Shown in pieces: positions 1-64,000 of a stretch of 64,000 nucleotides of DNA (within the stretch, counting starts at the first letter, position 1; every line of letters begins with the position of its first letter). Position numbers and translations under genes: made by a program. The stretch is taken from contig JAEUIH010000008.1 in NCBI GenBank assembly GCA_016795105.1, positions 124,001 through 188,000 on the forward strand, written 5' to 3'. The notes beneath the pieces are model-generated. The model was not told the origin of the DNA and searched no databases. It saw only the letters and a list, made by a program, of their open reading frames with translations. Source of the stretch: Planctomyces sp. (GTDB taxonomy: Bacteria > Planctomycetota > Planctomycetia > Planctomycetales > Planctomycetaceae).

Positions 1-602
1 TCACTGAGCAACTGCTGCGTTTGCTCTGCTCTGCTCTGAATTTCTTTCAGACTCAGAGTACATCCCGCGAACAGGAGTGACCTCGCGATCCGAAAACGAA
101 TTGAACTAAGTGTCCACACAGACTCCAGCGGCAACCCTGTCACTACGATGTCGCTCAGCGGGGACCAGGCTTGAATTCGGTCAACGCATTCGACCACCGC
201 AGCCAACGTCACCTCCGGACTCCGACCATAGACGAGGTCATTTCCAATATCAGTGATCAGGACACGAGGAATGACGCCGTCAGAAAGCTCCGGGGCCGCC
301 TTCAGTTCCTCCCACAGGCCGCATGTCTGAATGCCGGGAAGGCGACGAAACCCAAATCCACTCCAGTTCACGTAAGAACGCCCCATTCCACACGCCACAT
401 ACAAGTCAACCGGCCCTCGGATGGCCTCCTGAAGAGCTGTGGTCACAGCGTTCCAGCCCAGAATCAGGTTACTGGCGCCGAGCAGAATACAGGGTTGCCG
501 GACTTGCGATTCTTCCACGACTGAATTCTTCTGAACCACTCTACTGATGAATGCTTCTAAACCTGAATGCCTCCAAACCAATTGTACACGCCGCAAGTGC
601 AT
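1..602 (-). CDS. SGNH/GDSL-like hydrolase, 3' end beyond window
   Basis: The frame stays open from an ATG at 602 down to the left edge, so the C-terminus is missing. Near the N-terminus it reads CILLGASNLILGWNAV, and later VLITDIGNDLVYG. This resembles the nucleophile block (Gly-x-Ser-Asn instead of Gly-Asp-Ser) and the GxND block of SGNH hydrolases, which are esterases or lipases. There is no signal peptide. The ATG at 602 lies 7 bp after the stop of the upstream SDR gene, which suggests one operon. A GTG at 539 is an alternative start that would give a more usual N-terminus directly before the first block. The substrate cannot be predicted. The family assignment rests on two short blocks only. 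Confidence 0.6.
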   Translation of the reverse strand, partial: MHLRRVQLVWRHSGLEAFISRVVQKNSVVEESQVRQPCILLGASNLILGWNAVTTALQEAIRGPVDLYVACGMGRSYVNWSGFGFRRLPGIQTCGLWEELKAAPELSDGVIPRVLITDIGNDLVYGRSPEVTLAAVVECVDRIQAWSPLSDIVVTGLPLESVWTLSSIRFRIARSLLFAGCTLSLKEIQSRAEQTQQLLS

Positions 603-608
603 TTCCCG

Positions 609-1460
609 TCAACGCTCATCAACTTTCCCAGCCCGCGATCCAGTCGAGATACGTTTCAAGAACTTTCTTGTCGCCGTCAGAATCATCATCTCACCAAGTC
701 TCGGGAACATCTCACGGATCACGAACATCGGTCGCATCGGTGGCCAGTTTACAATCACTTCCGGTGCTCCTTTCCGAATACATGATTCCACAGCGGCAGC
801 TACATGCGCCGCATCCGTTCCCCCCATTACTGCCGGCGTGCCCCGCCCCGTCGACTGTACGATCCGATCATAAATGCCACCATGTGTTGTGAAGCCAGGA
901 CAAACAACCGACACTCGGATCCCCTGCCGGTGAAACTCACCGCGAAGCCCCTGAGTAAACGCGATCATTCCGGCTTTGGTCGCTCCATACACTGCCCCAA
1001 ACGCGGGACCGTGCTTCCCGGCCGTTGATGCCATATTGACGATCGAACCGGCCCCCTGCCGAAGCATGTGGGGTATCACGAGCCGAGTCAGCAGAATGGT
1101 GCCTGTGAGATTCGTTTCAATTGTCTGCAGAATTTGCTCTGTGCTCAGCTCTGCAAACTCGGCAAAACAATCGACCCCGGCGTTGTTAATCAGGACGTCG
1201 ATGCGTCCAAACCTCGACACGCATTCCGACACCAGCGTCTCCAGAGCGTTCGGGTCCGAAACGTCTGTGGGTACAGCGACGGCGGAGCCGCCTTTGGTCT
1301 CAATTTCTTTAACAGCCCGCTGGAGTCCTTCCACAGATCGGGCAGCAAGCACAAGCTGGTTCCCACGAACACCCAGTCTTGAACAAATCGCCCTGCCAAT
1401 CCCTGCAGAGGCTCCCGTGATCAGGATCACGCGAGGCGCACCAGTCGTTATGTCCGGCAT
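609..1460 (-). CDS. SDR-family NAD(P)-dependent oxidoreductase
   Basis: Classical short-chain dehydrogenase/reductase of about 283 residues. Starting from the ATG at 1460 it shows the dinucleotide-binding TGASAGIG (15-22), the NNAG motif (92-95) and the catalytic Ser145, Tyr158 and Lys162 (YGATK). The reading frame can be extended to 1526, but the extra 22 residues precede the usual Rossmann start and look non-coding. A basic tail follows the fold (MFPRLGEMMILTATRKFLKR), perhaps a membrane-facing helix as in some SDRs that act on lipids or retinoids. The substrate is unknown. It shares strand and close spacing with the SGNH-like gene downstream, and is divergent from nadK. Confidence 0.9.
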   Translation of the reverse strand: MPDITTGAPRVILITGASAGIGRAICSRLGVRGNQLVLAARSVEGLQRAVKEIETKGGSAVAVPTDVSDPNALETLVSECVSRFGRIDVLINNAGVDCFAEFAELSTEQILQTIETNLTGTILLTRLVIPHMLRQGAGSIVNMASTAGKHGPAFGAVYGATKAGMIAFTQGLRGEFHRQGIRVSVVCPGFTTHGGIYDRIVQSTGRGTPAVMGGTDAAHVAAAVESCIRKGAPEVIVNWPPMRPMFVIREMFPRLGEMMILTATRKFLKRISTGSRAGKVDER

Positions 1461-1561
1461 AGAAGTTGGGATTCCATGAAAGTCTCTGAGTCCAAACCCG
1501 CATGGAAAGCATGGCAGATTCGGCAACCTAAGTCGACGGAAGAATGTCGCTCCGCTCTTCA

Positions 1562-1585
1562 GGATTCCAACGAATCCGGTTTTTC
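1562..1585 (+). promoter_or_regulatory. Hairpin plus T-run upstream of nadK
   Basis: GGATTC (1562-1567) and GAATCC (1572-1577) form a perfect 6-bp inverted repeat with loop CAAC. It is followed by GGTTTTTC on the plus strand. It looks like a small intrinsic terminator, but no plus-strand gene lies upstream. It could belong to the nadK leader, or be chance. Confidence 0.2.
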
Positions 1586-1652
1586 AGAATCTCTCCAACC
1601 GGATAGCATCTCCGCATCGATTTGCTAATGCTCTCCCGCTCAGGACCCAGCT

Positions 1653-2528
1653 ATGACGTCTTCTCTGCCAATCACCCGACTCGCACTTCTGCCCGGGACT
1701 GATCGACCAGATGTGATGTCAGTAGTCGATGAATTAAGCGAGGCTCTCCGACAAACTCCGGGGGTTCAGCTGTCCGGAGTATTTTTGCCGACCGACCTGA
1801 TGCCACCGGAACTTGACGCTGACCTCATGGTTGTGGTTGGTGGGGATGGGTCAATGCTTCGAGGATGTCGGCGGCTCGGTGTCAACCAACGTCCCATGGT
1901 TGGTGTCAACCTCGGACGTCTCGGGTTCCTCACAGATCTCACGCCCGAGGAGTTCCTCGAACGATTCCATTTGTTTCAGTCGGGTGATTATGAAGTGGTT
2001 GAACATCTGATGCTCGAATGCCGCCACGAGACGGCTCCGGGCATCATAACATCCGATCTGGTACTGAATGAAGTCACTGTAACATCCGCTGGCTCACTAA
2101 AAATGCTGGATATCGCTTTCCAGATTGATGGAGAAGACGTCACAACGTTCAGCTGTGATGGTCTGATCATCAGTACGCCAGTCGGTTCAACGGCTCATAA
2201 TCTCTCCGCAGGCGGCCCCATCCTCAGGCAGGACCTTCAGGCGGTCGTGATCACTCCCGTTTGCCCACATACTTTGACCGTGCGACCAATTGTGGACTCA
2301 TCGGCACGAATCTATCAGCTGGCCGTGAAAGATGCGCCACCCGGTGTGCGGCTTGTAATTGACGGCCAAATTCAACGACCGGTTAACTCAACTGATGTAA
2401 TCACCATTCGAAAAGCAACGCCGACATTTAAGCTGGTTCGCCTTCCTGGCCATAGCTACTACGGGACCCTTCATCGTAAACTGGGCTGGAAGGGTCAGAT
2501 CGAATACCGTGAACGCCGGGGGCATTGA
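1653..2528 (+). CDS. nadK: NAD kinase
   Basis: ATP-NAD kinase that phosphorylates NAD+ to NADP+ in the cytoplasm. At 291 residues it has normal length. The diagnostic motifs are in order: GGDG (63-66), GVNLGRLGFLTD (84-95), the NE pair (139-140) and GSTAHNLSAGGPI (178-190). The last motif has HN where many homologues have YS. The start is the ATG at 1653, with AGGA eight bases upstream. It is a single gene, divergent from the SDR gene. Confidence 0.96.
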   Translation: MTSSLPITRLALLPGTDRPDVMSVVDELSEALRQTPGVQLSGVFLPTDLMPPELDADLMVVVGGDGSMLRGCRRLGVNQRPMVGVNLGRLGFLTDLTPEEFLERFHLFQSGDYEVVEHLMLECRHETAPGIITSDLVLNEVTVTSAGSLKMLDIAFQIDGEDVTTFSCDGLIISTPVGSTAHNLSAGGPILRQDLQAVVITPVCPHTLTVRPIVDSSARIYQLAVKDAPPGVRLVIDGQIQRPVNSTDVITIRKATPTFKLVRLPGHSYYGTLHRKLGWKGQIEYRERRGH

Positions 2529-2692
2529 GTTGTTCTCGAATCTTCCGCGGCATACAAATTCCTGAAGATTGACCACCAAAAATAGAGAAACGCATCGGAA
2601 AATGGGGCAACACGGAAACCGTTGCCTTGACTCCACAGGAGTAGGCTCGTTTCTCGTCCATAAATATTCGTTTTCCAAGGAAAGAATCCCTG

Positions 2693-4789
2693 ATGGTCCC
2701 CAAATCTCTGGTTCGCTGTAGAAATGCGATCACGTCTGGCCTCATGTTCACCTTGCTGACTCTCTTCTCCCAACATGCGTTCGGCCTGACGCCCACACCA
2801 CAGAATTCTGCGGAGGACGCAGAATCAGAAATTGTCGACGGTCGGATCGTAGGCAAAGTCTGGCACACCCGAGTCAACTTCTCGGACAGCTTCAAATACA
2901 TGCAGCAACTGCGCGAAGAACTCGGGATCGAAAGTGGTCCGATGGTCATGATGATGCCTGGTCGTGTCCGCATGGGTCCCGGCGGACTCTCGCGTACCGA
3001 TGAGGAGCGAAAAATCGAACTGAAGGGAACTCTGTTTTTCCTGCAGACCGTTCCTGAACCCAGTCTCAACAACCCCATTTCATTTGAACTGATCGGCGAT
3101 CAGGATGAATTCCTCAAATATGTGAAGGAACAACAGTACATGTTCGGGCCGTCTGCCGAACTCATTGGCGACGAAGATCGTTACGAAGTTCGCGTCAAAC
3201 TGGGGCAGATCACTTCCGTTCAGCCAGCCCCAAAGAGCGACGAAGGTGGAGACGGTGAATCCAAAACAGAAGTTCGACAGACAATTTCGATAGCAATTTC
3301 AGCGGGCCCGACTTCAGGGGATGGTCCGCCGGCAGACTTCAAGATGCCCACAAGTATCTCCACGTACTATCGATTCTCCGATGGAATCATGTACTCCTCC
3401 CAATCAAAAGCCCTGTTCACAATTGACCTTCCGACCAGAGACTCCATGAGACTGTCTGCTGAGGAAGAATCCAGTGATCTGTATGCGGATTTTGACTTTC
3501 GAGAAATTCCACAGGAACTGAAGACAGCGTTCTGGAACACTGTCGAAGCTTCGGCTGCCACATGGCTTCAGCGATTCGACAATGAAGCAATCGGAGACTA
3601 TTCACTCCGTCGTTCCATTGGAGAAGGACGTTTGAGTCTGATGAAGGCCGCTTTATTTGACATCGAGCGAATTCGTTTTGGAATGAGGCTGTCTCCGGAT
3701 GGCATCGAACCTCTGACCGGCGGCCTGAAGGTTTCTGTTCGCCCCAACAGTCAGCTTTCATCAACGCTCCGGTCTCTCAGTGACCGAGGTAGCCGCCTCG
3801 GCGGATTTTATTCCGATGAGTCACCGCTTGTGATTTCATCAACTCTGAATCTCCCCGAGTGGACTCGGTTGTTCGCAACAGCGTTTGTGGAATCCCTGCG
3901 TCTGAAACTTCGTGAATCCGCAGGCGGCGATCAAGGGGCCGGTCTGCTGATTGATGACCTGATGGCCCCTCTCAGGGATTCCGCCAGTGCCGGCATGATG
4001 GATGCCGCTGTCGCGATGAAAGGTGACCTGAAGTCAGGTCTTGTACTTGCCGGTGGGCTGCGAATGGAGAACGCCGAACAGTTCCTTGTCAGTCTCGAGT
4101 CCCTGCTTATTGCTCGCACAGGCGAAACGGCCCTGAGTATCTCCAAAGAGACGATTGCCGATCACTCTGTTGTCACTATTCGTTCTGAATCGACTCCGGT
4201 TCCAGGAACCGAAGCCAAAACACCCATCAACATGCATCTGGCTGCAACGGGTTCGTGGTTGTGGATTGCTGCCGGTGGTGATATCCATGAAGGCAATTCA
4301 GCAAGAGCAGTAATCACAGAGTTGATTCAAAATAGTTCTCAGAATACGGAGCGTTCCGGTCAGGCGATGCCACTTTACGTTCGCTTTCGTCTTGATCAGT
4401 GGCTTGGCGAGACCGAAGACAACTTCTCAAAGGCACCAAACCAATTACTGACGTCACTTGAAAAGTGGATTAGCCGGGCCACAACTCCCCAGTTCTCAAT
4501 GATGATCAACGGCGAAAAGGTGGAGTCCAAATCTGAAGAGCCGGAATTTCACAGCTATACCGGGAAGATTCTTAAGCCGGAATCATCACAGCTCGAACTG
4601 AAAGTTCGAGCTGCTCCGGAAGAACTGCTGGTCGATGCAACCGTTGGCACTGGCATTATCAAGTTCTGTGCTGCACAGTACGTCGAATCCCAAAGCCGCA
4701 TGTTTCGGAATATGCCCATCCAGTTCCAGGGAGTTGGAAGCGGCAGCGGCGTGAAGATTCAGGGTTCCTCGATAAAGATTGGGAAGTAA
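2693..4789 (+). CDS. Secreted protein of unknown function
   Basis: I do not recognise this 698-residue protein. It begins with a Sec-type signal peptide: a basic N-terminus, a hydrophobic stretch from about residue 14 (SGLMFTLLTLFSQHAFG) and a likely cleavage near AFG. No further membrane segments are visible, so it is probably periplasmic or exported. The body is mixed and acidic with no obvious repeats or cofactor motifs. Codon usage and frame integrity look normal, and the start at 2693 has AAGGAAAG just upstream. It stands alone between nadK and the isonitrile operon, and a strong hairpin follows its stop. Confidence 0.75.
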   Translation: MVPKSLVRCRNAITSGLMFTLLTLFSQHAFGLTPTPQNSAEDAESEIVDGRIVGKVWHTRVNFSDSFKYMQQLREELGIESGPMVMMMPGRVRMGPGGLSRTDEERKIELKGTLFFLQTVPEPSLNNPISFELIGDQDEFLKYVKEQQYMFGPSAELIGDEDRYEVRVKLGQITSVQPAPKSDEGGDGESKTEVRQTISIAISAGPTSGDGPPADFKMPTSISTYYRFSDGIMYSSQSKALFTIDLPTRDSMRLSAEEESSDLYADFDFREIPQELKTAFWNTVEASAATWLQRFDNEAIGDYSLRRSIGEGRLSLMKAALFDIERIRFGMRLSPDGIEPLTGGLKVSVRPNSQLSSTLRSLSDRGSRLGGFYSDESPLVISSTLNLPEWTRLFATAFVESLRLKLRESAGGDQGAGLLIDDLMAPLRDSASAGMMDAAVAMKGDLKSGLVLAGGLRMENAEQFLVSLESLLIARTGETALSISKETIADHSVVTIRSESTPVPGTEAKTPINMHLAATGSWLWIAAGGDIHEGNSARAVITELIQNSSQNTERSGQAMPLYVRFRLDQWLGETEDNFSKAPNQLLTSLEKWISRATTPQFSMMINGEKVESKSEEPEFHSYTGKILKPESSQLELKVRAAPEELLVDATVGTGIIKFCAAQYVESQSRMFRNMPIQFQGVGSGSGVKIQGSSIKIGK

Positions 4790-4826
4790 GCCCGTTTAGT
4801 GTTAACGACTTTTCGTCCGTTGATCA

Positions 4827-4862
4827 GTCGGCCGGTCCTCCTCAACTGGAGGTCCGGCCGAC
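4827..4862 (+). terminator. GC-rich hairpin after the secreted protein
   Basis: GTCGGCCGG and CCGGCCGAC pair perfectly over 9 bp. After one T-T mismatch, CCTCC pairs with GGAGG around the loop TCAACT. It lies 38 bp after the stop at 4789 and separates that gene from the biosynthetic operon. There is no T-run, so terminator activity is inferred from stem strength and position. Confidence 0.5.
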
Positions 4863-4900
4863 GAACTAAGCTGATGCAAAAACCTGCCGGAGATTGTGTG

Positions 4901-4918
4901 TCCGGAATTGCTTCCGGA
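4901..4918. promoter_or_regulatory. Perfect inverted repeat, candidate TetR operator
   Basis: TCCGGAA (4901-4907) and TTCCGGA (4912-4918) form a perfect 7-bp inverted repeat with a 4-bp centre. It sits 20 bp before the ATG at 4939 and 33 bp before the start of a protein with an N-terminal TetR DNA-binding domain. TetR regulators usually bind such palindromes at their own promoter, so this is a natural autoregulatory operator. TTTTC follows directly, so it could instead act in RNA as a small terminator or attenuator. The two roles cannot be separated from sequence. Confidence 0.4.
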
Positions 4919-4951
4919 TTTTCTTAACAGGAACACGAATGCGAGTCCGCT

Positions 4952-6586
4952 TTGCAACCTGACGCGTTGAAGATCGTTCTCTTAAACAAAGCGCTCGAAC
5001 TGTTTCGGGAACAGGGCTTCCAGAACGTGACGTACCAGCAGATCGCGTCGGCATCTGACTGCGGTCTGGACGAGGCCTATGTGAGGTTTCCACGCAAAGA
5101 GTTGTTCGTCGTTGCCCTGTATCACCGTTTCTGCGAAGACCTGAATGCATTTGCATCGGAAGCTCCGCACGGGACAGCTTCAACACGATTCCAATACCTG
5201 AACCGGCGACTTCTCCAGACTCTCGAACCCCATCGAGGACTTCTGCAGAACCTGCTGCCGCTCATGCTGGACTCCTCAACTCGCGTTGGAGTCCTTGGCG
5301 CTCACAGTAATACGATCCGGTCCGGTGTTCAGGCGATCTACAGACTCCTCGCCCTCGGTGCTGAAGACGCTCCGCAGGCCGATGAACTCGACCAGATCGT
5401 GCAGCTGATGTATTTCTCGCATCTCGGTTTGATTTTTCTGTTCCTGCAGGATCATCGGACGGATCCGGAGTTCATGGAGAACAACATTCAGCTCGCAGGT
5501 GATTTGATTGACCTCGGCAGGAAGCTTCTTCCCCGGCGAGCGACATGGCTCAGCACACAGGCATTCCGGGTTATGGGACTGCCCTCCGCTGATCGGCTCC
5601 GAAATGGCATGGAACGACTCATGACTGGCTTTCTTCATCCAGCACATGATCCCGTTCATTATTCCATTGCTGAAAACATCCTTAGAAATCTTTTCCGATT
5701 TCGTCGGCTTCAATCTGGTTCAGATCAATGTGCCAAAACACCCTGCGACCAGTGTCTGGCTCTCCATATTGAACGGATTCATCAGGCCGTGCAGGCAGGA
5801 GTACCAATCACTGCGGTACTTCCTGCGTTTCCAGCCAAGTCCCCAAATCTCGGCAAAGTCACCGGGCCTCTGCCTGACCTCGGTGAAGAACTTGCACTCA
5901 GGTTTCTTCAGGATCGCTGCGATGAAATTCGCGAAATCTATCCTCCGGGAATGCGTATCGTGATTTGTTCAGACGGTCGCGTTTTTTCAGACGTGGTGGG
6001 TGTTGAGGACAATACTGTCACCGCTTACCGCGCCGAATTGACCCGAATGATTGCAGAACTTCAGACCACCTCGATCAGCATGTTTGATCTTGATGACCTG
6101 CATACAGACCTCAGCCATCAGCAAATGCGATCATGGCTGATGGAACAATACGGCGAACCGACTGAGGTGCTCGAGCGTCGGACAGCAACAGTTCCTCAAC
6201 ACCAGCAGCTATTTAACGGCATCCATCGATTTATGACGGATGATCTATCCGTACGAATGTCCGGAGAAAGCCGAACTCAGCTCCGAAAAATTGCCAAAGA
6301 GCTGGCCTTTGAAGTGATTCGCAGAAGCAACGCATGGAGCAGACTGGTCGCTGATGTATTTCCGGACGCCCTCAGATTTTCCATCCACCCTCAGTCTGTA
6401 CACTCCGATAAAATTGGCATCATGCTGGGCGAGACCGAGGACCCATGGCTGACTCCATGGCATGGCGTTGTTTTACTCGAAATAAGCCGTTACGTTCTGA
6501 CGCACCGTGCGGTTGCAGAACAAAGAGGAGCAGAATTGATCTTCCGCGATGGTCGCCCAAGTCACTTTCAATTGTCCCCCAAGTAG
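4952..6586 (+). CDS. TetR regulator fused to PvcA/IsnA-type isonitrile synthase
   Basis: A single 544-residue polypeptide with two parts. Residues 7-55 form a TetR helix-turn-helix (ALELFREQGFQNVTYQQIA, then EAYVRFPRKELFVVALY), and about 80-195 look like a TetR helical ligand domain. Residues about 235-544 are a full DIT1/PvcA isonitrile synthase: the CAKTPCDQC cysteines (260-268), LPAFPAKSPN (290-299), GPLPDLGEELALRFL (305-319), ICSDGRVFSDVVGV (338-351), VTAY (356-359) and a C-terminal HPQSVHSDKIGI with DPWLTPWHG. Known family members build an isonitrile from the amine of Trp or Tyr using ribulose-5-phosphate. The start is a TTG at 4952, because no ATG or GTG lies between the in-frame stop at 4925 and residue 105. 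A better ATG with AGGA (4939) is one base out of frame. The TAG stop lies inside a dispersed repeat. First gene of a four-gene operon. Confidence 0.9.
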   Translation: MQPDALKIVLLNKALELFREQGFQNVTYQQIASASDCGLDEAYVRFPRKELFVVALYHRFCEDLNAFASEAPHGTASTRFQYLNRRLLQTLEPHRGLLQNLLPLMLDSSTRVGVLGAHSNTIRSGVQAIYRLLALGAEDAPQADELDQIVQLMYFSHLGLIFLFLQDHRTDPEFMENNIQLAGDLIDLGRKLLPRRATWLSTQAFRVMGLPSADRLRNGMERLMTGFLHPAHDPVHYSIAENILRNLFRFRRLQSGSDQCAKTPCDQCLALHIERIHQAVQAGVPITAVLPAFPAKSPNLGKVTGPLPDLGEELALRFLQDRCDEIREIYPPGMRIVICSDGRVFSDVVGVEDNTVTAYRAELTRMIAELQTTSISMFDLDDLHTDLSHQQMRSWLMEQYGEPTEVLERRTATVPQHQQLFNGIHRFMTDDLSVRMSGESRTQLRKIAKELAFEVIRRSNAWSRLVADVFPDALRFSIHPQSVHSDKIGIMLGETEDPWLTPWHGVVLLEISRYVLTHRAVAEQRGAELIFRDGRPSHFQLSPK

Positions 6587-6607
6587 GACGGGCATTCCTG
6601 CCCGTCC
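6583..6607. repeat. Palindromic repeat (GGGCATTCCTGCCC family) inside the operon
   Basis: A copy of the dispersed repeat whose hairpin core is CGGGCA-TTCC-TGCCCG. It lies between the isonitrile synthase and the oxygenase genes. The TAG at 6584-6586 inside it is the stop codon of the synthase, and the copy ends 11 bp before the next start. As RNA it would form a stable hairpin in the operon transcript. Confidence 0.85.
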
Positions 6608-6618
6608 CGGAGATCGTG

Positions 6619-7464
6619 ATGACTGAGCCGCTGCTTCCCGCTGACTGGAAATGTCGCCCGGTGATGCTCAGCCCTGCCGGACTGTTACTCGAGTTCCATC
6701 CGGATTCAAACCTGGCGTTCGATCAATTGTCTGAATGCATTTTGGCAGAGCTCGTGAAACAGTACGGTCTCATTGTTTTTCGAGGCTTGCCGCCAATTCC
6801 CGAGAAAACGGCGTTCAGTGACAGCTGTGGCCGATTCGGAGATCTCCTTGAGTGGAGTTTTGGCACAGTATTCGAAGTTGTAGAGCACTCTGAACCCGGG
6901 AACTACCTCTTCACCAGTGGAAGCGTACCATGGCATTGGGATGGTGCATTCGCAGCGCAAGTCCCGTGGCTTCAGTGCTTCCAATGTCGTGAAGCTCCTC
7001 TGGAGGATGCCGGGGGTGAAACACTGTTCTGCGATACCAACGCCGCATGGAATTCGCTTTCGCCGGAGACGCAGGATCGATGGAGAGAGATTCGAATTGA
7101 GTATTTCACAGATAAGGTTGCCCATTATGGTGGTACCATTGAATCTCCGCTGATCAGCCAGCATCCTTTGACGGGGCGGACCACCATACGATTTGCAGAA
7201 CCTGCAAACAGCACCACCGTTCCACTCAACACACCCACACTTCGAGTTCACGGCCTTTCTGCGGCAGCTACTGAAACACTTGTTGAGGAGCTCCGCAGAA
7301 CTCTTTACGATCCAGCACTGGTCTATGCTCACCGATGGGTCCAGGGAGACTTTCTGATTGCCGACAACCATTTGCTGCTGCATGGTCGTTCGCCATACCA
7401 GCAGGGACAACCTCGTCGGCTTTGGCGCGTTCATGTTGTATCGCCTGCGGAGCATTTGAGATGA
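6619..7464 (+). CDS. PvcB/IsnB-like Fe(II)/2-oxoglutarate oxygenase
   Basis: TauD/TfdA-fold oxygenase of 281 residues. The metal triad is visible as His106 and Asp108 (PWHWDG) plus His255 (LHGRSPY), and Arg266 or Arg270 near the C-terminus can bind 2-oxoglutarate. In known isonitrile pathways the partner oxygenase next to the synthase decarboxylates or desaturates the isonitrile amino acid to a vinyl isonitrile, or makes a related oxidation. Its position directly after the synthase argues for that role. The ATG at 6619 has GGAG six bases upstream. A longer frame from 6445 would overlap the synthase and has no family match at its N-terminus. The stop overlaps the next ATG (ATGA). Confidence 0.9.
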   Translation: MTEPLLPADWKCRPVMLSPAGLLLEFHPDSNLAFDQLSECILAELVKQYGLIVFRGLPPIPEKTAFSDSCGRFGDLLEWSFGTVFEVVEHSEPGNYLFTSGSVPWHWDGAFAAQVPWLQCFQCREAPLEDAGGETLFCDTNAAWNSLSPETQDRWREIRIEYFTDKVAHYGGTIESPLISQHPLTGRTTIRFAEPANSTTVPLNTPTLRVHGLSAAATETLVEELRRTLYDPALVYAHRWVQGDFLIADNHLLLHGRSPYQQGQPRRLWRVHVVSPAEHLR

Positions 7465-8417
7465 ACGAAATGACTGAGCGTCAGGATCCCATACCGTATT
7501 CTCAGACACAGTTTTTCACTGACCTGGAAACCGCCGCTCGGGCGATTCAGGCACCATTCGATCCTGTTAGTGTTCGGAAAATGCTGGGGGTGTTCGACGC
7601 TGAGTTTCGGCAGTGCGTCGTTCAACTGAAGGCGACGTGCAGACCTGATTCCGGTATCTACTATCGTTTCTTTTACAAATGGGATCGGGACCTGACTCAA
7701 CTGGCGATCGATCACGATTTAATCACTCAGGGTGCAGGGCCCATCGTTGAACTGCAGCAACAGGTTTTGTCTTCCTGCAACGGTGCAACCCGAGCAGGAA
7801 TTGACTTTGAGACCAACTTTGGCCTTGCAAAGATTTGGACATTCACCGGAGGACCAACTCCTCTCAGTGAACTCACGGAACTTCCGGCGATTCCACAGTC
7901 AGTTCGTGATGCTCAGGCCTTTCTGAATGATGCCGGACTGAATCATGTGTTCTTCGTTGCTTCTGACTTCCAGCAGAACTCGATGAACGTCTATTTCGGT
8001 CTTGATGAGAGCTGCCGCAATGAAGACTGGCTCTGTAATCTGATCCGGAAAACCGGTGGTGGGCCGGAAGACCCGACTCTGTATCAGAAAATGCTGAACT
8101 CACTGGCAGTGTCAACAGGCGTGGGCACCACGTTTCGCTGGGACCGACCTGAAATGGGTCGTTGGTGTCTCTATGGCCTCAACGTGCCATTTGAATCAGA
8201 AACCCCGGCTTTTGAACTGCCCCCGCTGCCCGATCGTCTAAAGCGATTTCAGCAGCAGGCACCATCACTCAATGTTTCTCCGCAGTACAACATCGCCTGG
8301 TCATTTGGAAAAGCGGGCTACTATACGAAACTTGAAAAGAGTTACTCAAAGGACGCCGACTACTTCCTGACTTGTGAAATGGGTGGCAATCTCAGCCATC
8401 CAGCGGCGATTCGATAG
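7461..8417 (+). CDS. ABBA-type aromatic prenyltransferase (NphB/CloQ/Orf2 family)
   Basis: 318 residues, the usual size for soluble ABBA prenyltransferases, which attach DMAPP, GPP or FPP to aromatic acceptors. Recognisable blocks are YYRFFYKWDRDLTQLAIDHD, GIDFETNFGLAKIWTF, LSELTELPAIPQSVRDAQAF and VASDFQQNSMNVYF, matching the NphB layout GVAELSAIPSMPPAV...MDYKKRQVNLYF. The C-terminal part (YNIAWSFGKAGYYTKLEKSY) fits the closing strands of the barrel. The start overlaps the oxygenase stop by four bases, implying translational coupling. The acceptor is probably the isonitrile product of the two preceding enzymes, since such enzymes act on indole isonitriles in hapalindole-type pathways. That is inference from context. 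An alternative start is the ATG at 7470. Confidence 0.85.
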   Translation: MNEMTERQDPIPYSQTQFFTDLETAARAIQAPFDPVSVRKMLGVFDAEFRQCVVQLKATCRPDSGIYYRFFYKWDRDLTQLAIDHDLITQGAGPIVELQQQVLSSCNGATRAGIDFETNFGLAKIWTFTGGPTPLSELTELPAIPQSVRDAQAFLNDAGLNHVFFVASDFQQNSMNVYFGLDESCRNEDWLCNLIRKTGGGPEDPTLYQKMLNSLAVSTGVGTTFRWDRPEMGRWCLYGLNVPFESETPAFELPPLPDRLKRFQQQAPSLNVSPQYNIAWSFGKAGYYTKLEKSYSKDADYFLTCEMGGNLSHPAAIR

Positions 8418-8444
8418 CCCCCACACCGCAACGAAGGAATTCAG

Positions 8445-9863
8445 GTGAAGGCTCCTCGCGGACACTGGCTACTCGGCCATATACCACACTTTCGATCAAA
8501 CCCGATTCAATTTCTGAACGCGTGTGATGAAGACGTGATTTCCCTGCGGCTCGGGCAAACCGCATTGCTGCTTCTGCATCCGGATGACGTCACTCATGTT
8601 CTTGAGACCAGCGAACACCGGTACTCAAAAGGACGAGCCTTTCAATACGGACGACAACTCTATGGAAACAGCCTTCTGACAAGTGAAGGAGACGATCATC
8701 GGCGCCAGCTTCAGAGTATTGGAGGTGTGTTTCTAAAGACTGCAGCAGACTCGTTCCTCACCCCTGCTGAGCCAATGACTCAACAGTGGATTCAAAGATG
8801 GAAATCTCAGCCGACGTTTGATCTCTGGAAGGCGGTGTCAGAACTCACCGCCACAATCAGCATTCAGGCGGTCTTTGGCAGCGATTTCACCCCGCCGTGG
8901 CTGCCTGGCGTGGTAACAAACGACAGAGTGGCAACAAACGACAGAGTGGCAAGGCCAGATGGATCGGCAACGCGGATGACGAACGCGGATTCATTCGCTG
9001 GACGGCAGATTGCTGAAGATTTTGACACTGCCATGGATTATGTGGCAACTCGCAACTTTGCGATGATCAACCCGCCGGAATGGTTTCCCACTGCCAAAAA
9101 TCGAGCATACAAAGCCGCGATTTCCAGACTGAATCTAGCATTCGAACATGCAGTCAATCGCCGTCTCCATGGAGCTGCACATGGCGGATTCCTCTCAAGG
9201 CTTCTGGAATTGCATCAACGCGATCCTGTCACTGTTCCAATGCTGCAGGTGCGAGATCAGAGTCTGATTCTTCTGCTGGGTGGATACGAATCGTCGGCCA
9301 CTGCACTTTGCTGGTGCCTGCTTCTGCTTAGCCGTGCGACGCCAATCCGAGACAAACTGAAAACTGCGTGCCGAAGCAGAAACATCATCGACAGTCGGTC
9401 ATCGGACGCCGAACCACTGGAATCGGCCGCGGAGACTCTGATTTCTGAGATCTTCTCTGAGTCGCTTCGTCTCTATCCTCCACCATGGCTGATCCCGCGT
9501 ACCTGTGTTGAAAATGATCGGCTTCCGACCGGTCAGACAGTCAAGAAGGGAACTCAGATATTTCTAAGTCCGTACAGAACCCACAGAGACGCTCGCTGGT
9601 TCGATTCCCCGGACGACTTTCGTCCTCAGCGATTTGCATTGCAACGATCTGCCCAATTTCGTCGAGGAAGCTACTTTCCGTTCGGAATGGGAACTCGTCA
9701 CTGCATCGGTGAGTCTATTGCTCGGTCTCAGGCCGTCAGGATCCTCAAGACAATCTACAGCCTGTGTGATCTTGAATTCCCGGCAAAGGAATGGCCAAAA
9801 ACAAAACCGCTCCTGACGCTTCGCCCTGAATTACCGGTTCTCGCGAGGTTCGTAGATTCCTGA
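8445..9863 (+). CDS. Cytochrome P450
   Basis: A 472-residue soluble P450. The I-helix reads LLLGGYESSA, with Ser in place of the usual oxygen-activating Thr. The ExxR motif is ESLR (339-342), and the heme loop is FPFGMGTRHCIGE with Cys420 as the thiolate ligand. There is no membrane anchor; the protein begins KAPRGHWLLGHIPHF. The start is GTG at 8445 with AAGGA six bases upstream, 27 bp after the prenyltransferase. As last gene of the isonitrile operon it most likely oxidises or cyclises the prenylated product. An 18-bp in-frame tandem duplication encodes TNDRVA twice between the F- and G-helix region. No ferredoxin or reductase gene is nearby. Confidence 0.95.
   Translation: MKAPRGHWLLGHIPHFRSNPIQFLNACDEDVISLRLGQTALLLLHPDDVTHVLETSEHRYSKGRAFQYGRQLYGNSLLTSEGDDHRRQLQSIGGVFLKTAADSFLTPAEPMTQQWIQRWKSQPTFDLWKAVSELTATISIQAVFGSDFTPPWLPGVVTNDRVATNDRVARPDGSATRMTNADSFAGRQIAEDFDTAMDYVATRNFAMINPPEWFPTAKNRAYKAAISRLNLAFEHAVNRRLHGAAHGGFLSRLLELHQRDPVTVPMLQVRDQSLILLLGGYESSATALCWCLLLLSRATPIRDKLKTACRSRNIIDSRSSDAEPLESAAETLISEIFSESLRLYPPPWLIPRTCVENDRLPTGQTVKKGTQIFLSPYRTHRDARWFDSPDDFRPQRFALQRSAQFRRGSYFPFGMGTRHCIGESIARSQAVRILKTIYSLCDLEFPAKEWPKTKPLLTLRPELPVLARFVDS
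8915..8950 (+). repeat. 18-bp in-frame tandem duplication in the P450 gene
   Basis: Two exact 18-bp units (8915-8932 and 8933-8950) sit side by side and encode TNDRVA-TNDRVA. The identity at DNA level suggests a recent slippage duplication in a variable loop. Confidence 0.9.
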
Positions 9864-9902
9864 ATGAAGCTCCGTTCGCCGGTGACGAGGCGACACATTG
9901 TT

Positions 9903-10382
9903 TCAGCGAACCGCTTCGGCCACACGAGGTGCGTTGATCGGTGCACGCGACAGCACGGGCCGCAAATCACTCATTGGAACTGGTTGCAGATAATCTGCGT
10001 TGCTCTGCATACTGACAGATCCGTCGACCGTCGCGGAAGGCAGATTCCAGTGATCAGGAGTCTGAGTCACTGTCGAGTGGACGAATTGATTCTGGTCCGT
10101 CACATGAGTTCGTGCGGTTTTCTCCGCAGTCCGGCGAACCGTCCTCACTGCCAGGCGGATCGGTGATCGGCGAATTACGTCCGGACGATCATCGGCCGTT
10201 TGAGAATTCGATGACCGGGCCGATGAGGCTGAAATTCTCACGTGCAGACTGGGAGTCCCGATAAGAGAGGCTTCCTTCACAGGAGGCACCGAATAGACGG
10301 GTGGAGTCCAACAACAGACGATCACAACAAAGCACAATGTCTGGAACAGACGTAGCCTTATCGCAGTACGGTGTATGGTCAT
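9903..10382 (-). CDS. Small secreted or membrane-anchored protein, unknown function
   Basis: A 159-residue protein of unrecognised family, convergent with the P450 gene. It starts with a hydrophobic segment (LFQTLCFVVIVCCWTPPVYS, about residues 10-29), which is a signal peptide or anchor. A polar, Arg- and Ser-rich, low-complexity remainder follows. The ATG at 10382 is preferred over 10403 because AAGGA lies seven bases before it. The rest has few hydrophobic residues and may be disordered. It is not part of the biosynthetic operon, being on the opposite strand. Confidence 0.55.
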   Translation of the reverse strand: MTIHRTAIRLRLFQTLCFVVIVCCWTPPVYSVPPVKEASLIGTPSLHVRISASSARSSNSQTADDRPDVIRRSPIRLAVRTVRRTAEKTARTHVTDQNQFVHSTVTQTPDHWNLPSATVDGSVSMQSNADYLQPVPMSDLRPVLSRAPINAPRVAEAVR

Positions 10383-10552
10383 CGCACATCCTTCTCTGAA
10401 CATCAGAATTCCACAGACCGCAGATTCACTGCTGAAGTGTGTGAATAATGTTCAGGAAGATATCAGAATCCTCGCCAGCGCAGTCCGGAAGTTCCTACAA
10501 TTCCTCCGACGCCTCCACCCTTAATTCCCCACACCGGCAATTCCTGCCGCAA

Positions 10553-10652
10553 AAGTACTCATCACGCAACACCGTGATGTTGGGAGGCTGGCTGGGATTC
10601 AACCGTAGACCGTACAAGGGTTCGTCATCACGGCGGAGCGTGATGAGTACTT
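10553..10652. repeat. Inverted pair of AAGTACTCA-type repeats
   Basis: AAGTACTCATCACGC at 10553-10567 is repeated exactly in inverted orientation at 10638-10652. Each arm extends inward into a CCGTGATG block, so the element is two copies of a roughly 30-bp unit facing each other around a 40-bp centre. The right copy continues as TCCGCCGTGATGACGA when read on the minus strand, matching the copy at 43903-43933. It lies 17 bp after the stop of the BBP7 gene. No transposase is present. Confidence 0.8.
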
Positions 10653-10668
10653 ATTGTGACGGCTATTT

Positions 10669-11919
10669 TTAGTACGCGAACTGGAGACCGAGTCTTCCAC
10701 CGTGAATAATGACATGGCCGTTCGCGTTGACGTCGTAGACGCCACCGGTCACACCTGCGTTTTGGTCAGGAGCAAGAGCAACATCGGTCAGGAACATTGC
10801 TTCATAGCCACTTGTGAAGCTCCAGTGTTCGCTCAGTGGTATGTAGGAATTGAAACCTACACTTCCAATAAAAGACAGGCAGTCTTCACTATCAGTGAGT
10901 GTCCGGCCATACACGGAGTTCTCACCGGACACAGGGTCGGTTCCAACGTAGACTTCTTCAATAATGCCACGTGCCTGATTGTGAAACGCACCAGCCTTCA
11001 GGACGCCGTCGATCGTCCATCCTCCCCAATACATGACTCGACGTTCCAGCAGTGCCTGAATTCCGTTCATACGATTGGATGTTCGAGCATTGTTGGAGAT
11101 CGCCAGAATGTCGCTGGCAAACGACGGATTCGAAGTTTCGTCCTCGAATCCGTTGGCCACGCCACCCAGAAGCGTCAACCCGCCCGGCCCGGTCAATGAA
11201 GCATGCGAGAGTCCACCATTTGGAGCAGCGATGTCAACAGCTCGGAACGTACCAGTTATCGTAACACCCGCAACTTCATCAAGTTCAAGATTGCGATAAC
11301 CCAGACCCCAGCGGTACGGGTTTTCGTCGTCAATCGTGAAAGCGTTCAACTCGAATGTCGCCATTTCACTTTCATACAGCAATTCATATAAAGGAGCTGT
11401 ATCTGCGTTAAACGCGGCCGATGGTGAAAGCCCTTCAAATTCGTCGGCGTCGCCTCCGAGTGCACCGGTGGCCGCGCGATGCAGAGAAGGGAACAAAGTT
11501 GTCAGGTTGATAGAGTTGGCCCCGGTCCACTCTGAACCAATACCGTCGTCAAATGACAGACCGGTTGTCATTCGGCCAATCCGATAGTGATCCCATTCAC
11601 CAATTTCGCTATAGACAGCATCCACTCGCAGTCCGTCAGCCTTCATTGAAAGGAACGCGCGGAAACCAGCCTGGCGTTCAAAATCGGCACTGTCGAATCG
11701 CAACAAACCCGCATCAGGGCCCGCAATCGCATTCGATGGACTCTGCAGGTCAACATCTCGTGTATAGATCAGGAAGTCAACGCCGGCAGTGAATTGCGTT
11801 GTTGGTTCTGCCGGGATATAGGGGATCGGCTCATTCGCCGCCAGTGTTGCTGACGTCGCAGAAAGACTCAATCCGGCAAGCATCGCCGCAGCTAGTTTCT
11901 TCCAATGCGAGACACGCAT
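10669..11919 (-). CDS. BBP7-like outer-membrane beta-barrel protein
   Basis: A 416-residue exported protein from the ATG at 11919, which has GGAGG upstream. The signal peptide is MRVSHWKKLAAAMLAGLSLS... ending near LAA. The body alternates aromatic and polar residues with many Gly, and ends LGLQFAY. A terminal aromatic residue is typical of outer-membrane barrels. It resembles the planctomycete BBP7 family (PF07585-like), whose function is unknown beyond a structural or porin-like role. A longer frame from a TTG at 11985 exists but would place residues before the signal peptide. Confidence 0.75.
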   Translation of the reverse strand: MRVSHWKKLAAAMLAGLSLSATSATLAANEPIPYIPAEPTTQFTAGVDFLIYTRDVDLQSPSNAIAGPDAGLLRFDSADFERQAGFRAFLSMKADGLRVDAVYSEIGEWDHYRIGRMTTGLSFDDGIGSEWTGANSINLTTLFPSLHRAATGALGGDADEFEGLSPSAAFNADTAPLYELLYESEMATFELNAFTIDDENPYRWGLGYRNLELDEVAGVTITGTFRAVDIAAPNGGLSHASLTGPGGLTLLGGVANGFEDETSNPSFASDILAISNNARTSNRMNGIQALLERRVMYWGGWTIDGVLKAGAFHNQARGIIEEVYVGTDPVSGENSVYGRTLTDSEDCLSFIGSVGFNSYIPLSEHWSFTSGYEAMFLTDVALAPDQNAGVTGGVYDVNANGHVIIHGGRLGLQFAY

Positions 11920-12245
11920 GGTGTTCAATCCTCCAAGATTGTTGTGCATCCTGCTTCCGACGATCCTGGTCGGAAATTTGTTCAATCAACAGCGAGTGCT
12001 GATCGCAGACCTTATCCTCCTTTAATGTTTCGAAACAAAGACTTATGAAAGTCAATCGGAAACAGATTGAATTCGGCTGTTTCTGCATCGGCTCCTGTCA
12101 ATGCTCCAGTTCTTGCCAAAATGCGGTCTTTAGCGATTGTTCCAGCCAATCCGATTTCGACTGATCTTCAGATCTTTTGCGCTGAGCTTGCGATGATCAC
12201 GCAATTCAGGGAAACTCAAAGCTGGCTTAAAGGGAGCTGAATCAA
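11920..12245. other. Divergent intergenic region, BBP7 and mcsA
   Basis: 326 bp between the two divergent starts, richer in A and T than the flanking genes. On the minus strand AAAGGAGGAT occurs near 12015-12025, but no suitable start codon follows it. No gene is supported. Promoters for both neighbours must lie here, but no clear -35/-10 pair could be picked. Confidence 0.6.
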
Positions 12246-12791
12246 ATGAAGAAATGTCGACGCTGTTCCAAGCCTGCCACCCTCCACATTACGGAAATTC
12301 GCGAGGGGCAGGCTCATGCAATTCACCTTTGTGAATCCTGTGCCCGCGAATATCTTGAATCTACTCAGAAGCACCCATCCGGTGTACCGGGCGAGTTCGG
12401 CGATGTTGATAGCCCGCCCGTCGATATCGCCGCTGAATCCAATATCATCTGCCCAAACTGCGGCATCACATACTCAGAGTTCCGCGAATCGGGACGCTTC
12501 GGCTGCCCGGCAGACTACAACGTCTTCAGTTCCGAACTTATGCCGCTGCTGGAAAACATCCACGAAGAGACAACTCATGTGGGTAAACGTCCAAAAAGCC
12601 GGCAGGTCGCGTCCGAAGACCAGTCTCGAATGATCCAGCTTCGAAGTCAGCAGCAGGAAGCGATTGAACGAGAAGACTATGAAACGGCTGCTCGCCTTCG
12701 AGACGAAATTTCAGCACTCGAAGGTCAGCTTCAAAAGAAGCCCAAATCCCGAGGCCGAAAAAAATCAACCCCGCCGCCTGATGCGGAATGA
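12246..12791 (+). CDS. McsA-like protein with zinc motifs and UVR domain
   Basis: A 181-residue cytoplasmic protein. The N-terminus has CRRC...CESC (about residues 4-7 and 29-32), a middle pair is CPNC...GRFGCPADY, and the C-terminal part is a UvrB/UvrC-type helical hairpin (MIQLRSQQQEAIEREDYETAARLRDEI). This is the layout of McsA, the activator of the McsB protein-arginine kinase in Firmicutes. Related proteins are common in planctomycetes. No mcsB or clpC is adjacent, so a role in protein quality control is only a family-level guess. The tail is Lys- and Pro-rich. GGGAG lies nine bases before the ATG. Confidence 0.85.
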   Translation: MKKCRRCSKPATLHITEIREGQAHAIHLCESCAREYLESTQKHPSGVPGEFGDVDSPPVDIAAESNIICPNCGITYSEFRESGRFGCPADYNVFSSELMPLLENIHEETTHVGKRPKSRQVASEDQSRMIQLRSQQQEAIEREDYETAARLRDEISALEGQLQKKPKSRGRKKSTPPPDAE

Positions 12792-12893
12792 TGCATTGTC
12801 GCCAGGCAAAGCACAGTCGACACAACAATTCTGAATCAGCAAGCCGCTGTTCAGCACATTGAGCAGTGGCTTTTCTGTTGCGTTCTTAGCGAA

Positions 12894-13175
12894 TCAGTTT
12901 TCGACCGTTGGCTGCTCCGGCGTCTGTTGGTCGGCGACCAGCTGAGCTTTCCGTGCCATTCGATAGAATGAAATTCCAAAGCCCGTGAACACTGTCGCAG
13001 GCATCGCGAGCATAAAGAGAATGCTGTACATGTAGGCGCGAGGGCGGCGATCATCCGATTCGTTTGCGATCTTGCACATCGGACACGCTGCGGCAGACGA
13101 CATTCCAATGACCTGAGGTGCAAAACACGCCAAAGTTACCAGGGCCGCCAGCAAAAATCTTCGTAAGCCACTCAT
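12894..13175 (-). CDS. Small CPMC membrane protein of the oxidase locus
   Basis: 93 residues from an ATG preceded by AGAGGTG. It has a signal or first membrane segment (FLLAALVTLACFAPQVIG), then ACPMCK, a short polar part, and a second membrane segment (YMYSILFMLAMPATVFTGFGISFY). The CxxC could bind copper or be redox active. It is the last gene of the oxidase operon, 71 bp after the SCO-DUF420 gene, so a role in oxidase assembly is plausible but not shown. A longer frame from 13376 overlaps that gene and is unlikely. Confidence 0.7.
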   Translation of the reverse strand: MSGLRRFLLAALVTLACFAPQVIGMSSAAACPMCKIANESDDRRPRAYMYSILFMLAMPATVFTGFGISFYRMARKAQLVADQQTPEQPTVEN

Positions 13176-13246
13176 TGATTCACCTCTTCGTTGTTCGGCT
13201 ACCCCGCAATCATCGCAGGTTTTATCGACTTTTCCAGGCTCCCAGC

Positions 13247-14761
13247 CTAAACGACGACAGAAACTGCGGTTTTCCACGGCCAATGATACAACATCCAGTA
13301 AATGACCACTCCCGTAACCGATACAAATAACCAAATCGGAAACGCGATTTTCGCCAGTTTTCGGTGCTTTTCCCATCGCTTAGCAAAAGCATGCTGGAAG
13401 ACCCGAATCGCAAGCACCGGCACCGAAACCGCCAGCAACACATGCGGAATCAGAATGCTGAAGTACAGCGTTTTTGCAGAATCAGCACCCTCAAACTGCC
13501 GCCCATGTTCGCCGGAATACTTTCCCAGGAGATAGTGATAGCTCAAATAGCTTCCCAAAAACAAAACCGAAACCAGAAAGGCCGAAATCATCAAATTGCG
13601 GTGAGCCAGCCGGTTGCCTCGTTTGATCGACACGAATCCCATCAGCAGCAGAATGGTGCTCATCCCGTTGAGCGATGCATTCAACGTCGGAAAAACTTTC
13701 GTCCACGAAGGCATCAACCGATCAATCTTCTCATTCCGACTCTCCGCCTTGCCCGCATGTCCCAACTCTTCTTCGCCAGCGAATGCGACTCGTGCCATTG
13801 TAAAGTGAAACTCACTTTCCACATCACCGCCACCACCTTGACCACTGGTCTTGCCGCCACCACTCGATGAATTACTTCCGCCATCAGTTGAATCTGATTC
13901 AGAGCCACTTCCTTCAGATGGTACTAACTGAAGCTGAATCGATGGTGAACTGGGGTCATCGCCTTCCACACGCAACAATGGTCCCGGCTTCGGAAACTCG
14001 CGTTTGCCTTCCAGAATCTGCCGCAACTCCAGCATATCCACTTCTTTTGTCCCGAGAAATGTGGCAACCGGGATCGAGTCTTCATTCACAAGCACAACTC
14101 GATTGCTGTGTGCCACTTCAAAGCCCGGCAAGCGAGCTTCCCCGGCGTTCGGCTTCACGTACTGCGAAAAGCCTTTAATGATAATGTCATGTATTGCAGC
14201 TTCGTCACCCGTCAAGAATTTCCATCGTTCATGATCGGCCGAAAAATTGTCTGAGTACTTCTTCAGGATCTCAGGAGTGTCATAGTTACTGTCCACACTG
14301 AACGACACAAACCTCACGTCCGGATTTACTTTGCCAACAGACTGATGCAAGTCCATCACTGCTTTCGTGATCATTGGGCACGATGTTGTGCAGCGAGTAA
14401 ACACGAAGCTGGCAACCCACGGATGGCCCTTCAAGCTGTCTCGACTGACCGTCTCCCCCATGCAATCCGGAAACTCAAATGGTGGAAGCTCCCTCGCCGG
14501 CATGCTAAAGATGACAGACTTCTTTGAAGTGTCAGCAACCGTAATTGTGTTGTCTTCCGATGGCTTATCACTTCCTTCGACAGAAGCACCTCCATCCCCG
14601 GACTCAGCGCTGACTCCAGCATTCCTCTGCATAATTTTTCGGACGGACAGGCCAATCGCAATCGCCACACACAACCAAAGAACGCCCCCAGCAATGAGAT
14701 AGCTTTTCGAAATTCCGCTTCGCGTTGATGTGGAACTTTCAGATGCTTTCAATTTCAGCAT
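13247..14761 (-). CDS. SCO1/SenC copper chaperone fused to DUF420
   Basis: A 504-residue two-domain protein. A membrane anchor (21-40) is followed by a thioredoxin-fold SCO domain (about 85-255) with the copper ligands Cys124 and Cys128 (CTTSCP) and His218. A Ser/Gly-rich linker (about 283-313) leads to a DUF420 membrane domain (about 355-495) with several helices and His residues. SCO proteins deliver copper to the CuA site of oxidase subunit II, and DUF420 proteins occur in cox operons. The ATG at 14761 follows GGAG; the frame extends to 14860 but the extra residues look non-coding. Fusion of both functions in one chain is notable. Confidence 0.9.
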   Translation of the reverse strand: MLKLKASESSTSTRSGISKSYLIAGGVLWLCVAIAIGLSVRKIMQRNAGVSAESGDGGASVEGSDKPSEDNTITVADTSKKSVIFSMPARELPPFEFPDCMGETVSRDSLKGHPWVASFVFTRCTTSCPMITKAVMDLHQSVGKVNPDVRFVSFSVDSNYDTPEILKKYSDNFSADHERWKFLTGDEAAIHDIIIKGFSQYVKPNAGEARLPGFEVAHSNRVVLVNEDSIPVATFLGTKEVDMLELRQILEGKREFPKPGPLLRVEGDDPSSPSIQLQLVPSEGSGSESDSTDGGSNSSSGGGKTSGQGGGGDVESEFHFTMARVAFAGEEELGHAGKAESRNEKIDRLMPSWTKVFPTLNASLNGMSTILLLMGFVSIKRGNRLAHRNLMISAFLVSVLFLGSYLSYHYLLGKYSGEHGRQFEGADSAKTLYFSILIPHVLLAVSVPVLAIRVFQHAFAKRWEKHRKLAKIAFPIWLFVSVTGVVIYWMLYHWPWKTAVSVVV

Positions 14762-14920
14762 GATCTCCTCCGCTCGACTGCGACGCCATTTTCCGAAACC
14801 ACAGGATTTTAAGGGCACAGTGGCAGTTCGGACATCCGGCAGTTCACGATTTCCAGCCACCTGTGTTTTCGTCTCGACATCGGGAACTCTCTGTAAGCCA
14901 CATTCGAATTCTCTGACTGA

Positions 14921-15778
14921 TCAAACCACGTTGTGCTGGGCCGGTCTGGAGACCATCCAGACCGAGGCTCCAATGCAGAGCCCGCTCGTGACGAACGTTA
15001 CTGCTACGCAAACACTCAATGCCGGCAACTCCGAAGTCACAGGCAAAGCCTCGGAATACAGTAACCTCCGGAATCCAGCCACTCCATAAGTCAAAGGATT
15101 CGCCCAAATCAACCAGGACAGCCAGCCGCGTTCACCGCCAGGGAAGAATGCTCCCGACAGCAACCACATCGGCATCAGAAACACGCTCATCAAAGCATGG
15201 TATCCCTGAGTCGAATTCATGGGCCATGCCATTACAAAACCAATTGCCGTCAACTCAACAGCGACCAGCGCCAGGAAACACAGTGCCGGGATCCACTGAA
15301 GAATCGATATCTGCAGATCAATCTGAGGGACAACCCCAACAGAACTCAGCAGTGGCCCGATCACCATAAACAGTGCAGCCTGAACCAGAGCCAGGAACAC
15401 GCCTCCCAGCAACTTACCGGCAACAATGGCCAACCGCGAGACCGGAGCCGCAAGCACTCCCTGAAGAAACCCGTCACGACGATCTTCAATGATCGTGATC
15501 GTCGAAAAAATCGCAGTGAACAGCACGATCAGGACCGCGATCCCGGGAAAAAAGTACTCCTGGTATGTCAGCGGCTCATGCAACTCACTCGACCAGCCTG
15601 GTGGCTGAAATGAACTGTGCAACCCAGCGCCGAACAGGATCCAGAAGATGACTGGCTGAGCAATTGCACCGACGAGTCGACTTCGCTGCCGAAGAAACCG
15701 AACCACCTCTCGCCAGCCTAGTGCCACTGATGCATGGAACATCGATGCGACGCCGAAAGTTCCCCCCGAAACATCCAT
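14921..15778 (-). CDS. ABC-2 type transporter permease
   Basis: 285 residues with about six hydrophobic segments and the ABC-2 signature order, including EDRRDGFLQGVLAAPVSR and a C-terminal MPMWLLSGAFFP followed by WANPLTYGVAGFR. It pairs with the ATPase encoded three bases upstream (stop at 15782, start at 15778). It sits inside the oxidase operon, so the exported substrate may relate to heme or copper handling or to assembly. That is context only; similar pairs elsewhere export drugs or polysaccharides. Confidence 0.88.
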   Translation of the reverse strand: MDVSGGTFGVASMFHASVALGWREVVRFLRQRSRLVGAIAQPVIFWILFGAGLHSSFQPPGWSSELHEPLTYQEYFFPGIAVLIVLFTAIFSTITIIEDRRDGFLQGVLAAPVSRLAIVAGKLLGGVFLALVQAALFMVIGPLLSSVGVVPQIDLQISILQWIPALCFLALVAVELTAIGFVMAWPMNSTQGYHALMSVFLMPMWLLSGAFFPGGERGWLSWLIWANPLTYGVAGFRRLLYSEALPVTSELPALSVCVAVTFVTSGLCIGASVWMVSRPAQHNVV

Positions 15779-15781
15779 CAG

Positions 15782-16729
15782 TCATCCTCCCTGAACGGAA
15801 TCCGAGGCTTCCACCAGCGAACTTCCAGTCAGTGTCAAAAATACGTCCTCGAGAGTTGGCTGGCTGAGTTCAATCGACAGCAGATCATCTCGGCACGAAT
15901 CCACCAACGCACTCAAGCGCTGCCCGGCTTTCTGTGTGTGCCAGATCACCTCATCGCCATGTTGACTTGTCGGACTACCGAGTCGAGAAACCAGCTGGCT
16001 CAGGACTGCCTCCACCGATCGGCATCGGATACGCAGACGCTCGCCCGTCATCCTGCTCCGAAGTTCCACCGGACTGCCTTGCGCAGCGATCACACCGCGA
16101 TTCAGCATTAAGAGCTGATCACACTGGTCGGCTTCCTCCATGAGATGTGTGGAGACGATTACAGTTGTCCCGTAGTCATCCCGAAGTGATTTCAGAATCT
16201 TCCAAAACTCAATCCGAGAATGAACATCCAGACCTGTGGTCGGTTCATCCAGCAACAAGACCCGAGGCCGGTGCAACAGGGCCTTGGCGAGTTCAATGCG
16301 GCGCCGAAAACCTCCGGATAAAGTCGAGACGGCGGCACCAAGAACGTCTGAGATCGCAAGGCGCTGGCCGAGTTCTTTCACTCGATCCTTTACCTGTACG
16401 CCAGTCAGTCCATAAAGGGCCGCCTGACACTTCAGATTCTCCAGCCCGGTAAGTCGAACATCCAATGCGGGCGTCTGAAAACAAACCGCAAGATTTCGAC
16501 GAGCAACACCTTGATGTGACTTTAGACTGGCTCCGCAGATATATGCCTCACCGGACTGAACCGGCAACAGAGTCGAGAGTATCCGAAACAAAGTGGACTT
16601 CCCGGACCCATTCGGCCCGAGAAGTCCCCAAAGTGATGATTCTGTAATCTCAAAACTCAGCTTCTGCAGAGCATGAGTCCCGCCATACCGATGACTCAAT
16701 TCTCTCACTGAAACGAGCGAAACTGCCAT
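15782..16729 (-). CDS. ABC transporter ATP-binding protein (CcmA/DrrA type)
   Basis: 315 residues. Walker A is GPNGSGKST, the signature is LSGGFRRRIELAKAL, Walker B is RVLLLDEPTTGLD and the switch histidine is in VSTHLMEEADQCD. A C-terminal extension of about 90 residues is usual for DrrA-like exporters. It partners the ABC-2 permease next door. The ATG at 16729 (MAVSLVSVRELSHRYGG) fits the family start better than the one at 16765. Its place between oxidase subunit IV and the SCO protein is unusual for a classical cox operon. Confidence 0.92.
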   Translation of the reverse strand: MAVSLVSVRELSHRYGGTHALQKLSFEITESSLWGLLGPNGSGKSTLFRILSTLLPVQSGEAYICGASLKSHQGVARRNLAVCFQTPALDVRLTGLENLKCQAALYGLTGVQVKDRVKELGQRLAISDVLGAAVSTLSGGFRRRIELAKALLHRPRVLLLDEPTTGLDVHSRIEFWKILKSLRDDYGTTVIVSTHLMEEADQCDQLLMLNRGVIAAQGSPVELRSRMTGERLRIRCRSVEAVLSQLVSRLGSPTSQHGDEVIWHTQKAGQRLSALVDSCRDDLLSIELSQPTLEDVFLTLTGSSLVEASDSVQGG

Positions 16730-16768
16730 CGCTCTTACCTGCCTGAATTCCAGTGAACGAAGCAATAT

Positions 16769-17161
16769 CTATTCATTGGCTGCCTTGGTCGCATGTGCTG
16801 CGTGCCAGGCATCCATTTCACTGGACCAGCCACTCTGAGGTGCGGTGTTCTTGTAGTACGACACTCCAATATCAGGAAACAGTGCAGCTGGAAGTCCCAG
16901 AGCCAGAATTGTCGTTGGAGCCAGCAATACGTACTTCCAGTTGCCTTCGAATTTAAGATGCATAAAGAACATCATTACGCAAAGGGCCTTCGCCACGGCG
17001 ACCGAAAGAACCAGAACAATCGTGATGTACTGCGAACTGAACGACAAAAGGTCAAAGGCAACTGACGCCGCTGTACAGCCGCAGAGCACAAAAAAGATCG
17101 CCAGATAGTTGACGTGGTGAGTACTGTGTTCGTTGTGAGAACCGTGATCATTGTGTGACAT
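16769..17161 (-). CDS. Cytochrome c oxidase subunit IV (prokaryotic type)
   Basis: 130 residues with a His-rich N-terminus (MSHNDHGSHNEHSTHHVNY) and three membrane segments. The central helix carries the family pattern VAKALCVMMFFMHLKFE. This small subunit belongs to aa3- and bo3-type oxidases and probably stabilises the complex. It follows subunit III by 18 bp in the same operon. Confidence 0.88.
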   Translation of the reverse strand: MSHNDHGSHNEHSTHHVNYLAIFFVLCGCTAASVAFDLLSFSSQYITIVLVLSVAVAKALCVMMFFMHLKFEGNWKYVLLAPTTILALGLPAALFPDIGVSYYKNTAPQSGWSSEMDAWHAAHATKAANE

Positions 17162-17179
17162 AGCGAAAAACCATCCAAA

Positions 17180-18217
17180 TCAGATGATATAGAGCAGTGG
17201 GAAGAGGAAGATCCAGACAAGGTCCACAAAGTGCCAGTAGAGGCCGCTGTTCTCGACCCAGTCCGTCCACTTTTCATCAAGCTTAGATCCCTGCATGATC
17301 GCAAGAATGAAAAGAATCATCCCCACAATCACATGAATCGCATGAAAGCCCGTCATCAGGAAGTATGTTGAAGCAAACAGGTTACCGTACAAAACAGGAT
17401 GCGGATCAAACACACCGGCGGCTACGAATGACCCGTACTTTTCATTCTGTTTCAGCTTCGTCACAAAGTCACTGACTTCAGCAAGCGTCAGCACAGGAAG
17501 CTTTTCACCTTCCGCCAGCTTCGATCGAGCTTCAGTGTACGCAGGCCCCATAGCAGGCACGGTCATTGAGACGTTTGAAACCATGTGGTCGTGCAGATCC
17601 ATATACTGCCGAAACAGTTCAACGTCCACAATGGCGGACGCCTTCAGATCTTCGCGGTTCTTCGCGTCGGTTCCGGCTCCGTATTCCTCGATCTTTGTGA
17701 CGACAACTTTAAAGTCATTTGCTTCAGCAACTTCGATAACACCGGCGTCCGTGTAAGCGCTGAAGCGGCTTCGAACGACGGATTCCAATTCCCGGTCAAC
17801 CTTGCGAATTGCCTGTCGAGGATTCTCGGGAATATGTCCCGGAAGAATATCGTGTGCAAACTTGCCGTAGTATTCAACACTCTTGATTCCAAGGAACAAA
17901 CATGCCAGCAACAAGGTTCCGATCAGGTATGTTCGAGCCTTTGCAAAGTTCTTTTGGGACATTGCTTCGTGAGCAACAACCACCAGATAGCTCGACACGA
18001 TCAGCACGAATGTGTTGATACCACCGGCGATCACATTGATGTGCGTATCATCCGGACTGGTTGGCCAACCGTCTGAGCCCACGCGCAAGACAATGTACGA
18101 CCCAATGAAGGCCGTAAAAAACATGATCTCAGTGCCGAGGAACAGCCACATCCCGAGTTTTGAGTTCGGAATTGGAATCCCCATTTTCAGAGCAGTTGGC
18201 TGAGCAGAGTGAGACAT
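17180..18217 (-). CDS. coxC: Cytochrome c oxidase subunit III with large insertion
   Basis: 345 residues. The N-terminal helices ([21 protein letters not shown]) and the C-terminal ones ([20 protein letters not shown], then [17 protein letters not shown]) are typical of subunit III. Between them, about residues 118-275 form an extra polar domain with charged helices. Ordinary bacterial subunit III of this type is near 200 residues and lacks it. The insertion sits where a short loop normally joins two helices, so it should face one side of the membrane, probably the periplasm. Its function is unknown; docking of the neighbouring multiheme cytochromes is one guess. Confidence 0.93.
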
Positions 18218-18233
18218 GATCGTTTGAGTTCAG

Positions 18234-19184
18234 TCAAAAAGAGGACGTCAACCGTACAAAATCCAAGACCAGACAAAACAGCAGCGACGGCAAACACAGC
18301 AAAGAACCCAACATCAACTGTCGAGCACGCTGATCATTTCGCTGCTGCCAAAATCGAACCGTGAGCCAAAGATAGCCAAGCGACATCACCACTGCGGCAC
18401 ATAAATATCCCGCACCGGCAAGTCCGATAAAGCGTGGAACACAACACACAGGCACAAAGGCGGCGGCGTAGCAGAGAGCAAGTAATCCTGCTCTACTGCC
18501 TTCGTCTTCGTAGGATGGCAGCATCTTCAAACCCGCCTGACGATACTGATCTCGATAGATCCACCCGATCGCCAGAAAATGTGGAAACTGCCAAACAAAA
18601 AACAGCGCAAACAAAGCCAGCGCTTCCATACCCGGAGCACGACCGGCTGCAAACCACCCAAGTACCGGCGGCATTGCGCCAGGCACAGCACCAATCGTTG
18701 TACAAAACGCGGTGCGCCTCTTTAGAGGTGTATAGATTGCTACATACGTCGCCATCGTCAGAAGTGAAACGACCCACGTCAATACATTCACCCGGAGAAG
18801 CAGAACTGCACTACCGATCGCGATTGCAGTGCATCCGAAGAGCCATCCCTCCAACGGAGAAATTCGACCTGTCACCAGCGGGCGTTCTTCGGTTCGACTC
18901 ATCACTCCGTCCGAACCCCGCTCAATAACCTGATTCAGAATGCTCGACGCGGCAACAAAACAAACTATCCCAAGGATTGAGTTCACCATCAGCGACCAGT
19001 CGATATCAGCGGTTGATCCAAGTGTGAATCCCGCAGCAATAGAAACAGCCGACATCACTGCAATTCGCGGTCGACACAAACCCGCATAATCACTGATCTT
19101 TAATCCGAGTGCCGAACGTGAACGTTCCTCGGATTTCCCGGTGAGTACGGTCGCATCAGCAGTGACTGGAGAAACAACACTCAT
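18234..19184 (-). CDS. ctaB: Heme O synthase (protoheme IX farnesyltransferase)
   Basis: 316-residue polytopic membrane enzyme of the UbiA family that adds farnesyl to heme B. The prenyl-diphosphate site reads NQVIERGSDGVMSRTEERPL, where the first Asp of the usual motif is Glu. A second Asp-rich region is FLAIGWIYRDQYRQAGLKML. The product feeds CtaA, whose gene ends by overlapping the ctaB start by four bases. The heme A made serves the oxidase subunit I encoded in the same operon. Confidence 0.94.
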   Translation of the reverse strand: MSVVSPVTADATVLTGKSEERSRSALGLKISDYAGLCRPRIAVMSAVSIAAGFTLGSTADIDWSLMVNSILGIVCFVAASSILNQVIERGSDGVMSRTEERPLVTGRISPLEGWLFGCTAIAIGSAVLLLRVNVLTWVVSLLTMATYVAIYTPLKRRTAFCTTIGAVPGAMPPVLGWFAAGRAPGMEALALFALFFVWQFPHFLAIGWIYRDQYRQAGLKMLPSYEDEGSRAGLLALCYAAAFVPVCCVPRFIGLAGAGYLCAAVVMSLGYLWLTVRFWQQRNDQRARQLMLGSLLCLPSLLFCLVLDFVRLTSSF

Positions 19185-20203
19185 CGGCGATCTCCAGGCT
19201 CAATCGGCGCCACTGCAAGAGACTTTGGCAACCGGTCAGCAAACCGAAGATTCTGAAATCCGCCACTCTGAATAATGACGTACACTCTGGCAGCACTGAT
19301 AAACGTCGATGCAAGCAGAAACATACCTACGACTGTATGAGAAGAGCAGATCACAGCCTGAGCCAACGAGCCACTCACCGCAACGTAGCCAATCGGTGGC
19401 CAGCCAAACCGCAGCAGATAAGACCCAAGTCCGAGCATCACCTGAAATGCAAGTGAAGCGATGATCAGCCATCCGGAGTGATTCAAGATCTTCGCATCAC
19501 TTCGAAGCAGAACCCATGAGGCTGCAATTCCAAGCAACGCAGTGACGACAGCGCCTGCGATATGTTCATCCACGAGGGTATGAAGATGACGTAATGCACC
19601 GCCAAGCAGATACTGGCCCATCACAACAACGGGCAACACCAGAATTACAGCCAGACCGCCAATCGTCGTCCTTCGCTCAACTGTCGAGCAGACGCTCTTC
19701 CAGGACGGCCGAGTAAACACGAGAAACCCCACACACAAACAGAAGAACAGAGACCCGGTTACGCTATGCAGCATCGCGAGTACCTGCTTGTCCATCAACA
19801 CACGAGCGCCACCCAGAAGTCCCTGTCCAATAACAGCCCCCAGAATCGAATACGCATAGACTCGAATCCACCGCTGTTTCTCAGCTCGCCATGCTGCTGC
19901 AGCAAGTCCAATACTCAGGAAGCCAATCAGCATTCCCGCAAGTCGATGCCCATGCTCCGTGAACTTTGCAGGGTTGTCGAAAATATCCTTGAACCATGGG
20001 TACAACAACATGTTGTGCCCATCCGACGACGGCCAATCAGCGAACGCCATCCCTGCTTTCAGAGTTGTCACAAGCGCGCCGACAGAGATCGGAACCAGCG
20101 ACAGGAAGCATACTGCCCCCGCCAGTTTCCGAACTCTCGGATGAATTGTGTTTGAACTCTGATCCACGACAAGTACCTGATTGAACAACCGGTCGAACAA
20201 CAA
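19181..20203 (-). CDS. ctaA: Heme A synthase (CtaA/COX15)
   Basis: 340 residues with eight expected membrane helices. The conserved His residues are in EHGHRLAGMLIGF, LHSVTGSLFF, HTLVDEHIAGAVV and SSHTVVGMFLL, the pattern of the internally duplicated CtaA fold that binds heme B and heme O. It oxidises the methyl group of heme O to make heme A. It lies four bases after coxA and overlaps ctaB, showing tight coupling. Confidence 0.94.
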   Translation of the reverse strand: MLFDRLFNQVLVVDQSSNTIHPRVRKLAGAVCFLSLVPISVGALVTTLKAGMAFADWPSSDGHNMLLYPWFKDIFDNPAKFTEHGHRLAGMLIGFLSIGLAAAAWRAEKQRWIRVYAYSILGAVIGQGLLGGARVLMDKQVLAMLHSVTGSLFFCLCVGFLVFTRPSWKSVCSTVERRTTIGGLAVILVLPVVVMGQYLLGGALRHLHTLVDEHIAGAVVTALLGIAASWVLLRSDAKILNHSGWLIIASLAFQVMLGLGSYLLRFGWPPIGYVAVSGSLAQAVICSSHTVVGMFLLASTFISAARVYVIIQSGGFQNLRFADRLPKSLAVAPIEPGDRR

Positions 20204-20206
20204 ACG

Positions 20207-22039
20207 CTAATGGTGAGCCGGATCTGCTTTCTTCACACCCGCTGGTGGGGGCGAAGTCTGAAGAATGAAGTCCTGCCCAAGTGCCTCTGCCTCAGGTGAT
20301 GAATACTCATAGGGGCCTCGATAGCAAACAGGGGGCTCATCAAAGTTGCCGTGTCCTGGTGGAGATGGAGCACTCCACTCCAGACCGTTGGCATTCCATG
20401 GGTTTCTGCCGGCCTTTTCTCCAAACAGGATGCTGTAGGCAAAATTGCCGAGCAACAGGAACTGAGCACAACCCATCAGAATTGCGGAGAACGTCATGAA
20501 CTGGTTCATCGGCAACAGATGTTCGAGGTACGTATGGAAGTACGGGTCGGCATATCGCCGTGGCATTCCCGCGATCCCCAGCAGGTGCATCGGGAAGAAG
20601 GTTCCGTTCATGCCCGCAAAAGTGAGTACGAAGTGTACCTTGGCCACTTTGTCATTCATCAGCCGACCGAACATCTTGGGGAACCAGAACTGAATCGCCG
20701 CAAACACGCCAAACAGCGTCGCCCCAAAGAGCACATAGTGGAAGTGGGCAACAATGAAGTACGTGTCGTGGAAATAAATATCCACTGGCACTGCCGCCAT
20801 AAAGATCCCACTCAATCCACCCACGATGAACAAAGCTACAAACCCGGCACAGTTCAACATCACTGCATTGAATTTCACATTGCCGTCATAAATCGTTCCA
20901 ATCCAGTTGAACGTCTTGATCGCCGATGGAAGTGCGATCATCATCGTGGACGTCATAAACGTCATACCGAGAGCTGGGTTCATACCGCTGGTAAACATGT
21001 GGTGTCCCCAAACGATAAATCCGAGTCCTGCGATTGCAGCCATCGAATAAACCATTGGCTTGTAACCGAAGACCGGCTTACGACACATGCAGGACAACAT
21101 GTCTGAAACCATACCCATCGCAGGCAGCAACATAATGTAAACAGCCGGATGAGAATAAAACCAAAACAGATGCTGCCATAGCAGAGGCTGACCACCACCC
21201 ACTGTCGGTTCAGCGTTGTTTACGATGATCTCTGACGGAACAAAGAAAACCGTTCCCAGAAGTCGATCTGTCACCAGCATGAAGCCTGCTGCTGTCAGTA
21301 CTGGCAACGCAAAAGCCTGAAGGATCGCGGTAATGAACATTGACCAGATGGTGAGAGGCATCCTGAACAACGTCATCCCCGGTGCACGCATATTGATGAT
21401 TGTGGTCATGTAATTCACAGACCCCATCATCGAGCTCACACCCACGAGCGTCAGTCCGAACAACCACCATGTTTGAGCATCTCCTGACCCAGGAGCTGCC
21501 TCCATAATCGCACTCAGAATCGGATACGACGTCCACCCACCGGCAGGACCGGCGGTCGCTCCACCAATGAAGAAGCTTGTTCCAAAACAGAAGATTGCCG
21601 GCCACATGAACCAGTAACTCAGCATATTCAATACAGGAAACGCCATATCGTCCGCACCGATCTGCAGAGGAATCAGGAAGTTCCCAAACGCACCGGCAAG
21701 GACCGGAATGATCACAAGGAAAATCATTACCGACGCATGCATCGTGAACAGCATGGTGTAGAACTCTGGGCTGATCTGGCCGCCCTCAGTACGGAACAGT
21801 CCAAAGATATCTCCAAGGAAGGGCATATTCTCCCATGGAAACGCAAGTTGCCAACGAACGGCAAGCGCGAGTGCGCCTCCGACCATCAGCATCAACAATG
21901 TCGTTACCAGGAACTGAATGCCAATCACTTTATGGTCTGTTGAGAAAACGTACTTCTTGATGAAGCCGATCTCGTGATGACCATGTCCATGGCTGTCGGC
22001 ATGATCGTGACCGTGTAATGCCGGACTTACAGTCGCCAT
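20207..22039 (-). CDS. coxA: Cytochrome c oxidase subunit I (A2-like)
   Basis: 610 residues from the ATG at 22039. Heme-copper oxidase core with HDTYFIVAHFHYVLFGA (CuB and heme a3 ligands) and FWFYSHPAVYIMLLPAMG (CuB His-Tyr pair). The residue after HP is Ala rather than the Glu of A1 oxidases, and Tyr-Ser precedes it; this is the hallmark of the A2 subfamily, where the YS pair replaces the Glu in the D channel. The N-terminus is His-rich (HGHDHADSHGHGHHEIG), a possible metal-binding tail. It receives electrons from subunit II encoded just upstream. Confidence 0.96.
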   Translation of the reverse strand: MATVSPALHGHDHADSHGHGHHEIGFIKKYVFSTDHKVIGIQFLVTTLLMLMVGGALALAVRWQLAFPWENMPFLGDIFGLFRTEGGQISPEFYTMLFTMHASVMIFLVIIPVLAGAFGNFLIPLQIGADDMAFPVLNMLSYWFMWPAIFCFGTSFFIGGATAGPAGGWTSYPILSAIMEAAPGSGDAQTWWLFGLTLVGVSSMMGSVNYMTTIINMRAPGMTLFRMPLTIWSMFITAILQAFALPVLTAAGFMLVTDRLLGTVFFVPSEIIVNNAEPTVGGGQPLLWQHLFWFYSHPAVYIMLLPAMGMVSDMLSCMCRKPVFGYKPMVYSMAAIAGLGFIVWGHHMFTSGMNPALGMTFMTSTMMIALPSAIKTFNWIGTIYDGNVKFNAVMLNCAGFVALFIVGGLSGIFMAAVPVDIYFHDTYFIVAHFHYVLFGATLFGVFAAIQFWFPKMFGRLMNDKVAKVHFVLTFAGMNGTFFPMHLLGIAGMPRRYADPYFHTYLEHLLPMNQFMTFSAILMGCAQFLLLGNFAYSILFGEKAGRNPWNANGLEWSAPSPPGHGNFDEPPVCYRGPYEYSSPEAEALGQDFILQTSPPPAGVKKADPAHH

Positions 22040-22130
22040 CCCGTCTCTACCCCTTAACACATCAACGAAAACTTCAAACTGCGAACTCTTGATCTATCCA
22101 AGTACTAATGCTCGGGATGACCCGCGGCAA

Positions 22131-22934
22131 TTATTCTTCTTCAGCTGCTTCTTCAACAAACCCATCTTCTGTTTGTTCTTCCTGAAGCTTCCTCATATAC
22201 GCATCAACAGCCTGTTGAGATTCCACGACAATTCGGGCCTTCATCTTGTAATGGCCCCAGCCACACAACTCTGCACACGTCACGTCGTAGTTGCCGGCTT
22301 TGGGAACATCAAACCAAACCGGAATGATCAAACCTGGTACTGCATCCTGTTTCAGCCGCAGCTGAGGAGCAAAGAACGCGTGCTGTACATCCTGGGTCCG
22401 CAAATTGATCTTCACGGGCCTTCCCGCCGGGACGTGTAGCTCATTGACCATGTACAGGTCGCCAGGCTGTGCTTCGTCCTTCAGAGTTTCACCAATCGCA
22501 GGGTAACGTACACGCCATTCAAACTGACGTGCCATGAACTCCGCAACAGATCCCTGCTTCGTCTCTTCCGGATAAAATGACTGGACGCGGTACTCGGCCC
22601 ACACATCCATCTGATACAGGGCAATGAACAACAAAACAAAGGCTGGAACAATTGTCCAGATGAGCTCGAGACTGTGACTACCGTGTGAGTAAAAGGCCTT
22701 CTTATCATCGCCCTTCGACGCAGCCTGCCATAAGACCCACCCCAACGCGAAGTTGGTACCGATGAAGGTCACAGTCACAATTCCAAGGATCAGTTCAAAC
22801 AGACCCTGGATTCGTTCTCCCATCTGCGTGCCTGGAGGGCCTGGAAACCACCATCCCTGAGACGGAGCCATCACGCACAGCACCAGCGCCACGACTGGCC
22901 AGAACCAGAAAAATATCGCCCAGAACTTTTTCAC
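22131..22934 (-). CDS. coxB: Cytochrome c oxidase subunit II
   Basis: 267 residues. Two membrane helices (about 10-25 and 45-70, with a further hydrophobic stretch near 95) precede a cupredoxin domain that carries the CuA centre: DVQHAFF supplies the first His, and CAELCGWGHYKM the two Cys, second His and Met. No CxxCH is present, so heme c must come from separate proteins, such as the diheme lipoprotein encoded next. GTG at 22934 is the best start because CGGAG lies nine bases upstream; the TTG at 22943 would touch it. The tail is very acidic. Confidence 0.95.
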   Translation of the reverse strand: MKKFWAIFFWFWPVVALVLCVMAPSQGWWFPGPPGTQMGERIQGLFELILGIVTVTFIGTNFALGWVLWQAASKGDDKKAFYSHGSHSLELIWTIVPAFVLLFIALYQMDVWAEYRVQSFYPEETKQGSVAEFMARQFEWRVRYPAIGETLKDEAQPGDLYMVNELHVPAGRPVKINLRTQDVQHAFFAPQLRLKQDAVPGLIIPVWFDVPKAGNYDVTCAELCGWGHYKMKARIVVESQQAVDAYMRKLQEEQTEDGFVEEAAEEE

Positions 22935-22995
22935 TTCAAACAACTCCGATCGATGGTCCGACCATGGTCGCTGTTAATCGCAACACTAAGGAAAC

Positions 22996-24423
22996 TTATT
23001 CCGCCGCCGCAGGTGCTACCGGAGTCGCCGGTGCAATTGAACCAGGGGAAACCCCAGGCTCCGCTTCAAAAGGAATGCTCAATACATAATTCACGATATG
23101 CCAAACGTCTTCATTCGAAAACACCGTCTTAAAGGCCGGCATTTTTGTGCCTTTAATTCCTTCATTCATACGGCAGAACAAATCAATCGGACGGCGTCCG
23201 CCGCGATAGATCCCCTGTGTCAGGTTACGAGGCTTTGTTACATTGCCCCATTCATCATGCAAACCCGCTTCGGGATACAATGCATCGGCATCGGGCAGCT
23301 TTTCGAAAATCGTTGTCTGTGGCCCATTCCCTTCACCAGACACTCCGTGACAGTCGGCACACTTTGACAGGTACAGTTCTCGTCCACGTCGACGACTTTC
23401 AGGACTATCTGCAACGCGACCAACAGTCGGTGCTACAAGTGCCTCCTCCGTGTCCGCTGTCGACCACGCTTCTGCAAGTTCATCGCCAGCAGAATTTGCG
23501 ACGTCTGAGAAGTCCTCGGTAAGAAACGCAGTCAAAGCTTCAATGATCTCGCTTCTCTTTGTTCCGCTTGCTGTCTGATCGGCCACTGATGCCTTGGAAT
23601 AGTCGACACTCAACTCAGTGACGAGCTTCCTTTCGAATTCACCCCGCATTGCCAGAAACCGAACATACTCAACGATGGCGTAAAGCTCATCATCCTTCAA
23701 CAGAAGGAACGATGGCATATAAGTTCCTGGAATGCCGTACTTCAAAATCCTGGACAGGTCTTCACGGCTCGCCTTCGACGAAGAATTCGTAGACGTGAAT
23801 TTGAATACACCGTGCCGATAATCTCGGGGACGTGGATTCAGATATTCGGCCGTCGGCCCAGCCCCGTCCCCACTGGTTCCGTGGCAGTGGCTGCAATGGC
23901 GCTGATAAAGCACACGACCGTTTCGAATCACTTCGCCGCCGCCAATCACAACCTGATCACCCTGTGCCGGTGAGCCCGTCAGGGCAGATACCAGAGTGGC
24001 CTTCCCGCTCTCGGCATCCCAGCTGAGAACTGCTGCCGTCTCGCCGGCCGCTGCCCCGCCAACAAACTGAACGGAACTGACTGCATCGCCAGAAGGGGAC
24101 GTGATCCCTTCTTCAAACTGCAGTAAAATCTCTTTAACCGCTTTACCAGACGGCGTTTCACCCACGGACGCGGTGACACCACCAAAATCGATCGGGAGTT
24201 TCGACCAGGCCTTCAAATGCTGAGGATTCCCGAATCGGTCATCCACCATCTTCTTGACGCCCGCTTGACCCTTGATGCCGCTTTGAGCTTCCGGAATCAG
24301 TGAATCAGTTTTGGCACTGTAGACAAATGAGGACTCCAGTCCTGATTTCGAACAACCTGCTGCCAGAGATGCCGAGATGGCAACAACAGTCAGCCAGCTA
24401 AATCTGCCGGATGTCAAGGACAT
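22996..24423 (-). CDS. Diheme c-type cytochrome lipoprotein
   Basis: 475 residues from the ATG at 24423, which follows AAAGG. The lipobox is SASLAAGC. Two heme sites are visible: CSHCHG in the middle and CADCHG in the C-terminal third, each followed by Met-containing ligand regions (GTYMPSFLLL; GTKMPAFKT). The first 160 residues have no heme and are unrecognised. Tethered to the membrane between the bc-like genes and oxidase subunit II, it is a good candidate for electron transfer to CuA. Confidence 0.9.
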   Translation of the reverse strand: MSLTSGRFSWLTVVAISASLAAGCSKSGLESSFVYSAKTDSLIPEAQSGIKGQAGVKKMVDDRFGNPQHLKAWSKLPIDFGGVTASVGETPSGKAVKEILLQFEEGITSPSGDAVSSVQFVGGAAAGETAAVLSWDAESGKATLVSALTGSPAQGDQVVIGGGEVIRNGRVLYQRHCSHCHGTSGDGAGPTAEYLNPRPRDYRHGVFKFTSTNSSSKASREDLSRILKYGIPGTYMPSFLLLKDDELYAIVEYVRFLAMRGEFERKLVTELSVDYSKASVADQTASGTKRSEIIEALTAFLTEDFSDVANSAGDELAEAWSTADTEEALVAPTVGRVADSPESRRRGRELYLSKCADCHGVSGEGNGPQTTIFEKLPDADALYPEAGLHDEWGNVTKPRNLTQGIYRGGRRPIDLFCRMNEGIKGTKMPAFKTVFSNEDVWHIVNYVLSIPFEAEPGVSPGSIAPATPVAPAAAE

Positions 24424-24526
24424 TCCAAACACCTTTGAACTCTTTGCCTCTAAAACAATCGCCTAACCAACTGCTCACGCAGCCTGTGATTCAGGTCACT
24501 GATCACAGACAAAACCACTCGAACCT

Positions 24527-25405
24527 CTACAACTTCAGCCGATCCACTGCCAGGGGAATTTCCTGAGTCGTGGTTTCACCTGGCTTAATAGTCACTTCAA
24601 GCTTTCGCTCGATGAAATTCCCATTTACAGACTCGTGCCAAACCAGGAACGTATGCTTACCAGGCGGCAAGTCTGAAATTGTGAAGTTGCCCTCAGCATC
24701 GCTGACAGCCGCATAAGGATGATCGACCGGCAGGTGCCACGCTTTCATCCATGCGTGAAAGTCACAGGTCACCGATACAGGAACGCTCTCCGGCTTCTTG
24801 TACTGAAACGAGAGCTTTCCTTCACGGTCGTTCGGTTGAACCCCCTGATTCAACGCATCGTTCTTTGCGGGGTAGGTATGCGTATTATGAGCAACCGCAT
24901 CGGCACTGAGTACCTTAACCGTTCTCTTAACAGGCACGACCATCGCATGGGGAAGGAACTGACAATTCTTTTGGTCGAAAATGACGGCTTCATCAGACTC
25001 TGGAAGTGGCGTCCCGCCCTTCGGTGGTGACTTGAGCCAAATGAATACATTAGCGACGCCGCCAGCAGGCGACACCACCAGCCGTTCATCCGCTACGTCG
25101 ACCGCAGCACAAACCTCGGCGTCCTTGACATTTGAACCCTTTGCAACCAGCAGACTGAGGCTCGGAGCTGTACCAACCAGTTTCACCTGCCCCGTAAATG
25201 TTCCTGGTCCAGCACCTCCGGTCGCCGATTCCGCGGTCGCATCGGCTGACCCTTCAGCAGCTTCTCCCGAAGGCTCGGCCGCAGACGCATCTGCGGCGAG
25301 TACTGTTACTTCGGGAACAACTCCCGCGCCACCGCCATACTCTGTGCAGCCTGCTGCAGCCAACAGGAACGCAGCCACGCAAGTGTAAACAGTCTGTCGA
25401 ATCAT
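24527..25405 (-). CDS. Cupredoxin-like lipoprotein
   Basis: About 292 residues from the ATG at 25405; the frame extends to 25468. The lipobox is LLAAAGC, followed by an Ala/Glu/Ser-rich linker. The folded part has a plastocyanin-like order: FIWLKSPP, then KNCQFLPHAM, AVAHNTHTYPA and TCDFHAWMKAWHLPVDHPY, with His, Cys, His and Met in positions that could hold copper. A carboxypeptidase-regulatory type beta domain (FTISDLPPGKHTFLVWHE) ends it. In this operon it may carry electrons or be a structural partner of the multiheme cytochrome. Copper binding is inferred. Confidence 0.75.
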   Translation of the reverse strand: MIRQTVYTCVAAFLLAAAGCTEYGGGAGVVPEVTVLAADASAAEPSGEAAEGSADATAESATGGAGPGTFTGQVKLVGTAPSLSLLVAKGSNVKDAEVCAAVDVADERLVVSPAGGVANVFIWLKSPPKGGTPLPESDEAVIFDQKNCQFLPHAMVVPVKRTVKVLSADAVAHNTHTYPAKNDALNQGVQPNDREGKLSFQYKKPESVPVSVTCDFHAWMKAWHLPVDHPYAAVSDAEGNFTISDLPPGKHTFLVWHESVNGNFIERKLEVTIKPGETTTQEIPLAVDRLKL

Positions 25406-25474
25406 CTTATTTACAACCGTCCTGAGTAACTTCGTCAAATCAAACATCTCACAGGAACCACCAACCACAAAAAC

Positions 25475-28400
25475 CTATTCCCCAGCTTCACCGCCAGCAG
25501 CAGGAGCCGCGGTTGGGGCGGCAGGTGGGGCGTAGACTGTTGGGCCTACATCCTCCAGCAAACGTCCATAATTCAACAGAGCATCGCGTGTTCCAATAAC
25601 CTGTGCATCAGGATCTCCGTTGAACAAGTCCGGGAACTGTGTCAGGTTATTCTTTGGGAAGTTTACTGGCATCGAAGTATATGGAGTAATCCACGTTGGC
25701 TTATACAACCAGAGCTTCACCCAATCAGAACGCAACCGTTGCTGCGCCAGATTGAGATTTGGCCCCTGGATGTCCTTCGCAGGATCACTGACTTTGAACT
25801 TACGACCACCCACTGAATGGCACTTAACACACAGCGGACCATTCAAGGATCGCCATGATTCTTCGAGGTAGTCTTCGCCTTCTGCAAGGAGACCTGCGTG
25901 GGCAACTTCCGCCTCTCGCGAGGTCAGGTAGTCGGCATCTGTCGGACCCTGCTCCTGATAAGGGAATTCAGCACCATCAACCGCAGCGAAGTAATTCGAA
26001 AGGATTTTCGCCTCTTCGCTGCTCATGTTGAATCTTGGCATACGAAGCACTGTGGTGTAACGCAGACGAGCCGGTTCCAGCAGGAACTGGTGCAACCAGG
26101 GAGTCTGCACCTTCAAGCCTTCCTGAATCAATGGTGGCGGTGACGCCTGCCATGCCAAATATGGATTCCCACTCGTCTTTGTCTCTTTCAGGTGATTGAC
26201 CAGAAACTCTGCAAAGTCTCCACCACGGGCCGGCTTCATCCCGACGAGCATTGGAGCCGCTACAGTGATGCGGGAACCAGGAAGAAGTCGCTTAGCTTCG
26301 TCGCCAGTCCCGAAATCCAGAGTCTCCCAGCTGTCAAAGCCATTCTCCTGAAACTCAGGATCTTCTTCGGGATCCGGGAATGAATATCTCAGACCTTTGA
26401 ACTTAGCAACCGGCAGTTCAACTTCCTCCTCGCCCACCTTGAACTTACGCTTCTCGCCCGTCAATGCCTGCACCGGCTTTCGGAATTGCAGCAGGAGATC
26501 GCGAGCATTCTCGTGATCCTGCTCCGTGAGCTCAGTCGCAGACAGTTCTTCCAGATTCACGCCGAAAGTGACTTCAGGAAGATCAACCATATGACAGCCG
26601 GTGCAGTTGTACTTCGCCAGCAAAGCCTCTCCTGCTAAACGGGTCTGGTCTCGTTCGTTCGGCGTGTAGACGTAGTCCGGAGCTGGAGGCTCAGCAACCA
26701 GGCCAAGGATGAACGTAGCGATCGCTTCGATCTCATCTTCTTTCAGAGGAAACTTTGGCATGCGAAGACGCTCATCGTAGCCCTTTGTTTCGGTCTTATT
26801 GAAGTCGTAACTTCGAGGCTCGCGGAGCTTCTGCCATACGAATCCTGGTCGGCCATGATGCAAAATACTGTCATAGAAATAAGCCGCAGACAACTCGGCT
26901 TCGGCTTTCTCAGGTGTCATCTGACCGAGAGCCACCAAACCGGCTTCTGCATCCTTCAGAGCAGACTCAACACGTTCGTACGTCGACTTATGTTCGGAAT
27001 CCGCAGGCTCACCGTGATGGTGCAGGAACTCTTCGATATGTTCGAAACCAAGCTTGCTGGTGTCCTTTCGACCCCAATCCTGAAGTGCGACCCCGATTGG
27101 ACGTGCCATTTCATATCCGGGCATATCGTGACATGCATAACAACCATACTTGCTGATTGTCTTGCGACCGATGTAGTCCAGTTTCATCTTTCGCCATTGT
27201 GCCGGATCAGTGACCGCCGCTCCATCATCAGTTGCAAGTGCTGCTTCATCGCCAGCGGTCTTTGCACGCGGAGTCTGGAACTGACCGCTGTTGACAATTT
27301 CAATTGCCTTAGACTGACTGAACCGAGCCTTGGTGAGGTACAGAGTCACCAGGTCATTCAGGTCTGCATCGTTCACCTCAGGCGATTTGTAGTCTCCCGT
27401 GCCTTCCTGACTCAGCAGGAATGCCACGATGTCAGCAGCCGGGTCCACCACTGAGCCGTCCGGCTGCGTGTATGAATCGAGGTAAAGGTTCGGCATCCGA
27501 GTTCGTTTATGATGCCTGTCTGGTTCACGAATCCAGGTGTAGAGCCAGTCACTGAAATTACCGGCTTCGTTCTTCTTCACCTTCTTGTGAATATCACTTA
27601 TATTGGGACCAAAGTCGGCTTTACTGCCTTCAACAGCGGAATGAGAATGGCAGGCAAGACAACCGCGTTCGGTGAAGGCCAACTTTCCTCGTTCTGCATC
27701 TGCAACATAATCGGCCGCTGGCTTCAACAGATCGAGAGGCTGAGAATCGCCAATCAAGACCTGAGCGATCCCCTGAAGTTCTGCGGCCTCGAATCTCTGA
27801 GCATCCGCATCTTCCTGGTTGGACAGATTGAAGAACTGCGGCATTCTCGTTGAAGGACGGAATCGTGATGGAATCTCTGTCCAGTAGGCGATCCACTCGG
27901 GAGTCGTCTTCTCTGCAACGTGCCTGAGGCTTGGTCCGACCTTTCGCATTTTGCCAGCGACCTGACCAGGGTCAGCGGCAATTCGATCTGCTTCGGCCTG
28001 AGTCTGAGGTTCAAGTCTCAAATCCGGGCCGATTGCCGACCCTCCGTCGAATCCATGAATCTCGTGACACCCGAAACAGCCATATTCCTTGACGAGTTCG
28101 TAACCGCGGAACACCTTTGGAGCACTGGCACCAAACTCAGGACTCACACCAAGTTCAGTTACGGAATGATGGCAACGAATGCAGGTCGACTCCGCGAATC
28201 GATTCGGCTGCATTGGGTATTCCCAGAAGTGATTTGGGTGGTACCCATACTGTTTGTGCCAGTCTTCGCCAATATGAGGATCGTTCGGAGTATGTTCTGC
28301 GTTTCGGAAACTCGTGCCTGACCCCTGTCCCTCGTGACAACTTGTACATCCAAACTTCGAAACAGGATGTGGGCTGGAAGCAGAGCAGAACAAATCATGT

Positions 28401-29311
28401 CGAGAATGAGTTGCAAATGGCTGTGGAAATTTCTGTTCCTCAACCCACTTCGTAACTTCATCACTTGACGGTGAACCCTCGGGGAACGCCGCGAGATTTC
28501 CAGCAGCCGTCTTGTCAATATTCAGATGGCATGTTCTACACCGGTCAAATCGAGCAATCTTCGTCATACCCAGCGTCTGAGACAGACCGGGCATCCAGTC
28601 CTGATAAACCTTCAGGTGGGAGTTAAACCCGTCAATAACTGGCAGTTCCATGATGCTGCGTTTGAACGCAGACACAGGTGCCGTTGGTCGAATATTCTCG
28701 AGAGACGCCAGAATTCGGTTTGCTTCCGAAGTAAACTTCTCCACTTCACCCGTCACATCATCCAGAGTCTTTGTAATCGCCTTCAATTCACCGTTGATTC
28801 TGGAGAGTTCAGCGTTTGCAGCGTCCAGTGCCGCCTGAGCATCATTGCAGTCCTGCTGGCGAGTTCGAAATTCGGCCATCAGACTTTCAAGCTTCGGACC
28901 CTGAATGCCGTCTCGAATTGCGAGGTCGTAGTTACCACGTGCCTCATCGCGCAGAGAATTCTTCGCCTTCAACTCAATTTGAAGGCGCTCGACCATTCGC
29001 TGCTGCCGGTCCTGATTCAGTGTCAATTCCGGCTTAGCCGCTTCCGCCTTCCTGACCTCTTCCTGAGCACCGCTCTTACGCTTCTCGAGCGCCAACAGCT
29101 GTTTCTCATAGTCCTTCGTCTTGAGCAGCTGAAGGTCACGTTCCCTCACGGCCGCTTCAAGTTCAAAGTTCTTCCGTTGAATCGGGCGCCATTCGTCCGC
29201 CTGATCCTGTCGCATCATGACGAGGACAGCGGCGAGAAGTCCCACAGCGCTGGCCGCGAATACGACATGAAGTGTACGCTGATTCCATCGATAATGATCA
29301 GTTGCTGGCAT
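25475..29311 (-). CDS. Octaheme membrane-anchored c-type cytochrome
   Basis: 1278 residues. An N-terminal membrane segment (VVFAASAVGLLAAVLVMM) is followed by a long coiled coil (about 40-200, rich in Glu, Lys and Leu). Then come eight CxxCH heme sites: CRTCH, CTSCH, CIRCH, CFGCH, CLACH, CYACH, CTGCH and CVKCH. Distal Met residues recur as RMPQF, RMPNLY, RMPKF and RMPRFN. It is encoded directly after the two cytochrome b genes, where other bacteria have cytochrome c1, so it likely replaces c1 and may wire the bc-type complex to the oxidase. It ends in a Pro/Ala-rich tail. Confidence 0.9.
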   Translation of the reverse strand: MPATDHYRWNQRTLHVVFAASAVGLLAAVLVMMRQDQADEWRPIQRKNFELEAAVRERDLQLLKTKDYEKQLLALEKRKSGAQEEVRKAEAAKPELTLNQDRQQRMVERLQIELKAKNSLRDEARGNYDLAIRDGIQGPKLESLMAEFRTRQQDCNDAQAALDAANAELSRINGELKAITKTLDDVTGEVEKFTSEANRILASLENIRPTAPVSAFKRSIMELPVIDGFNSHLKVYQDWMPGLSQTLGMTKIARFDRCRTCHLNIDKTAAGNLAAFPEGSPSSDEVTKWVEEQKFPQPFATHSRHDLFCSASSPHPVSKFGCTSCHEGQGSGTSFRNAEHTPNDPHIGEDWHKQYGYHPNHFWEYPMQPNRFAESTCIRCHHSVTELGVSPEFGASAPKVFRGYELVKEYGCFGCHEIHGFDGGSAIGPDLRLEPQTQAEADRIAADPGQVAGKMRKVGPSLRHVAEKTTPEWIAYWTEIPSRFRPSTRMPQFFNLSNQEDADAQRFEAAELQGIAQVLIGDSQPLDLLKPAADYVADAERGKLAFTERGCLACHSHSAVEGSKADFGPNISDIHKKVKKNEAGNFSDWLYTWIREPDRHHKRTRMPNLYLDSYTQPDGSVVDPAADIVAFLLSQEGTGDYKSPEVNDADLNDLVTLYLTKARFSQSKAIEIVNSGQFQTPRAKTAGDEAALATDDGAAVTDPAQWRKMKLDYIGRKTISKYGCYACHDMPGYEMARPIGVALQDWGRKDTSKLGFEHIEEFLHHHGEPADSEHKSTYERVESALKDAEAGLVALGQMTPEKAEAELSAAYFYDSILHHGRPGFVWQKLREPRSYDFNKTETKGYDERLRMPKFPLKEDEIEAIATFILGLVAEPPAPDYVYTPNERDQTRLAGEALLAKYNCTGCHMVDLPEVTFGVNLEELSATELTEQDHENARDLLLQFRKPVQALTGEKRKFKVGEEEVELPVAKFKGLRYSFPDPEEDPEFQENGFDSWETLDFGTGDEAKRLLPGSRITVAAPMLVGMKPARGGDFAEFLVNHLKETKTSGNPYLAWQASPPPLIQEGLKVQTPWLHQFLLEPARLRYTTVLRMPRFNMSSEEAKILSNYFAAVDGAEFPYQEQGPTDADYLTSREAEVAHAGLLAEGEDYLEESWRSLNGPLCVKCHSVGGRKFKVSDPAKDIQGPNLNLAQQRLRSDWVKLWLYKPTWITPYTSMPVNFPKNNLTQFPDLFNGDPDAQVIGTRDALLNYGRLLEDVGPTVYAPPAAPTAAPAAGGEAGE

Positions 29312-29434
29312 GGTACTCGTGTGGGCCTTCTGCCCTGTACTCTGCGAACTCTGTTGAAAATAACGGACACCAAACAGGGAGCGAAAACTCCCTCAAGCTG
29401 ACCACAAAACCTGAACTCAAACAAACGCCATCGA

Positions 29435-30763
29435 TCAGATATTAAAGAAGTATTCGGGGATACCCACGATGTACTTCAGATTGAACCCCCAGCGGAGCAG
29501 CATCTTAATTGGAAGAATGGCCATCCAGAGAATCAGGTTTGAAAACACCAGGAACCTCAGAACACCCATTCGTACAAAATACTTCCGCAGAACGGACACA
29601 CCCAACAACGGAGGAAGGGCAAAGAAGTAAGCAAGCGTCACAATAATGCCGGGACTCTCACGCAGGAGAATCGTTCCGAAGTCGCTGCCTTTTGGGATAC
29701 CGCCCAATCCAGGCAGTTCCCAAAACCACTCACTCAGATTTACGTTATTCGCCGCTTCGACTTTGTGGACGTCCCACAACTCATAAATTCCAAAGAAGTT
29801 CCAGTTTGGACCTCGCAGGAATGTTCCGAGGACAATCAACGCAACCCAAAGTGGAAGGAACCCAAACAGAAAGGTTGTCACAGCAAAAGATCGCTGTTTG
29901 AACGTGTAATAACCGTTTCCGGCCTTGTTGAAGTCAATGTACGGAACTGCCATCAGGCCACCGAGAATAATGCTCGGCAATACCACACCAGCCAGCCACG
30001 GGTCAAAGTACACCAGCATTTCCTGGAGACCGAGGAAGTACCACGGTGCCTTCGATGGATTTGGTGTCTTCATCGATGACGCTGGCTCTTCAAGAGGTGC
30101 CTTCAACGCAATTCCCCAGAAGACAAGCACAACGGTCAGCACGACCATGCAAATCAGTTCGGTGTAGACAAGGTCCGGCCAAACCAAAACCTTTTCGTTG
30201 TTTTCCTGCTCGAACAGAGGCCGACCTTCTGCAATTCGCCGGTCGTTATCTACTGATCGCGTAAAGTAAATCCAGGTAAAGAACGCAACGATAAACAACA
30301 TTGCCACGATCGGAACGTTATCCGGTTTACCCACGATCTGACGAAAGTCGTAATCAGTCAGGCTCAACCCCATAAACAACAGGGAAAGGTTGAGTCCGGT
30401 CCATGCAACGGTGGGCTTTGTCCACCATTCTCGCAGCAGGATCATTCCTGCGAACAGCACAATTGAAAGTACAAAATAGATCACCGGATTTGAAAAATTC
30501 GCATCAACGAAGTTTCGAAACCACATCGGCAATCGGATCAGAAACGTGTCCGGACTTCCGGCACTGGAAAAATGTGCGGCGGAAAGCATCATCAGGAGTG
30601 ACGCAACAACCGCCCAGACGGTTGCCACCGGAACACCATTCTTAAAATTACCATCAACCTTATAGCTGCGAACTGTCCATAGCAGGTTCATGCCAAGCAT
30701 GATGAGATAGTACCAGCCGAGGCCAGTCAAAACGCTTGAGGTGATATCAGGATAATGTTGCAT
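29435..30763 (-). CDS. Cytochrome b C-terminal subunit (subunit IV-like)
   Basis: 442-residue membrane protein with about ten hydrophobic segments. In the middle it has PNPSKAPWYFLGLQEML, a form of the conserved quinol-site PEWY region of cytochrome b (here APWYF), followed by the usual helices. The first 170 residues are extra helices not found in b6f subunit IV (about 160 residues). It is split from the heme-bearing N-terminal part encoded just upstream. Together they should form the cytochrome b core. No heme ligand pair is visible here. Confidence 0.85.
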   Translation of the reverse strand: MQHYPDITSSVLTGLGWYYLIMLGMNLLWTVRSYKVDGNFKNGVPVATVWAVVASLLMMLSAAHFSSAGSPDTFLIRLPMWFRNFVDANFSNPVIYFVLSIVLFAGMILLREWWTKPTVAWTGLNLSLLFMGLSLTDYDFRQIVGKPDNVPIVAMLFIVAFFTWIYFTRSVDNDRRIAEGRPLFEQENNEKVLVWPDLVYTELICMVVLTVVLVFWGIALKAPLEEPASSMKTPNPSKAPWYFLGLQEMLVYFDPWLAGVVLPSIILGGLMAVPYIDFNKAGNGYYTFKQRSFAVTTFLFGFLPLWVALIVLGTFLRGPNWNFFGIYELWDVHKVEAANNVNLSEWFWELPGLGGIPKGSDFGTILLRESPGIIVTLAYFFALPPLLGVSVLRKYFVRMGVLRFLVFSNLILWMAILPIKMLLRWGFNLKYIVGIPEYFFNI

Positions 30764-30830
30764 TGAGAAAACCCGGTGAGGGATAACACCAGTTCACAAA
30801 AGGAAAGACCAGAGACTCAAACTGACACGA

Positions 30831-31604
30831 TCACAAAGGCTGGCTGATACCGCCGTCTTTTCGAACTCGCCAGAAGTGAATCGCGATCAAACCACTCACG
30901 ACAAGCGGAATCGCTACGCAGTGAAGAATGTAAAATCGATTCAGAGTCGCCTCGCCCACAAAACGTCCTCCAAGGAGCAGGAACTTTGCATCCGAAGCAT
31001 TCGTGATCAATTCATAACCACTAGTGTTCAGCAACTGGAACCCGGGTCCCTCGAGACCGAGAACGGGGGTCGCACGGGCCATATTCGAACCCACAGTAAT
31101 CGCCCAGATGGCCAATTGGTCCCACGGCAATAGGTAGCCCGTAAACGACAACAACAGGGTCAAAACCAACAGCAGCACGCCAATCACCCAGTTGAACTCA
31201 CGAGGCGGCTTATAACTGCCCGTCAGAAATACTCGATACATATGCAGCCACACCGTGATCACCATCGCGTGCGCACCCCAGCGGTGAATTTCACGCATGA
31301 TCCCCAGCGTTTGAACGTCGCGGAGCGCCTGAATATCGTAGAACGCCCAGTCGAGCGTTGGACGATAGTAGAACATCAGCAGAACGCCGGTGATTGTTTC
31401 CACCAGGAACAGGAAGAACGTAATTCCTCCCATGCACCAGGTATAGGACAGAGCAATTCCCTGCTGCTTCACCGAAACCGGATGAAGGTGCAGAAAAAAG
31501 TTTGTCAGCATCACAACGACTCGGTTACGACGATCCGTAGGAGCCGGATGCCGGAACACGCTCCGCCAAATTTGTGAGTTTCGAATATAATCGCCGACTG
31601 ACAC
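30831..31604 (-). CDS. Cytochrome b N-terminal subunit (b6-like)
   Basis: 257 residues, four main helices. Paired His ligands for the two b hemes are seen in [20 protein letters not shown] and [19 protein letters not shown], each pair 13-15 residues apart in adjacent helices. The quinol-site region reads [19 protein letters not shown]. The start is GTG at 31604 with GAGGG seven bases upstream. With the C-terminal subunit, the Rieske protein and the octaheme cytochrome it makes a bc-type quinol oxidoreductase. Confidence 0.93.
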
Positions 31605-31638
31605 CGCTTTACCCTCTCAACGTTCGCGTCCGAACAAT

Positions 31639-32781
31639 TTAAGCGACCGGAACATATGATGACGTATTAGACCACTGACCAAGCTCTTTCTGGAACTTCA
31701 CACTCTTATCGACTTCCAGCATGCCGTCTTCCGCAAGCCGCAGACCAACTCGTTCCAGCGGCCTTGGAGCAGGGCCTTCGAAGTTCACACCGTCTTTATA
31801 AAAACCTGAACCATGGCAAGGGCACTTGAACTTCTGCTCGCCCTCCAGCCAGTTTGGGGTACATCCGAGGTGGGTACACACAGTGCTGAGAGCGTAGATA
31901 ATCGGGGCACCATCAACTTCAGCGTTGACAACCCAAATATTGAACTGAGCCTGCCACTTGGTGGATACAGTCCCTGGAGCGTAGTCGTTCGGAGGCCCAA
32001 TCTTGAACTTCGTTGGAGGCTCAACAAGCACGTTCGGCATCATAAACCGAGCCGTTGCGAGCGCAGAAAACAACGTTGCACCACTAAACGCAGTCCAGGC
32101 AATCACCACGGGACTGCAAATCACTTCCACCATTGAGCCAAAGAAACCTCGGCGACTCTCCACAACCTTGGCCGCCGCTGGCTTTGCCGCAGCCGGAGCT
32201 TTCGCTGCAAGCGGTTTGGAGGGCAACGCGGGCTTCGCGGCAGCAGCAGTGGCCGGCACACCAGATCGAGCCGCCTTAATCATATCCGCGGCACTCATGC
32301 CAGCAGGAACCTTAGCCGCCTCCGCCTTGGGTGAACCTTCCGCCTTGGCAGCCGCAGCAGCTGGTTTTGCAGCAGTCGCACCACCACCCCGAATTGCAGC
32401 CATGATATCAGCAGGACTCTTGGGTGCTCCCGCCGAAGCACCGGCCCCGCCCGAAGTACCGGCCCCGCCCGCCGGAGCCGCCTTCGCTCGGGCCGCTGCA
32501 AGAATATCTGCTGTCGAAGATGGAGCAGCGCCCCCCGAAGGCGCCGCAGGAGCACCGCCGGCCGCAGCACCTCCACCAGCCTTTGCCCGAGCTGCCGCCA
32601 GAATATCGGCAGTTGACTTCGGCGCGGCTGGAGATGCAGGGGGTGTTGCGGAAGCAGGCGCCGCACCAGCCGGAGCCGGGGCTTCAGACTGAGCCTTCTC
32701 GCTGCCATCACCAGCGGCCGCCGCCTTGGCGGCCCGAATCTTCGCCAGAATGTCGTTTGAACTTGGCTTTGAATCAGTCAT
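31639..32781 (-). CDS. Rieske iron-sulfur protein with repeat-rich N-terminus
   Basis: 380 residues, about twice the usual length. The C-terminal Rieske domain has Cys302 and His304 (CTHLGC) and Cys320 and His323 (CPCHGSG) as 2Fe-2S ligands, and Cys307 and Cys322 for the stabilising disulfide. A membrane helix spans about 216-240. The first 205 residues are Ala-, Pro- and Gly-rich with five spaced repeats of a helical motif: NDILAKIRAAKA, TADILAAARAKA twice, PADIMAAIRGGG and AADMIKAARSG. That part precedes the helix and so should stay in the cytoplasm. It is the first gene of the respiratory operon. Confidence 0.93.
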   Translation of the reverse strand: MTDSKPSSNDILAKIRAAKAAAAGDGSEKAQSEAPAPAGAAPASATPPASPAAPKSTADILAAARAKAGGGAAAGGAPAAPSGGAAPSSTADILAAARAKAAPAGGAGTSGGAGASAGAPKSPADIMAAIRGGGATAAKPAAAAAKAEGSPKAEAAKVPAGMSAADMIKAARSGVPATAAAAKPALPSKPLAAKAPAAAKPAAAKVVESRRGFFGSMVEVICSPVVIAWTAFSGATLFSALATARFMMPNVLVEPPTKFKIGPPNDYAPGTVSTKWQAQFNIWVVNAEVDGAPIIYALSTVCTHLGCTPNWLEGEQKFKCPCHGSGFYKDGVNFEGPAPRPLERVGLRLAEDGMLEVDKSVKFQKELGQWSNTSSYVPVA

Positions 32782-33024
32782 CCGGATGCACCAGATTATG
32801 TATGAAAGAAATTCTGAAAGGAGAGACCGAAACGGTCATGGAACTCGAAGTCACTCTTCCGATTTGGATCACGACGGATTCGGCAAGATTCCGGCTGTTT
32901 CCCGGATTGTGCGCATTCCGCCACCAACTGGCCACAAGTCCATTCCGGATTCTGCCTCCCGCAATTCACACTGACAAGCCGGGGATGAAACCCAATTCTC
33001 TTTTCTCAGAGGCAGGAACCCAAC

Positions 33025-34392
33025 TCAGGCTTTCAACGTACCGTTCGATGCCGTTCCCAATCGGTAAAACAATGCAATCGGCAGCATAAATGCCGCAAGA
33101 CAGAGAAAGATGACGTTTTGATACTGGATCGCAAAGTCGATCCCCCCCAAGAGCCTCAGAATCCACTGAAACAGCCCAAGAAAAACGGCCGCTGCAAGAA
33201 TCCCAACCCAGCTCAGCAGATTCTGCGTCCCAATCATCCGCCCCTTCAAACCGGCAGGAGGTGCCTGCTGCAGGAAAACCTGAACGGGTACAACGATCAT
33301 TCCAGCAGAAAACCCCAGCACCACCATCGCACAACGAAGACCCCATTCCACCGAAGTCGCAGTGGTCACTGCCTTCACAAATGGCTCCACAGATGCACCT
33401 TCCGGCGCAAATGAAGGAACAACAGCTCGAGTCATCAGAAACACAACAATTGATACAGCAACAAACAGAAATCCACCCAGGTTCACCCACCGACCCTGCG
33501 ACCGCCCACCAAACATACCCACGCAAACGCACCCTCCGGCAATCCCAAGAGCGATGCCCGATGCCAGCAGGCTGGTGCGCGTATCTGTGAGACCAAGCAG
33601 AGTCCCTCCAAGCAAATTCACAGCCGGCTGCGTAACCCCTCCAACAAACCAAAAGGTTGTTGAAACAAGCATTGCCAGCCGCAAGTCACGGTTTTCGCGA
33701 AACAAAACACGAATATCTCGCGGGATGGCGACATTCTCATTTTTCCATAACAGTCCCGGTTGAGATGCATTTAACCTTCGGATCAAAATCGACGTCAGCG
33801 TTCCGGTCATCGCAATGCCGACTGCAATCGTACTGCCAATCCAAAGCGAACGATTCAGCCAGTCCAGAGCTACGCCACCTGCAGCAGTCCCGAGAATAAT
33901 GGCCAGAAACGTCGTCATCTGAACAACACCATTCACCGGCAACAGATGCTTTGACCGAAACAGCTCCGGAAGTGCTCCATACTTCGCTGGCCCGAAGAAC
34001 GAACTGTGCGCTCCCATCAGGGCGAGGACCAGAATCAGCAGCGTGAGCTGGACCGATGCAGAAAGCCCAGGAATCAGCAAAACAACAACGGCCGTCAGCA
34101 TTACAAGAATCTCGGCCAGCTTACACAGAACAATAATCGAACGCTTCGAGTACCTGTCTGCCAGGTAACCGGCGTATCCTGATAAAAGCACAAACGGCAG
34201 AGCAAACGCGCCCATGGCAAACGTCTGCCAGTCTGCACCACCCGCTGCAACCTGTGCAACACAGGTCAAAGCCACCATTTGCTTGAAATAGTTGTCGTTG
34301 AACGCCCCCAGGAACTGTGTCAGCACAAACCCAAAAAATGTGGGTGTCCACAAACGATCAGGAATCCCGGCCTCCGCACTGACATCCTGCAT
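33025..34392 (-). CDS. LplT-like MFS transporter
   Basis: 455 residues, twelve or so membrane segments. The N-terminus reads FVLTQFLGAFNDNYFKQM, which is characteristic of the LplT/Aas lysophospholipid transporter branch of the major facilitator superfamily, and LSGYAGYLADRYSKR matches the loop 2-3 motif. LplT flips lysophospholipids inward. No acyltransferase domain is fused here. It lies 14 bp after aroH on the same strand and may be cotranscribed; the Rieske gene starts 243 bp further on. Confidence 0.82.
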   Translation of the reverse strand: MQDVSAEAGIPDRLWTPTFFGFVLTQFLGAFNDNYFKQMVALTCVAQVAAGGADWQTFAMGAFALPFVLLSGYAGYLADRYSKRSIIVLCKLAEILVMLTAVVVLLIPGLSASVQLTLLILVLALMGAHSSFFGPAKYGALPELFRSKHLLPVNGVVQMTTFLAIILGTAAGGVALDWLNRSLWIGSTIAVGIAMTGTLTSILIRRLNASQPGLLWKNENVAIPRDIRVLFRENRDLRLAMLVSTTFWFVGGVTQPAVNLLGGTLLGLTDTRTSLLASGIALGIAGGCVCVGMFGGRSQGRWVNLGGFLFVAVSIVVFLMTRAVVPSFAPEGASVEPFVKAVTTATSVEWGLRCAMVVLGFSAGMIVVPVQVFLQQAPPAGLKGRMIGTQNLLSWVGILAAAVFLGLFQWILRLLGGIDFAIQYQNVIFLCLAAFMLPIALFYRLGTASNGTLKA

Positions 34393-34406
34393 AGCTGCGG
34401 TCCTGA

Positions 34407-34778
34407 CTATTGAGCACTCTTCAGATCGGGCCGCAACTTCTGGGCTTCTCGCAGATAAACATGCTCAATCTGAGACGGCTTCCGCTCAGAATTGATATGC
34501 AGCAGAATTCGAATACATCGAGGCATCGAATTTGGCACCGGAATTTCCCGAGCACACAGCAAAGGCACTTGATTCATCCCCAGAGCTCGAGCAGCCTCGG
34601 CCGGAAATGCAGAAACCAAATCTTCTGTGGTGGTGAAAACAGCAGAAATCACGTCATCAAAGTCGTGAATCTGATTCCGCCGCAGAATTTCTTCCATCAG
34701 CTCCTTTGCAGCCTCCCGAATAAGGACCGGCTCATCCGCCGTAACGCAGGTTGCGCCGCGGACTCCTCGAACTGCCAT
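34407..34778 (-). CDS. aroH: Chorismate mutase, AroH type
   Basis: 123 residues, the size of the Bacillus AroH trimeric fold. It starts VRGVRGATCV, with the substrate-binding Arg residues, and continues VISAVFTTTEDLVSAFPAEAAR and MPRCIRILLHIN, all family blocks. It converts chorismate to prephenate for Phe and Tyr synthesis. AAGGAG lies upstream of the ATG. It is divergent from ppdK. Confidence 0.93.
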   Translation of the reverse strand: MAVRGVRGATCVTADEPVLIREAAKELMEEILRRNQIHDFDDVISAVFTTTEDLVSAFPAEAARALGMNQVPLLCAREIPVPNSMPRCIRILLHINSERKPSQIEHVYLREAQKLRPDLKSAQ

Positions 34779-35048
34779 GCCACACCGCTCCTTAACGGTC
34801 GATTCACCAAAAAAACAATATCATTCGCCGCATTGTGCTGATTTAGCGGACGCCTGCAAGGTTTGAGACAGAAGTGCTTGAAGTTTGAGCAGTGGATTGC
34901 TACCGTTCCCGCTCGTTGTTCCGCTCACCCGACTCGGCGCACGTTTTGCGCGCCGCCCTCGGCATAGTTGTCCGAGGCATTCTGACTCTTCGGTTGACGT
35001 GGTTCACGGCGTTCTTACGGATCTCATCATTCACAAGGTTTCAGCTCA

Positions 35049-37790
35049 ATGACTGCGGACAAAAAGTACGTTTATTTCTTCGGGGATGGTAAAGCTGACG
35101 GGAACTCAACCCTCCGTGACCTGCTCGGTGGCAAGGGCGCGAATCTGGCGGAAATGAGCCGAATTGGCCTCCCGGTTCCTCCAGGCCTGACCCTGACAAC
35201 GGAAGTCTGCATTGATTTCTACAAGAATAATCGACAGTACCCTTCCGCTCTTAAGGGCCAGGTCGAAGCCGGGATGAAGCTTGTCGAACAAGTGATGGGC
35301 AAGAAGTTCGGCTGCAAAGAAAATCCACTCCTGATGTCCTGCCGCTCCGGTGCTCGCGAATCCATGCCCGGTATGATGGACACCGTTCTGAATATCGGCC
35401 TCAACGACGAAACCGTCAAGGCGCTTGCAAAAGCCTCCGGCAACGAACGGTTCGCATGGGACTCCTATCGCCGCTTCATCCAGATGTACGGTGACGTCGT
35501 TCTGGAAATGAAGCCGCAGTCAAAGCACGATGCAGATCCATTCGAAGAGCTGCTCGAGAAAAAGAAAGAACATCTGGGCGTTCACCAGGACAACGAATTG
35601 TCCGTCGAAGCGCTCAAGGAACTGGTGGCTGAATTTAAGGCCATCACCAAGAAACGCACCGGAAAAGATTTCCCAACCGATCCATGGGATCAGCTTTGGG
35701 GTGCAATCGGCGCGGTCTTTGGCAGCTGGATGAATGATCGAGCAATCGTCTATCGTCGCGATTACGGTATCCCACACGAATGGGGTACAGGCTGCAATGT
35801 TCAGGCCATGGTCTTCGGAAACCTCGGCGATGGCTGCGCGACTGGCGTCGGTCTGACTCGAGACTGCTCTATGGGTCACCCAGGCTTCTGTGGTGACTAT
35901 CTTCTCAATGCTCAGGGCGAAGACGTCGTCGCCGGAATTCGTGCTCCGGAACGAATCGAAGAAACCCTGTCAAAGGATATGCCCGAAGCCTACGCTCAAC
36001 TTGACAGCATCGGCAAGACTCTCGAAAAGCACTTCAAAGAAGTGCAGGACATTGAGTTCACCGTCGAACGAAATAAGGTCTGGATGCTGCAGACTCGAAA
36101 TGCGAAGCGAACGGGTTTCGCCGCAGTGCGAATCGCTGTCGACTTTGTTAACGAAGGTCTGATCACACCAAAAGAAGCCCTGATCAAGCGTCGTATTCCG
36201 GCAGACGACCTCAATCAGCTGCTCCAGCCGATCTTCACTCCTGTCTCCAAGCAGGCGGCAACTAAAGCCGGTCAGTTCCTTGCGAAAGGGATCAATGCCG
36301 GCCCAGGTGCTGCCAGCGGTCAGATCGTATTCCACGCTTCTGACGCGGAAGCTCGACATCAGAAGAATCCCAATGTTCCTCAGGTTCTCGTCCGTCGCGA
36401 AACCAGCCCGGAAGATCTGAGAGGTATGCGAGTTGCCAAAGGGATTTTGACTGCCTTCGGCGGTGCAAGCTCTCATGCGGCTCTTGTCAGCCGCCAAATG
36501 GGTAAGGCGTGCATCGTCGGCTGCTCTGCTCTTAAGATCAATTACGAAGCAGGGACAGTGACCGTCGGTGAGCGTGTTCTGAAAGACGGCGACTGGATCA
36601 GCATTGATGGTTTCACTGGTGAAGTTTTCGCAGGCAAGGTTGATACCAGCCCAAGCGAAGTCATCAGCGTACTCATCGAAAAAACCATGAAGCCGGAGGA
36701 AAGCGAAACCTATCAGCGATTTGCTCAGCTTATGAAGTGGGCCGACGAGCATCGAAAACTCAAGATTCGTACAAACGCAGACCAGCCGGATCAGGCCGCT
36801 CAGGCAATCGCCTTCGGCGCTGAGGGAATTGGTCTGTGCCGAACCGAACACATGTTCTTCGATCACCTCGACGAAATCCGCGAAATGATCTGTGCAACCA
36901 CTCCGGAAGCACGTCAGAAGGCAGTTGACAAACTATTGCCATTCCAGAGAGCCGACTTTGAAGGTCTGTTCCGGGCAATGGCTGGCAAGCCGGTAACCAT
37001 CCGTCTGCTGGATCCGCCGCTTCATGAATTCCTCAGCGATCGCCACCTTGCAGAAAACAAGGACCTCGCTCCAAAGCTCGCAAAGCAGCTCAGTATCACT
37101 GAGGAAGCCGTTCGGACTCGAGTCAAGAGTCTGCACGAAGAGAACCCGATGCTCGGCCATCGTGGCTGTCGTATCGGTATCGTGTACCCTGAAATCACCG
37201 CAATGCAGACTCGTGCGATCATGGAAGCTGCATGCAACGTGAAGAAGGAAGGCGTCGAAGTTCATCCTGAAATCATGATCCCGCTTGTAGGGTTCCTGAC
37301 AGAGTACAAGAATCAGGAGAAGACTGTCCGCGATGTGTGCGAAAAGGTTCAGTCCGAAAAAGGCACACAGGTTCCATTCATGGTCGGTACCATGATCGAG
37401 ATTCCTCGTGCTGCTGTTCGGGCAGATCAGATTGCTACCGCTGCTGAGTTCTTCAGCTTCGGTACAAATGACCTGACTCAGACAACTCTCGGAATCAGCC
37501 GAGACGACTACGGTTCATTCATTGGACATTACCGCGAAAGCGACATCATCGGAGCAGACCCATTCCAGACAATCGATCAGGATGGGGTTGGTGCTCTGAT
37601 GGAAATGGGTGTTAAGGGTGGCCGCTCAAGCCGACCAGCTCTCAAGATCGGTATCTGCGGCGAACACGGAGGAGATCCTTCGTCCGTCATGTTCTGCCAT
37701 AAGATTGGTCTCGACTATGTCAGCTGCTCTCCGTTCCGAGTTCCAATTGCCCGACTCGCTGCGGCTCAGGCCGCCGTTTCCGGCAGCTAA
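35049..37790 (+). CDS. ppdK: Pyruvate, phosphate dikinase
   Basis: 913 residues, full length. The N-terminal ATP-grasp domain begins with [22 protein letters not shown], the swivelling domain has the phospho-His in [21 protein letters not shown], and the PEP/pyruvate barrel carries [29 protein letters not shown] and the C-terminal ICGEHGGDP. It interconverts pyruvate, ATP and phosphate with PEP, AMP and pyrophosphate. The usual GGMTSHAAVVAR is slightly altered around the His. It is a single gene with a 270-bp upstream region shared with aroH. Confidence 0.97.
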
Positions 37791-37895
37791 TCCTGAACGC
37801 TGAGTTGTTCTGAATGTTTTCCGCGAGCACAGCCGGTTATCCTGCTGTGCTCGCTTTGTTTTCCGAATCGCATGGCGTTCTGCCGGATGGAGTTG

Positions 37896-39584
37896 ATGGT
37901 CGTGCCCAGACCACTGAATATTGCGGATCGACTCAGTGTGTCCTCACAGCTTTGCCCGTTGCAGCGAGCCGTTGTGTTCCCACATTCTCGCGATGCAGCC
38001 AATCGAGTCGCCTACACACACCTGACATTTCAGCAACTCGATGAAGAGGCAACCCGTGTCGCCCGCGGCCTGATCTCTATCGGAGTTCGTCCGGGCCATC
38101 GAATTGTCCTGATGGTTCGGCCATCGCTCGAATTCATCGCACTGACATTCGGCATTTTTCGCTCGGGTGCTGTCTGTACATTGATCGATCCCGGGATGGG
38201 CCGATCCTCTGTATTCCGCTGCCTCGATGAAGTCAACCCTGATGGATTTGTGGCAATCCCTCCGGTGCATTTCCTTCGCCACCTGATGTTCCGCAGATAC
38301 CGCAACGCCCGATTCAATGTGATTGTTGGAATGCGGCGAGCACGACTTGGATGTGTGCCGTATTCACAGCTTCTCGACGACGGACAGGACTCGTCCCTTC
38401 CACTGCCGCAGACACTTGATACAGACCCGGCTGCCATCATCTTTACAAGCGGCAGTACAGGTCCGCCCAAGGGCGTGCTTTATGAACATGGAATGTTTGA
38501 CGGACAGGTCGATTTGATTCGAGATCATTATGGGGTTGAACCTGGTGAAGTCGATCTGCCTGGATTCCCCCTGTTCGCATTGTTCAACATCGCGATGCAG
38601 GTGACCACAGTAATTCCGGATATGGACCCAACCCGACCTGCAAACGTCAATCCGCTGCGGATTCTGGAAGCAATTGAGAACCAGGGGGTTACTCAGGCTT
38701 TCGGGTCTCCGGCGTTGTGGAATCGGGTTGGCCGTTACTGTGTCGACAACGGTATTCGACTCCCGACACTTCGGCGGATCCTCTCCGCCGGTGCACCTGT
38801 ACCAGTGCATGTTCTTGAACGAATGACCCGAGTGTTAAACGCTGATGCAGATATCTTCACTCCCTATGGAGCAACCGAATGTTTGCCAGTGGCGTCCATT
38901 GGAGGTCGCGATGTCCTGGGAAAAACTGCAGCTTTGACCCGGGAAGGGCGAGGAACATGCGTTGGCCGAGTCTTTGACGGGATGGAGGTTCGAATCATCG
39001 AAACCACGTTTGATCCAATTGACTCTATCAGCAAAGCAAAGTTCCTGCCTGCCGGCTCAATCGGCGAGATCATCGTGAAGGGGCCTGTTGCCACACGCCA
39101 GTATTTTCAACGTCCGGAGGCAACCGCCGCTGCGAAAATCCAGGACGGCGATGGTTTCTGGCATCGCATGGGCGACGTAGGATACCTCGATGAAGACGGC
39201 CTGTTATGGTTCTGCGGTCGACGAGCACACATCGTATGGAGTACCAACGGTCCAATGTACTCTGTCTGCTGTGAGGCGATCTTTAACAACCATCCTCACG
39301 TCTATCGCTCTGCTCTGGTCGGCATTGGCTCCAAAGGCAGCCAAACCCCGGCAATTGTTGTTGAACCGGAACTGACACAGTTCCCTGAATCACCGGGCAG
39401 CGAGAAGTCGTTCCGCAATGAGCTTCTGAAACTGGCTAAGGCAAACCCGCTGACAGCCTCCATTGAGACAATCTTCTTCCACCGATCACTCCCGGTGGAT
39501 ACTCGACATAATGTCAAAATCAACCGCGAAGAACTCTCCCAATGGGCCTCCGCGCAGAAACGTCCATCAAAGTTTCACAGCTAG
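37896..39584 (+). CDS. OleC-like AMP-forming ligase/synthetase
   Basis: ANL superfamily enzyme of about 562 residues. The P-loop is [17 protein letters not shown], followed by [46 protein letters not shown] and [10 protein letters not shown]; the hinge region is [16 protein letters not shown]. The PDMDPTRPA block is typical of the OleC branch, which uses ATP to close beta-hydroxy acids to beta-lactones in long-chain olefin synthesis. No oleA, oleB or oleD lies beside it. The ATG at 37896 is preferred over 37872 since the upstream residues do not fit the family. The TAG stop lies in a short inverted repeat. Confidence 0.82.
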
Positions 39585-39616
39585 CCGCAGGCGTCTGCGT
39601 CCAGCGGCAGGCTAGC
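39580..39616. repeat. GCTAGCC inverted repeat between convergent genes
   Basis: GCTAGCC at 39580-39586 and GGCTAGC at 39610-39616 flank a GC-rich centre that contains CCGCAGGCG and CAGCGGCAGG. It sits between the convergent OleC-like and helicase genes. Its left arm contains the stop codon (TAG, 39582-39584) of the former. It could serve as a two-way terminator. Confidence 0.6.
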
Positions 39617-39630
39617 CGCAATCGTCGGCA

Positions 39631-41559
39631 TCAAGAGGTTATTGCCGGCAGTCGGTCCATGAACTCCCAGGCGGATCGCAGTGCACCGCAGGATTCGAAC
39701 CACTCCAGAAGCGAAGCAAAAAACGGATCGGAGGCCAGAGTACTGCTGTCACCAATGATGATCAGTTTCCGGCGGGCGCGCGTCATGGCGACGTTCATTC
39801 GTCGAGCATCTGACAGGAAGCCGATTTCCCCGGTCAGGTTCGAACGCACAAGTGAGATGAGTACAACTTCCTTCTCTCGCCCCTGAAACCCATCAACGGT
39901 GTCAATTTCCAGTTGATTCCAGCGGGCATGGTCGCGCAACCAACGAACCTGGGCCGCATACGGCGCGATCACGGCAATGTCTGATGGTTTCACTCCTGCA
40001 GCGCAGTACCCATCGGCAAGGTGCAGGATCAGGTGGGCTTCGCCAACATTCCGACGACTCTCGCCATCGGGTTCCTGCTCTTCCACCCATCCAGTACCGG
40101 AGGTATCAAAGAAACTGACTGGCGCGTCGTCAGTCCATTCATGCTTCACGCCCGGAAGTTGAGACAACAAATGATGGCGTACCGTTTCATCCGCAATTAG
40201 ACTTCCACCATAAAAGCGGTCAGATGAAAATCGCATGATGTCCTCATGCATGCGATACTGAACCGTCAACTGCCGTGTCACCAAATCACTGTACAACTGT
40301 ACGAGTCGTTCCATCAGGCTGATGGCCAGCCCTTCTTTGGCAGCAGCATCTGAAAGGATCGTTGGGGGCAGCTGCAGGTGATCACCCGCCAGAATGATTC
40401 TCCCGGCGCGTCGCAGAGGCACCCAGCAGCCCGGTTCGACACTCTGACACGCTTCATCAATCACAACAACGTCGAAGATCTGTTCATCCAGAACGGAATC
40501 ATCAAACGTTGTCGTCGCACAAATGACTCGAGCATCTCTAAGTACATCGCGGATGACCTGCTTCTCCAGAAGTCTGGCATGCTTTCTGAGTTCTCGTGCT
40601 TCCTGGCGCTGCTGAAATCGTTCCCCATGAGCCGGTTTTGCACGAGTGTACCGGGATGCTCGGCGTTCCAGCTGCTCCGCTTCCCGCATCATCTGCCGGA
40701 TCAGGTGCATGGCTTCATGGCCTTCCGCCAGTGCATCCAGACTATGCTGACGGAGATCTTCACTGACTCGAGCGGGGTGCCCCAGTCGCACCGCCGGTTC
40801 TCCGGTTGCCAGAAGCCGTTCCAAAAGATTATCGACTGCTGTGTTGCTGGGCGCACACGCAAGAACTCGCTCACCTCGTTCCACCATCTGCCGTATTAGT
40901 TCCACGACCGTTGTGGTTTTCCCTGTCCCTGGCGGGCCGTGAATGATTGCAAGATCCTTTGCAGCAAGTGCATGACAGATCGCTTCTCGCTGAGACGGAT
41001 TGAACCGATCCGGAATCTGAATCGTGTTGTCTCGCCGCCGCTCAAATTCCGGCTCGCGTTCGCCAGTGAGCACTTCCGTCAGTTGTCGTAACCGCCCAGT
41101 GGACTTCTCGGCAATGTCGAGTGCTGCAAGCTGACGTTTCCGAGTAATTTCATCTGGTGACAGGTCCAGTCGAAACCGATCTCCTCCGGGGCAGTCATCA
41201 ACGGCGACTTCGAGCGAGTCCTGAGCACGAGCACTCACTACGCCCTGAAGTGTTTCACCGGATGCGTCCGAATCATCAGACAAGAGCACCGGACTGCCGG
41301 CTTTAAATCGATGCCATGGAAGTCGGTCCGGAGAACGTCGCTTTGCGAGCGTAAGCAGGTATCGTCCGCCAAGTCCGGTTGTGTGACTGCGAATGACAAG
41401 ATCCAGCAGAGTCTCCCCGGATCGCTCCGCGGCAGCCGAAGAACGCGTCTTCCGGCGTTCAGAAAGTCTCAGCCGTTCAGCTTCGCCTTCCATTCCCAGC
41501 CATCGCCGGAAATGATTGAAGTGCTGCTCGGTCTGTAATGATCCGGCGCGACGATTCAC
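39631..41559 (-). CDS. Superfamily 1 DNA/RNA helicase (IGHMBP2/DNA2-NAM7 type)
   Basis: 642 residues. Motif I is GPPGTGKTTT, motif II is VVIDEACQS, motif III region is AGDHLQLPPT, motif IV-V includes VQYRMH and DGFQGREKEVVLISLVRSN, and motif VI is RRMNVAMTRARRKL. The N-terminal 190 residues include a beta-barrel region as in IGHMBP2-like proteins. The role is nucleic-acid unwinding; the in vivo substrate is unknown. The GTG start overlaps the dapB stop (GTGA), so the two are translationally coupled although unrelated in function. Confidence 0.92.
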   Translation of the reverse strand: MNRRAGSLQTEQHFNHFRRWLGMEGEAERLRLSERRKTRSSAAAERSGETLLDLVIRSHTTGLGGRYLLTLAKRRSPDRLPWHRFKAGSPVLLSDDSDASGETLQGVVSARAQDSLEVAVDDCPGGDRFRLDLSPDEITRKRQLAALDIAEKSTGRLRQLTEVLTGEREPEFERRRDNTIQIPDRFNPSQREAICHALAAKDLAIIHGPPGTGKTTTVVELIRQMVERGERVLACAPSNTAVDNLLERLLATGEPAVRLGHPARVSEDLRQHSLDALAEGHEAMHLIRQMMREAEQLERRASRYTRAKPAHGERFQQRQEARELRKHARLLEKQVIRDVLRDARVICATTTFDDSVLDEQIFDVVVIDEACQSVEPGCWVPLRRAGRIILAGDHLQLPPTILSDAAAKEGLAISLMERLVQLYSDLVTRQLTVQYRMHEDIMRFSSDRFYGGSLIADETVRHHLLSQLPGVKHEWTDDAPVSFFDTSGTGWVEEQEPDGESRRNVGEAHLILHLADGYCAAGVKPSDIAVIAPYAAQVRWLRDHARWNQLEIDTVDGFQGREKEVVLISLVRSNLTGEIGFLSDARRMNVAMTRARRKLIIIGDSSTLASDPFFASLLEWFESCGALRSAWEFMDRLPAITS

Positions 41560-42350
41560 AGTCCGAGAACATCGGCCATGGAATAAAGCCCGGCGCCCTT
41601 CTCAACCAGAAACTTCGCCGCAGCAAGTGCTCCGTATGCATAACTGTCCCGGGTATGTCCACGAACGGTCAGGTCGATCGTCTCACCCATCAGCCCAAAG
41701 ACAATGGTATGCTCGCCAACATTGTCTCCGGTTCGCAATGCATGGTAACCGATTTCGTTCAACGGACGTTTACCTGTACGGCCTTCGCGACCATGTACAT
41801 GATTGGTTTGCCCCATCTGCTCAGCAACGATCTGTCCGAATCGAAGGGCTGTACCGCTGGGCGCATCCTCTTTAAATCGATGATGGCGTTCGATAATTTC
41901 CACATCCACGCCATCCACATTATTCCGCAGGACACGCGCGGCATCTTCAACCAGTTTCATCACCAGATTCACAGCCATACTCATGCTGGGAGCCATGAGC
42001 ACCGGGGTGATCTGCGAGACTTCCAGAACCCGGCCCTTTTGATCGGGCGTCAGGCCGGTTGTCGCAACAACCAGCGGAATCCGACGGTCTTCGGCCAGGG
42101 ACAGAATCTTTGCCAGCCCGTCAGGTGTCGAAAAGTCGATAATCACGTCAACATGAGACGTCAGTTCAGAACTGATGTTGACTCCACAACGACCCACCCC
42201 AGCCAGTTCTCCGGCATCACGTCCAAGCACAGGGCTGGATGCTGATTCCAGTGCGGCAGCAAGTGTCAGCTCCTTGTCGGCAAGCGTCAAAGCAACAACC
42301 CGTTGCCCCATTCGCCCGCCAGCCCCGTTCATTCCAACCTTGATCGACAT
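41556..42350 (-). CDS. dapB: 4-hydroxy-tetrahydrodipicolinate reductase
   Basis: 264 residues. The NAD(P)-binding loop is VGMNGAGGRMGQRV, and the active-site block is EIIERHHRFKEDAPSGTAL, with the catalytic His and Lys. It reduces hydroxy-tetrahydrodipicolinate in lysine and diaminopimelate synthesis. The ATG at 42350 fits the family start; another ATG at 42359 is possible. It lies 50 bp after gltA and overlaps the helicase gene, so gltA-dapB-helicase probably form one operon. Confidence 0.95.
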   Translation of the reverse strand: MSIKVGMNGAGGRMGQRVVALTLADKELTLAAALESASSPVLGRDAGELAGVGRCGVNISSELTSHVDVIIDFSTPDGLAKILSLAEDRRIPLVVATTGLTPDQKGRVLEVSQITPVLMAPSMSMAVNLVMKLVEDAARVLRNNVDGVDVEIIERHHRFKEDAPSGTALRFGQIVAEQMGQTNHVHGREGRTGKRPLNEIGYHALRTGDNVGEHTIVFGLMGETIDLTVRGHTRDSYAYGALAAAKFLVEKGAGLYSMADVLGL

Positions 42351-42400
42351 ATCGCACATCCATTGACAGCGAGGTTCAGTTCAGACTACCTGCGTTCCGT

Positions 42401-43684
42401 CTACTTGCGTTCCGACATCGGAATGTAACTTCGCTGCGTAGCACCAGTATACACCTGCCGGGGTCGGTAAATTCGACTGGAATCGTCGTCTCGGAGTTCC
42501 TTGAAGTGAGCCAGCCAGCCAGGGAGTCGGCCGATTGCAAACATGACAGTGAACATGTTTGTCGGGATCCCCATGGCTCGATAAAGAATACCGCTGTAAA
42601 AGTCCACGTTTGGATAGAGTTTTCGACTTACAAAGTAGTCATCTTCAAGGGCAACCTTTTCCAGATTGCAGGCGATTTCGAGCAGTGGGTCATCGATGCC
42701 CATTTCCTGGAGTACATCGTAGGACATCTTCCGCAGGATCGTGGCACGAGGATCGAAGTTCTTGTAAACGCGATGCCCGAAGCCCATCAGACGGAATCCG
42801 GAATCCTTCTCTTTCGCCTTCATCACGAACTTTTTGTAGTCACCACCATCTTCATGAATCACCTGCAGCATTTCCAGAACCGCCTGGTTGGCACCACCGT
42901 GAAGTGGTCCCCAAAGTGCGGAAATCCCGGCGGAAATTGATGCAAAAATGTTCGCACGGCTGCTGGCCACCATTCGTACAGTTGATGTGCTGCAGTTCTG
43001 CTCATGGTCCGCGTGCAGTATCAACAGCATATTCAGTGCTTTGACCAGCACTGGGTTGATCTTGTACTCCTCCGCCGGAACAGCAAACATCATGTTCAGG
43101 AAGTTTGCACAGTATGAAAGCTCGTTACGAGGATAAATCGTCGGCTGACCGATCGACTTTTTGTAAGCGTACGCAGCAATCGTACGCACCTTGGCGATCA
43201 ACCGAACAATGTTGACTTCAGTGCTCTCTTCCTCCGAATTCGGGTAATATGTCGACAGCGACGAGACCATTGCAGACAAAATGGCCATTGGATGGGCACT
43301 TGGCGGAAATCCCTCGAAGAACTTCTTCATGTCCTCGTGGATCATGGAATGGTAAGTCAGCTGAGCACGAAAGGCTTTCAGCTGTTCTGCGTTCGGCAGC
43401 TCGCCATTCAACAGAAGCCAACATGTCTCGACGAAATCCGAACGTTCAGCCAGTTCTTCAATAGGGTACCCTCGATATCTCAGGATTCCCAAATCACCAT
43501 CAATGAAGGTGATGGCACTTTCACACGCCCCGGTGCTGTTAAATCCCGGGTCCATCGTGATGGCTCCGGACTGAGCACGAAGTCTCGTTATGTCAACCGC
43601 TACTTCGTTTTCAGTTCCTCGGATGACGGGCAGCTCGTAAGTCTTGCCGTCCAGAGTCAGACTGGCCGTTGTCATTGATTCCAT
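42401..43684 (-). CDS. gltA: Citrate synthase
   Basis: 427 residues, type II hexameric length. It shows GFNSTGACESAITFIDGDLGIL (given here as the family's N-terminal block, in two parts), HADHEQNCSTSTVR with the catalytic His, SALWGPLHGGANQAV with the second His, and MGFGHRVYKNFDPRA. It condenses oxaloacetate and acetyl-CoA at the entry of the TCA cycle. Start choice is uncertain between ATGs at 43684 and 43675; the upstream TTG at 43693 is less likely. First gene of the presumed gltA-dapB-helicase operon. Confidence 0.96.
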   Translation of the reverse strand: MESMTTASLTLDGKTYELPVIRGTENEVAVDITRLRAQSGAITMDPGFNSTGACESAITFIDGDLGILRYRGYPIEELAERSDFVETCWLLLNGELPNAEQLKAFRAQLTYHSMIHEDMKKFFEGFPPSAHPMAILSAMVSSLSTYYPNSEEESTEVNIVRLIAKVRTIAAYAYKKSIGQPTIYPRNELSYCANFLNMMFAVPAEEYKINPVLVKALNMLLILHADHEQNCSTSTVRMVASSRANIFASISAGISALWGPLHGGANQAVLEMLQVIHEDGGDYKKFVMKAKEKDSGFRLMGFGHRVYKNFDPRATILRKMSYDVLQEMGIDDPLLEIACNLEKVALEDDYFVSRKLYPNVDFYSGILYRAMGIPTNMFTVMFAIGRLPGWLAHFKELRDDDSSRIYRPRQVYTGATQRSYIPMSERK

Positions 43685-43855
43685 TTCCCGCAAAACATGT
43701 CAATTTCTGCTGAGCAAACGTCGCCCTGAACAGATTACGGTATCACGAGAAATTCAAAAGTAAACTCACCGGGCTTCGTTCGGAAATTCACCCGAGTTTG
43801 AGAACCGAAAAGTCAGTCAAATCTGCCTAACCGGCAGAAATCAGGGATTCGTGGC

Positions 43856-43890
43856 AAAAGTAGCAGGCATTCTCCGAATGCCGTCCGCAA
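43856..43890 (+). repeat. AGTAGCAGGCA-family repeat, half element
   Basis: From 43858 this matches the left arm of the palindrome at 51430-51507 base for base over about 30 bp (AGTAGCAGGCATTCTCC and on to GCCGTCCGC). The right arm is missing here; a copy of another repeat family follows instead. Confidence 0.8.
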
Positions 43891-43902
43891 CACCCTGCCA
43901 AA

Positions 43903-43933
43903 AAGTACTCACCACACTCCGCCGTGATGACGA
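43903..43933 (+). repeat. AAGTACTCA-family repeat
   Basis: AAGTACTCACCACACTCC followed by GCCGTGATGACGA. It differs by only two bases from the right arm of the element at 10553-10652 read on the minus strand. Confidence 0.75.
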
Positions 43934-44049
43934 GCATTGCCCCTGCACGAATGACGCCGCAATCACGAAGACGCCGCAATGTTGTCACTCTGCGCTCCTG
44001 ACAATACGCCCCCAACACATCCCCAGGGGATCGCGACGGGCAGGGACGC

Positions 44050-44073
44050 GACGGGCAGGAATGCCCATCCTAC
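44050..44073 (-). repeat. GGGCATTCCTGCCC-family repeat after MoxR gene
   Basis: Read on the minus strand it begins GTAGGATGGGCATTCC. It starts four bases after the TAA stop (44077-44079) of the MoxR gene, so it would form a hairpin at the very end of that message. Confidence 0.85.
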
Positions 44074-44076
44074 TTA

Positions 44077-45009
44077 TTATGCGGGAACAGGAACACTGTC
44101 CAGCAATGTCCGGAGGATCTGTGATGCTCGCTGCCGATGCCCCTCCCGGACGGCTCCACGACAGGCGACTCGATGAGCAAGCACCGGGACAACGATTTCC
44201 TTGATGTCATCCGGAATCACATAAGTTCGGCCCTCCGCCATCGCGAGGGCCTGAGCTGCCCGATACGCCGTCAGGGCACCTCGAGTACTCACGCCCAGCA
44301 ATAAGTCCGGGTGATTTCGGGTTCGAGCCACAATCTCAAGCAAATATCCGGATACGGAATCATCAACGCGAATGTCTGCAACCTCTTTCTGCAACTGCAG
44401 AACCTGTGCGGGAGTCAACACCGACTGCAGCGATTCGACCGGCTGCCCCTCGCGATGTTGTGCCAGGATCTTCAACTCGACCGCCCGAGACGGATATCCA
44501 AGCTCCAGACACATCATGAAACGGTCGAGCTGGTTTTCCGGCAGTGGATACGTGCCTTCAAACTCATAGGGATTTTGAGTCGCAATCACCAGAAATGGAT
44601 TTCCCAGTGAATGAGTCACACCCTCGATTGATACCTGCCGCTCGCTCATGGCCTCGAGCAGCGCACTCTGTGTTCTCGGTGTTGTTCGATTGATCTCGTC
44701 CGCCAAAAGCACATTCGTAAAGACCGGGCCCGGTCGAAATTCAAATTCCCCCGTGACGGGTCGAAAAATGTTGGCTCCCACGATGTCACTCGGAAGAAGG
44801 TCCGGCGTGAACTGCAGCCGAGTAAACTGGCACCCAAGAGTTTTTGCTAACGCTCTTGCAAGCGAAGTCTTCCCCAGCCCGGGCGCGTCCTCAAGCAGGA
44901 TATGGCCGTTCGCCAACAAGGCGACCACACAAAACTTGACGGCTTTCTCTTTTCCAAGTACAGCTGACTCAACGTTCGCGCGAATACGACCAATCACTTC
45001 GTGGCTCAC
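44077..45009 (-). CDS. MoxR-family AAA ATPase
   Basis: 310 residues. Walker A is LEDAPGLGKTSLARAL, Walker B is VLLADEINRTTPRTQSALLEAM, sensor 1 is FLVIATQNPYEFEGTYPLPE, and a lid with STRGALTAYRAAQALA follows. MoxR ATPases act as chaperones that help cofactor insertion or complex assembly, usually with DUF58 and VWA partners. None of those genes is next to it here. The start is GTG at 45009 with GGAG seven bases upstream. Confidence 0.95.
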   Translation of the reverse strand: MSHEVIGRIRANVESAVLGKEKAVKFCVVALLANGHILLEDAPGLGKTSLARALAKTLGCQFTRLQFTPDLLPSDIVGANIFRPVTGEFEFRPGPVFTNVLLADEINRTTPRTQSALLEAMSERQVSIEGVTHSLGNPFLVIATQNPYEFEGTYPLPENQLDRFMMCLELGYPSRAVELKILAQHREGQPVESLQSVLTPAQVLQLQKEVADIRVDDSVSGYLLEIVARTRNHPDLLLGVSTRGALTAYRAAQALAMAEGRTYVIPDDIKEIVVPVLAHRVACRGAVREGHRQRASQILRTLLDSVPVPA

Positions 45010-45102
45010 ACGGAAACTCCACTTTGAGTCGCCCGATGCCCTGAGAAGAACCTCACGGGACTATCGGCCATCAATTTGATGTGTACATCAGAATCGTATC
45101 GT

Positions 45103-45128
45103 TGACTGAATCCTCAACGATTCAGTCA
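45103..45128 (-). terminator. Perfect 10-bp hairpin between GDSL and MoxR genes
   Basis: TGACTGAATC (45103-45112) and GATTCAGTCA (45119-45128) pair perfectly around a 6-nt loop. It lies 85 bp after the stop of the GDSL-DUF1080 gene and 94 bp before the MoxR start, both on the minus strand. No T-run follows, so it could be a Rho-assisted terminator or a regulator site for the MoxR gene. Confidence 0.45.
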
Positions 45129-45212
45129 TGCACAATCCAGGAACTATGCATGACTGTTCGAAACGCGTCGGAAGACTAACTAATTCCCCAGGGTTCTCAA
45201 GGGAGTTTGCTC

Positions 45213-46520
45213 CTAAGGCAGTTGCTTCACTCGAATCCGACGATATTCCATCTGCCCCTGATCACCCTCAAGCCCAATTGGTCCCGTTTCCGGCAGCTTA
45301 AACTCCGCTTCCAGCACTTCTCCGTTACAAGTGCAATACGCGATGTTTCCTTTTACGGTGACTTCAAGTTCGTTCCAATCCTGAGGCTTATAGGATTTCA
45401 GGTTCTTATATGGACCTGCAAGTCGGTAGTCGCGACACTGAAGCTGAGGCTGCCGAATAAAGACTCCACTGTCAGCATTCGGAGTTGCTCGGAATTCCAG
45501 CTTCATCACGAAGTCTCCGGGAAACTTTCGTGTCGTCCAGAGCTGTTGAACCTTTCGGCCTTCCGGAGGCGTCGCAACCACCAATCGTCCGTTGATCGCT
45601 CTGTATCGGTGATCCGGAGTTTCCTTGGCGCCGTCAAACGCAGTCGTCTCGGTTTCAGTTCGAAAGCTCCAACCGGTCAGATCCCGACCGTTGAACAGCA
45701 TCTCGAATCCTGTTTCCGGCTCAAAACCGTCCGCGTCCGTTTCCAGAAAGCCAAGCGTCGCGAAGATAGGGCGAAGTGCTGACGCCCATTTTGAGTAACC
45801 TGATTCATTGAGATGCAGCAAATCAGGGAAGTCACTCGCCGGTGCATCCCCATTCTCATCTGCAAACAGTGTCCAGGTGTCAACAACCGTGATTTGTGGC
45901 TTTCCTTTCGCATAAGCCATCAACAGAGCGTTTGTTGCTTTGATTTGATCTGCCGGACGATTCTTTGACGCGGAGCTGGGGAAGATCTGACAGAGCACAA
46001 TCGGAGTATTTGGATTGTGCTTCTGAATGGCTTCTATGATCAACGCCACGTTTCCGGCAATGATTTCAGGAGTCGCTTTTTCTTCCAGATCATTCGTCCC
46101 CATCAACATCACAACGGCCGATGGCTCCAGAGACAACACGTCTACATTCAGTCGGTATAACATGCCTCGAGTTGTATCGCCGCTGATTCCACGATTAGCG
46201 ATTCGCATTCCGGCGAACAGCGTGTCAGTCTGGTTGCCCCAACCCTGAGTAATTGAATCGCCGAGAAGGACAACTGCCCCTTTCTGTTCCGCCGCCGAAT
46301 TTCGGAATTCGGTTCGGCGACTGTTCCACACATTGTGAAACCAGTCTGCTCGACGAATCGGGCCTTCGCCGGCCAAACCGTCATTGGTCTCTGGAATCCC
46401 CAGGTCATCGGTCTCTTCCGCCGCCTGAATCACGGAGGCTCGTTGACTGAAAACTGTAAACCAGTCCAGTGGAACAAGTATTGCCAGAGAAAACAGAGCA
46501 GTTCGAGCAATCCGGGTCAT
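45213..46520 (-). CDS. Secreted GDSL hydrolase with DUF1080 domain
   Basis: 435 residues from the ATG at 46520, which follows GAGGA. Signal peptide about residues 1-30. The SGNH domain has VVLLGDSITQGWG (nucleophile Ser), NRGISGDTTRGM, LMGTNDLEEK and FPDLLHLNESGY (Asp-His), as in acetylhydrolase-like esterases. The C-terminal part, from about residue 240, is a DUF1080/3-keto-disaccharide hydrolase domain (GFEMLFNGRDLTGWSF; DSGVFIRQPQLQCRDY). Both domains are common in exported carbohydrate-degrading proteins of planctomycetes; deacylation of a polysaccharide coupled to glycan binding or cleavage is a fair guess. Confidence 0.9.
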   Translation of the reverse strand: MTRIARTALFSLAILVPLDWFTVFSQRASVIQAAEETDDLGIPETNDGLAGEGPIRRADWFHNVWNSRRTEFRNSAAEQKGAVVLLGDSITQGWGNQTDTLFAGMRIANRGISGDTTRGMLYRLNVDVLSLEPSAVVMLMGTNDLEEKATPEIIAGNVALIIEAIQKHNPNTPIVLCQIFPSSASKNRPADQIKATNALLMAYAKGKPQITVVDTWTLFADENGDAPASDFPDLLHLNESGYSKWASALRPIFATLGFLETDADGFEPETGFEMLFNGRDLTGWSFRTETETTAFDGAKETPDHRYRAINGRLVVATPPEGRKVQQLWTTRKFPGDFVMKLEFRATPNADSGVFIRQPQLQCRDYRLAGPYKNLKSYKPQDWNELEVTVKGNIAYCTCNGEVLEAEFKLPETGPIGLEGDQGQMEYRRIRVKQLP

Positions 46521-46882
46521 CCAATGAATCCTCAGCAAGTGACAAGCGATCCAAAATTTATTCGCAGTACATGTGACTCACTTTCTGCGGCACATGTGAC
46601 TTTGAATCCGCAAACGCATTTGCAGGTGCACCTGGCAGGGAGCGGCATGTGCTGTGACTTCCCAGAGGGCCCGTAAATGCGGTCTCCGGAGTGTAGCCGG
46701 GGACTCAGTCAAGAAAAACCAAGCGACAAACCATGCGTTTTCGTTGAATTCCGCACTGAAAACACACCAAAAATCGTGCAATCCCAATTCGAATCCGAGG
46801 ATTGCCTGTCTAAGATATGCGGGGTTAGCCGTATTCCTGTCGTGATCACCAGGGAAGCTCATTCCTTTCGCCGGCCGAATTT
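46521..46882. other. Divergent intergenic region with palindromes
   Basis: 362 bp between the GDSL and adaptor genes; no gene is supported. ACATGTGACT occurs at 46569-46578 and again at 46592-46601. A perfect 12-bp palindrome CAGGTGCACCTG is at 46623-46634. These may be regulator sites for one or both divergent genes. Confidence 0.4.
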
Positions 46883-48229
46883 ATGTCAATCGCAACTCCT
46901 CCGCCGACCCCAGCATCCCAGCCACCTTCAGAAGGCTCTCGCGAGGCATTGTCAAAACTGCGGATTCGTCGAGAACCCACTCCGAAATCTTCGCCGTTCG
47001 GGAAGCTTCTGAAATATTCGGTTGTCCTCGCAGGCTTGCTGCTTGTTGGGTATGTCGGAATGCTGGTGGCTGTTCGCGAAGGCTGGGTCAATGTCAGTGA
47101 AGTCACAGGCGGTTCACTTCTGACCGTACCCGATTCGCTGCAAAAGAAATCCGAAGTCCAGACAGGCCTCGTCAGCATCGAACGCGGACGTTCTGCGGAT
47201 GCTGTTGTTGTTGGAACGGGATATATCGAATCCCGTCAGCAGGCGCGAATTGGTGCTCGAGCAACCGGACGTATCGAAGCTGTGCACGTGGAAGAAGGCA
47301 GCAAGGTTTCGGCCAACGATATTCTGGCAGTACTCGAACACGCGGACCTCGATGCTGCACTGGCAGCTGCGAATGCGACTCTCGCTCGCACCAAGAGCGA
47401 GCTTCTCGAGCAGGATGTCACAATTGCCCGCTTAAGACGCGAATTTGATCGATCTGAGCGATTGATCAACCTGAAGACCATTACTGACGCAGAATTCGAT
47501 ACCGCAAAATTTGAACTCGATGGTGCCCAGGCACGTATGGAATCCCTGAAAGCTGCCGTGCAACTGGCCGAAGCCCGAGTCCGAGAGTCGGAGCAACTCC
47601 GCGAGAATATGTTTGTCCGTGCCCCGTTTGCCGGGACCGTGATTTCAAAGGACGCTGAACTGGGTGAGTCAATCATGCCGGGTGGGATGGGAGAAGCCTC
47701 CGGTCGCGGCTCGGTTGTGACTATCGCCGATCTAGAACATCTGGAAGTCGACTGTGATGTGAAAGAAGGGCTGATCAGCAGAATCACATCGGATCAACCG
47801 GCCGAAATTGTCGTCGATGCCGTTCCTGACCGTCGCTATCAGGGAAAGGTTCGTAAAGTGATACCGATGGGCGACCGTGCTCGTGCAACCGTGAAGGTGA
47901 AAGTGGAATTCACGGATGCCGACGAAAAGTTGTTTCCCGAAATGAGTTGCACCGTTTACTTTCTCAGTTCGCAGACCAACGATTCAAAATCGGCCGACAA
48001 CGCGTCGCCACGAATGTTCTGTCCGGCAGCGGCAATCATCGAGAAAGACGGTATGGCGAAGGTCTGGGAGGTCAAAGAGGACGGAAAGATTCAACTTAGG
48101 ACAATCACGCCCGGAGATACACGCGACGGTCGAACTGAAATCCTCGATGGCCTTTCCGGTGGAGAAAAGCTGATTCTCAGCCCTTCTCCAGAACTTCGCG
48201 AAGGGCAACTTGTCACAGAACCTCAGTAA
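46883..48229 (+). CDS. HlyD/MacA-type membrane fusion (adaptor) protein
   Basis: 448 residues. A Pro-rich cytoplasmic N-terminus leads to one membrane segment (YSVVLAGLLLVGYVGMLVAV). Then comes the adaptor layout: a lipoyl half-motif (GTGYIESRQQARIGARATG), a coiled-coil hairpin (about 155-240) and the second lipoyl half (VRAPFAGTVISKDAELGES), followed by beta-barrel regions. It should link the ABC transporter encoded downstream to the outer membrane. There is no lipobox. No strong ribosome site was seen before the ATG. Confidence 0.9.
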   Translation: MSIATPPPTPASQPPSEGSREALSKLRIRREPTPKSSPFGKLLKYSVVLAGLLLVGYVGMLVAVREGWVNVSEVTGGSLLTVPDSLQKKSEVQTGLVSIERGRSADAVVVGTGYIESRQQARIGARATGRIEAVHVEEGSKVSANDILAVLEHADLDAALAAANATLARTKSELLEQDVTIARLRREFDRSERLINLKTITDAEFDTAKFELDGAQARMESLKAAVQLAEARVRESEQLRENMFVRAPFAGTVISKDAELGESIMPGGMGEASGRGSVVTIADLEHLEVDCDVKEGLISRITSDQPAEIVVDAVPDRRYQGKVRKVIPMGDRARATVKVKVEFTDADEKLFPEMSCTVYFLSSQTNDSKSADNASPRMFCPAAAIIEKDGMAKVWEVKEDGKIQLRTITPGDTRDGRTEILDGLSGGEKLILSPSPELREGQLVTEPQ

Positions 48230-48322
48230 CCTCCGACGGCCTCAGACAACTCTCTGATTTTTCAGCAATTACAAACCCAACAGAAGTCTCACTCCATACG
48301 GAAGTGTCAGGAAATCAACAGC

Positions 48323-49045
48323 ATGTCTTCGGGACTACCTTCGTCAGACCCCATTGTTGAAGTGATCAATGTCTCCAAGGAATTTCGACGGGATCAGAAT
48401 TCCATTCCAGTTCTCAATAACGTGAACCTGCAGCTCTTCAGAGGCGACTATTTGTCACTGATGGGTCCCTCAGGTTCCGGAAAAACGACTCTCCTGAACC
48501 TACTCGCCGGTCTGGATCGCCCGACTTCGGGAAAAGTACTTGTCTGTGGTGAAGATCTGGGAGTGCTTTCAGAAGGTGCACTGGCTAAGTGGCGATCTCG
48601 GCATGTCGGGTTCATCTTCCAGCTGTACAACCTGATTCCTGTTCTGACGGCCTTTGAAAATGTGGAACTCCCGCTGACTCTGACATCATTGTCGAGGAAG
48701 GAGCGGAAAGAACATGTTACGACGGCTCTGGAGGTTGTTGGGCTCGCAGACCGGATGGACCATTTCCCTCGTCAACTGTCCGGCGGTCAGGAGCAAAGAG
48801 TTGCCATTGCTCGAGCAATCGTCACTGACCCAACGCTGCTCGTCGCCGACGAACCCACAGGGGACCTTGATGCAAAGTCCGCCGGAGAAATTCTCGATCT
48901 GATGCAAAGACTGAACAGTGATTTCCAAAAGACCATTGTCATGGTCACTCACGACCCAAACGCAGCCGCCCGAGCGAAGCGAACAGTTCACCTTGAGAAG
49001 GGTGTTCTGGTCGCAGAGCCGACTTCGGTGAGTCACAGTAAGTGA
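48323..49045 (+). CDS. MacB/LolD-type ABC ATP-binding protein
   Basis: 240 residues. Walker A is [16 protein letters not shown], the signature is [15 protein letters not shown] (QEQ in place of QQQ), Walker B is [12 protein letters not shown], and the switch His is in [14 protein letters not shown]. This subfamily powers FtsX-like permeases that move lipoproteins, peptides or drugs from the membrane or periplasm. It precedes two permease genes and follows the adaptor by 93 bp. Confidence 0.95.
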
Positions 49046-49060
49046 CATAAGGAGATCGTC

Positions 49061-50218
49061 ATGAAAACATTTAAGTACATCTGGCGCAATGTCACGCGCA
49101 ACTGGATCCGCAGCTCTCTGACGATTCTTTCCGTGGGCGTCAGCCTCGGTTTGATGACACTGCTGTATGGCTTTATTGCGTCTCAGGATGAATGGGGCAA
49201 AGAGGCCAAAAAGAACAATCGCATCGTGGTGATGAATGTTCAGGGTTTTTCGGGACAGCTTCCCATCGCATCCGTCGATACCGTCCGAGGTATGCAGGGT
49301 GTTGACGCTGCAGTTCCTTATTCCTGGTATGGTGGTAAATATCAGAACAAGGAAATGCCGTTCGCTCAGTTTGCAACGGACCCCAATGAGGTCTTCAACG
49401 TCTGGCCTGAATTCACGATCAGCGAAGAAGAACTCAAGGCTTTCAAGGAAAATCGTCAGGGCTGCGTGGTCGATAGAAGACTGCTGGCAAAGTGGGGCTG
49501 GAAGGTCGGCGATCGAATCCCCCTTCAGGGCACCTTCTATCCTTTTGACCTCGATCTCCAGATCGTCGGAGCATTCGACTCGCCACAAAATACAGACTCT
49601 ATCTGGTTCAGCTGGTCGTATCTTGATGAAGGCCTCAAACAGAAGAACTTTGCACGAACTGGAAACTCAGGAACAATCTTCGCCAGAGTGGGCTCCGCTG
49701 AAGTCATGCCAGCCGTAATCAAAGCCATCGATGACAGGTTCGAGAGTTCCGATTCCCCAACTCGGTCTCAGACTGAGGCTGCGTTTGCTCAGATGTTCGT
49801 GGACATGCTCGGCAATGTTCGCTCCTACATTCAAAGCATTGCAATTGCTGTTGTCTTCTCTCTGTCATTGGTAACGGCAAACTCCATGGCCATGTCAATG
49901 CGGGAAAGAGTGACTGAGATCGCGGTACTTAAGGCAATTGGATTTTCGAGACTGCGAGTTCTCTCGATGATTCTGGGCGAGTCGATGGTGGTGACGTTCA
50001 TCGGAGCCTGTATCGGCTTCCTCATTGGATGCATGTGGCTTCAGTTGCTCAACAGTGCGATCCCACAATACTTCCCGTTCAAACCCGCTGAAATGATTGG
50101 CCCATGGATGCTAACAACATTCGTCGCCGCCGCCGGGATTGGCCTTGTCAGTGGCCTGATTCCAGCTCTTAAAGCCGCCCAGCTGTCCGTCGTTGATGGA
50201 CTCAGACGTATTGGCTAG
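49061..50218 (+). CDS. FtsX-type ABC permease
   Basis: 385 residues. One N-terminal membrane segment (SSLTILSVGVSLGLMTLLYGF), a periplasmic MacB-like domain (about 45-250), then three C-terminal helices with the FtsX block SMSMRER-like MAMSMRERVTEIAVLKAIGFS. AAGGAG lies six bases before the ATG, 15 bp after the ATPase gene. It works with that ATPase; with the second permease it would form a heterodimer. Confidence 0.93.
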   Translation: MKTFKYIWRNVTRNWIRSSLTILSVGVSLGLMTLLYGFIASQDEWGKEAKKNNRIVVMNVQGFSGQLPIASVDTVRGMQGVDAAVPYSWYGGKYQNKEMPFAQFATDPNEVFNVWPEFTISEEELKAFKENRQGCVVDRRLLAKWGWKVGDRIPLQGTFYPFDLDLQIVGAFDSPQNTDSIWFSWSYLDEGLKQKNFARTGNSGTIFARVGSAEVMPAVIKAIDDRFESSDSPTRSQTEAAFAQMFVDMLGNVRSYIQSIAIAVVFSLSLVTANSMAMSMRERVTEIAVLKAIGFSRLRVLSMILGESMVVTFIGACIGFLIGCMWLQLLNSAIPQYFPFKPAEMIGPWMLTTFVAAAGIGLVSGLIPALKAAQLSVVDGLRRIG

Positions 50219-50260
50219 GTCTTCATTTGAACGAATGTACCTTTCGAGAAAGATCGCTCG

Positions 50261-51424
50261 ATGATTCCTGTTCGCTACAATGTTCGTAATCTGAGAGTCC
50301 GCTGGATGACAACGCTGATGACGGTCATCGGAACGGCTCTCGTCGTCGCGGCATCTGTACTCACCTTAAGTCTTATCGCCGGAATTGACCACGCCCTGCG
50401 AATCAGCGGGCATGAGTTGGACCTCATTGCTCTGAGAAAAGGCTCCACTGACGAAATCTCAAGTGGACTTGAACAGAAAGTCGCAAGAGAAGTCTCCAGC
50501 CTGCCTGGTATCGCGCGAGACGCTGCCGGACAACCCCTGTGCTCGGTTGAATTCGTGACGATCCTGACAAAACCGCGACGAAATAATCAAGGTACCACCA
50601 ACATCATCGTTCGCGGACTTGAACCCGTCGGCAGAAGTCTCAGACCGGACTTTAAGATTACTGAAGGTCGAGATCTGAATCCCGGTCTGAACGAAGCCAT
50701 CACCAGTCGACAAATGGCAGAGCGGTTCGAGAATCTGCGACTCGGAGAGAAACTCGAAATCAACAAGCGCGACTTCACGGTCGTGGGTTACTTCGAGGCA
50801 TCCGGAAGTTCGGCCGAGTCAGAAGTCTGGACAGATCTCAAAGATGTTACACTCGCTCGAGCAACACCAGAAGTTGCTACGACTGTAAATTTGCGAGCAC
50901 AGGATATGGATGCTCGAAAGACGCTGATCGATGCTCTAGAGAACGACAAGAGATTTCTGATGTCTGCGGTGACTGAGATCGATTACTTTAAGGAACAACT
51001 TTCCGCCTCATACGCACTTTGGGTGATCGGGATCATCATCGCTTCGTTCTTGATCGTGGGCGCATCGTTTGCCGCATCAAACACAATGTTTGCCGCCGTA
51101 GCCAGTCGAAGTCGAGAAATCGGTACGCTGCGTGCACTCGGATTTGATCGACGAGCAATCCTGATTTCATTCCTCCTCGAATCTGTCATCCTCTGCTCGC
51201 TCGGCGGTGTCCTCGGCTGCATCTGCGTTCTGCCGTTCAGTGGGTTCTCAACAGGTACCGCCAACTGGCAACAGTTCAGCGAAATCACTTTCTCAGCACG
51301 ACTGTCCCCCCTGGTCCTTAGTGCCGGAATCCTCCTGGCCGTCGGGATGGGACTCTTCGGTGGCCTGCTCCCGGCCATTCGCGCCGTCGGAATGAACATC
51401 ATCACCGCCCTCCGCGAACGCTGA
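50261..51424 (+). CDS. FtsX-type ABC permease, second copy
   Basis: 387 residues with the same architecture: an N-terminal helix (TLMTVIGTALVVAASVLTLSL), a periplasmic domain and three C-terminal helices with ASRSREIGTLRALGFDRRAI. It lies 42 bp after the first permease and is clearly related but diverged. Together with the adaptor and ATPase it completes a four-gene export system. A palindromic repeat starts just after its stop. Confidence 0.92.
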   Translation: MIPVRYNVRNLRVRWMTTLMTVIGTALVVAASVLTLSLIAGIDHALRISGHELDLIALRKGSTDEISSGLEQKVAREVSSLPGIARDAAGQPLCSVEFVTILTKPRRNNQGTTNIIVRGLEPVGRSLRPDFKITEGRDLNPGLNEAITSRQMAERFENLRLGEKLEINKRDFTVVGYFEASGSSAESEVWTDLKDVTLARATPEVATTVNLRAQDMDARKTLIDALENDKRFLMSAVTEIDYFKEQLSASYALWVIGIIIASFLIVGASFAASNTMFAAVASRSREIGTLRALGFDRRAILISFLLESVILCSLGGVLGCICVLPFSGFSTGTANWQQFSEITFSARLSPLVLSAGILLAVGMGLFGGLLPAIRAVGMNIITALRER

Positions 51425-51429
51425 TAAAA

Positions 51430-51507
51430 AGTAGCAGGCATTCTCCGAATGCCGTCCGCAAACGCAGCCACCGCGGCGCGGACGGCACATGGAATGTGCC
51501 TGCTACT
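51430..51507. repeat. Full palindromic AGTAGCAGGCA element, likely two-way terminator
   Basis: The arms 51430-51459 and 51478-51507 pair over AGTAGCAGGCA (11 bp) and TGCCGTCCGC (10 bp) with an unpaired stretch between. It fills the space between the convergent permease and agmatine deiminase genes. Read on the minus strand, the stop TAA of the deiminase (51510-51508) abuts it. Confidence 0.8.
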
Positions 51508-52560
51508 TTAGAACAGCGGTTGTTGCTGAGTCATACAGTGGTACGCGCCGAGGCCCCAGACGAGGTCAATGGCGTCGACTCCGACGATTTTCCGGCCAGG
51601 ATGGTACTGCGCAATCAACTGCATTGCCTTGTCATCCGCCGGGTCACCAAATGTTGGAACGATCACACCCCCATTTGTCAGATAGTAGTTGCAGTAGCAG
51701 GCAGGCATTCGGTGCTCCCCTTGATATTTGGGGGAAGGCATTCTGAGCGGAATCGGTAACAGAGTCTCTCCCTGGGCATTTACGCCGGCCGCCACTGCAT
51801 CAAAGTTCTGCCGTAACTCAGCCGCCTCTGGCGCATCGTCGCTCCAGGGCGCTGCTACGAGCACATGCCGAGTATCCGCAAACCGAGCAACCTGGTCGAT
51901 ATGGCCATCCGTGTCGTCCCCAATGATGCCGTGCCCCGGCACCCAGACGACATTATCACAACGAAGATACTCCCGCAGAATGTCTTCCATCTTCTGCCGA
52001 GTCATCCCGGCATTACGATTCGGATTCAGCAGACAGTTGTCTGTCGTCAGAATCGTTCCCGCTCCGTTACCCTCAATCGCTCCGCCTTCAAGAATCAGAT
52101 CAGGCTTAATTGATGATATGCCAAGCCGACTTGCGATACGTTCTGCAACCAGCGCATCGTTGTCCCATGGAGGATATTTGCCGCCCCAGGCGTTGTAGTT
52201 CCAGTCCACAATAACAGCCTGACCAGATGCCGAAGTCCCCGGACGCCCCGTCAGAAAAATCGGACCGTAATCCCTCGCCCACGAATCGTTGATCGGAATA
52301 TCAACCAGCTCAACAGGAAACACGGCTCCCGCAGCTTCACACGCAGCATCCAGCAATGGCTTCGCAGATTCTGCAACACCCTCGCCGCCAGCAAGTACAC
52401 TGACTGGCTCGAACTTCGCAATCGCAGCCACGAACTTCGCATACGCGGGAGGAATCCGTTCAAAAATCCCAGGCCACGTCGCTTCACTGACCGGCCATCC
52501 TACCCACGTTCGGCTATGGGCCTCCCATTCCGCAGGCCACCGATAACATTCAAGATTCAA
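51508..52560 (-). CDS. aguA: Agmatine deiminase
   Basis: About 350 residues, peptidyl-arginine deiminase fold. Motifs are PAEWEAHSRTWVGWP, NDSWARDYGP, ILEGGAIEGNGAGT, GDDTDGHIDQVARF and the catalytic Cys in GLGAYHCMTQQQP. It hydrolyses agmatine to N-carbamoylputrescine. TTG at 52560 is favoured as start since AAAGGG lies eight bases before it and it gives the usual short N-terminus; GTG at 52593 is the alternative. The next enzyme of the pathway is encoded upstream. Confidence 0.9.
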   Translation of the reverse strand: MNLECYRWPAEWEAHSRTWVGWPVSEATWPGIFERIPPAYAKFVAAIAKFEPVSVLAGGEGVAESAKPLLDAACEAAGAVFPVELVDIPINDSWARDYGPIFLTGRPGTSASGQAVIVDWNYNAWGGKYPPWDNDALVAERIASRLGISSIKPDLILEGGAIEGNGAGTILTTDNCLLNPNRNAGMTRQKMEDILREYLRCDNVVWVPGHGIIGDDTDGHIDQVARFADTRHVLVAAPWSDDAPEAAELRQNFDAVAAGVNAQGETLLPIPLRMPSPKYQGEHRMPACYCNYYLTNGGVIVPTFGDPADDKAMQLIAQYHPGRKIVGVDAIDLVWGLGAYHCMTQQQPLF

Positions 52561-52663
52561 GTCCGTAGCCCTTTTGCATTTGCTCAGCAACACATAGCAG
52601 TTTGCTCAGCATCAAAGTGTCTGAATCAGAACCGCACGAAAACAGCGTTTACACAAATTCACA

Positions 52664-53536
52664 CTAGCGTTCACACCAGCGTTTCTGCAGATCCCCAAAG
52701 GCATCAATCCGACGATCTCGAAAGAATGGCCAGTGCGTTCGAGCGGTGTTGATGAGCGACAGGTCGCAAGTCTGAACCATCACGTCTTCCTGCTCATGCG
52801 GAGCCTGAGCAAGAACGTTTCCGTAAGGATCAGCCATGAACGATCCTCCCCAGAACTGAATCTCACCTTCCCGACCAACTCGATTCGGTGCACCTACAAA
52901 CAGTCCATTTGCAATCGCGTGACTGCGAATCATCGTTTGCCACGCGGAATATTGGCTGGCGCCGTAGATTTCTCGCTCTCCAGGTATCCAGCCGATTGCC
53001 GTCGGATAGAACAACAACTCCGCACCCTGCATGGCCGTCAGCCGAGCCGCTTCCGGGTACCATTGATCCCAGCAAATGCACACACCCACTTTGGCATACT
53101 TTGTTTGAAACGCCAGAAACCCAAGGTCCCCAGGGGTGAAGTAGAATTTTTCATAGTACAACGGATCGTCGGGAATATGCATTTTCCGGTAAAGGCCCGC
53201 CGTTGATCCATCGGCATCCAGCACAACCGCGGAATTGTGATACAGCCCGGGCGCTCGGCGTTCAAAGATCGGCACAACCAGCACGACCCCAAGCTCGGCT
53301 GCAATCTTTGACAACGCTGCCGTCGTGGGTCCTGAAATTGGCTCTGCCAGCTCAAAGTTGGAGTGGTCTTCGGTCTGGCATGGGTACAGAGTATTAAAGA
53401 CTTCCTGAAGGCAAATCACCTGCGCTCCCGCAGCAGCTGTCTCCCGGATTTTGCCAATCGTACGCTCCAGATTCGCTGCCGGGTCGGCCACGCAACTCAT
53501 CTGGATCAGGCCCACTCGCACATTCGACTTCGTCAT
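52664..53536 (-). CDS. aguB: N-carbamoylputrescine amidase
   Basis: 290-residue carbon-nitrogen hydrolase. The catalytic triad is visible as Glu in VICLQEVFNT, Lys in YRKMHIPDDPLYYEKFYFTPG and Cys in GVCICWDQWYPEAAR. The DDPLYYEKFYF block is typical of the plant and bacterial AguB branch. It turns N-carbamoylputrescine into putrescine, CO2 and ammonia. It is transcribed ahead of the deiminase gene, so both make putrescine from agmatine. Confidence 0.95.
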   Translation of the reverse strand: MTKSNVRVGLIQMSCVADPAANLERTIGKIRETAAAGAQVICLQEVFNTLYPCQTEDHSNFELAEPISGPTTAALSKIAAELGVVLVVPIFERRAPGLYHNSAVVLDADGSTAGLYRKMHIPDDPLYYEKFYFTPGDLGFLAFQTKYAKVGVCICWDQWYPEAARLTAMQGAELLFYPTAIGWIPGEREIYGASQYSAWQTMIRSHAIANGLFVGAPNRVGREGEIQFWGGSFMADPYGNVLAQAPHEQEDVMVQTCDLSLINTARTHWPFFRDRRIDAFGDLQKRWCER

Positions 53537-53630
53537 TGATCCAACACCTGCTCAAGTCTCAATCAACAAACAGAACTTCAAAAGGCCCGCAATTGTAATG
53601 CCCCCCTCCTCTCATCTCCAGTCACCAAAT

Positions 53631-53808
53631 GTAGGATGGGCATTCCTGCCCGTCACCAAATGTAGGATGGGCATTCCTGCCCGTCGCGAACCCTGCCGCG
53701 TTGCTGTGATGGCTCGGGCAGGAATGCCCAAGCTACATTCTACAGCGGCTCGGGCAGGAATGCCCAAGCTACATTTTACAGCGGCTCGGGCAGGAATGCC
53801 CAAGCTAC
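53631..53808. repeat. Cluster of five GGGCATTCCTGCCC-family repeats
   Basis: Two direct copies at 53631-53654 and 53662-53685 (31-bp period) are followed by three inverted, variant copies at 53711-53736, 53747-53772 and 53783-53808 (exact 36-bp period). The latter carry GGCTCGGGCAGGAATGCCC and end AAGCTAC. The last copy contains the TAG stop of the DUF1501 gene (53805-53807, minus strand). It lies between that gene and the amidase promoter region. Confidence 0.9.
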
Positions 53809-55235
53809 GACTGGGCGGCGAGACGCTGAAAGAACTGGCCTTCGTTGATCGTCGGGCGTTCGGGACGTCCTTTGTATTGCCACGTCAGCTGCATGTTGTC
53901 GATTCCAAGCAGATGCAGGATCGATGCATGAAGATCATGAACATGGAGCCGGTCTTCTACGGCTCGCAGTCCAAGTTCGTCGGTCGCGCCAATTGTCTGT
54001 CCGCCCTGAACACCACCTCCTGCCATCCACATTGTGAAACCAGTCGGATTGTGGTCTCGACCATTTCCCTTTTCGGACATTGGAGTTCGACCAAATTCTC
54101 CGCCCCACACAACCAGCGTTTCGTCCAGCAGACCTCTCTGCTTCAGATCACGTAACAGGCCTGCGATCGGCAGGTCAACTGCCTTGCACAGGCCTGAATG
54201 ATTGGCCTCAATTCCTGAGTGAGCATCCCATTTGCTTCCGGCACCATGGTAAAGCTGCACAAACCGAACTCCGCGTTCCACCATCCGGCGCGCCATCAGA
54301 CACATTCGACCAAAGGTCTCTGTTTCCTTTTGATCAATCCCGTAGAGGCTGTTGACGAGTGCTGATTCCTGAGACAGGTCAATCAACTCGGGAGCCTCAG
54401 CCTGCATTCGAAACGCCAACTCGTACGCCGCAATTCGTGCTTCCAGTTCTGTCTGCTCCGAATGTTCACCAGCAAAATCACGATTAATCCGATTCAGATA
54501 GTCGAGTTTACCGGACTGTCGCGATGCTCCGACACCTTCCGGATTATTCAGGTTTGGCACGGGCTGACTGCCTTCCTGCAGACGAACACCCTGATAAACA
54601 GCCGGCATGAAACCGGCTCCCCAGTTGCGAGGTCCGTTCACAACAGACGACCGATTGTCCTGCATCACCACAAACGCCGGCAGGTCCTGATTCTCTGTGC
54701 CCAGCCCATAGCTCACCCAGCTCCCCAGCGATGGACGTCCTCCAAGAATCGAACAGGTATTCATCTGACAGACGCCTGCTGAGTGATTGATTCCTTCGCC
54801 CCAGCAGGAACGTATTACTGCCATGTCATCGACGTATTGAGCAGTGTGAGGCAGCCAGTCAGAGACCCATGTTCCGCTATCTCCATACTGCCGCCAGCGG
54901 CGTCTCGATGCCAGCAATGGAGATCGAAGCTCCCCCATCGCCGTAATCACTTCTCCAAAACTCGCCGGCAGTGTCTGGCCCGCCAGAGTATTCAGCAATG
55001 GCTTTGGATCAAATGTATCGAGATGACTCGGCCCTCCCTCCATGAACAGAAAGATCACGCTCTTTGCCGTCGCAGGAAAGTGAGGACCGGCAAGCGGTAT
55101 CGCGATCGATGAATCTGCGGCAACTGTGATCTTCTGATCCGAAAGCAAACCTGCAAGAGCAAGGGCACCAAAACCTGCTCCGCTCTGTGTCAGGAACTCT
55201 CGGCGACTCCTCGGGATTTGAATGTGCTGTCGCAT
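53805..55235 (-). CDS. DUF1501 protein, Tat-exported
   Basis: 476 residues. A twin-arginine signal (SRREFLTQSGAGFGALALAGLL) is followed by the DUF1501 blocks KSVIFLFMEGGPSHLDTFDPKP, SCWGEGINHSAG, GVRFVQLYHGAGSKWDAH, TLVVWGGEFGRTPMSE and GRDHNPTGFTMWMAGGGVQGG, with likely metal-binding Asp and His. DUF1501 is related to alkaline phosphatase and sulfatase folds; its substrate is unknown. In planctomycetes it is almost always next to a PSD1 protein, as here (3-bp gap). Confidence 0.93.
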   Translation of the reverse strand: MRQHIQIPRSRREFLTQSGAGFGALALAGLLSDQKITVAADSSIAIPLAGPHFPATAKSVIFLFMEGGPSHLDTFDPKPLLNTLAGQTLPASFGEVITAMGELRSPLLASRRRWRQYGDSGTWVSDWLPHTAQYVDDMAVIRSCWGEGINHSAGVCQMNTCSILGGRPSLGSWVSYGLGTENQDLPAFVVMQDNRSSVVNGPRNWGAGFMPAVYQGVRLQEGSQPVPNLNNPEGVGASRQSGKLDYLNRINRDFAGEHSEQTELEARIAAYELAFRMQAEAPELIDLSQESALVNSLYGIDQKETETFGRMCLMARRMVERGVRFVQLYHGAGSKWDAHSGIEANHSGLCKAVDLPIAGLLRDLKQRGLLDETLVVWGGEFGRTPMSEKGNGRDHNPTGFTMWMAGGGVQGGQTIGATDELGLRAVEDRLHVHDLHASILHLLGIDNMQLTWQYKGRPERPTINEGQFFQRLAAQS

Positions 55236-55238
55236 GGG

Positions 55239-58200
55239 TTAATCCACATAAAGGAACCGACTGGAGTTCATCACAGCATGACAGAGATCTTCAAACGCCG
55301 CCTTGTCAGGTGGCACTGGTCGTCGACTGCCCGCTGAAACCACAAGGTGCTGTTCGCGAACCGACGAGTCCCTCAGAATGCCGGGGACGGTTTCAAACTT
55401 CCAATAACCGACCGTCTTCGGATGCAGGCCTTCGGATGTTAACAGCAACTCATCCTGACCTAAGGTCTCGAACGATATCCGGATGTCGTCAATCAATCCG
55501 TCAAAACTCGTCTCTTCTGATTTCGCACGGCTTCCAATCGCCAGTGGAAGAGTACTTTGAATTCCTCCGACAATCGAGTGCGGAACAGTCGCCTTCAGCA
55601 CTGGCTCATCAGCATTCGCCAAATCCTTCAGGTAGAACGTAGCTTCTCCCGGCTCCAGGTTCATTCCTTCCGCAACGGCAGTCGCTCCTGTCGTCAATCT
55701 CTTTGGCATTCGGAATGAAACGGCCGCGTAGTATGGTTTATTCAATTCGATATGTTGATCAGAGAACAGAGCCGCTTCGGTGAGTTGCCCGTTCGCGTCC
55801 TGGCCAAATACCTGGAGTACAAGAGTCTGCGGTTTTCGGCGAGACCCTTTGCCCGTCACTCCAAATGACCATCCGGGTGTCTGACTGCTTCCGTTCCACT
55901 GTGAAACCAGAGTTCGAACAGCCCCCGTATCATACACCGACCGAACCTGAAAATAGACTTCGATTGTCATTGACTCAGATTCAGCCGCAGCAGGTGCGGG
56001 TACTAACAATGGAGACTGTTTCAATTCCGGCTGAATAAGAAGAGACTGCCCATCGCGATACGGAAGTCTTCCCACTGGAATTTTGTTGACGGCTGATTCC
56101 ACCTGTTCGCTCGAAATCCTCGCTGCCTGCTCCCGCAGAAATTGGAGCGACTCTTCAAGTTCATGAGAATCAGGCTCGCGCCCATAGGCAATCTGCCAAA
56201 GTCGATGAACTCGATCCGCATTGCTGATCGTCGTCCCGGTCGAAGCGGATCGGGCTGAAACATCCTGATCAACTCGACTCGACAAGAGCGATGCATGTTG
56301 TAACAGAGTTTCGCTGTTGAACATCATCAGCGCCTGCACCGGAGATGTTGTTGTGTCTCGCGCGGCGCTGCTGTTGAAGAACAATGGAAGATCAAAAACA
56401 TCCAGCAGTGAATCCCGCTCGTTCCGCATATACCTCAGATAGACAGATCGCCGAGGGCTGTCTGACATAACACCCACACCGCCCTGCGTCCTGTCCAGCC
56501 GACCACAGGCCGCCAGAATCGAATCACGGATCTGTTCGGCATCAAGACGTCGAGTATTCGAACGCCAATAGAACCGATTCAGAGGGTCGATCCGCTGAAA
56601 TTCGTCCATGCGGTGATGACTTGAAGATTGTCGCCATGTCGCAGATGTCAGAATCAGCCGATGCAGGTTCTTCATTCGCCAGCCATCCTGAACGAACCGA
56701 TTTGTCAGCCAATCGAGCAATTCCGGGTGCGTTGGGGGGCCTCCAAGCTGACCAAAATCGCTGCTGTTTTCGGCAAGCCCACGTCCGAAATGGTACTGCC
56801 AAATGCGGTTTACAATCACCCGTGTTGTCAAAGGGTTCGATGGCTGAGTCATCCATTTCGCAAGCGCGGTGCGACGCCCGGTCGTTGGACGATTTCCGAG
56901 TGACTCAATTGGCACCTTTTGTCCCAGCAGCGTCAGGACACCAGGCTCGACCTGCGTTTTCCGTTTCGGTATCACGGTCACCGGGGCCTGACTACTGACA
57001 TCTCGCACGACCATCGCCACAGGCAGACTTGCGGGTTTGAGTGAATCAAACTTTGCCAGTTCTCGTCGAACCTCAAGAAGTTGATCCTTCTTCGCATCCC
57101 GGAAACGGTCATCCAATCGCTCGTATTCGTACAGAACCTGCCGCCATGCCAGTTCGACGATCTGGCTCTCCAGAGAGGTTCGCTGTTCTACGGGCTTCGC
57201 AATGATCGCCTGAATCTCCTCAGGAAATCTGCCCACCGCCTCATTCTTTGCGGTTTCTCGAACCGGAGCCTCCAGGGCTTCCAGCTTCTCCCGAACTGCT
57301 ACTGTCGCAGCTTCCCACTGCCGATGCTGTTCCTGAAACTGCTCCTGTTCTGACTTCGATGCAACAACCACTTCAGCAGGCATCAGCGGCTCAAAGTAAG
57401 CACGGAGCTGGTAGTAGTCCTTCTGCAGAATCGGATCAAACTTGTGGTCATGACATCGAGCACACTGCATGCCGAGCCCAAGAAACACGTCTCCGGTTGT
57501 GTCTGTCACTTCATTCAGAATGATGTCCCACTGGCCACGCACATCTCTGTTGTTGTATTCATAAATCCAGTGTCTCAAAAATCCGGTTGCAACCTGTGCA
57601 TCCAAGTCGTCCGGAAACATCTCGTCACCCGCGATCTGTTCCTGCACAAAACGATCGTAGGGCTTGTCTGCGTTCAGGGAGCGAATGACATAATCCCGAT
57701 AACGCCACGCATTCGGTCGGAAGTGGTCGATGCGATACCCGTCGGAGTCAGCATATCGCACCAGATCAAGCCAGTGGCGCCCCCAGCGTTCTCCGTATTC
57801 AGGGCTCGCCAACAGCCGGTCAACCAGCTTCTCCCAGGCAAGTGGATCTGTGGAACCTACAAATTCAGCGACGTCCTCCGGAGCCGGGGGCAATCCGGTC
57901 AGGTCAAAATACAATCTTCGAATCAGTGAGACTCGATTTGCTTCATGCGCCGGTCGCAGTCCGTGCTCAAGCTGTTTCTGGTAAACGAAGCGATCAATCT
58001 CGTTGCGGCTCCACGAAGCGTCGTCCATTTGTGGTGGTTCTGGTGCTGACAGTGGCTGAATCGCCCACCACGAACGATCCGCTTCTGTAAACTCTCCACT
58101 GTTCGTTCGCTTGCCAGGAGCTGCCGAGGAATCACTCTCCGGCCAGTATGCTCCCTGTTGTACCCACTGAGTCAGCTGATCGATGACAGGCTCCGGCAAC

Positions 58201-58535
58201 TTTCCAGTCGGAGGCATTTCAAAGGACTCATGACGGACTGCCGAAATCAGCAGGCTTTCGGAGGCATTCCCAGGCACAACAGCAGGCCCTGAGTCGCCTC
58301 CGAGCATCATTGCATCAAGTGAATCCAGCCTCAGGCCGCCCTTCTGCTTTTTCTCACCATGACACTCAAGGCAGTGCTCAACCAGTACCGGTCGAACCTT
58401 CGCTTCAAAAAATACCAGTTGCTCCGCCCGGGCGTCCTGCTGATTGGCGGCACCTGCCGGCACTGCCTGCAGAGGAAACTGCATGCAGATCAGCGGCACG
58501 AGAGTCAAACAGGTTTTGAATGCGATCGACTTCAT
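55239..58535 (-). CDS. PSD1 / planctomycete cytochrome C domain protein (DUF1549-DUF1553)
   Basis: 1098 residues from the ATG at 58535, preceded by AAGGTGG. A signal peptide leads to the planctomycete cytochrome domain with CLECHGEKKQKGGLRLDS and a distal MPPTGKLP. Then come DUF1549 (SWWAIQPLSAP; RRLYFDLTGLPP; WGRHWLDLVRYADSDG; GMQCARCHDHKFDPI) and DUF1553 (NRIWQYHFGRGLAENSSDFG; RLILTSATWRQSS). The C-terminal part contains a LamG/concanavalin-like domain (about 850-1050). The CxxCH sites should bind heme c. The exact reaction is unknown; these proteins are linked to polysaccharide breakdown. Confidence 0.93.
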   Translation of the reverse strand: MKSIAFKTCLTLVPLICMQFPLQAVPAGAANQQDARAEQLVFFEAKVRPVLVEHCLECHGEKKQKGGLRLDSLDAMMLGGDSGPAVVPGNASESLLISAVRHESFEMPPTGKLPEPVIDQLTQWVQQGAYWPESDSSAAPGKRTNSGEFTEADRSWWAIQPLSAPEPPQMDDASWSRNEIDRFVYQKQLEHGLRPAHEANRVSLIRRLYFDLTGLPPAPEDVAEFVGSTDPLAWEKLVDRLLASPEYGERWGRHWLDLVRYADSDGYRIDHFRPNAWRYRDYVIRSLNADKPYDRFVQEQIAGDEMFPDDLDAQVATGFLRHWIYEYNNRDVRGQWDIILNEVTDTTGDVFLGLGMQCARCHDHKFDPILQKDYYQLRAYFEPLMPAEVVVASKSEQEQFQEQHRQWEAATVAVREKLEALEAPVRETAKNEAVGRFPEEIQAIIAKPVEQRTSLESQIVELAWRQVLYEYERLDDRFRDAKKDQLLEVRRELAKFDSLKPASLPVAMVVRDVSSQAPVTVIPKRKTQVEPGVLTLLGQKVPIESLGNRPTTGRRTALAKWMTQPSNPLTTRVIVNRIWQYHFGRGLAENSSDFGQLGGPPTHPELLDWLTNRFVQDGWRMKNLHRLILTSATWRQSSSHHRMDEFQRIDPLNRFYWRSNTRRLDAEQIRDSILAACGRLDRTQGGVGVMSDSPRRSVYLRYMRNERDSLLDVFDLPLFFNSSAARDTTTSPVQALMMFNSETLLQHASLLSSRVDQDVSARSASTGTTISNADRVHRLWQIAYGREPDSHELEESLQFLREQAARISSEQVESAVNKIPVGRLPYRDGQSLLIQPELKQSPLLVPAPAAAESESMTIEVYFQVRSVYDTGAVRTLVSQWNGSSQTPGWSFGVTGKGSRRKPQTLVLQVFGQDANGQLTEAALFSDQHIELNKPYYAAVSFRMPKRLTTGATAVAEGMNLEPGEATFYLKDLANADEPVLKATVPHSIVGGIQSTLPLAIGSRAKSEETSFDGLIDDIRISFETLGQDELLLTSEGLHPKTVGYWKFETVPGILRDSSVREQHLVVSAGSRRPVPPDKAAFEDLCHAVMNSSRFLYVD

Positions 58536-58570
58536 GCGTCCACCTTGTGTCTCCACCGCTGGACTTAATG

Positions 58571-60082
58571 CTATGCCAGCACATCCATGACCACGTGACC
58601 CTCGACGTCTGTCAGTCGTCGTTCAAGCCCGTTGTAGTAGAAGGTGAGTCTTTCATGATCCAGACCGAGAAGATGCAGAATTGTGGCATGGAAGTCATGA
58701 ACCGTCACAATGTTGTCAACGGCCTTGTAACCAAACTCATCCGTGGCTCCGTATGAGAATGGAGCTCGTACGCCGGCCCCCGCCATCCAGCAGGTAAAGC
58801 CGTCCGGATTATGGTCACGACCGCTGGCACCTTTTTGAAATGTTGGCATTCGTCCGAATTCCGTACACCAGACGACCAAAGTGTCTTTCAAAAGTCCTCG
58901 TTGCTTAAGATCAGAGAGCAGAGCAGCGGTCGGCTGATCAAGAATCGGCCCATGAATATTGTACTGCTGTTCGATGACTTTATGGCCGTCCCAGTTGCTG
59001 ACACCTTCGCCACCGGTCTGATAGGCACCATTAAACAACTGCACAAAACGAACGCCACTTTCGACAAGCCGACGAGCAAGTATACAGTTCTTTGCGTAAG
59101 CCGATTTCAGTGAATTGGCGGTATCGTCTGCTCCGTACATCTTCAGTGTGGATTCAGACTCAGTGCTCAGGTCACTCACTGCCGGAACACTCAACTGCAT
59201 CTTTGCGGCAAGTTCGTAGCTGGCAATGCGGGCCGCAAGCTCCGTATCGCCCGGAAACTTCTCAAGATGCCGATCATTCAGCCGCTTCAGAAAGTCTCGG
59301 GTCGCGCGGTCCTTCGAATCGGTGATCGCAGCCGGGCGGGCAAGATTGCGAATTGGACTGGATGCGTTGAAGTCCGTACCCTGAAAAGCGGCCGGCAGGA
59401 ATCCTGGTCCCCAGTTGTTCACCGAAGACTGCGGAGTCCCGCGGGGATCCGGGATAGCAACATATGCGGGCAATTCCTGGTTCTCAGTTCCCAGTGCATA
59501 TGTTGACCACGCTCCAACGCTCGGGAATCCATCCAGAGTAAACCCGGTCGACATGTAGTTTTCACCAGGACCGTGAGTATTCGTTTTGCCCTTGAGTGAG
59601 TGCAGGAAACACATGTCATCCGCCAATGCCCCCAGATGAGGAACCAGGTCGGAGATCATTTTTCCACATTCGCCGCGCGGACGAAATCCCCAGGGGCTCT
59701 TCGTGATACTTCCCTGTTCCCCCTGAAACGTAATCAACTTGTCCGCACCGGGAAGCGGCTGGCCATGACGAGCAATCAATTCCGGCTTGTAGTCAAATGT
59801 GTCCAGATGACTGCAGGCGCCCGAACAAAAGATCACGATGACTCGCTTCGCAGCGGCAGGGAAATGAGATGGCCTCGGAGCAAAGGGTGCTCCAGGCTGA
59901 ATGTCCGGTCGAACCGGAGTCTTCCCGCTGACGGTAACCGACTTTTCCTCCTGCTGCTCCGCAAGAAGCCGCTGCTCCGCCAGCATCATCGTCAAAGCAA
60001 TTCCCCCCAGCGCCGTTCCCGTATCAGACAGGAAACGGCGTCTGTTGAGGAGCTGGTATGCATTGATTGAGAGTGGCGTCAT
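58571..60082 (-). CDS. DUF1501 protein, second copy
   Basis: 503 residues. It has an exported N-terminus with a twin-arginine ([22 protein letters not shown]), then [63 protein letters not shown] and [21 protein letters not shown]. It is clearly a homologue of the DUF1501 protein at 53805, but diverged. It is transcribed first, then PSD1, then the other DUF1501. Such a DUF1501-PSD1-DUF1501 triple differs from the usual pair. Confidence 0.93.
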
Positions 60083-60112
60083 AGTGACACTTGCCTGTCA
60101 TTGAGGGTCACA

Positions 60113-61474
60113 TCAGTGAGATGCAGCTGAGTCGGTCTTTGCCTTATCCCAAAACGCAACAACAAAGATCACAAGAACGATTGCGGCCATGATGGATGGC
60201 GACAGCCAGAAATTCTTCCACTCCAACATGGTTTTCGACAGCAGAGTCTGATCGAGGGATTCCGGAAGACTTCGTGAAAACATACTCAGGAATGTCTCAA
60301 AGAAGCCGACTTCTGCTCCGGTTCCTCGAGCTGCAGCAAGCGCTGGACCGTATTCCTCCGCAGAGACAACCTGCTTGCCGTACTCTCCAAATGTCAGTGG
60401 AATCCTCCCATCCATAATTTGGTAACCCACATACATTCCGACACCCTGAGTCAGGAATACCAACAATCCCTGAGCCTGGCCTCGAATCGCCTCAGGCGCC
60501 TTCTGGTCTGTGTACATGAACCCGGTCACAAAAAAGAAGTCGTAACAAATCCCGTGGAGGGCAATTGCAACCAGCATCATCCAGGTCGTCTGCTCCGGTG
60601 CGGCCATTGCAAACAAAGCGTAACGAAGAACCCAGCAGGCCATTCCAACGACAATCATCATCTTCAGCCCCAATCGGCGGAAGAAGAATGGGATCAGCAG
60701 CATAAAGATGATCTCAGACATCTGACCAAGCGACATTGTCGCCGCAGTCTGAGCAAACCCGGCGTGGTTCAGGAAGGTTGAAGCCGAGCCGTAGTAGTAG
60801 GCCAGGGGAATGCAGATCAGCGTTGAACATATTGCGAAAACAAGAAAGTTCAGGTCGCCCAGCAGCTTAAATGCATCGACCATCAACAATGAGCGAACGT
60901 CCATCGGCTTGCCACGCATTGGAGGAGGCGTATGTGGAAGCATGAAACAAAACAGGCCCAGCAGGATCGAGCTGATCGCACCCAGCCAGAAAATATTGAA
61001 CGAATTCGACCAGCCCATTCCACCCACAAACAGCCCGGCTGCAATCCAGCCAATCGTTCCCCAAACTCGAATCTTTGGAAAGTCCTGTTGGCTCTTAACA
61101 TGAGTAAATGCAATCGTGTTGCCTAAACCAAGTGTTGGCATGTAACACAACATGTGCCCAAGGATCAGCCACACCAGCAAACTTCCGTTCTCTGACCCCC
61201 CTGCTGCAATTCCGGGAATCGCAGCCATGATTCCTCCGGCAATCAACATCAGTACGCCCATGACGCGTTCAGACGAAAACAGCCGGTCGGCAATCAAACC
61301 CAGGAACAGGGGAGCAAAAATTGCAGCGATTGGTGCACTTCCATAGGCACTACCGATGATTGCGCCCATCTTGTTGGAATTCAGTGCAGCTCCCAGAGTT
61401 GTAAACCACGTTCCCCAGGCAAAGAACTGCAGGAACATCATGATCGAAAGCCGTAACACAATACTGGATTGCAT
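60113..61474 (-). CDS. Nucleoside:H+ symporter-like MFS transporter
   Basis: 453 residues with twelve membrane segments. The N-terminus MMFLQFFAWGTWFTTLGAAL and the early loop LIADRLFSSERVMG are typical of the NupG/XapB nucleoside symporter family, as is LNFLVFAICSTLICIPLAYYY. Many planctomycetes carry such genes near sugar-related loci, so the true substrate may be a nucleoside or a sugar. It lies 30 bp before the second DUF1501 gene and could be cotranscribed with it. Confidence 0.85.
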   Translation of the reverse strand: MQSSIVLRLSIMMFLQFFAWGTWFTTLGAALNSNKMGAIIGSAYGSAPIAAIFAPLFLGLIADRLFSSERVMGVLMLIAGGIMAAIPGIAAGGSENGSLLVWLILGHMLCYMPTLGLGNTIAFTHVKSQQDFPKIRVWGTIGWIAAGLFVGGMGWSNSFNIFWLGAISSILLGLFCFMLPHTPPPMRGKPMDVRSLLMVDAFKLLGDLNFLVFAICSTLICIPLAYYYGSASTFLNHAGFAQTAATMSLGQMSEIIFMLLIPFFFRRLGLKMMIVVGMACWVLRYALFAMAAPEQTTWMMLVAIALHGICYDFFFVTGFMYTDQKAPEAIRGQAQGLLVFLTQGVGMYVGYQIMDGRIPLTFGEYGKQVVSAEEYGPALAAARGTGAEVGFFETFLSMFSRSLPESLDQTLLSKTMLEWKNFWLSPSIMAAIVLVIFVVAFWDKAKTDSAASH

Positions 61475-61783
61475 GAAGTAGATCCCCGCGACTCAGCAAC
61501 AGTCTCTTGCAGATAAGAATTCCCTATGAACTCAGCCCGTCAGATCATGACAATCCACCCCGGGATGAGCAACCTTTGAGACATCCGTTCCGGCAGTTTT
61601 TGCTGCTCCCTGACCAACTGTTCGGAATTCGCGGCCGGATTCCGCCGGGATTCCCGGCACATCTTTACGCAAACTGCTCTTTCATGTTACGTTCCCTGAC
61701 GTCGGCTGTTTCTAATGAATTCCAGGCTGTCCTGGTGATTCACTTGCATCTCAGCCCGAAGGAACTCACGGAAGGTGTTCGCA
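61475..61783. other. Divergent intergenic region
   Basis: 309 bp between the MFS gene and the lipoprotein gene. I see no gene, repeat or hairpin of note. A frame from 61507 to 61863 is open but overlaps the lipoprotein gene in another frame and has no protein-like features. Confidence 0.6.
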
Positions 61784-63055
61784 ATGATTCATACGCGATG
61801 GATTCGCCGGGCCAATATTTGCTCACTCCTGCTGGTCATCTCAATGACCGGTTGTGGTTCTGATCAGTCAGAGAATTCCGCTGGCATTGACGCTGCACTC
61901 ATGGAAGAAATGCTGAGTGACGAAAAAGCGGCCGCAGGAGCGATACCTGAAGAAGACACAACCGAGGTCTCTCCCGAAATGGAGGAACTGCTGAGCGACT
62001 CAAAGCCGATTCGCAGTGCCTCCGCTGGCTCTTCGTCTCCACCGGTCGCCGTCGCTCGAGGTGAACGGCTCGAACTCAACCTCCGCAAAGGCGATCGCTT
62101 CCCGCTGATCAAGACCGTCGAACAAACACTGATTCAGAAGTCGGAACAGTTCCCGGGTTCAGCAACGACCAGGCTTCAGCTCACAATGGCTATCTCCGTG
62201 GATGACGTTCAACCGGATGCCATCCTGTTAAGTGTTCGCTACCCGCGAGTCGCGTACTCTCATGACATCAACGGTCAGCGAATGGAGTATGATTCAGGCT
62301 TGCACCGGGGAGCACCACCTGTTGATGTCGCTCCCTATGCCGGTATGGTGAATCAGGGATTCTCTTTCAGAGTCGGCCGGGACAATCAGATCCGGGAACT
62401 CGTTGGGTATCAGGAGTTTCTGCAGAAGTGTGTTGAGTTCGTGCCTCTCGAACGTCGCCAGTCGCTGCTTACGGAAATTTCCTCCCGATTCGGGGATGAT
62501 GGAGTTGCCAACTTCGTGGATGACACAATCGGCCTGCTGCCGTACGACTCTTCCGTTTCAAAAGACTCCGCAACAAAGGTGCTCGAAGGAGATATGTGGA
62601 CCCGCGAACGACGCCTGATGCAGCCCGCTCCTGTCTACATGACGTCAACTTATCAGCTTTTGAAACTCAGCGATCGAACCGCACAGATCAGTATCAAGGG
62701 CAACATCGCGTCCGGTGAAACAGTCGCACAGGAACAAGGTACAAAACTGAAAATCACCGGAGGCAACTGCTTCGGTGACTGCACTGTCGATCGTACAACA
62801 GGACTCCCACTTGAGGTCAACCTGACTCGCTTCGTGAACATGGAAGTCACGATGGCCGATGGAAGGTTGCTCACGCAGGATAAGCAAATTATCACAACAA
62901 TTCGGGCATTTCCTGAATCCCGAGGACCTGTCGTTCAGGCTCCGCCCTCTGATTCAATCGATCATCAGGCCGTCAATCGAGGCATGATCCAGCCCGCCAG
63001 CTTCCCCACCCCCAAACAGTCCACCGGCTCCACAAACGCCGTCTATCCAGATTAA
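61784..63055 (+). CDS. Lipoprotein of unknown function
   Basis: 423 residues, not recognised. The N-terminus RRANICSLLLVISMTGCGS is a lipoprotein signal with the lipid Cys after SMTG. An acidic linker (about 30-75) precedes a folded part that begins LNLRKGDRFPLIKTVEQTL and is rich in beta strands. DUF6263-like planctomycete lipoproteins share this kind of start, but I cannot confirm it. The ATG at 61784 follows GGAAGG; the frame also allows a GTG at 61775. A GGGCATTCCTGCCC repeat starts five bases after the stop. Confidence 0.75.
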   Translation: MIHTRWIRRANICSLLLVISMTGCGSDQSENSAGIDAALMEEMLSDEKAAAGAIPEEDTTEVSPEMEELLSDSKPIRSASAGSSSPPVAVARGERLELNLRKGDRFPLIKTVEQTLIQKSEQFPGSATTRLQLTMAISVDDVQPDAILLSVRYPRVAYSHDINGQRMEYDSGLHRGAPPVDVAPYAGMVNQGFSFRVGRDNQIRELVGYQEFLQKCVEFVPLERRQSLLTEISSRFGDDGVANFVDDTIGLLPYDSSVSKDSATKVLEGDMWTRERRLMQPAPVYMTSTYQLLKLSDRTAQISIKGNIASGETVAQEQGTKLKITGGNCFGDCTVDRTTGLPLEVNLTRFVNMEVTMADGRLLTQDKQIITTIRAFPESRGPVVQAPPSDSIDHQAVNRGMIQPASFPTPKQSTGSTNAVYPD

Positions 63056-63059
63056 AAAT

Positions 63060-63083
63060 GTAGGATGGGCATTCCTGCCCGTC
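63060..63083 (+). repeat. GGGCATTCCTGCCC-family repeat after the lipoprotein gene
   Basis: A full copy (GTAGGATGGGCATTCC and on) starts five bases after the TAA stop. A truncated copy (GCAGGATGGGC) follows at 63098-63108, just before the permease start. Confidence 0.85.
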
Positions 63084-63119
63084 CCCACCAGCAAATCGCA
63101 GGATGGGCAAAGCAAACAA

Positions 63120-64000
63120 ATGCAGGAACACGGTTCAAACCATTCTGAGAGTGAAACAAAGACACCTCAACGACTGCCGCGCGTGCTGGGTTTGTTCGAT
63201 GCCACAATGATCGTTGTGGGGTCCATTATCGGGTCAGGAATCTTCCTGAAAGTCAGCTCGGTCGATACAGCACTCGGGCCTTATGGCTTTGCCCCCATTA
63301 TCGGCATCTGGTTGTTTGTAGGCGTCATCACACTCTGCGGCTCTCTGGCACTGGCTGAACTTGGGGCAATGTTCCCCGAAGCGGGTGGCCCATATCTTTA
63401 CATTCGCGAAGCCTACGGCCGCCTCCCAGCGTTTCTCTGGGGCTGGACCGAGTTCTGGGTCGTGAGGACAGGATCAGTCGGTGCGCTCGCCTGCGCGACA
63501 GTTGTCTACTTCAATGAACTTCTTCCGCTGACTCCCTTCGGACAGGTGGCCCTTGCAATCACGATTGTCACCGGGCTCTCTGCAGTCAATCTTGTCAGTA
63601 CCCGGGCCGGCGCTACAGTTCAGAGTATCGCCACCGTCACAAAGGTTTCGTTTCTTGCAGCACTAATCCTGCTTCCCTTTCTTTTTCGTCAAACCAATCC
63701 CGAACTCCTTCAGCCACTCTGGTCGTATCCGGATCAGCCTGGCGCATTGGCCGGATTTATCAAGGCATTCGGAGTCGCCATGGTGGCCGTACTCTGGCCC
63801 TATGATGGCTGGATCAATCTCGGGCCGGTCGCTGAAGATATTCGGAACCCTCAGCGCAATGTTCCGCGTGCCATGGCAATCGGACTTGGCATCGTTGTAA
63901 TTGTTTACCTCGGAGCAAACTTCAGCTACCACCTTGTCCTCCCGGTGTCGCAACTCTCGGAAAGCCGCACAGTTGCGGCAGATGTCTTCGAAAAAATGTT
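63120..64000 (+). CDS. APC-family amino acid permease, 3' end beyond window
   Basis: An open frame from the ATG at 63120 to the right edge gives 293 residues. It reads RVLGLFDATMIVVGSIIGSGIF, the helix-1 signature of the amino acid-polyamine-organocation superfamily, and then LCGSLALAELGAMFPEAGGPYLYIREAYG and WGWTEFWVVRTGSVGAL, typical of the LAT/cationic branch. The later part WPYDGWINLGPVAEDIRNPQRNVPRA is the conserved helix 6 region. It imports amino acids; the substrate is open. No strong ribosome site is visible, and the upstream gap is repeat sequence. Confidence 0.9.
   Translation, partial: MQEHGSNHSESETKTPQRLPRVLGLFDATMIVVGSIIGSGIFLKVSSVDTALGPYGFAPIIGIWLFVGVITLCGSLALAELGAMFPEAGGPYLYIREAYGRLPAFLWGWTEFWVVRTGSVGALACATVVYFNELLPLTPFGQVALAITIVTGLSAVNLVSTRAGATVQSIATVTKVSFLAALILLPFLFRQTNPELLQPLWSYPDQPGALAGFIKAFGVAMVAVLWPYDGWINLGPVAEDIRNPQRNVPRAMAIGLGIVVIVYLGANFSYHLVLPVSQLSESRTVAADVFEKM

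Follow-up and report, generated by a model that had tools for sequence, protein, structure and literature searches.

A TetR repressor module fused to a PvcA/IsnA-type isonitrile synthase in Planctomyces sp. and at related loci of several bacterial phyla

In the window, by which the whole analysed stretch of 64,000 nucleotides from Planctomyces sp. (contig JAEUIH010000008.1) is meant, one uninterrupted frame encodes a TetR repressor module (residues about 1-228) followed by a PvcA/IsnA-type isonitrile (isocyanide) synthase (about 231-544), and this fusion was confirmed as real. At least 36 loci, the window among them, carry the fused frame, and in 34 of these the N-terminus is complete; the phyla represented include Planctomycetota, Bacteroidota, Acidobacteriota and Myxococcota. 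We hold it rather probable that an old genuine fusion brought together a TetR of the 3c07 subfamily and a tyrosine/tryptophan-type isonitrile synthase, and that the members with an intact helix-turn-helix (HTH) autorepress their operon, the repression being relieved by a sensed pathway molecule. The features of the fusion gene and of its neighbourhood are as follows:

4827-4862, + strand: long inverted repeat, rich in G+C, in the interval that separates the upstream gene from the fusion, read by eye, perhaps the terminator of the upstream gene (not among the listed terminator-like elements)
4901-4918, no strand: candidate operator TCCGGAA-N4-TTCCGGA, 33 bp before the fusion start, not significant alone and terminator-like
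4952-6586, + strand: TetR-PvcA fusion gene, 544 aa, TTG start (frame analysis and Pfam; start backed by the relative L012)
4976-5119, + strand: DNA-binding helix-turn-helix of the TetR module, residues 9-56 (TetR_N match at 10-51, alignment)
5120-5635, + strand: TetR ligand-binding/dimerisation part, residues 57-228 (alignment; 3c07 match to residue 227)
5522-5641, + strand: linker or less certain stretch, residues 191-230 (AlphaFold block of pLDDT 55-67)
5642-6583, + strand: isonitrile synthase domain of PvcA/IsnA type, residues 231-544 (PF05141 at 276-528; 3e59, 9dh4, 9dhm)
6587-6606, no strand: REP-like palindrome in the interval between the fusion and pvcB (repeat search)
6619-7464, + strand: PvcB/TauD-type Fe(II)/2-oxoglutarate oxygenase, 281 aa from ATG, 32 nt downstream of the fusion (TauD, E 1.8e-44)
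7461-8417, + strand: aromatic prenyltransferase (PTase_Orf2), 318 aa, ATGA overlap with pvcB (PF11468, E 1.2e-54)
8445-9863, + strand: cytochrome P450, 472 aa, GTG start (PF00067, E 3.2e-40)

The fusion gene comprises 544 open codons from the TTG, the 5' extension of the frame ending at the stop 4925-4927, while the one reverse frame translated across the gene contains several stops. The closest relative, L012, a Blastopirellula metagenome-assembled genome (MAG) with 55% identity, encodes an ATG-initiated protein that starts with MQPD where the window protein starts with LQPD, and the TTG start is credible because this ATG aligns with it. A mis-start or frameshift at the out-of-frame ATG 4939, with its better-placed AGGA, was dropped, as the L012 protein begins exactly at the window TTG. 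In the synthase half, the Pfam profile DIT1_PvcA (PF05141) matches residues 276-528 with E 3.3e-78 and 263.4 bits against a cut-off of 26.4. The window protein reaches 242.9 of the 600 bits required by NF045653, the NCBIfam equivalog for the L-tyrosine isonitrile synthase PvcA, and is therefore not assigned to that equivalog. The TetR_N match at residues 10-51 (E 5.8e-5) is borderline with 23.2 bits against the curated cut-off of 24; L012 scores 35.1 bits, above the cut-off, and 29 of the 33 aligned members, the window included, match at E <= 0.01. The TetR identity of the N-terminal half is settled, beyond the TetR_N score, by L012, by the family profile and by the AlphaFold match.

AlphaFold modelled the window protein from a 31-row alignment with pLDDT 91.2 and pTM 0.89 over both domains. 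Its residues 2-227 match the free TetR 3c07_B with Z 23.5 and rmsd 2.6 over 210 residues, the next TetR following at Z 16.5, and a profile of 31 family members matches 3c07 over the profile positions 8-219 with E 6.4e-31. Thus, the whole TetR fold, the last helices included, is shared with 3c07, a Streptomyces coelicolor TetR that differs in being free-standing, with 273 residues and about 20% identity. Residues 234-542 match PvcA (3e59_D) with Z 42.2 and rmsd 1.8 over 307 residues, at 40% identity in the structural match (Foldseek), and residues 231-541 match ligand-bound PIsnA structures with Z 41.5 (9dh4) and 41.4. The original prediction of one open frame with a TetR repressor and an isonitrile synthase was therefore borne out by Pfam, L012, profile and model; its boundaries, 1-200 and 235-544, were roughly right, except that the TetR part extends to about residue 228. 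Within the fusion protein, conservation in the alignment is lowest in the linker.

The genes for the PvcB-type oxygenase, the prenyltransferase and the P450 lie directly 3' of the fusion on the same strand. The order of fusion, pvcB and prenyltransferase is the same at L012, where the prenyltransferase is 66% identical; no P450 match was found in the stretch of that locus examined. The GC content across the window, which belongs to a genome of 8.9 Mb, is even (0.51-0.55). The window prenyltransferase, which we take to be of the ABBA type, has CloQ as its nearest solved structure (E 1.6e-31), followed by AmbP1 of the hapalindole group (E 6.2e-19). A pvcB gene follows the fusion on the same strand at all 36 loci, its first similar codon lying between 46 bp ahead of the fusion stop and 554 bp beyond it, and a gene for an FAD oxidoreductase is added at the 17 Hymenobacter loci and at L036. 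In three scanned examples from Bacteroidota and Myxococcota, PvcB is fused in one frame to a UbiA-type prenyltransferase (L010:13963-15729, L027:11601-13379, L031:11554-13302). The fused gene adjoins a prenyltransferase gene or a prenyltransferase-fused pvcB in the window, in L012 and in the examples scanned, which points to prenylated isonitrile products and may serve as a handle for genome mining.

According to the favoured reading, the HTH-intact members, the window protein included, would dimerise via the TetR part, and the dimer would bind a palindrome at its own promoter and repress the isonitrile operon that the fusion heads (in the window pvcA, pvcB, prenyltransferase and P450), until a pathway molecule, sensed by the ligand-binding half, by the attached enzyme or by both, lifts the repression. 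A TetR repressor that senses a pathway molecule is usually a protein of its own. What is observed behind the proposed autorepression is that the fusion exists and is conserved, that the DNA-contact positions are intact in the window protein, how the genes are arranged, and that five relatives share a palindrome close to the start; co-transcription, dimerisation, autorepression, the inducer and the coupling of catalysis to DNA binding are what we infer. In the alignment, the window protein retains Y43, F46 and K49, which are presumably the usual DNA-contact positions of the canonical YxxFxxK stretch. The lysine at position 49 is a DNA-backbone contact in TetR proteins, and this position is K or R in 16 of the 17 HTH-intact rows of a thinned set that includes the window.

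The palindrome TGAA-N4-TTCA stands 6-11 bp before the fusion's own start codon exactly in L027, L031, L043 and L044 and with one mismatch in L033. Exact copies precede four of the 34 fused genes versus one of 772 other open reading frame (ORF) starts of the same loci (Fisher p 1.3e-5; 775 starts held four exact copies, three of them at fused genes, hence 1/772), the control ORFs being taken from both strands, not necessarily genes and still containing other fused genes. The arms are longer in L031, L043 and L044 (shuffle p 0.007, 0.007 and 0 of 300); for L027 and L033 the shuffle p is 0.03 and 0.12. As L031, L033, L043 and L044 form one clade, with L027 distant, these are not five independent events, but conservation plus one distant case. 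Upstream of non-fused PvcA genes, in a wider span of 210 bp, one of 47 carries the exact palindrome and eight of 47 a copy with at most one mismatch, so that one-mismatch matches carry little weight.

In the window, the palindrome TCCGGAATTGCTTCCGGA (4901-4918) was reduced from an operator to a candidate, being not significant (shuffle p 0.067; the same score is reached at 43 of 583 ORF starts) and terminator-like in score. It has two exact copies in the genome, the other one inside an open frame, and 24 sites at no more than one mismatch versus three for the reversed control. General palindromes are little enriched before fused genes (6/34 versus 43/583 ORF starts), a palindrome score of at least 7 within 60 bp of the start being absent from 28 of the 34, and outside the five relatives with TGAA-N4-TTCA the upstream palindrome searches gave no convincing operator, the window being no exception. 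In the upstream alignments of four Hymenobacter subgroups (12 of the 17 loci), no common palindrome was seen by eye, and the hairpins in L030 and in L024/L040 were judged by eye to be probable terminators. Three Hymenobacter loci, L113, L118 and L122, have 5' of the fusion gene another, independent TetR-like frame of about 200 codons (E 3e-9 to 3e-8 against the fused-TetR profile), which could be the real regulator there.

According to another reading, which is unlikely in our judgement and yet deserves serious attention, the TetR module serves the synthase chiefly as an allosteric sensor or as a scaffold for dimerisation, and DNA binding is an ancestral output that some lineages have kept and others lost. 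Four members (L017, a planctomycete, and L015, L029 and L032, acidobacterial, as deposited) are missed by the TetR_N model even with a threshold of E <= 10, and among the 21 rows compared their DNA-contact residues are gone, position 49 being D, D, S and D and position 43 Q, R, R and K in L015, L017, L029 and L032, respectively; they retain, however, the usual residues at 57, 64, 79, 119, 123 and 154 in the core of the ligand-binding half. In L080:8885-10921 (Plesiocystis pacifica) and L105:4657-7392 (G651), two cyclic-nucleotide-binding (cNMP) domains precede PvcA in the place of TetR, the L105 protein having an additional C-terminal DUF924 domain. In the tree of the PvcA domain (71 rows, careful search, midpoint root for drawing, L092 left out), a branch of no great support (84/63) separates the 38 non-fused rows from the TetR-fused rows; a set of 23 fused and the two cNMP proteins is supported with 99/91, so that the latter are nested inside the fused set, as was L080 in an earlier quick tree as well. 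The four decayed members share a moderately supported subclade (86/89) with the cNMP proteins. Since the regulator was decayed or replaced while the enzyme retains an N-terminal module, an enzyme-directed role is suspected; the N-terminal domain may, as judged from sequence, also serve the enzyme as a sensor or scaffold. The loss of the DNA-binding residues or of the whole TetR in these relatives also implies that DNA control is not the sole job of the N-terminal position family-wide, and that repression is not universal in the family.

The structural side of this second reading weighs both ways. The pTM given above extends over both domains, and the model of the HTH-decayed L032 (pLDDT 89.9) is still TetR-like, with 3c07 at Z 23.2 and then human COQ9 at Z 16.1; however, the input alignment of the L032 model contained intact TetR members, and its fold is therefore not independent. 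COQ9, a partner of COQ7, has a TetR fold without DNA binding and serves an enzyme. It also matches the HTH-intact window model (Z 16.4, ranked just under the free TetRs), so that the COQ9 likeness of L032 is no diagnosis of the decayed members. COQ9 is also a separate protein, whereas the window protein is on one chain with its enzyme and keeps the DNA-contact positions, an intact HTH that itself speaks against a mere scaffold. All 33 aligned rows have Y57, R79 and R123, but several conserved positions of the ligand-binding half are also present in 3c07 (profile alignment); they may thus mark a TetR subfamily, are no evidence for a pathway ligand and need not reflect a contact with PvcA. Ribulose-5-phosphate is the carbon donor according to a portion of PMC7949033, and that the conserved arginines hold it is speculation.

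Tentatively, and as a possibility rather than an expectation, one broad isonitrile synthase family may consist of self-regulating enzymes with an exchangeable N-terminal sensor, which would usually be an intact TetR that acts on promoter and enzyme, in some lineages a DNA-binding-dead TetR that acts on the enzyme alone, and in some myxobacteria a cNMP pair; on this view, the window protein would sense with two outputs, one to its own gene and one to its own catalysis. The HTH-decayed and cNMP-swapped relatives are natural comparisons for a passage from a repressor to an allosteric domain of an enzyme.

A neutral fusion of the regulator to the leading gene of its operon by stop-codon loss, with an ordinary TetR and an enzyme that takes no part in control, is quite improbable. 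Many pathway operons are headed by TetR genes, and the poorly conserved linker, less certain in the model, would suit such an origin. However, one domain order is retained across several phyla, and the swap of the whole N-terminal domain in two genomes points to a reason for keeping a module. The distances of the TetR and PvcA parts moreover correlate (Spearman 0.54 over 19 rows; 0 of 2000 permutations as high), so that the halves travel together, as is expected of one inherited unit. The fused-TetR profile gave 15 matches in the ORFs of 49 other, non-fused loci, 2.3 to 9.4 kb away and in one case at 786 bp (L009), and no clear case of a two-gene ancestor, a TetR gene beside a non-fused PvcA, was found among those 49 loci. 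In six genomes the TetR profile has no better match than the fused gene itself; a single further match is near full length (G437, positions 5-186, 75 bits), and the remaining ones cover the first half or less. The long N-terminal extensions of the non-fused L047, L051, L052 and L076 were rejected as domains, being judged by eye a non-coding frame.

An assembly or sequencing artefact that joined two genes, conceivable in a draft genome of 391 contigs, is virtually untenable and refuted by the relatives, as the fusion is found again in further isolates and MAGs, with 35-55% identity, and on two complete Hymenobacter plasmids, and all 18 PvcA frames from the family of G434 contain the TetR part. 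The same domain order, proposed in the original prediction as the sign of a real fusion, was hence found in several phyla, and the separate genes or frameshift that it named as the opposite sign were sought in relatives, where the reverse was seen.

The sample of loci comes from a contig search with the fusion itself as query, which tilts it towards fused forms: the best 80 of 230 relatives were 33 TetR-fused, one cNMP-fused (L080) and 46 with the PvcA part only, and the 33, the window and two Hymenobacter plasmid copies make the 36 fused loci. None of the 36 has a stop inside the match, and in L041 and L042 the N-terminal part is missing near a contig end. Hymenobacter accounts for 17 of the 36; MAG names are used as deposited, and L038 (Pseudomonadota) and L041 (Actinomycetota) lie beyond the four named phyla. 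Among 59 genomes, that of the window (G000) and 58 relatives, the full match is in G000 only, with one further, TetR-only match. In the window's phylum, 6 of 392 genomes have PF05141; it is fused in G000, G101 and G138, present in G163 as two copies without TetR, one of them fused to PvcB, and weak and distant in G431 and G077. In the phylum of G435 (the genome of L031) it occurs in 5 of 282 genomes, fused in G435 and G707 and with cNMP domains in G439 and G651; in G535 (L106) a short PvcA frame gave no TetR match and was left out of use. In the family of G434 (Hymenobacter), 18 of 204 genomes have PF05141, all 18 in open frames of at least 538 codons that hold the TetR part. This sporadic occurrence fits horizontal spread. 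The fusion locus of L010 and L011 lies on Hymenobacter plasmids of roughly 300 kb, with integrase genes in the same stretch. The annotated records of both complete Hymenobacter plasmids that carry the fusion name only the enzyme.

As an enzyme-regulator design, the TetR-PvcA fusion is apparently undescribed. PvcA, IsnA and PIsnA resemble the C-terminal 310 residues of the window protein and are likewise followed by pvcB; according to parts of a 2018 phylogenetic survey of isocyanide synthases (PMC5974471), however, the common bacterial architectures are single-domain and synthase-dioxygenase, the synthase-NRPS form being confined to fungi, and the bacterial synthases are mainly from Proteobacteria, Cyanobacteria and Actinobacteria, while the window form has a TetR module in front. 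The sections consulted of two further papers describe separate regulators, namely ptxR as a gene next to pvc (PMC3639982) and R1-R3 in the hapalindole-type clusters (PMC4236562). The hapalindole/ambiguine clusters of cyanobacteria combine, as the window does, isonitrile genes with an aromatic prenyltransferase (PMC4236562, in part), that of the window being nearer to CloQ than to AmbP1. In agreement with the original prediction, no description of a TetR-PvcA fusion was found in the open-access literature, including the accessible parts of PMC5300972 and PMC4849077, and it may be described elsewhere; no open-access isonitrile literature naming Hymenobacter was found and few papers naming Planctomycet-.

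Enzyme-regulator fusions and trigger enzymes of the PutA, BirA, NadR and MocR-GabR type combine a DNA-binding regulator and an enzyme on one chain, as does the window protein by its sequence and model. None that we know of has a TetR as its regulator or an isonitrile synthase as its enzyme. A conserved covalent link between a TetR repressor and the committing enzyme would make one chain both the catalyst and the gene switch; the built-in trigger enzyme of the original prediction, in which substrate or product would act on DNA binding, is a proposal of this kind.

Several minor observations concern related genes. In L080:6670-8850 and L105:9382-11559, a PvcB-type oxygenase is fused to a cytochrome P450, and an O-methyltransferase gene and a second, diverged PF05141 gene lie nearby. 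G163 encodes a PvcA-PvcB fusion (L004:556-2442, minus strand) and, at L009, an unfused PvcA as its second copy; a TetR-like frame lies 786 bp from the latter. In viral contigs, one distant unfused PvcA (L092) was found and no prenyltransferase was confirmed, and PADLOC gave no match. The REP-like palindrome GACGGGCATTCCTGCCCGTC has five copies in the window at no more than three mismatches (6587-6606, 44050, 53635, 53666, 63064) and 327 copies genome-wide at no more than one mismatch, versus 0 for the reversed control, often clustered among the places listed.
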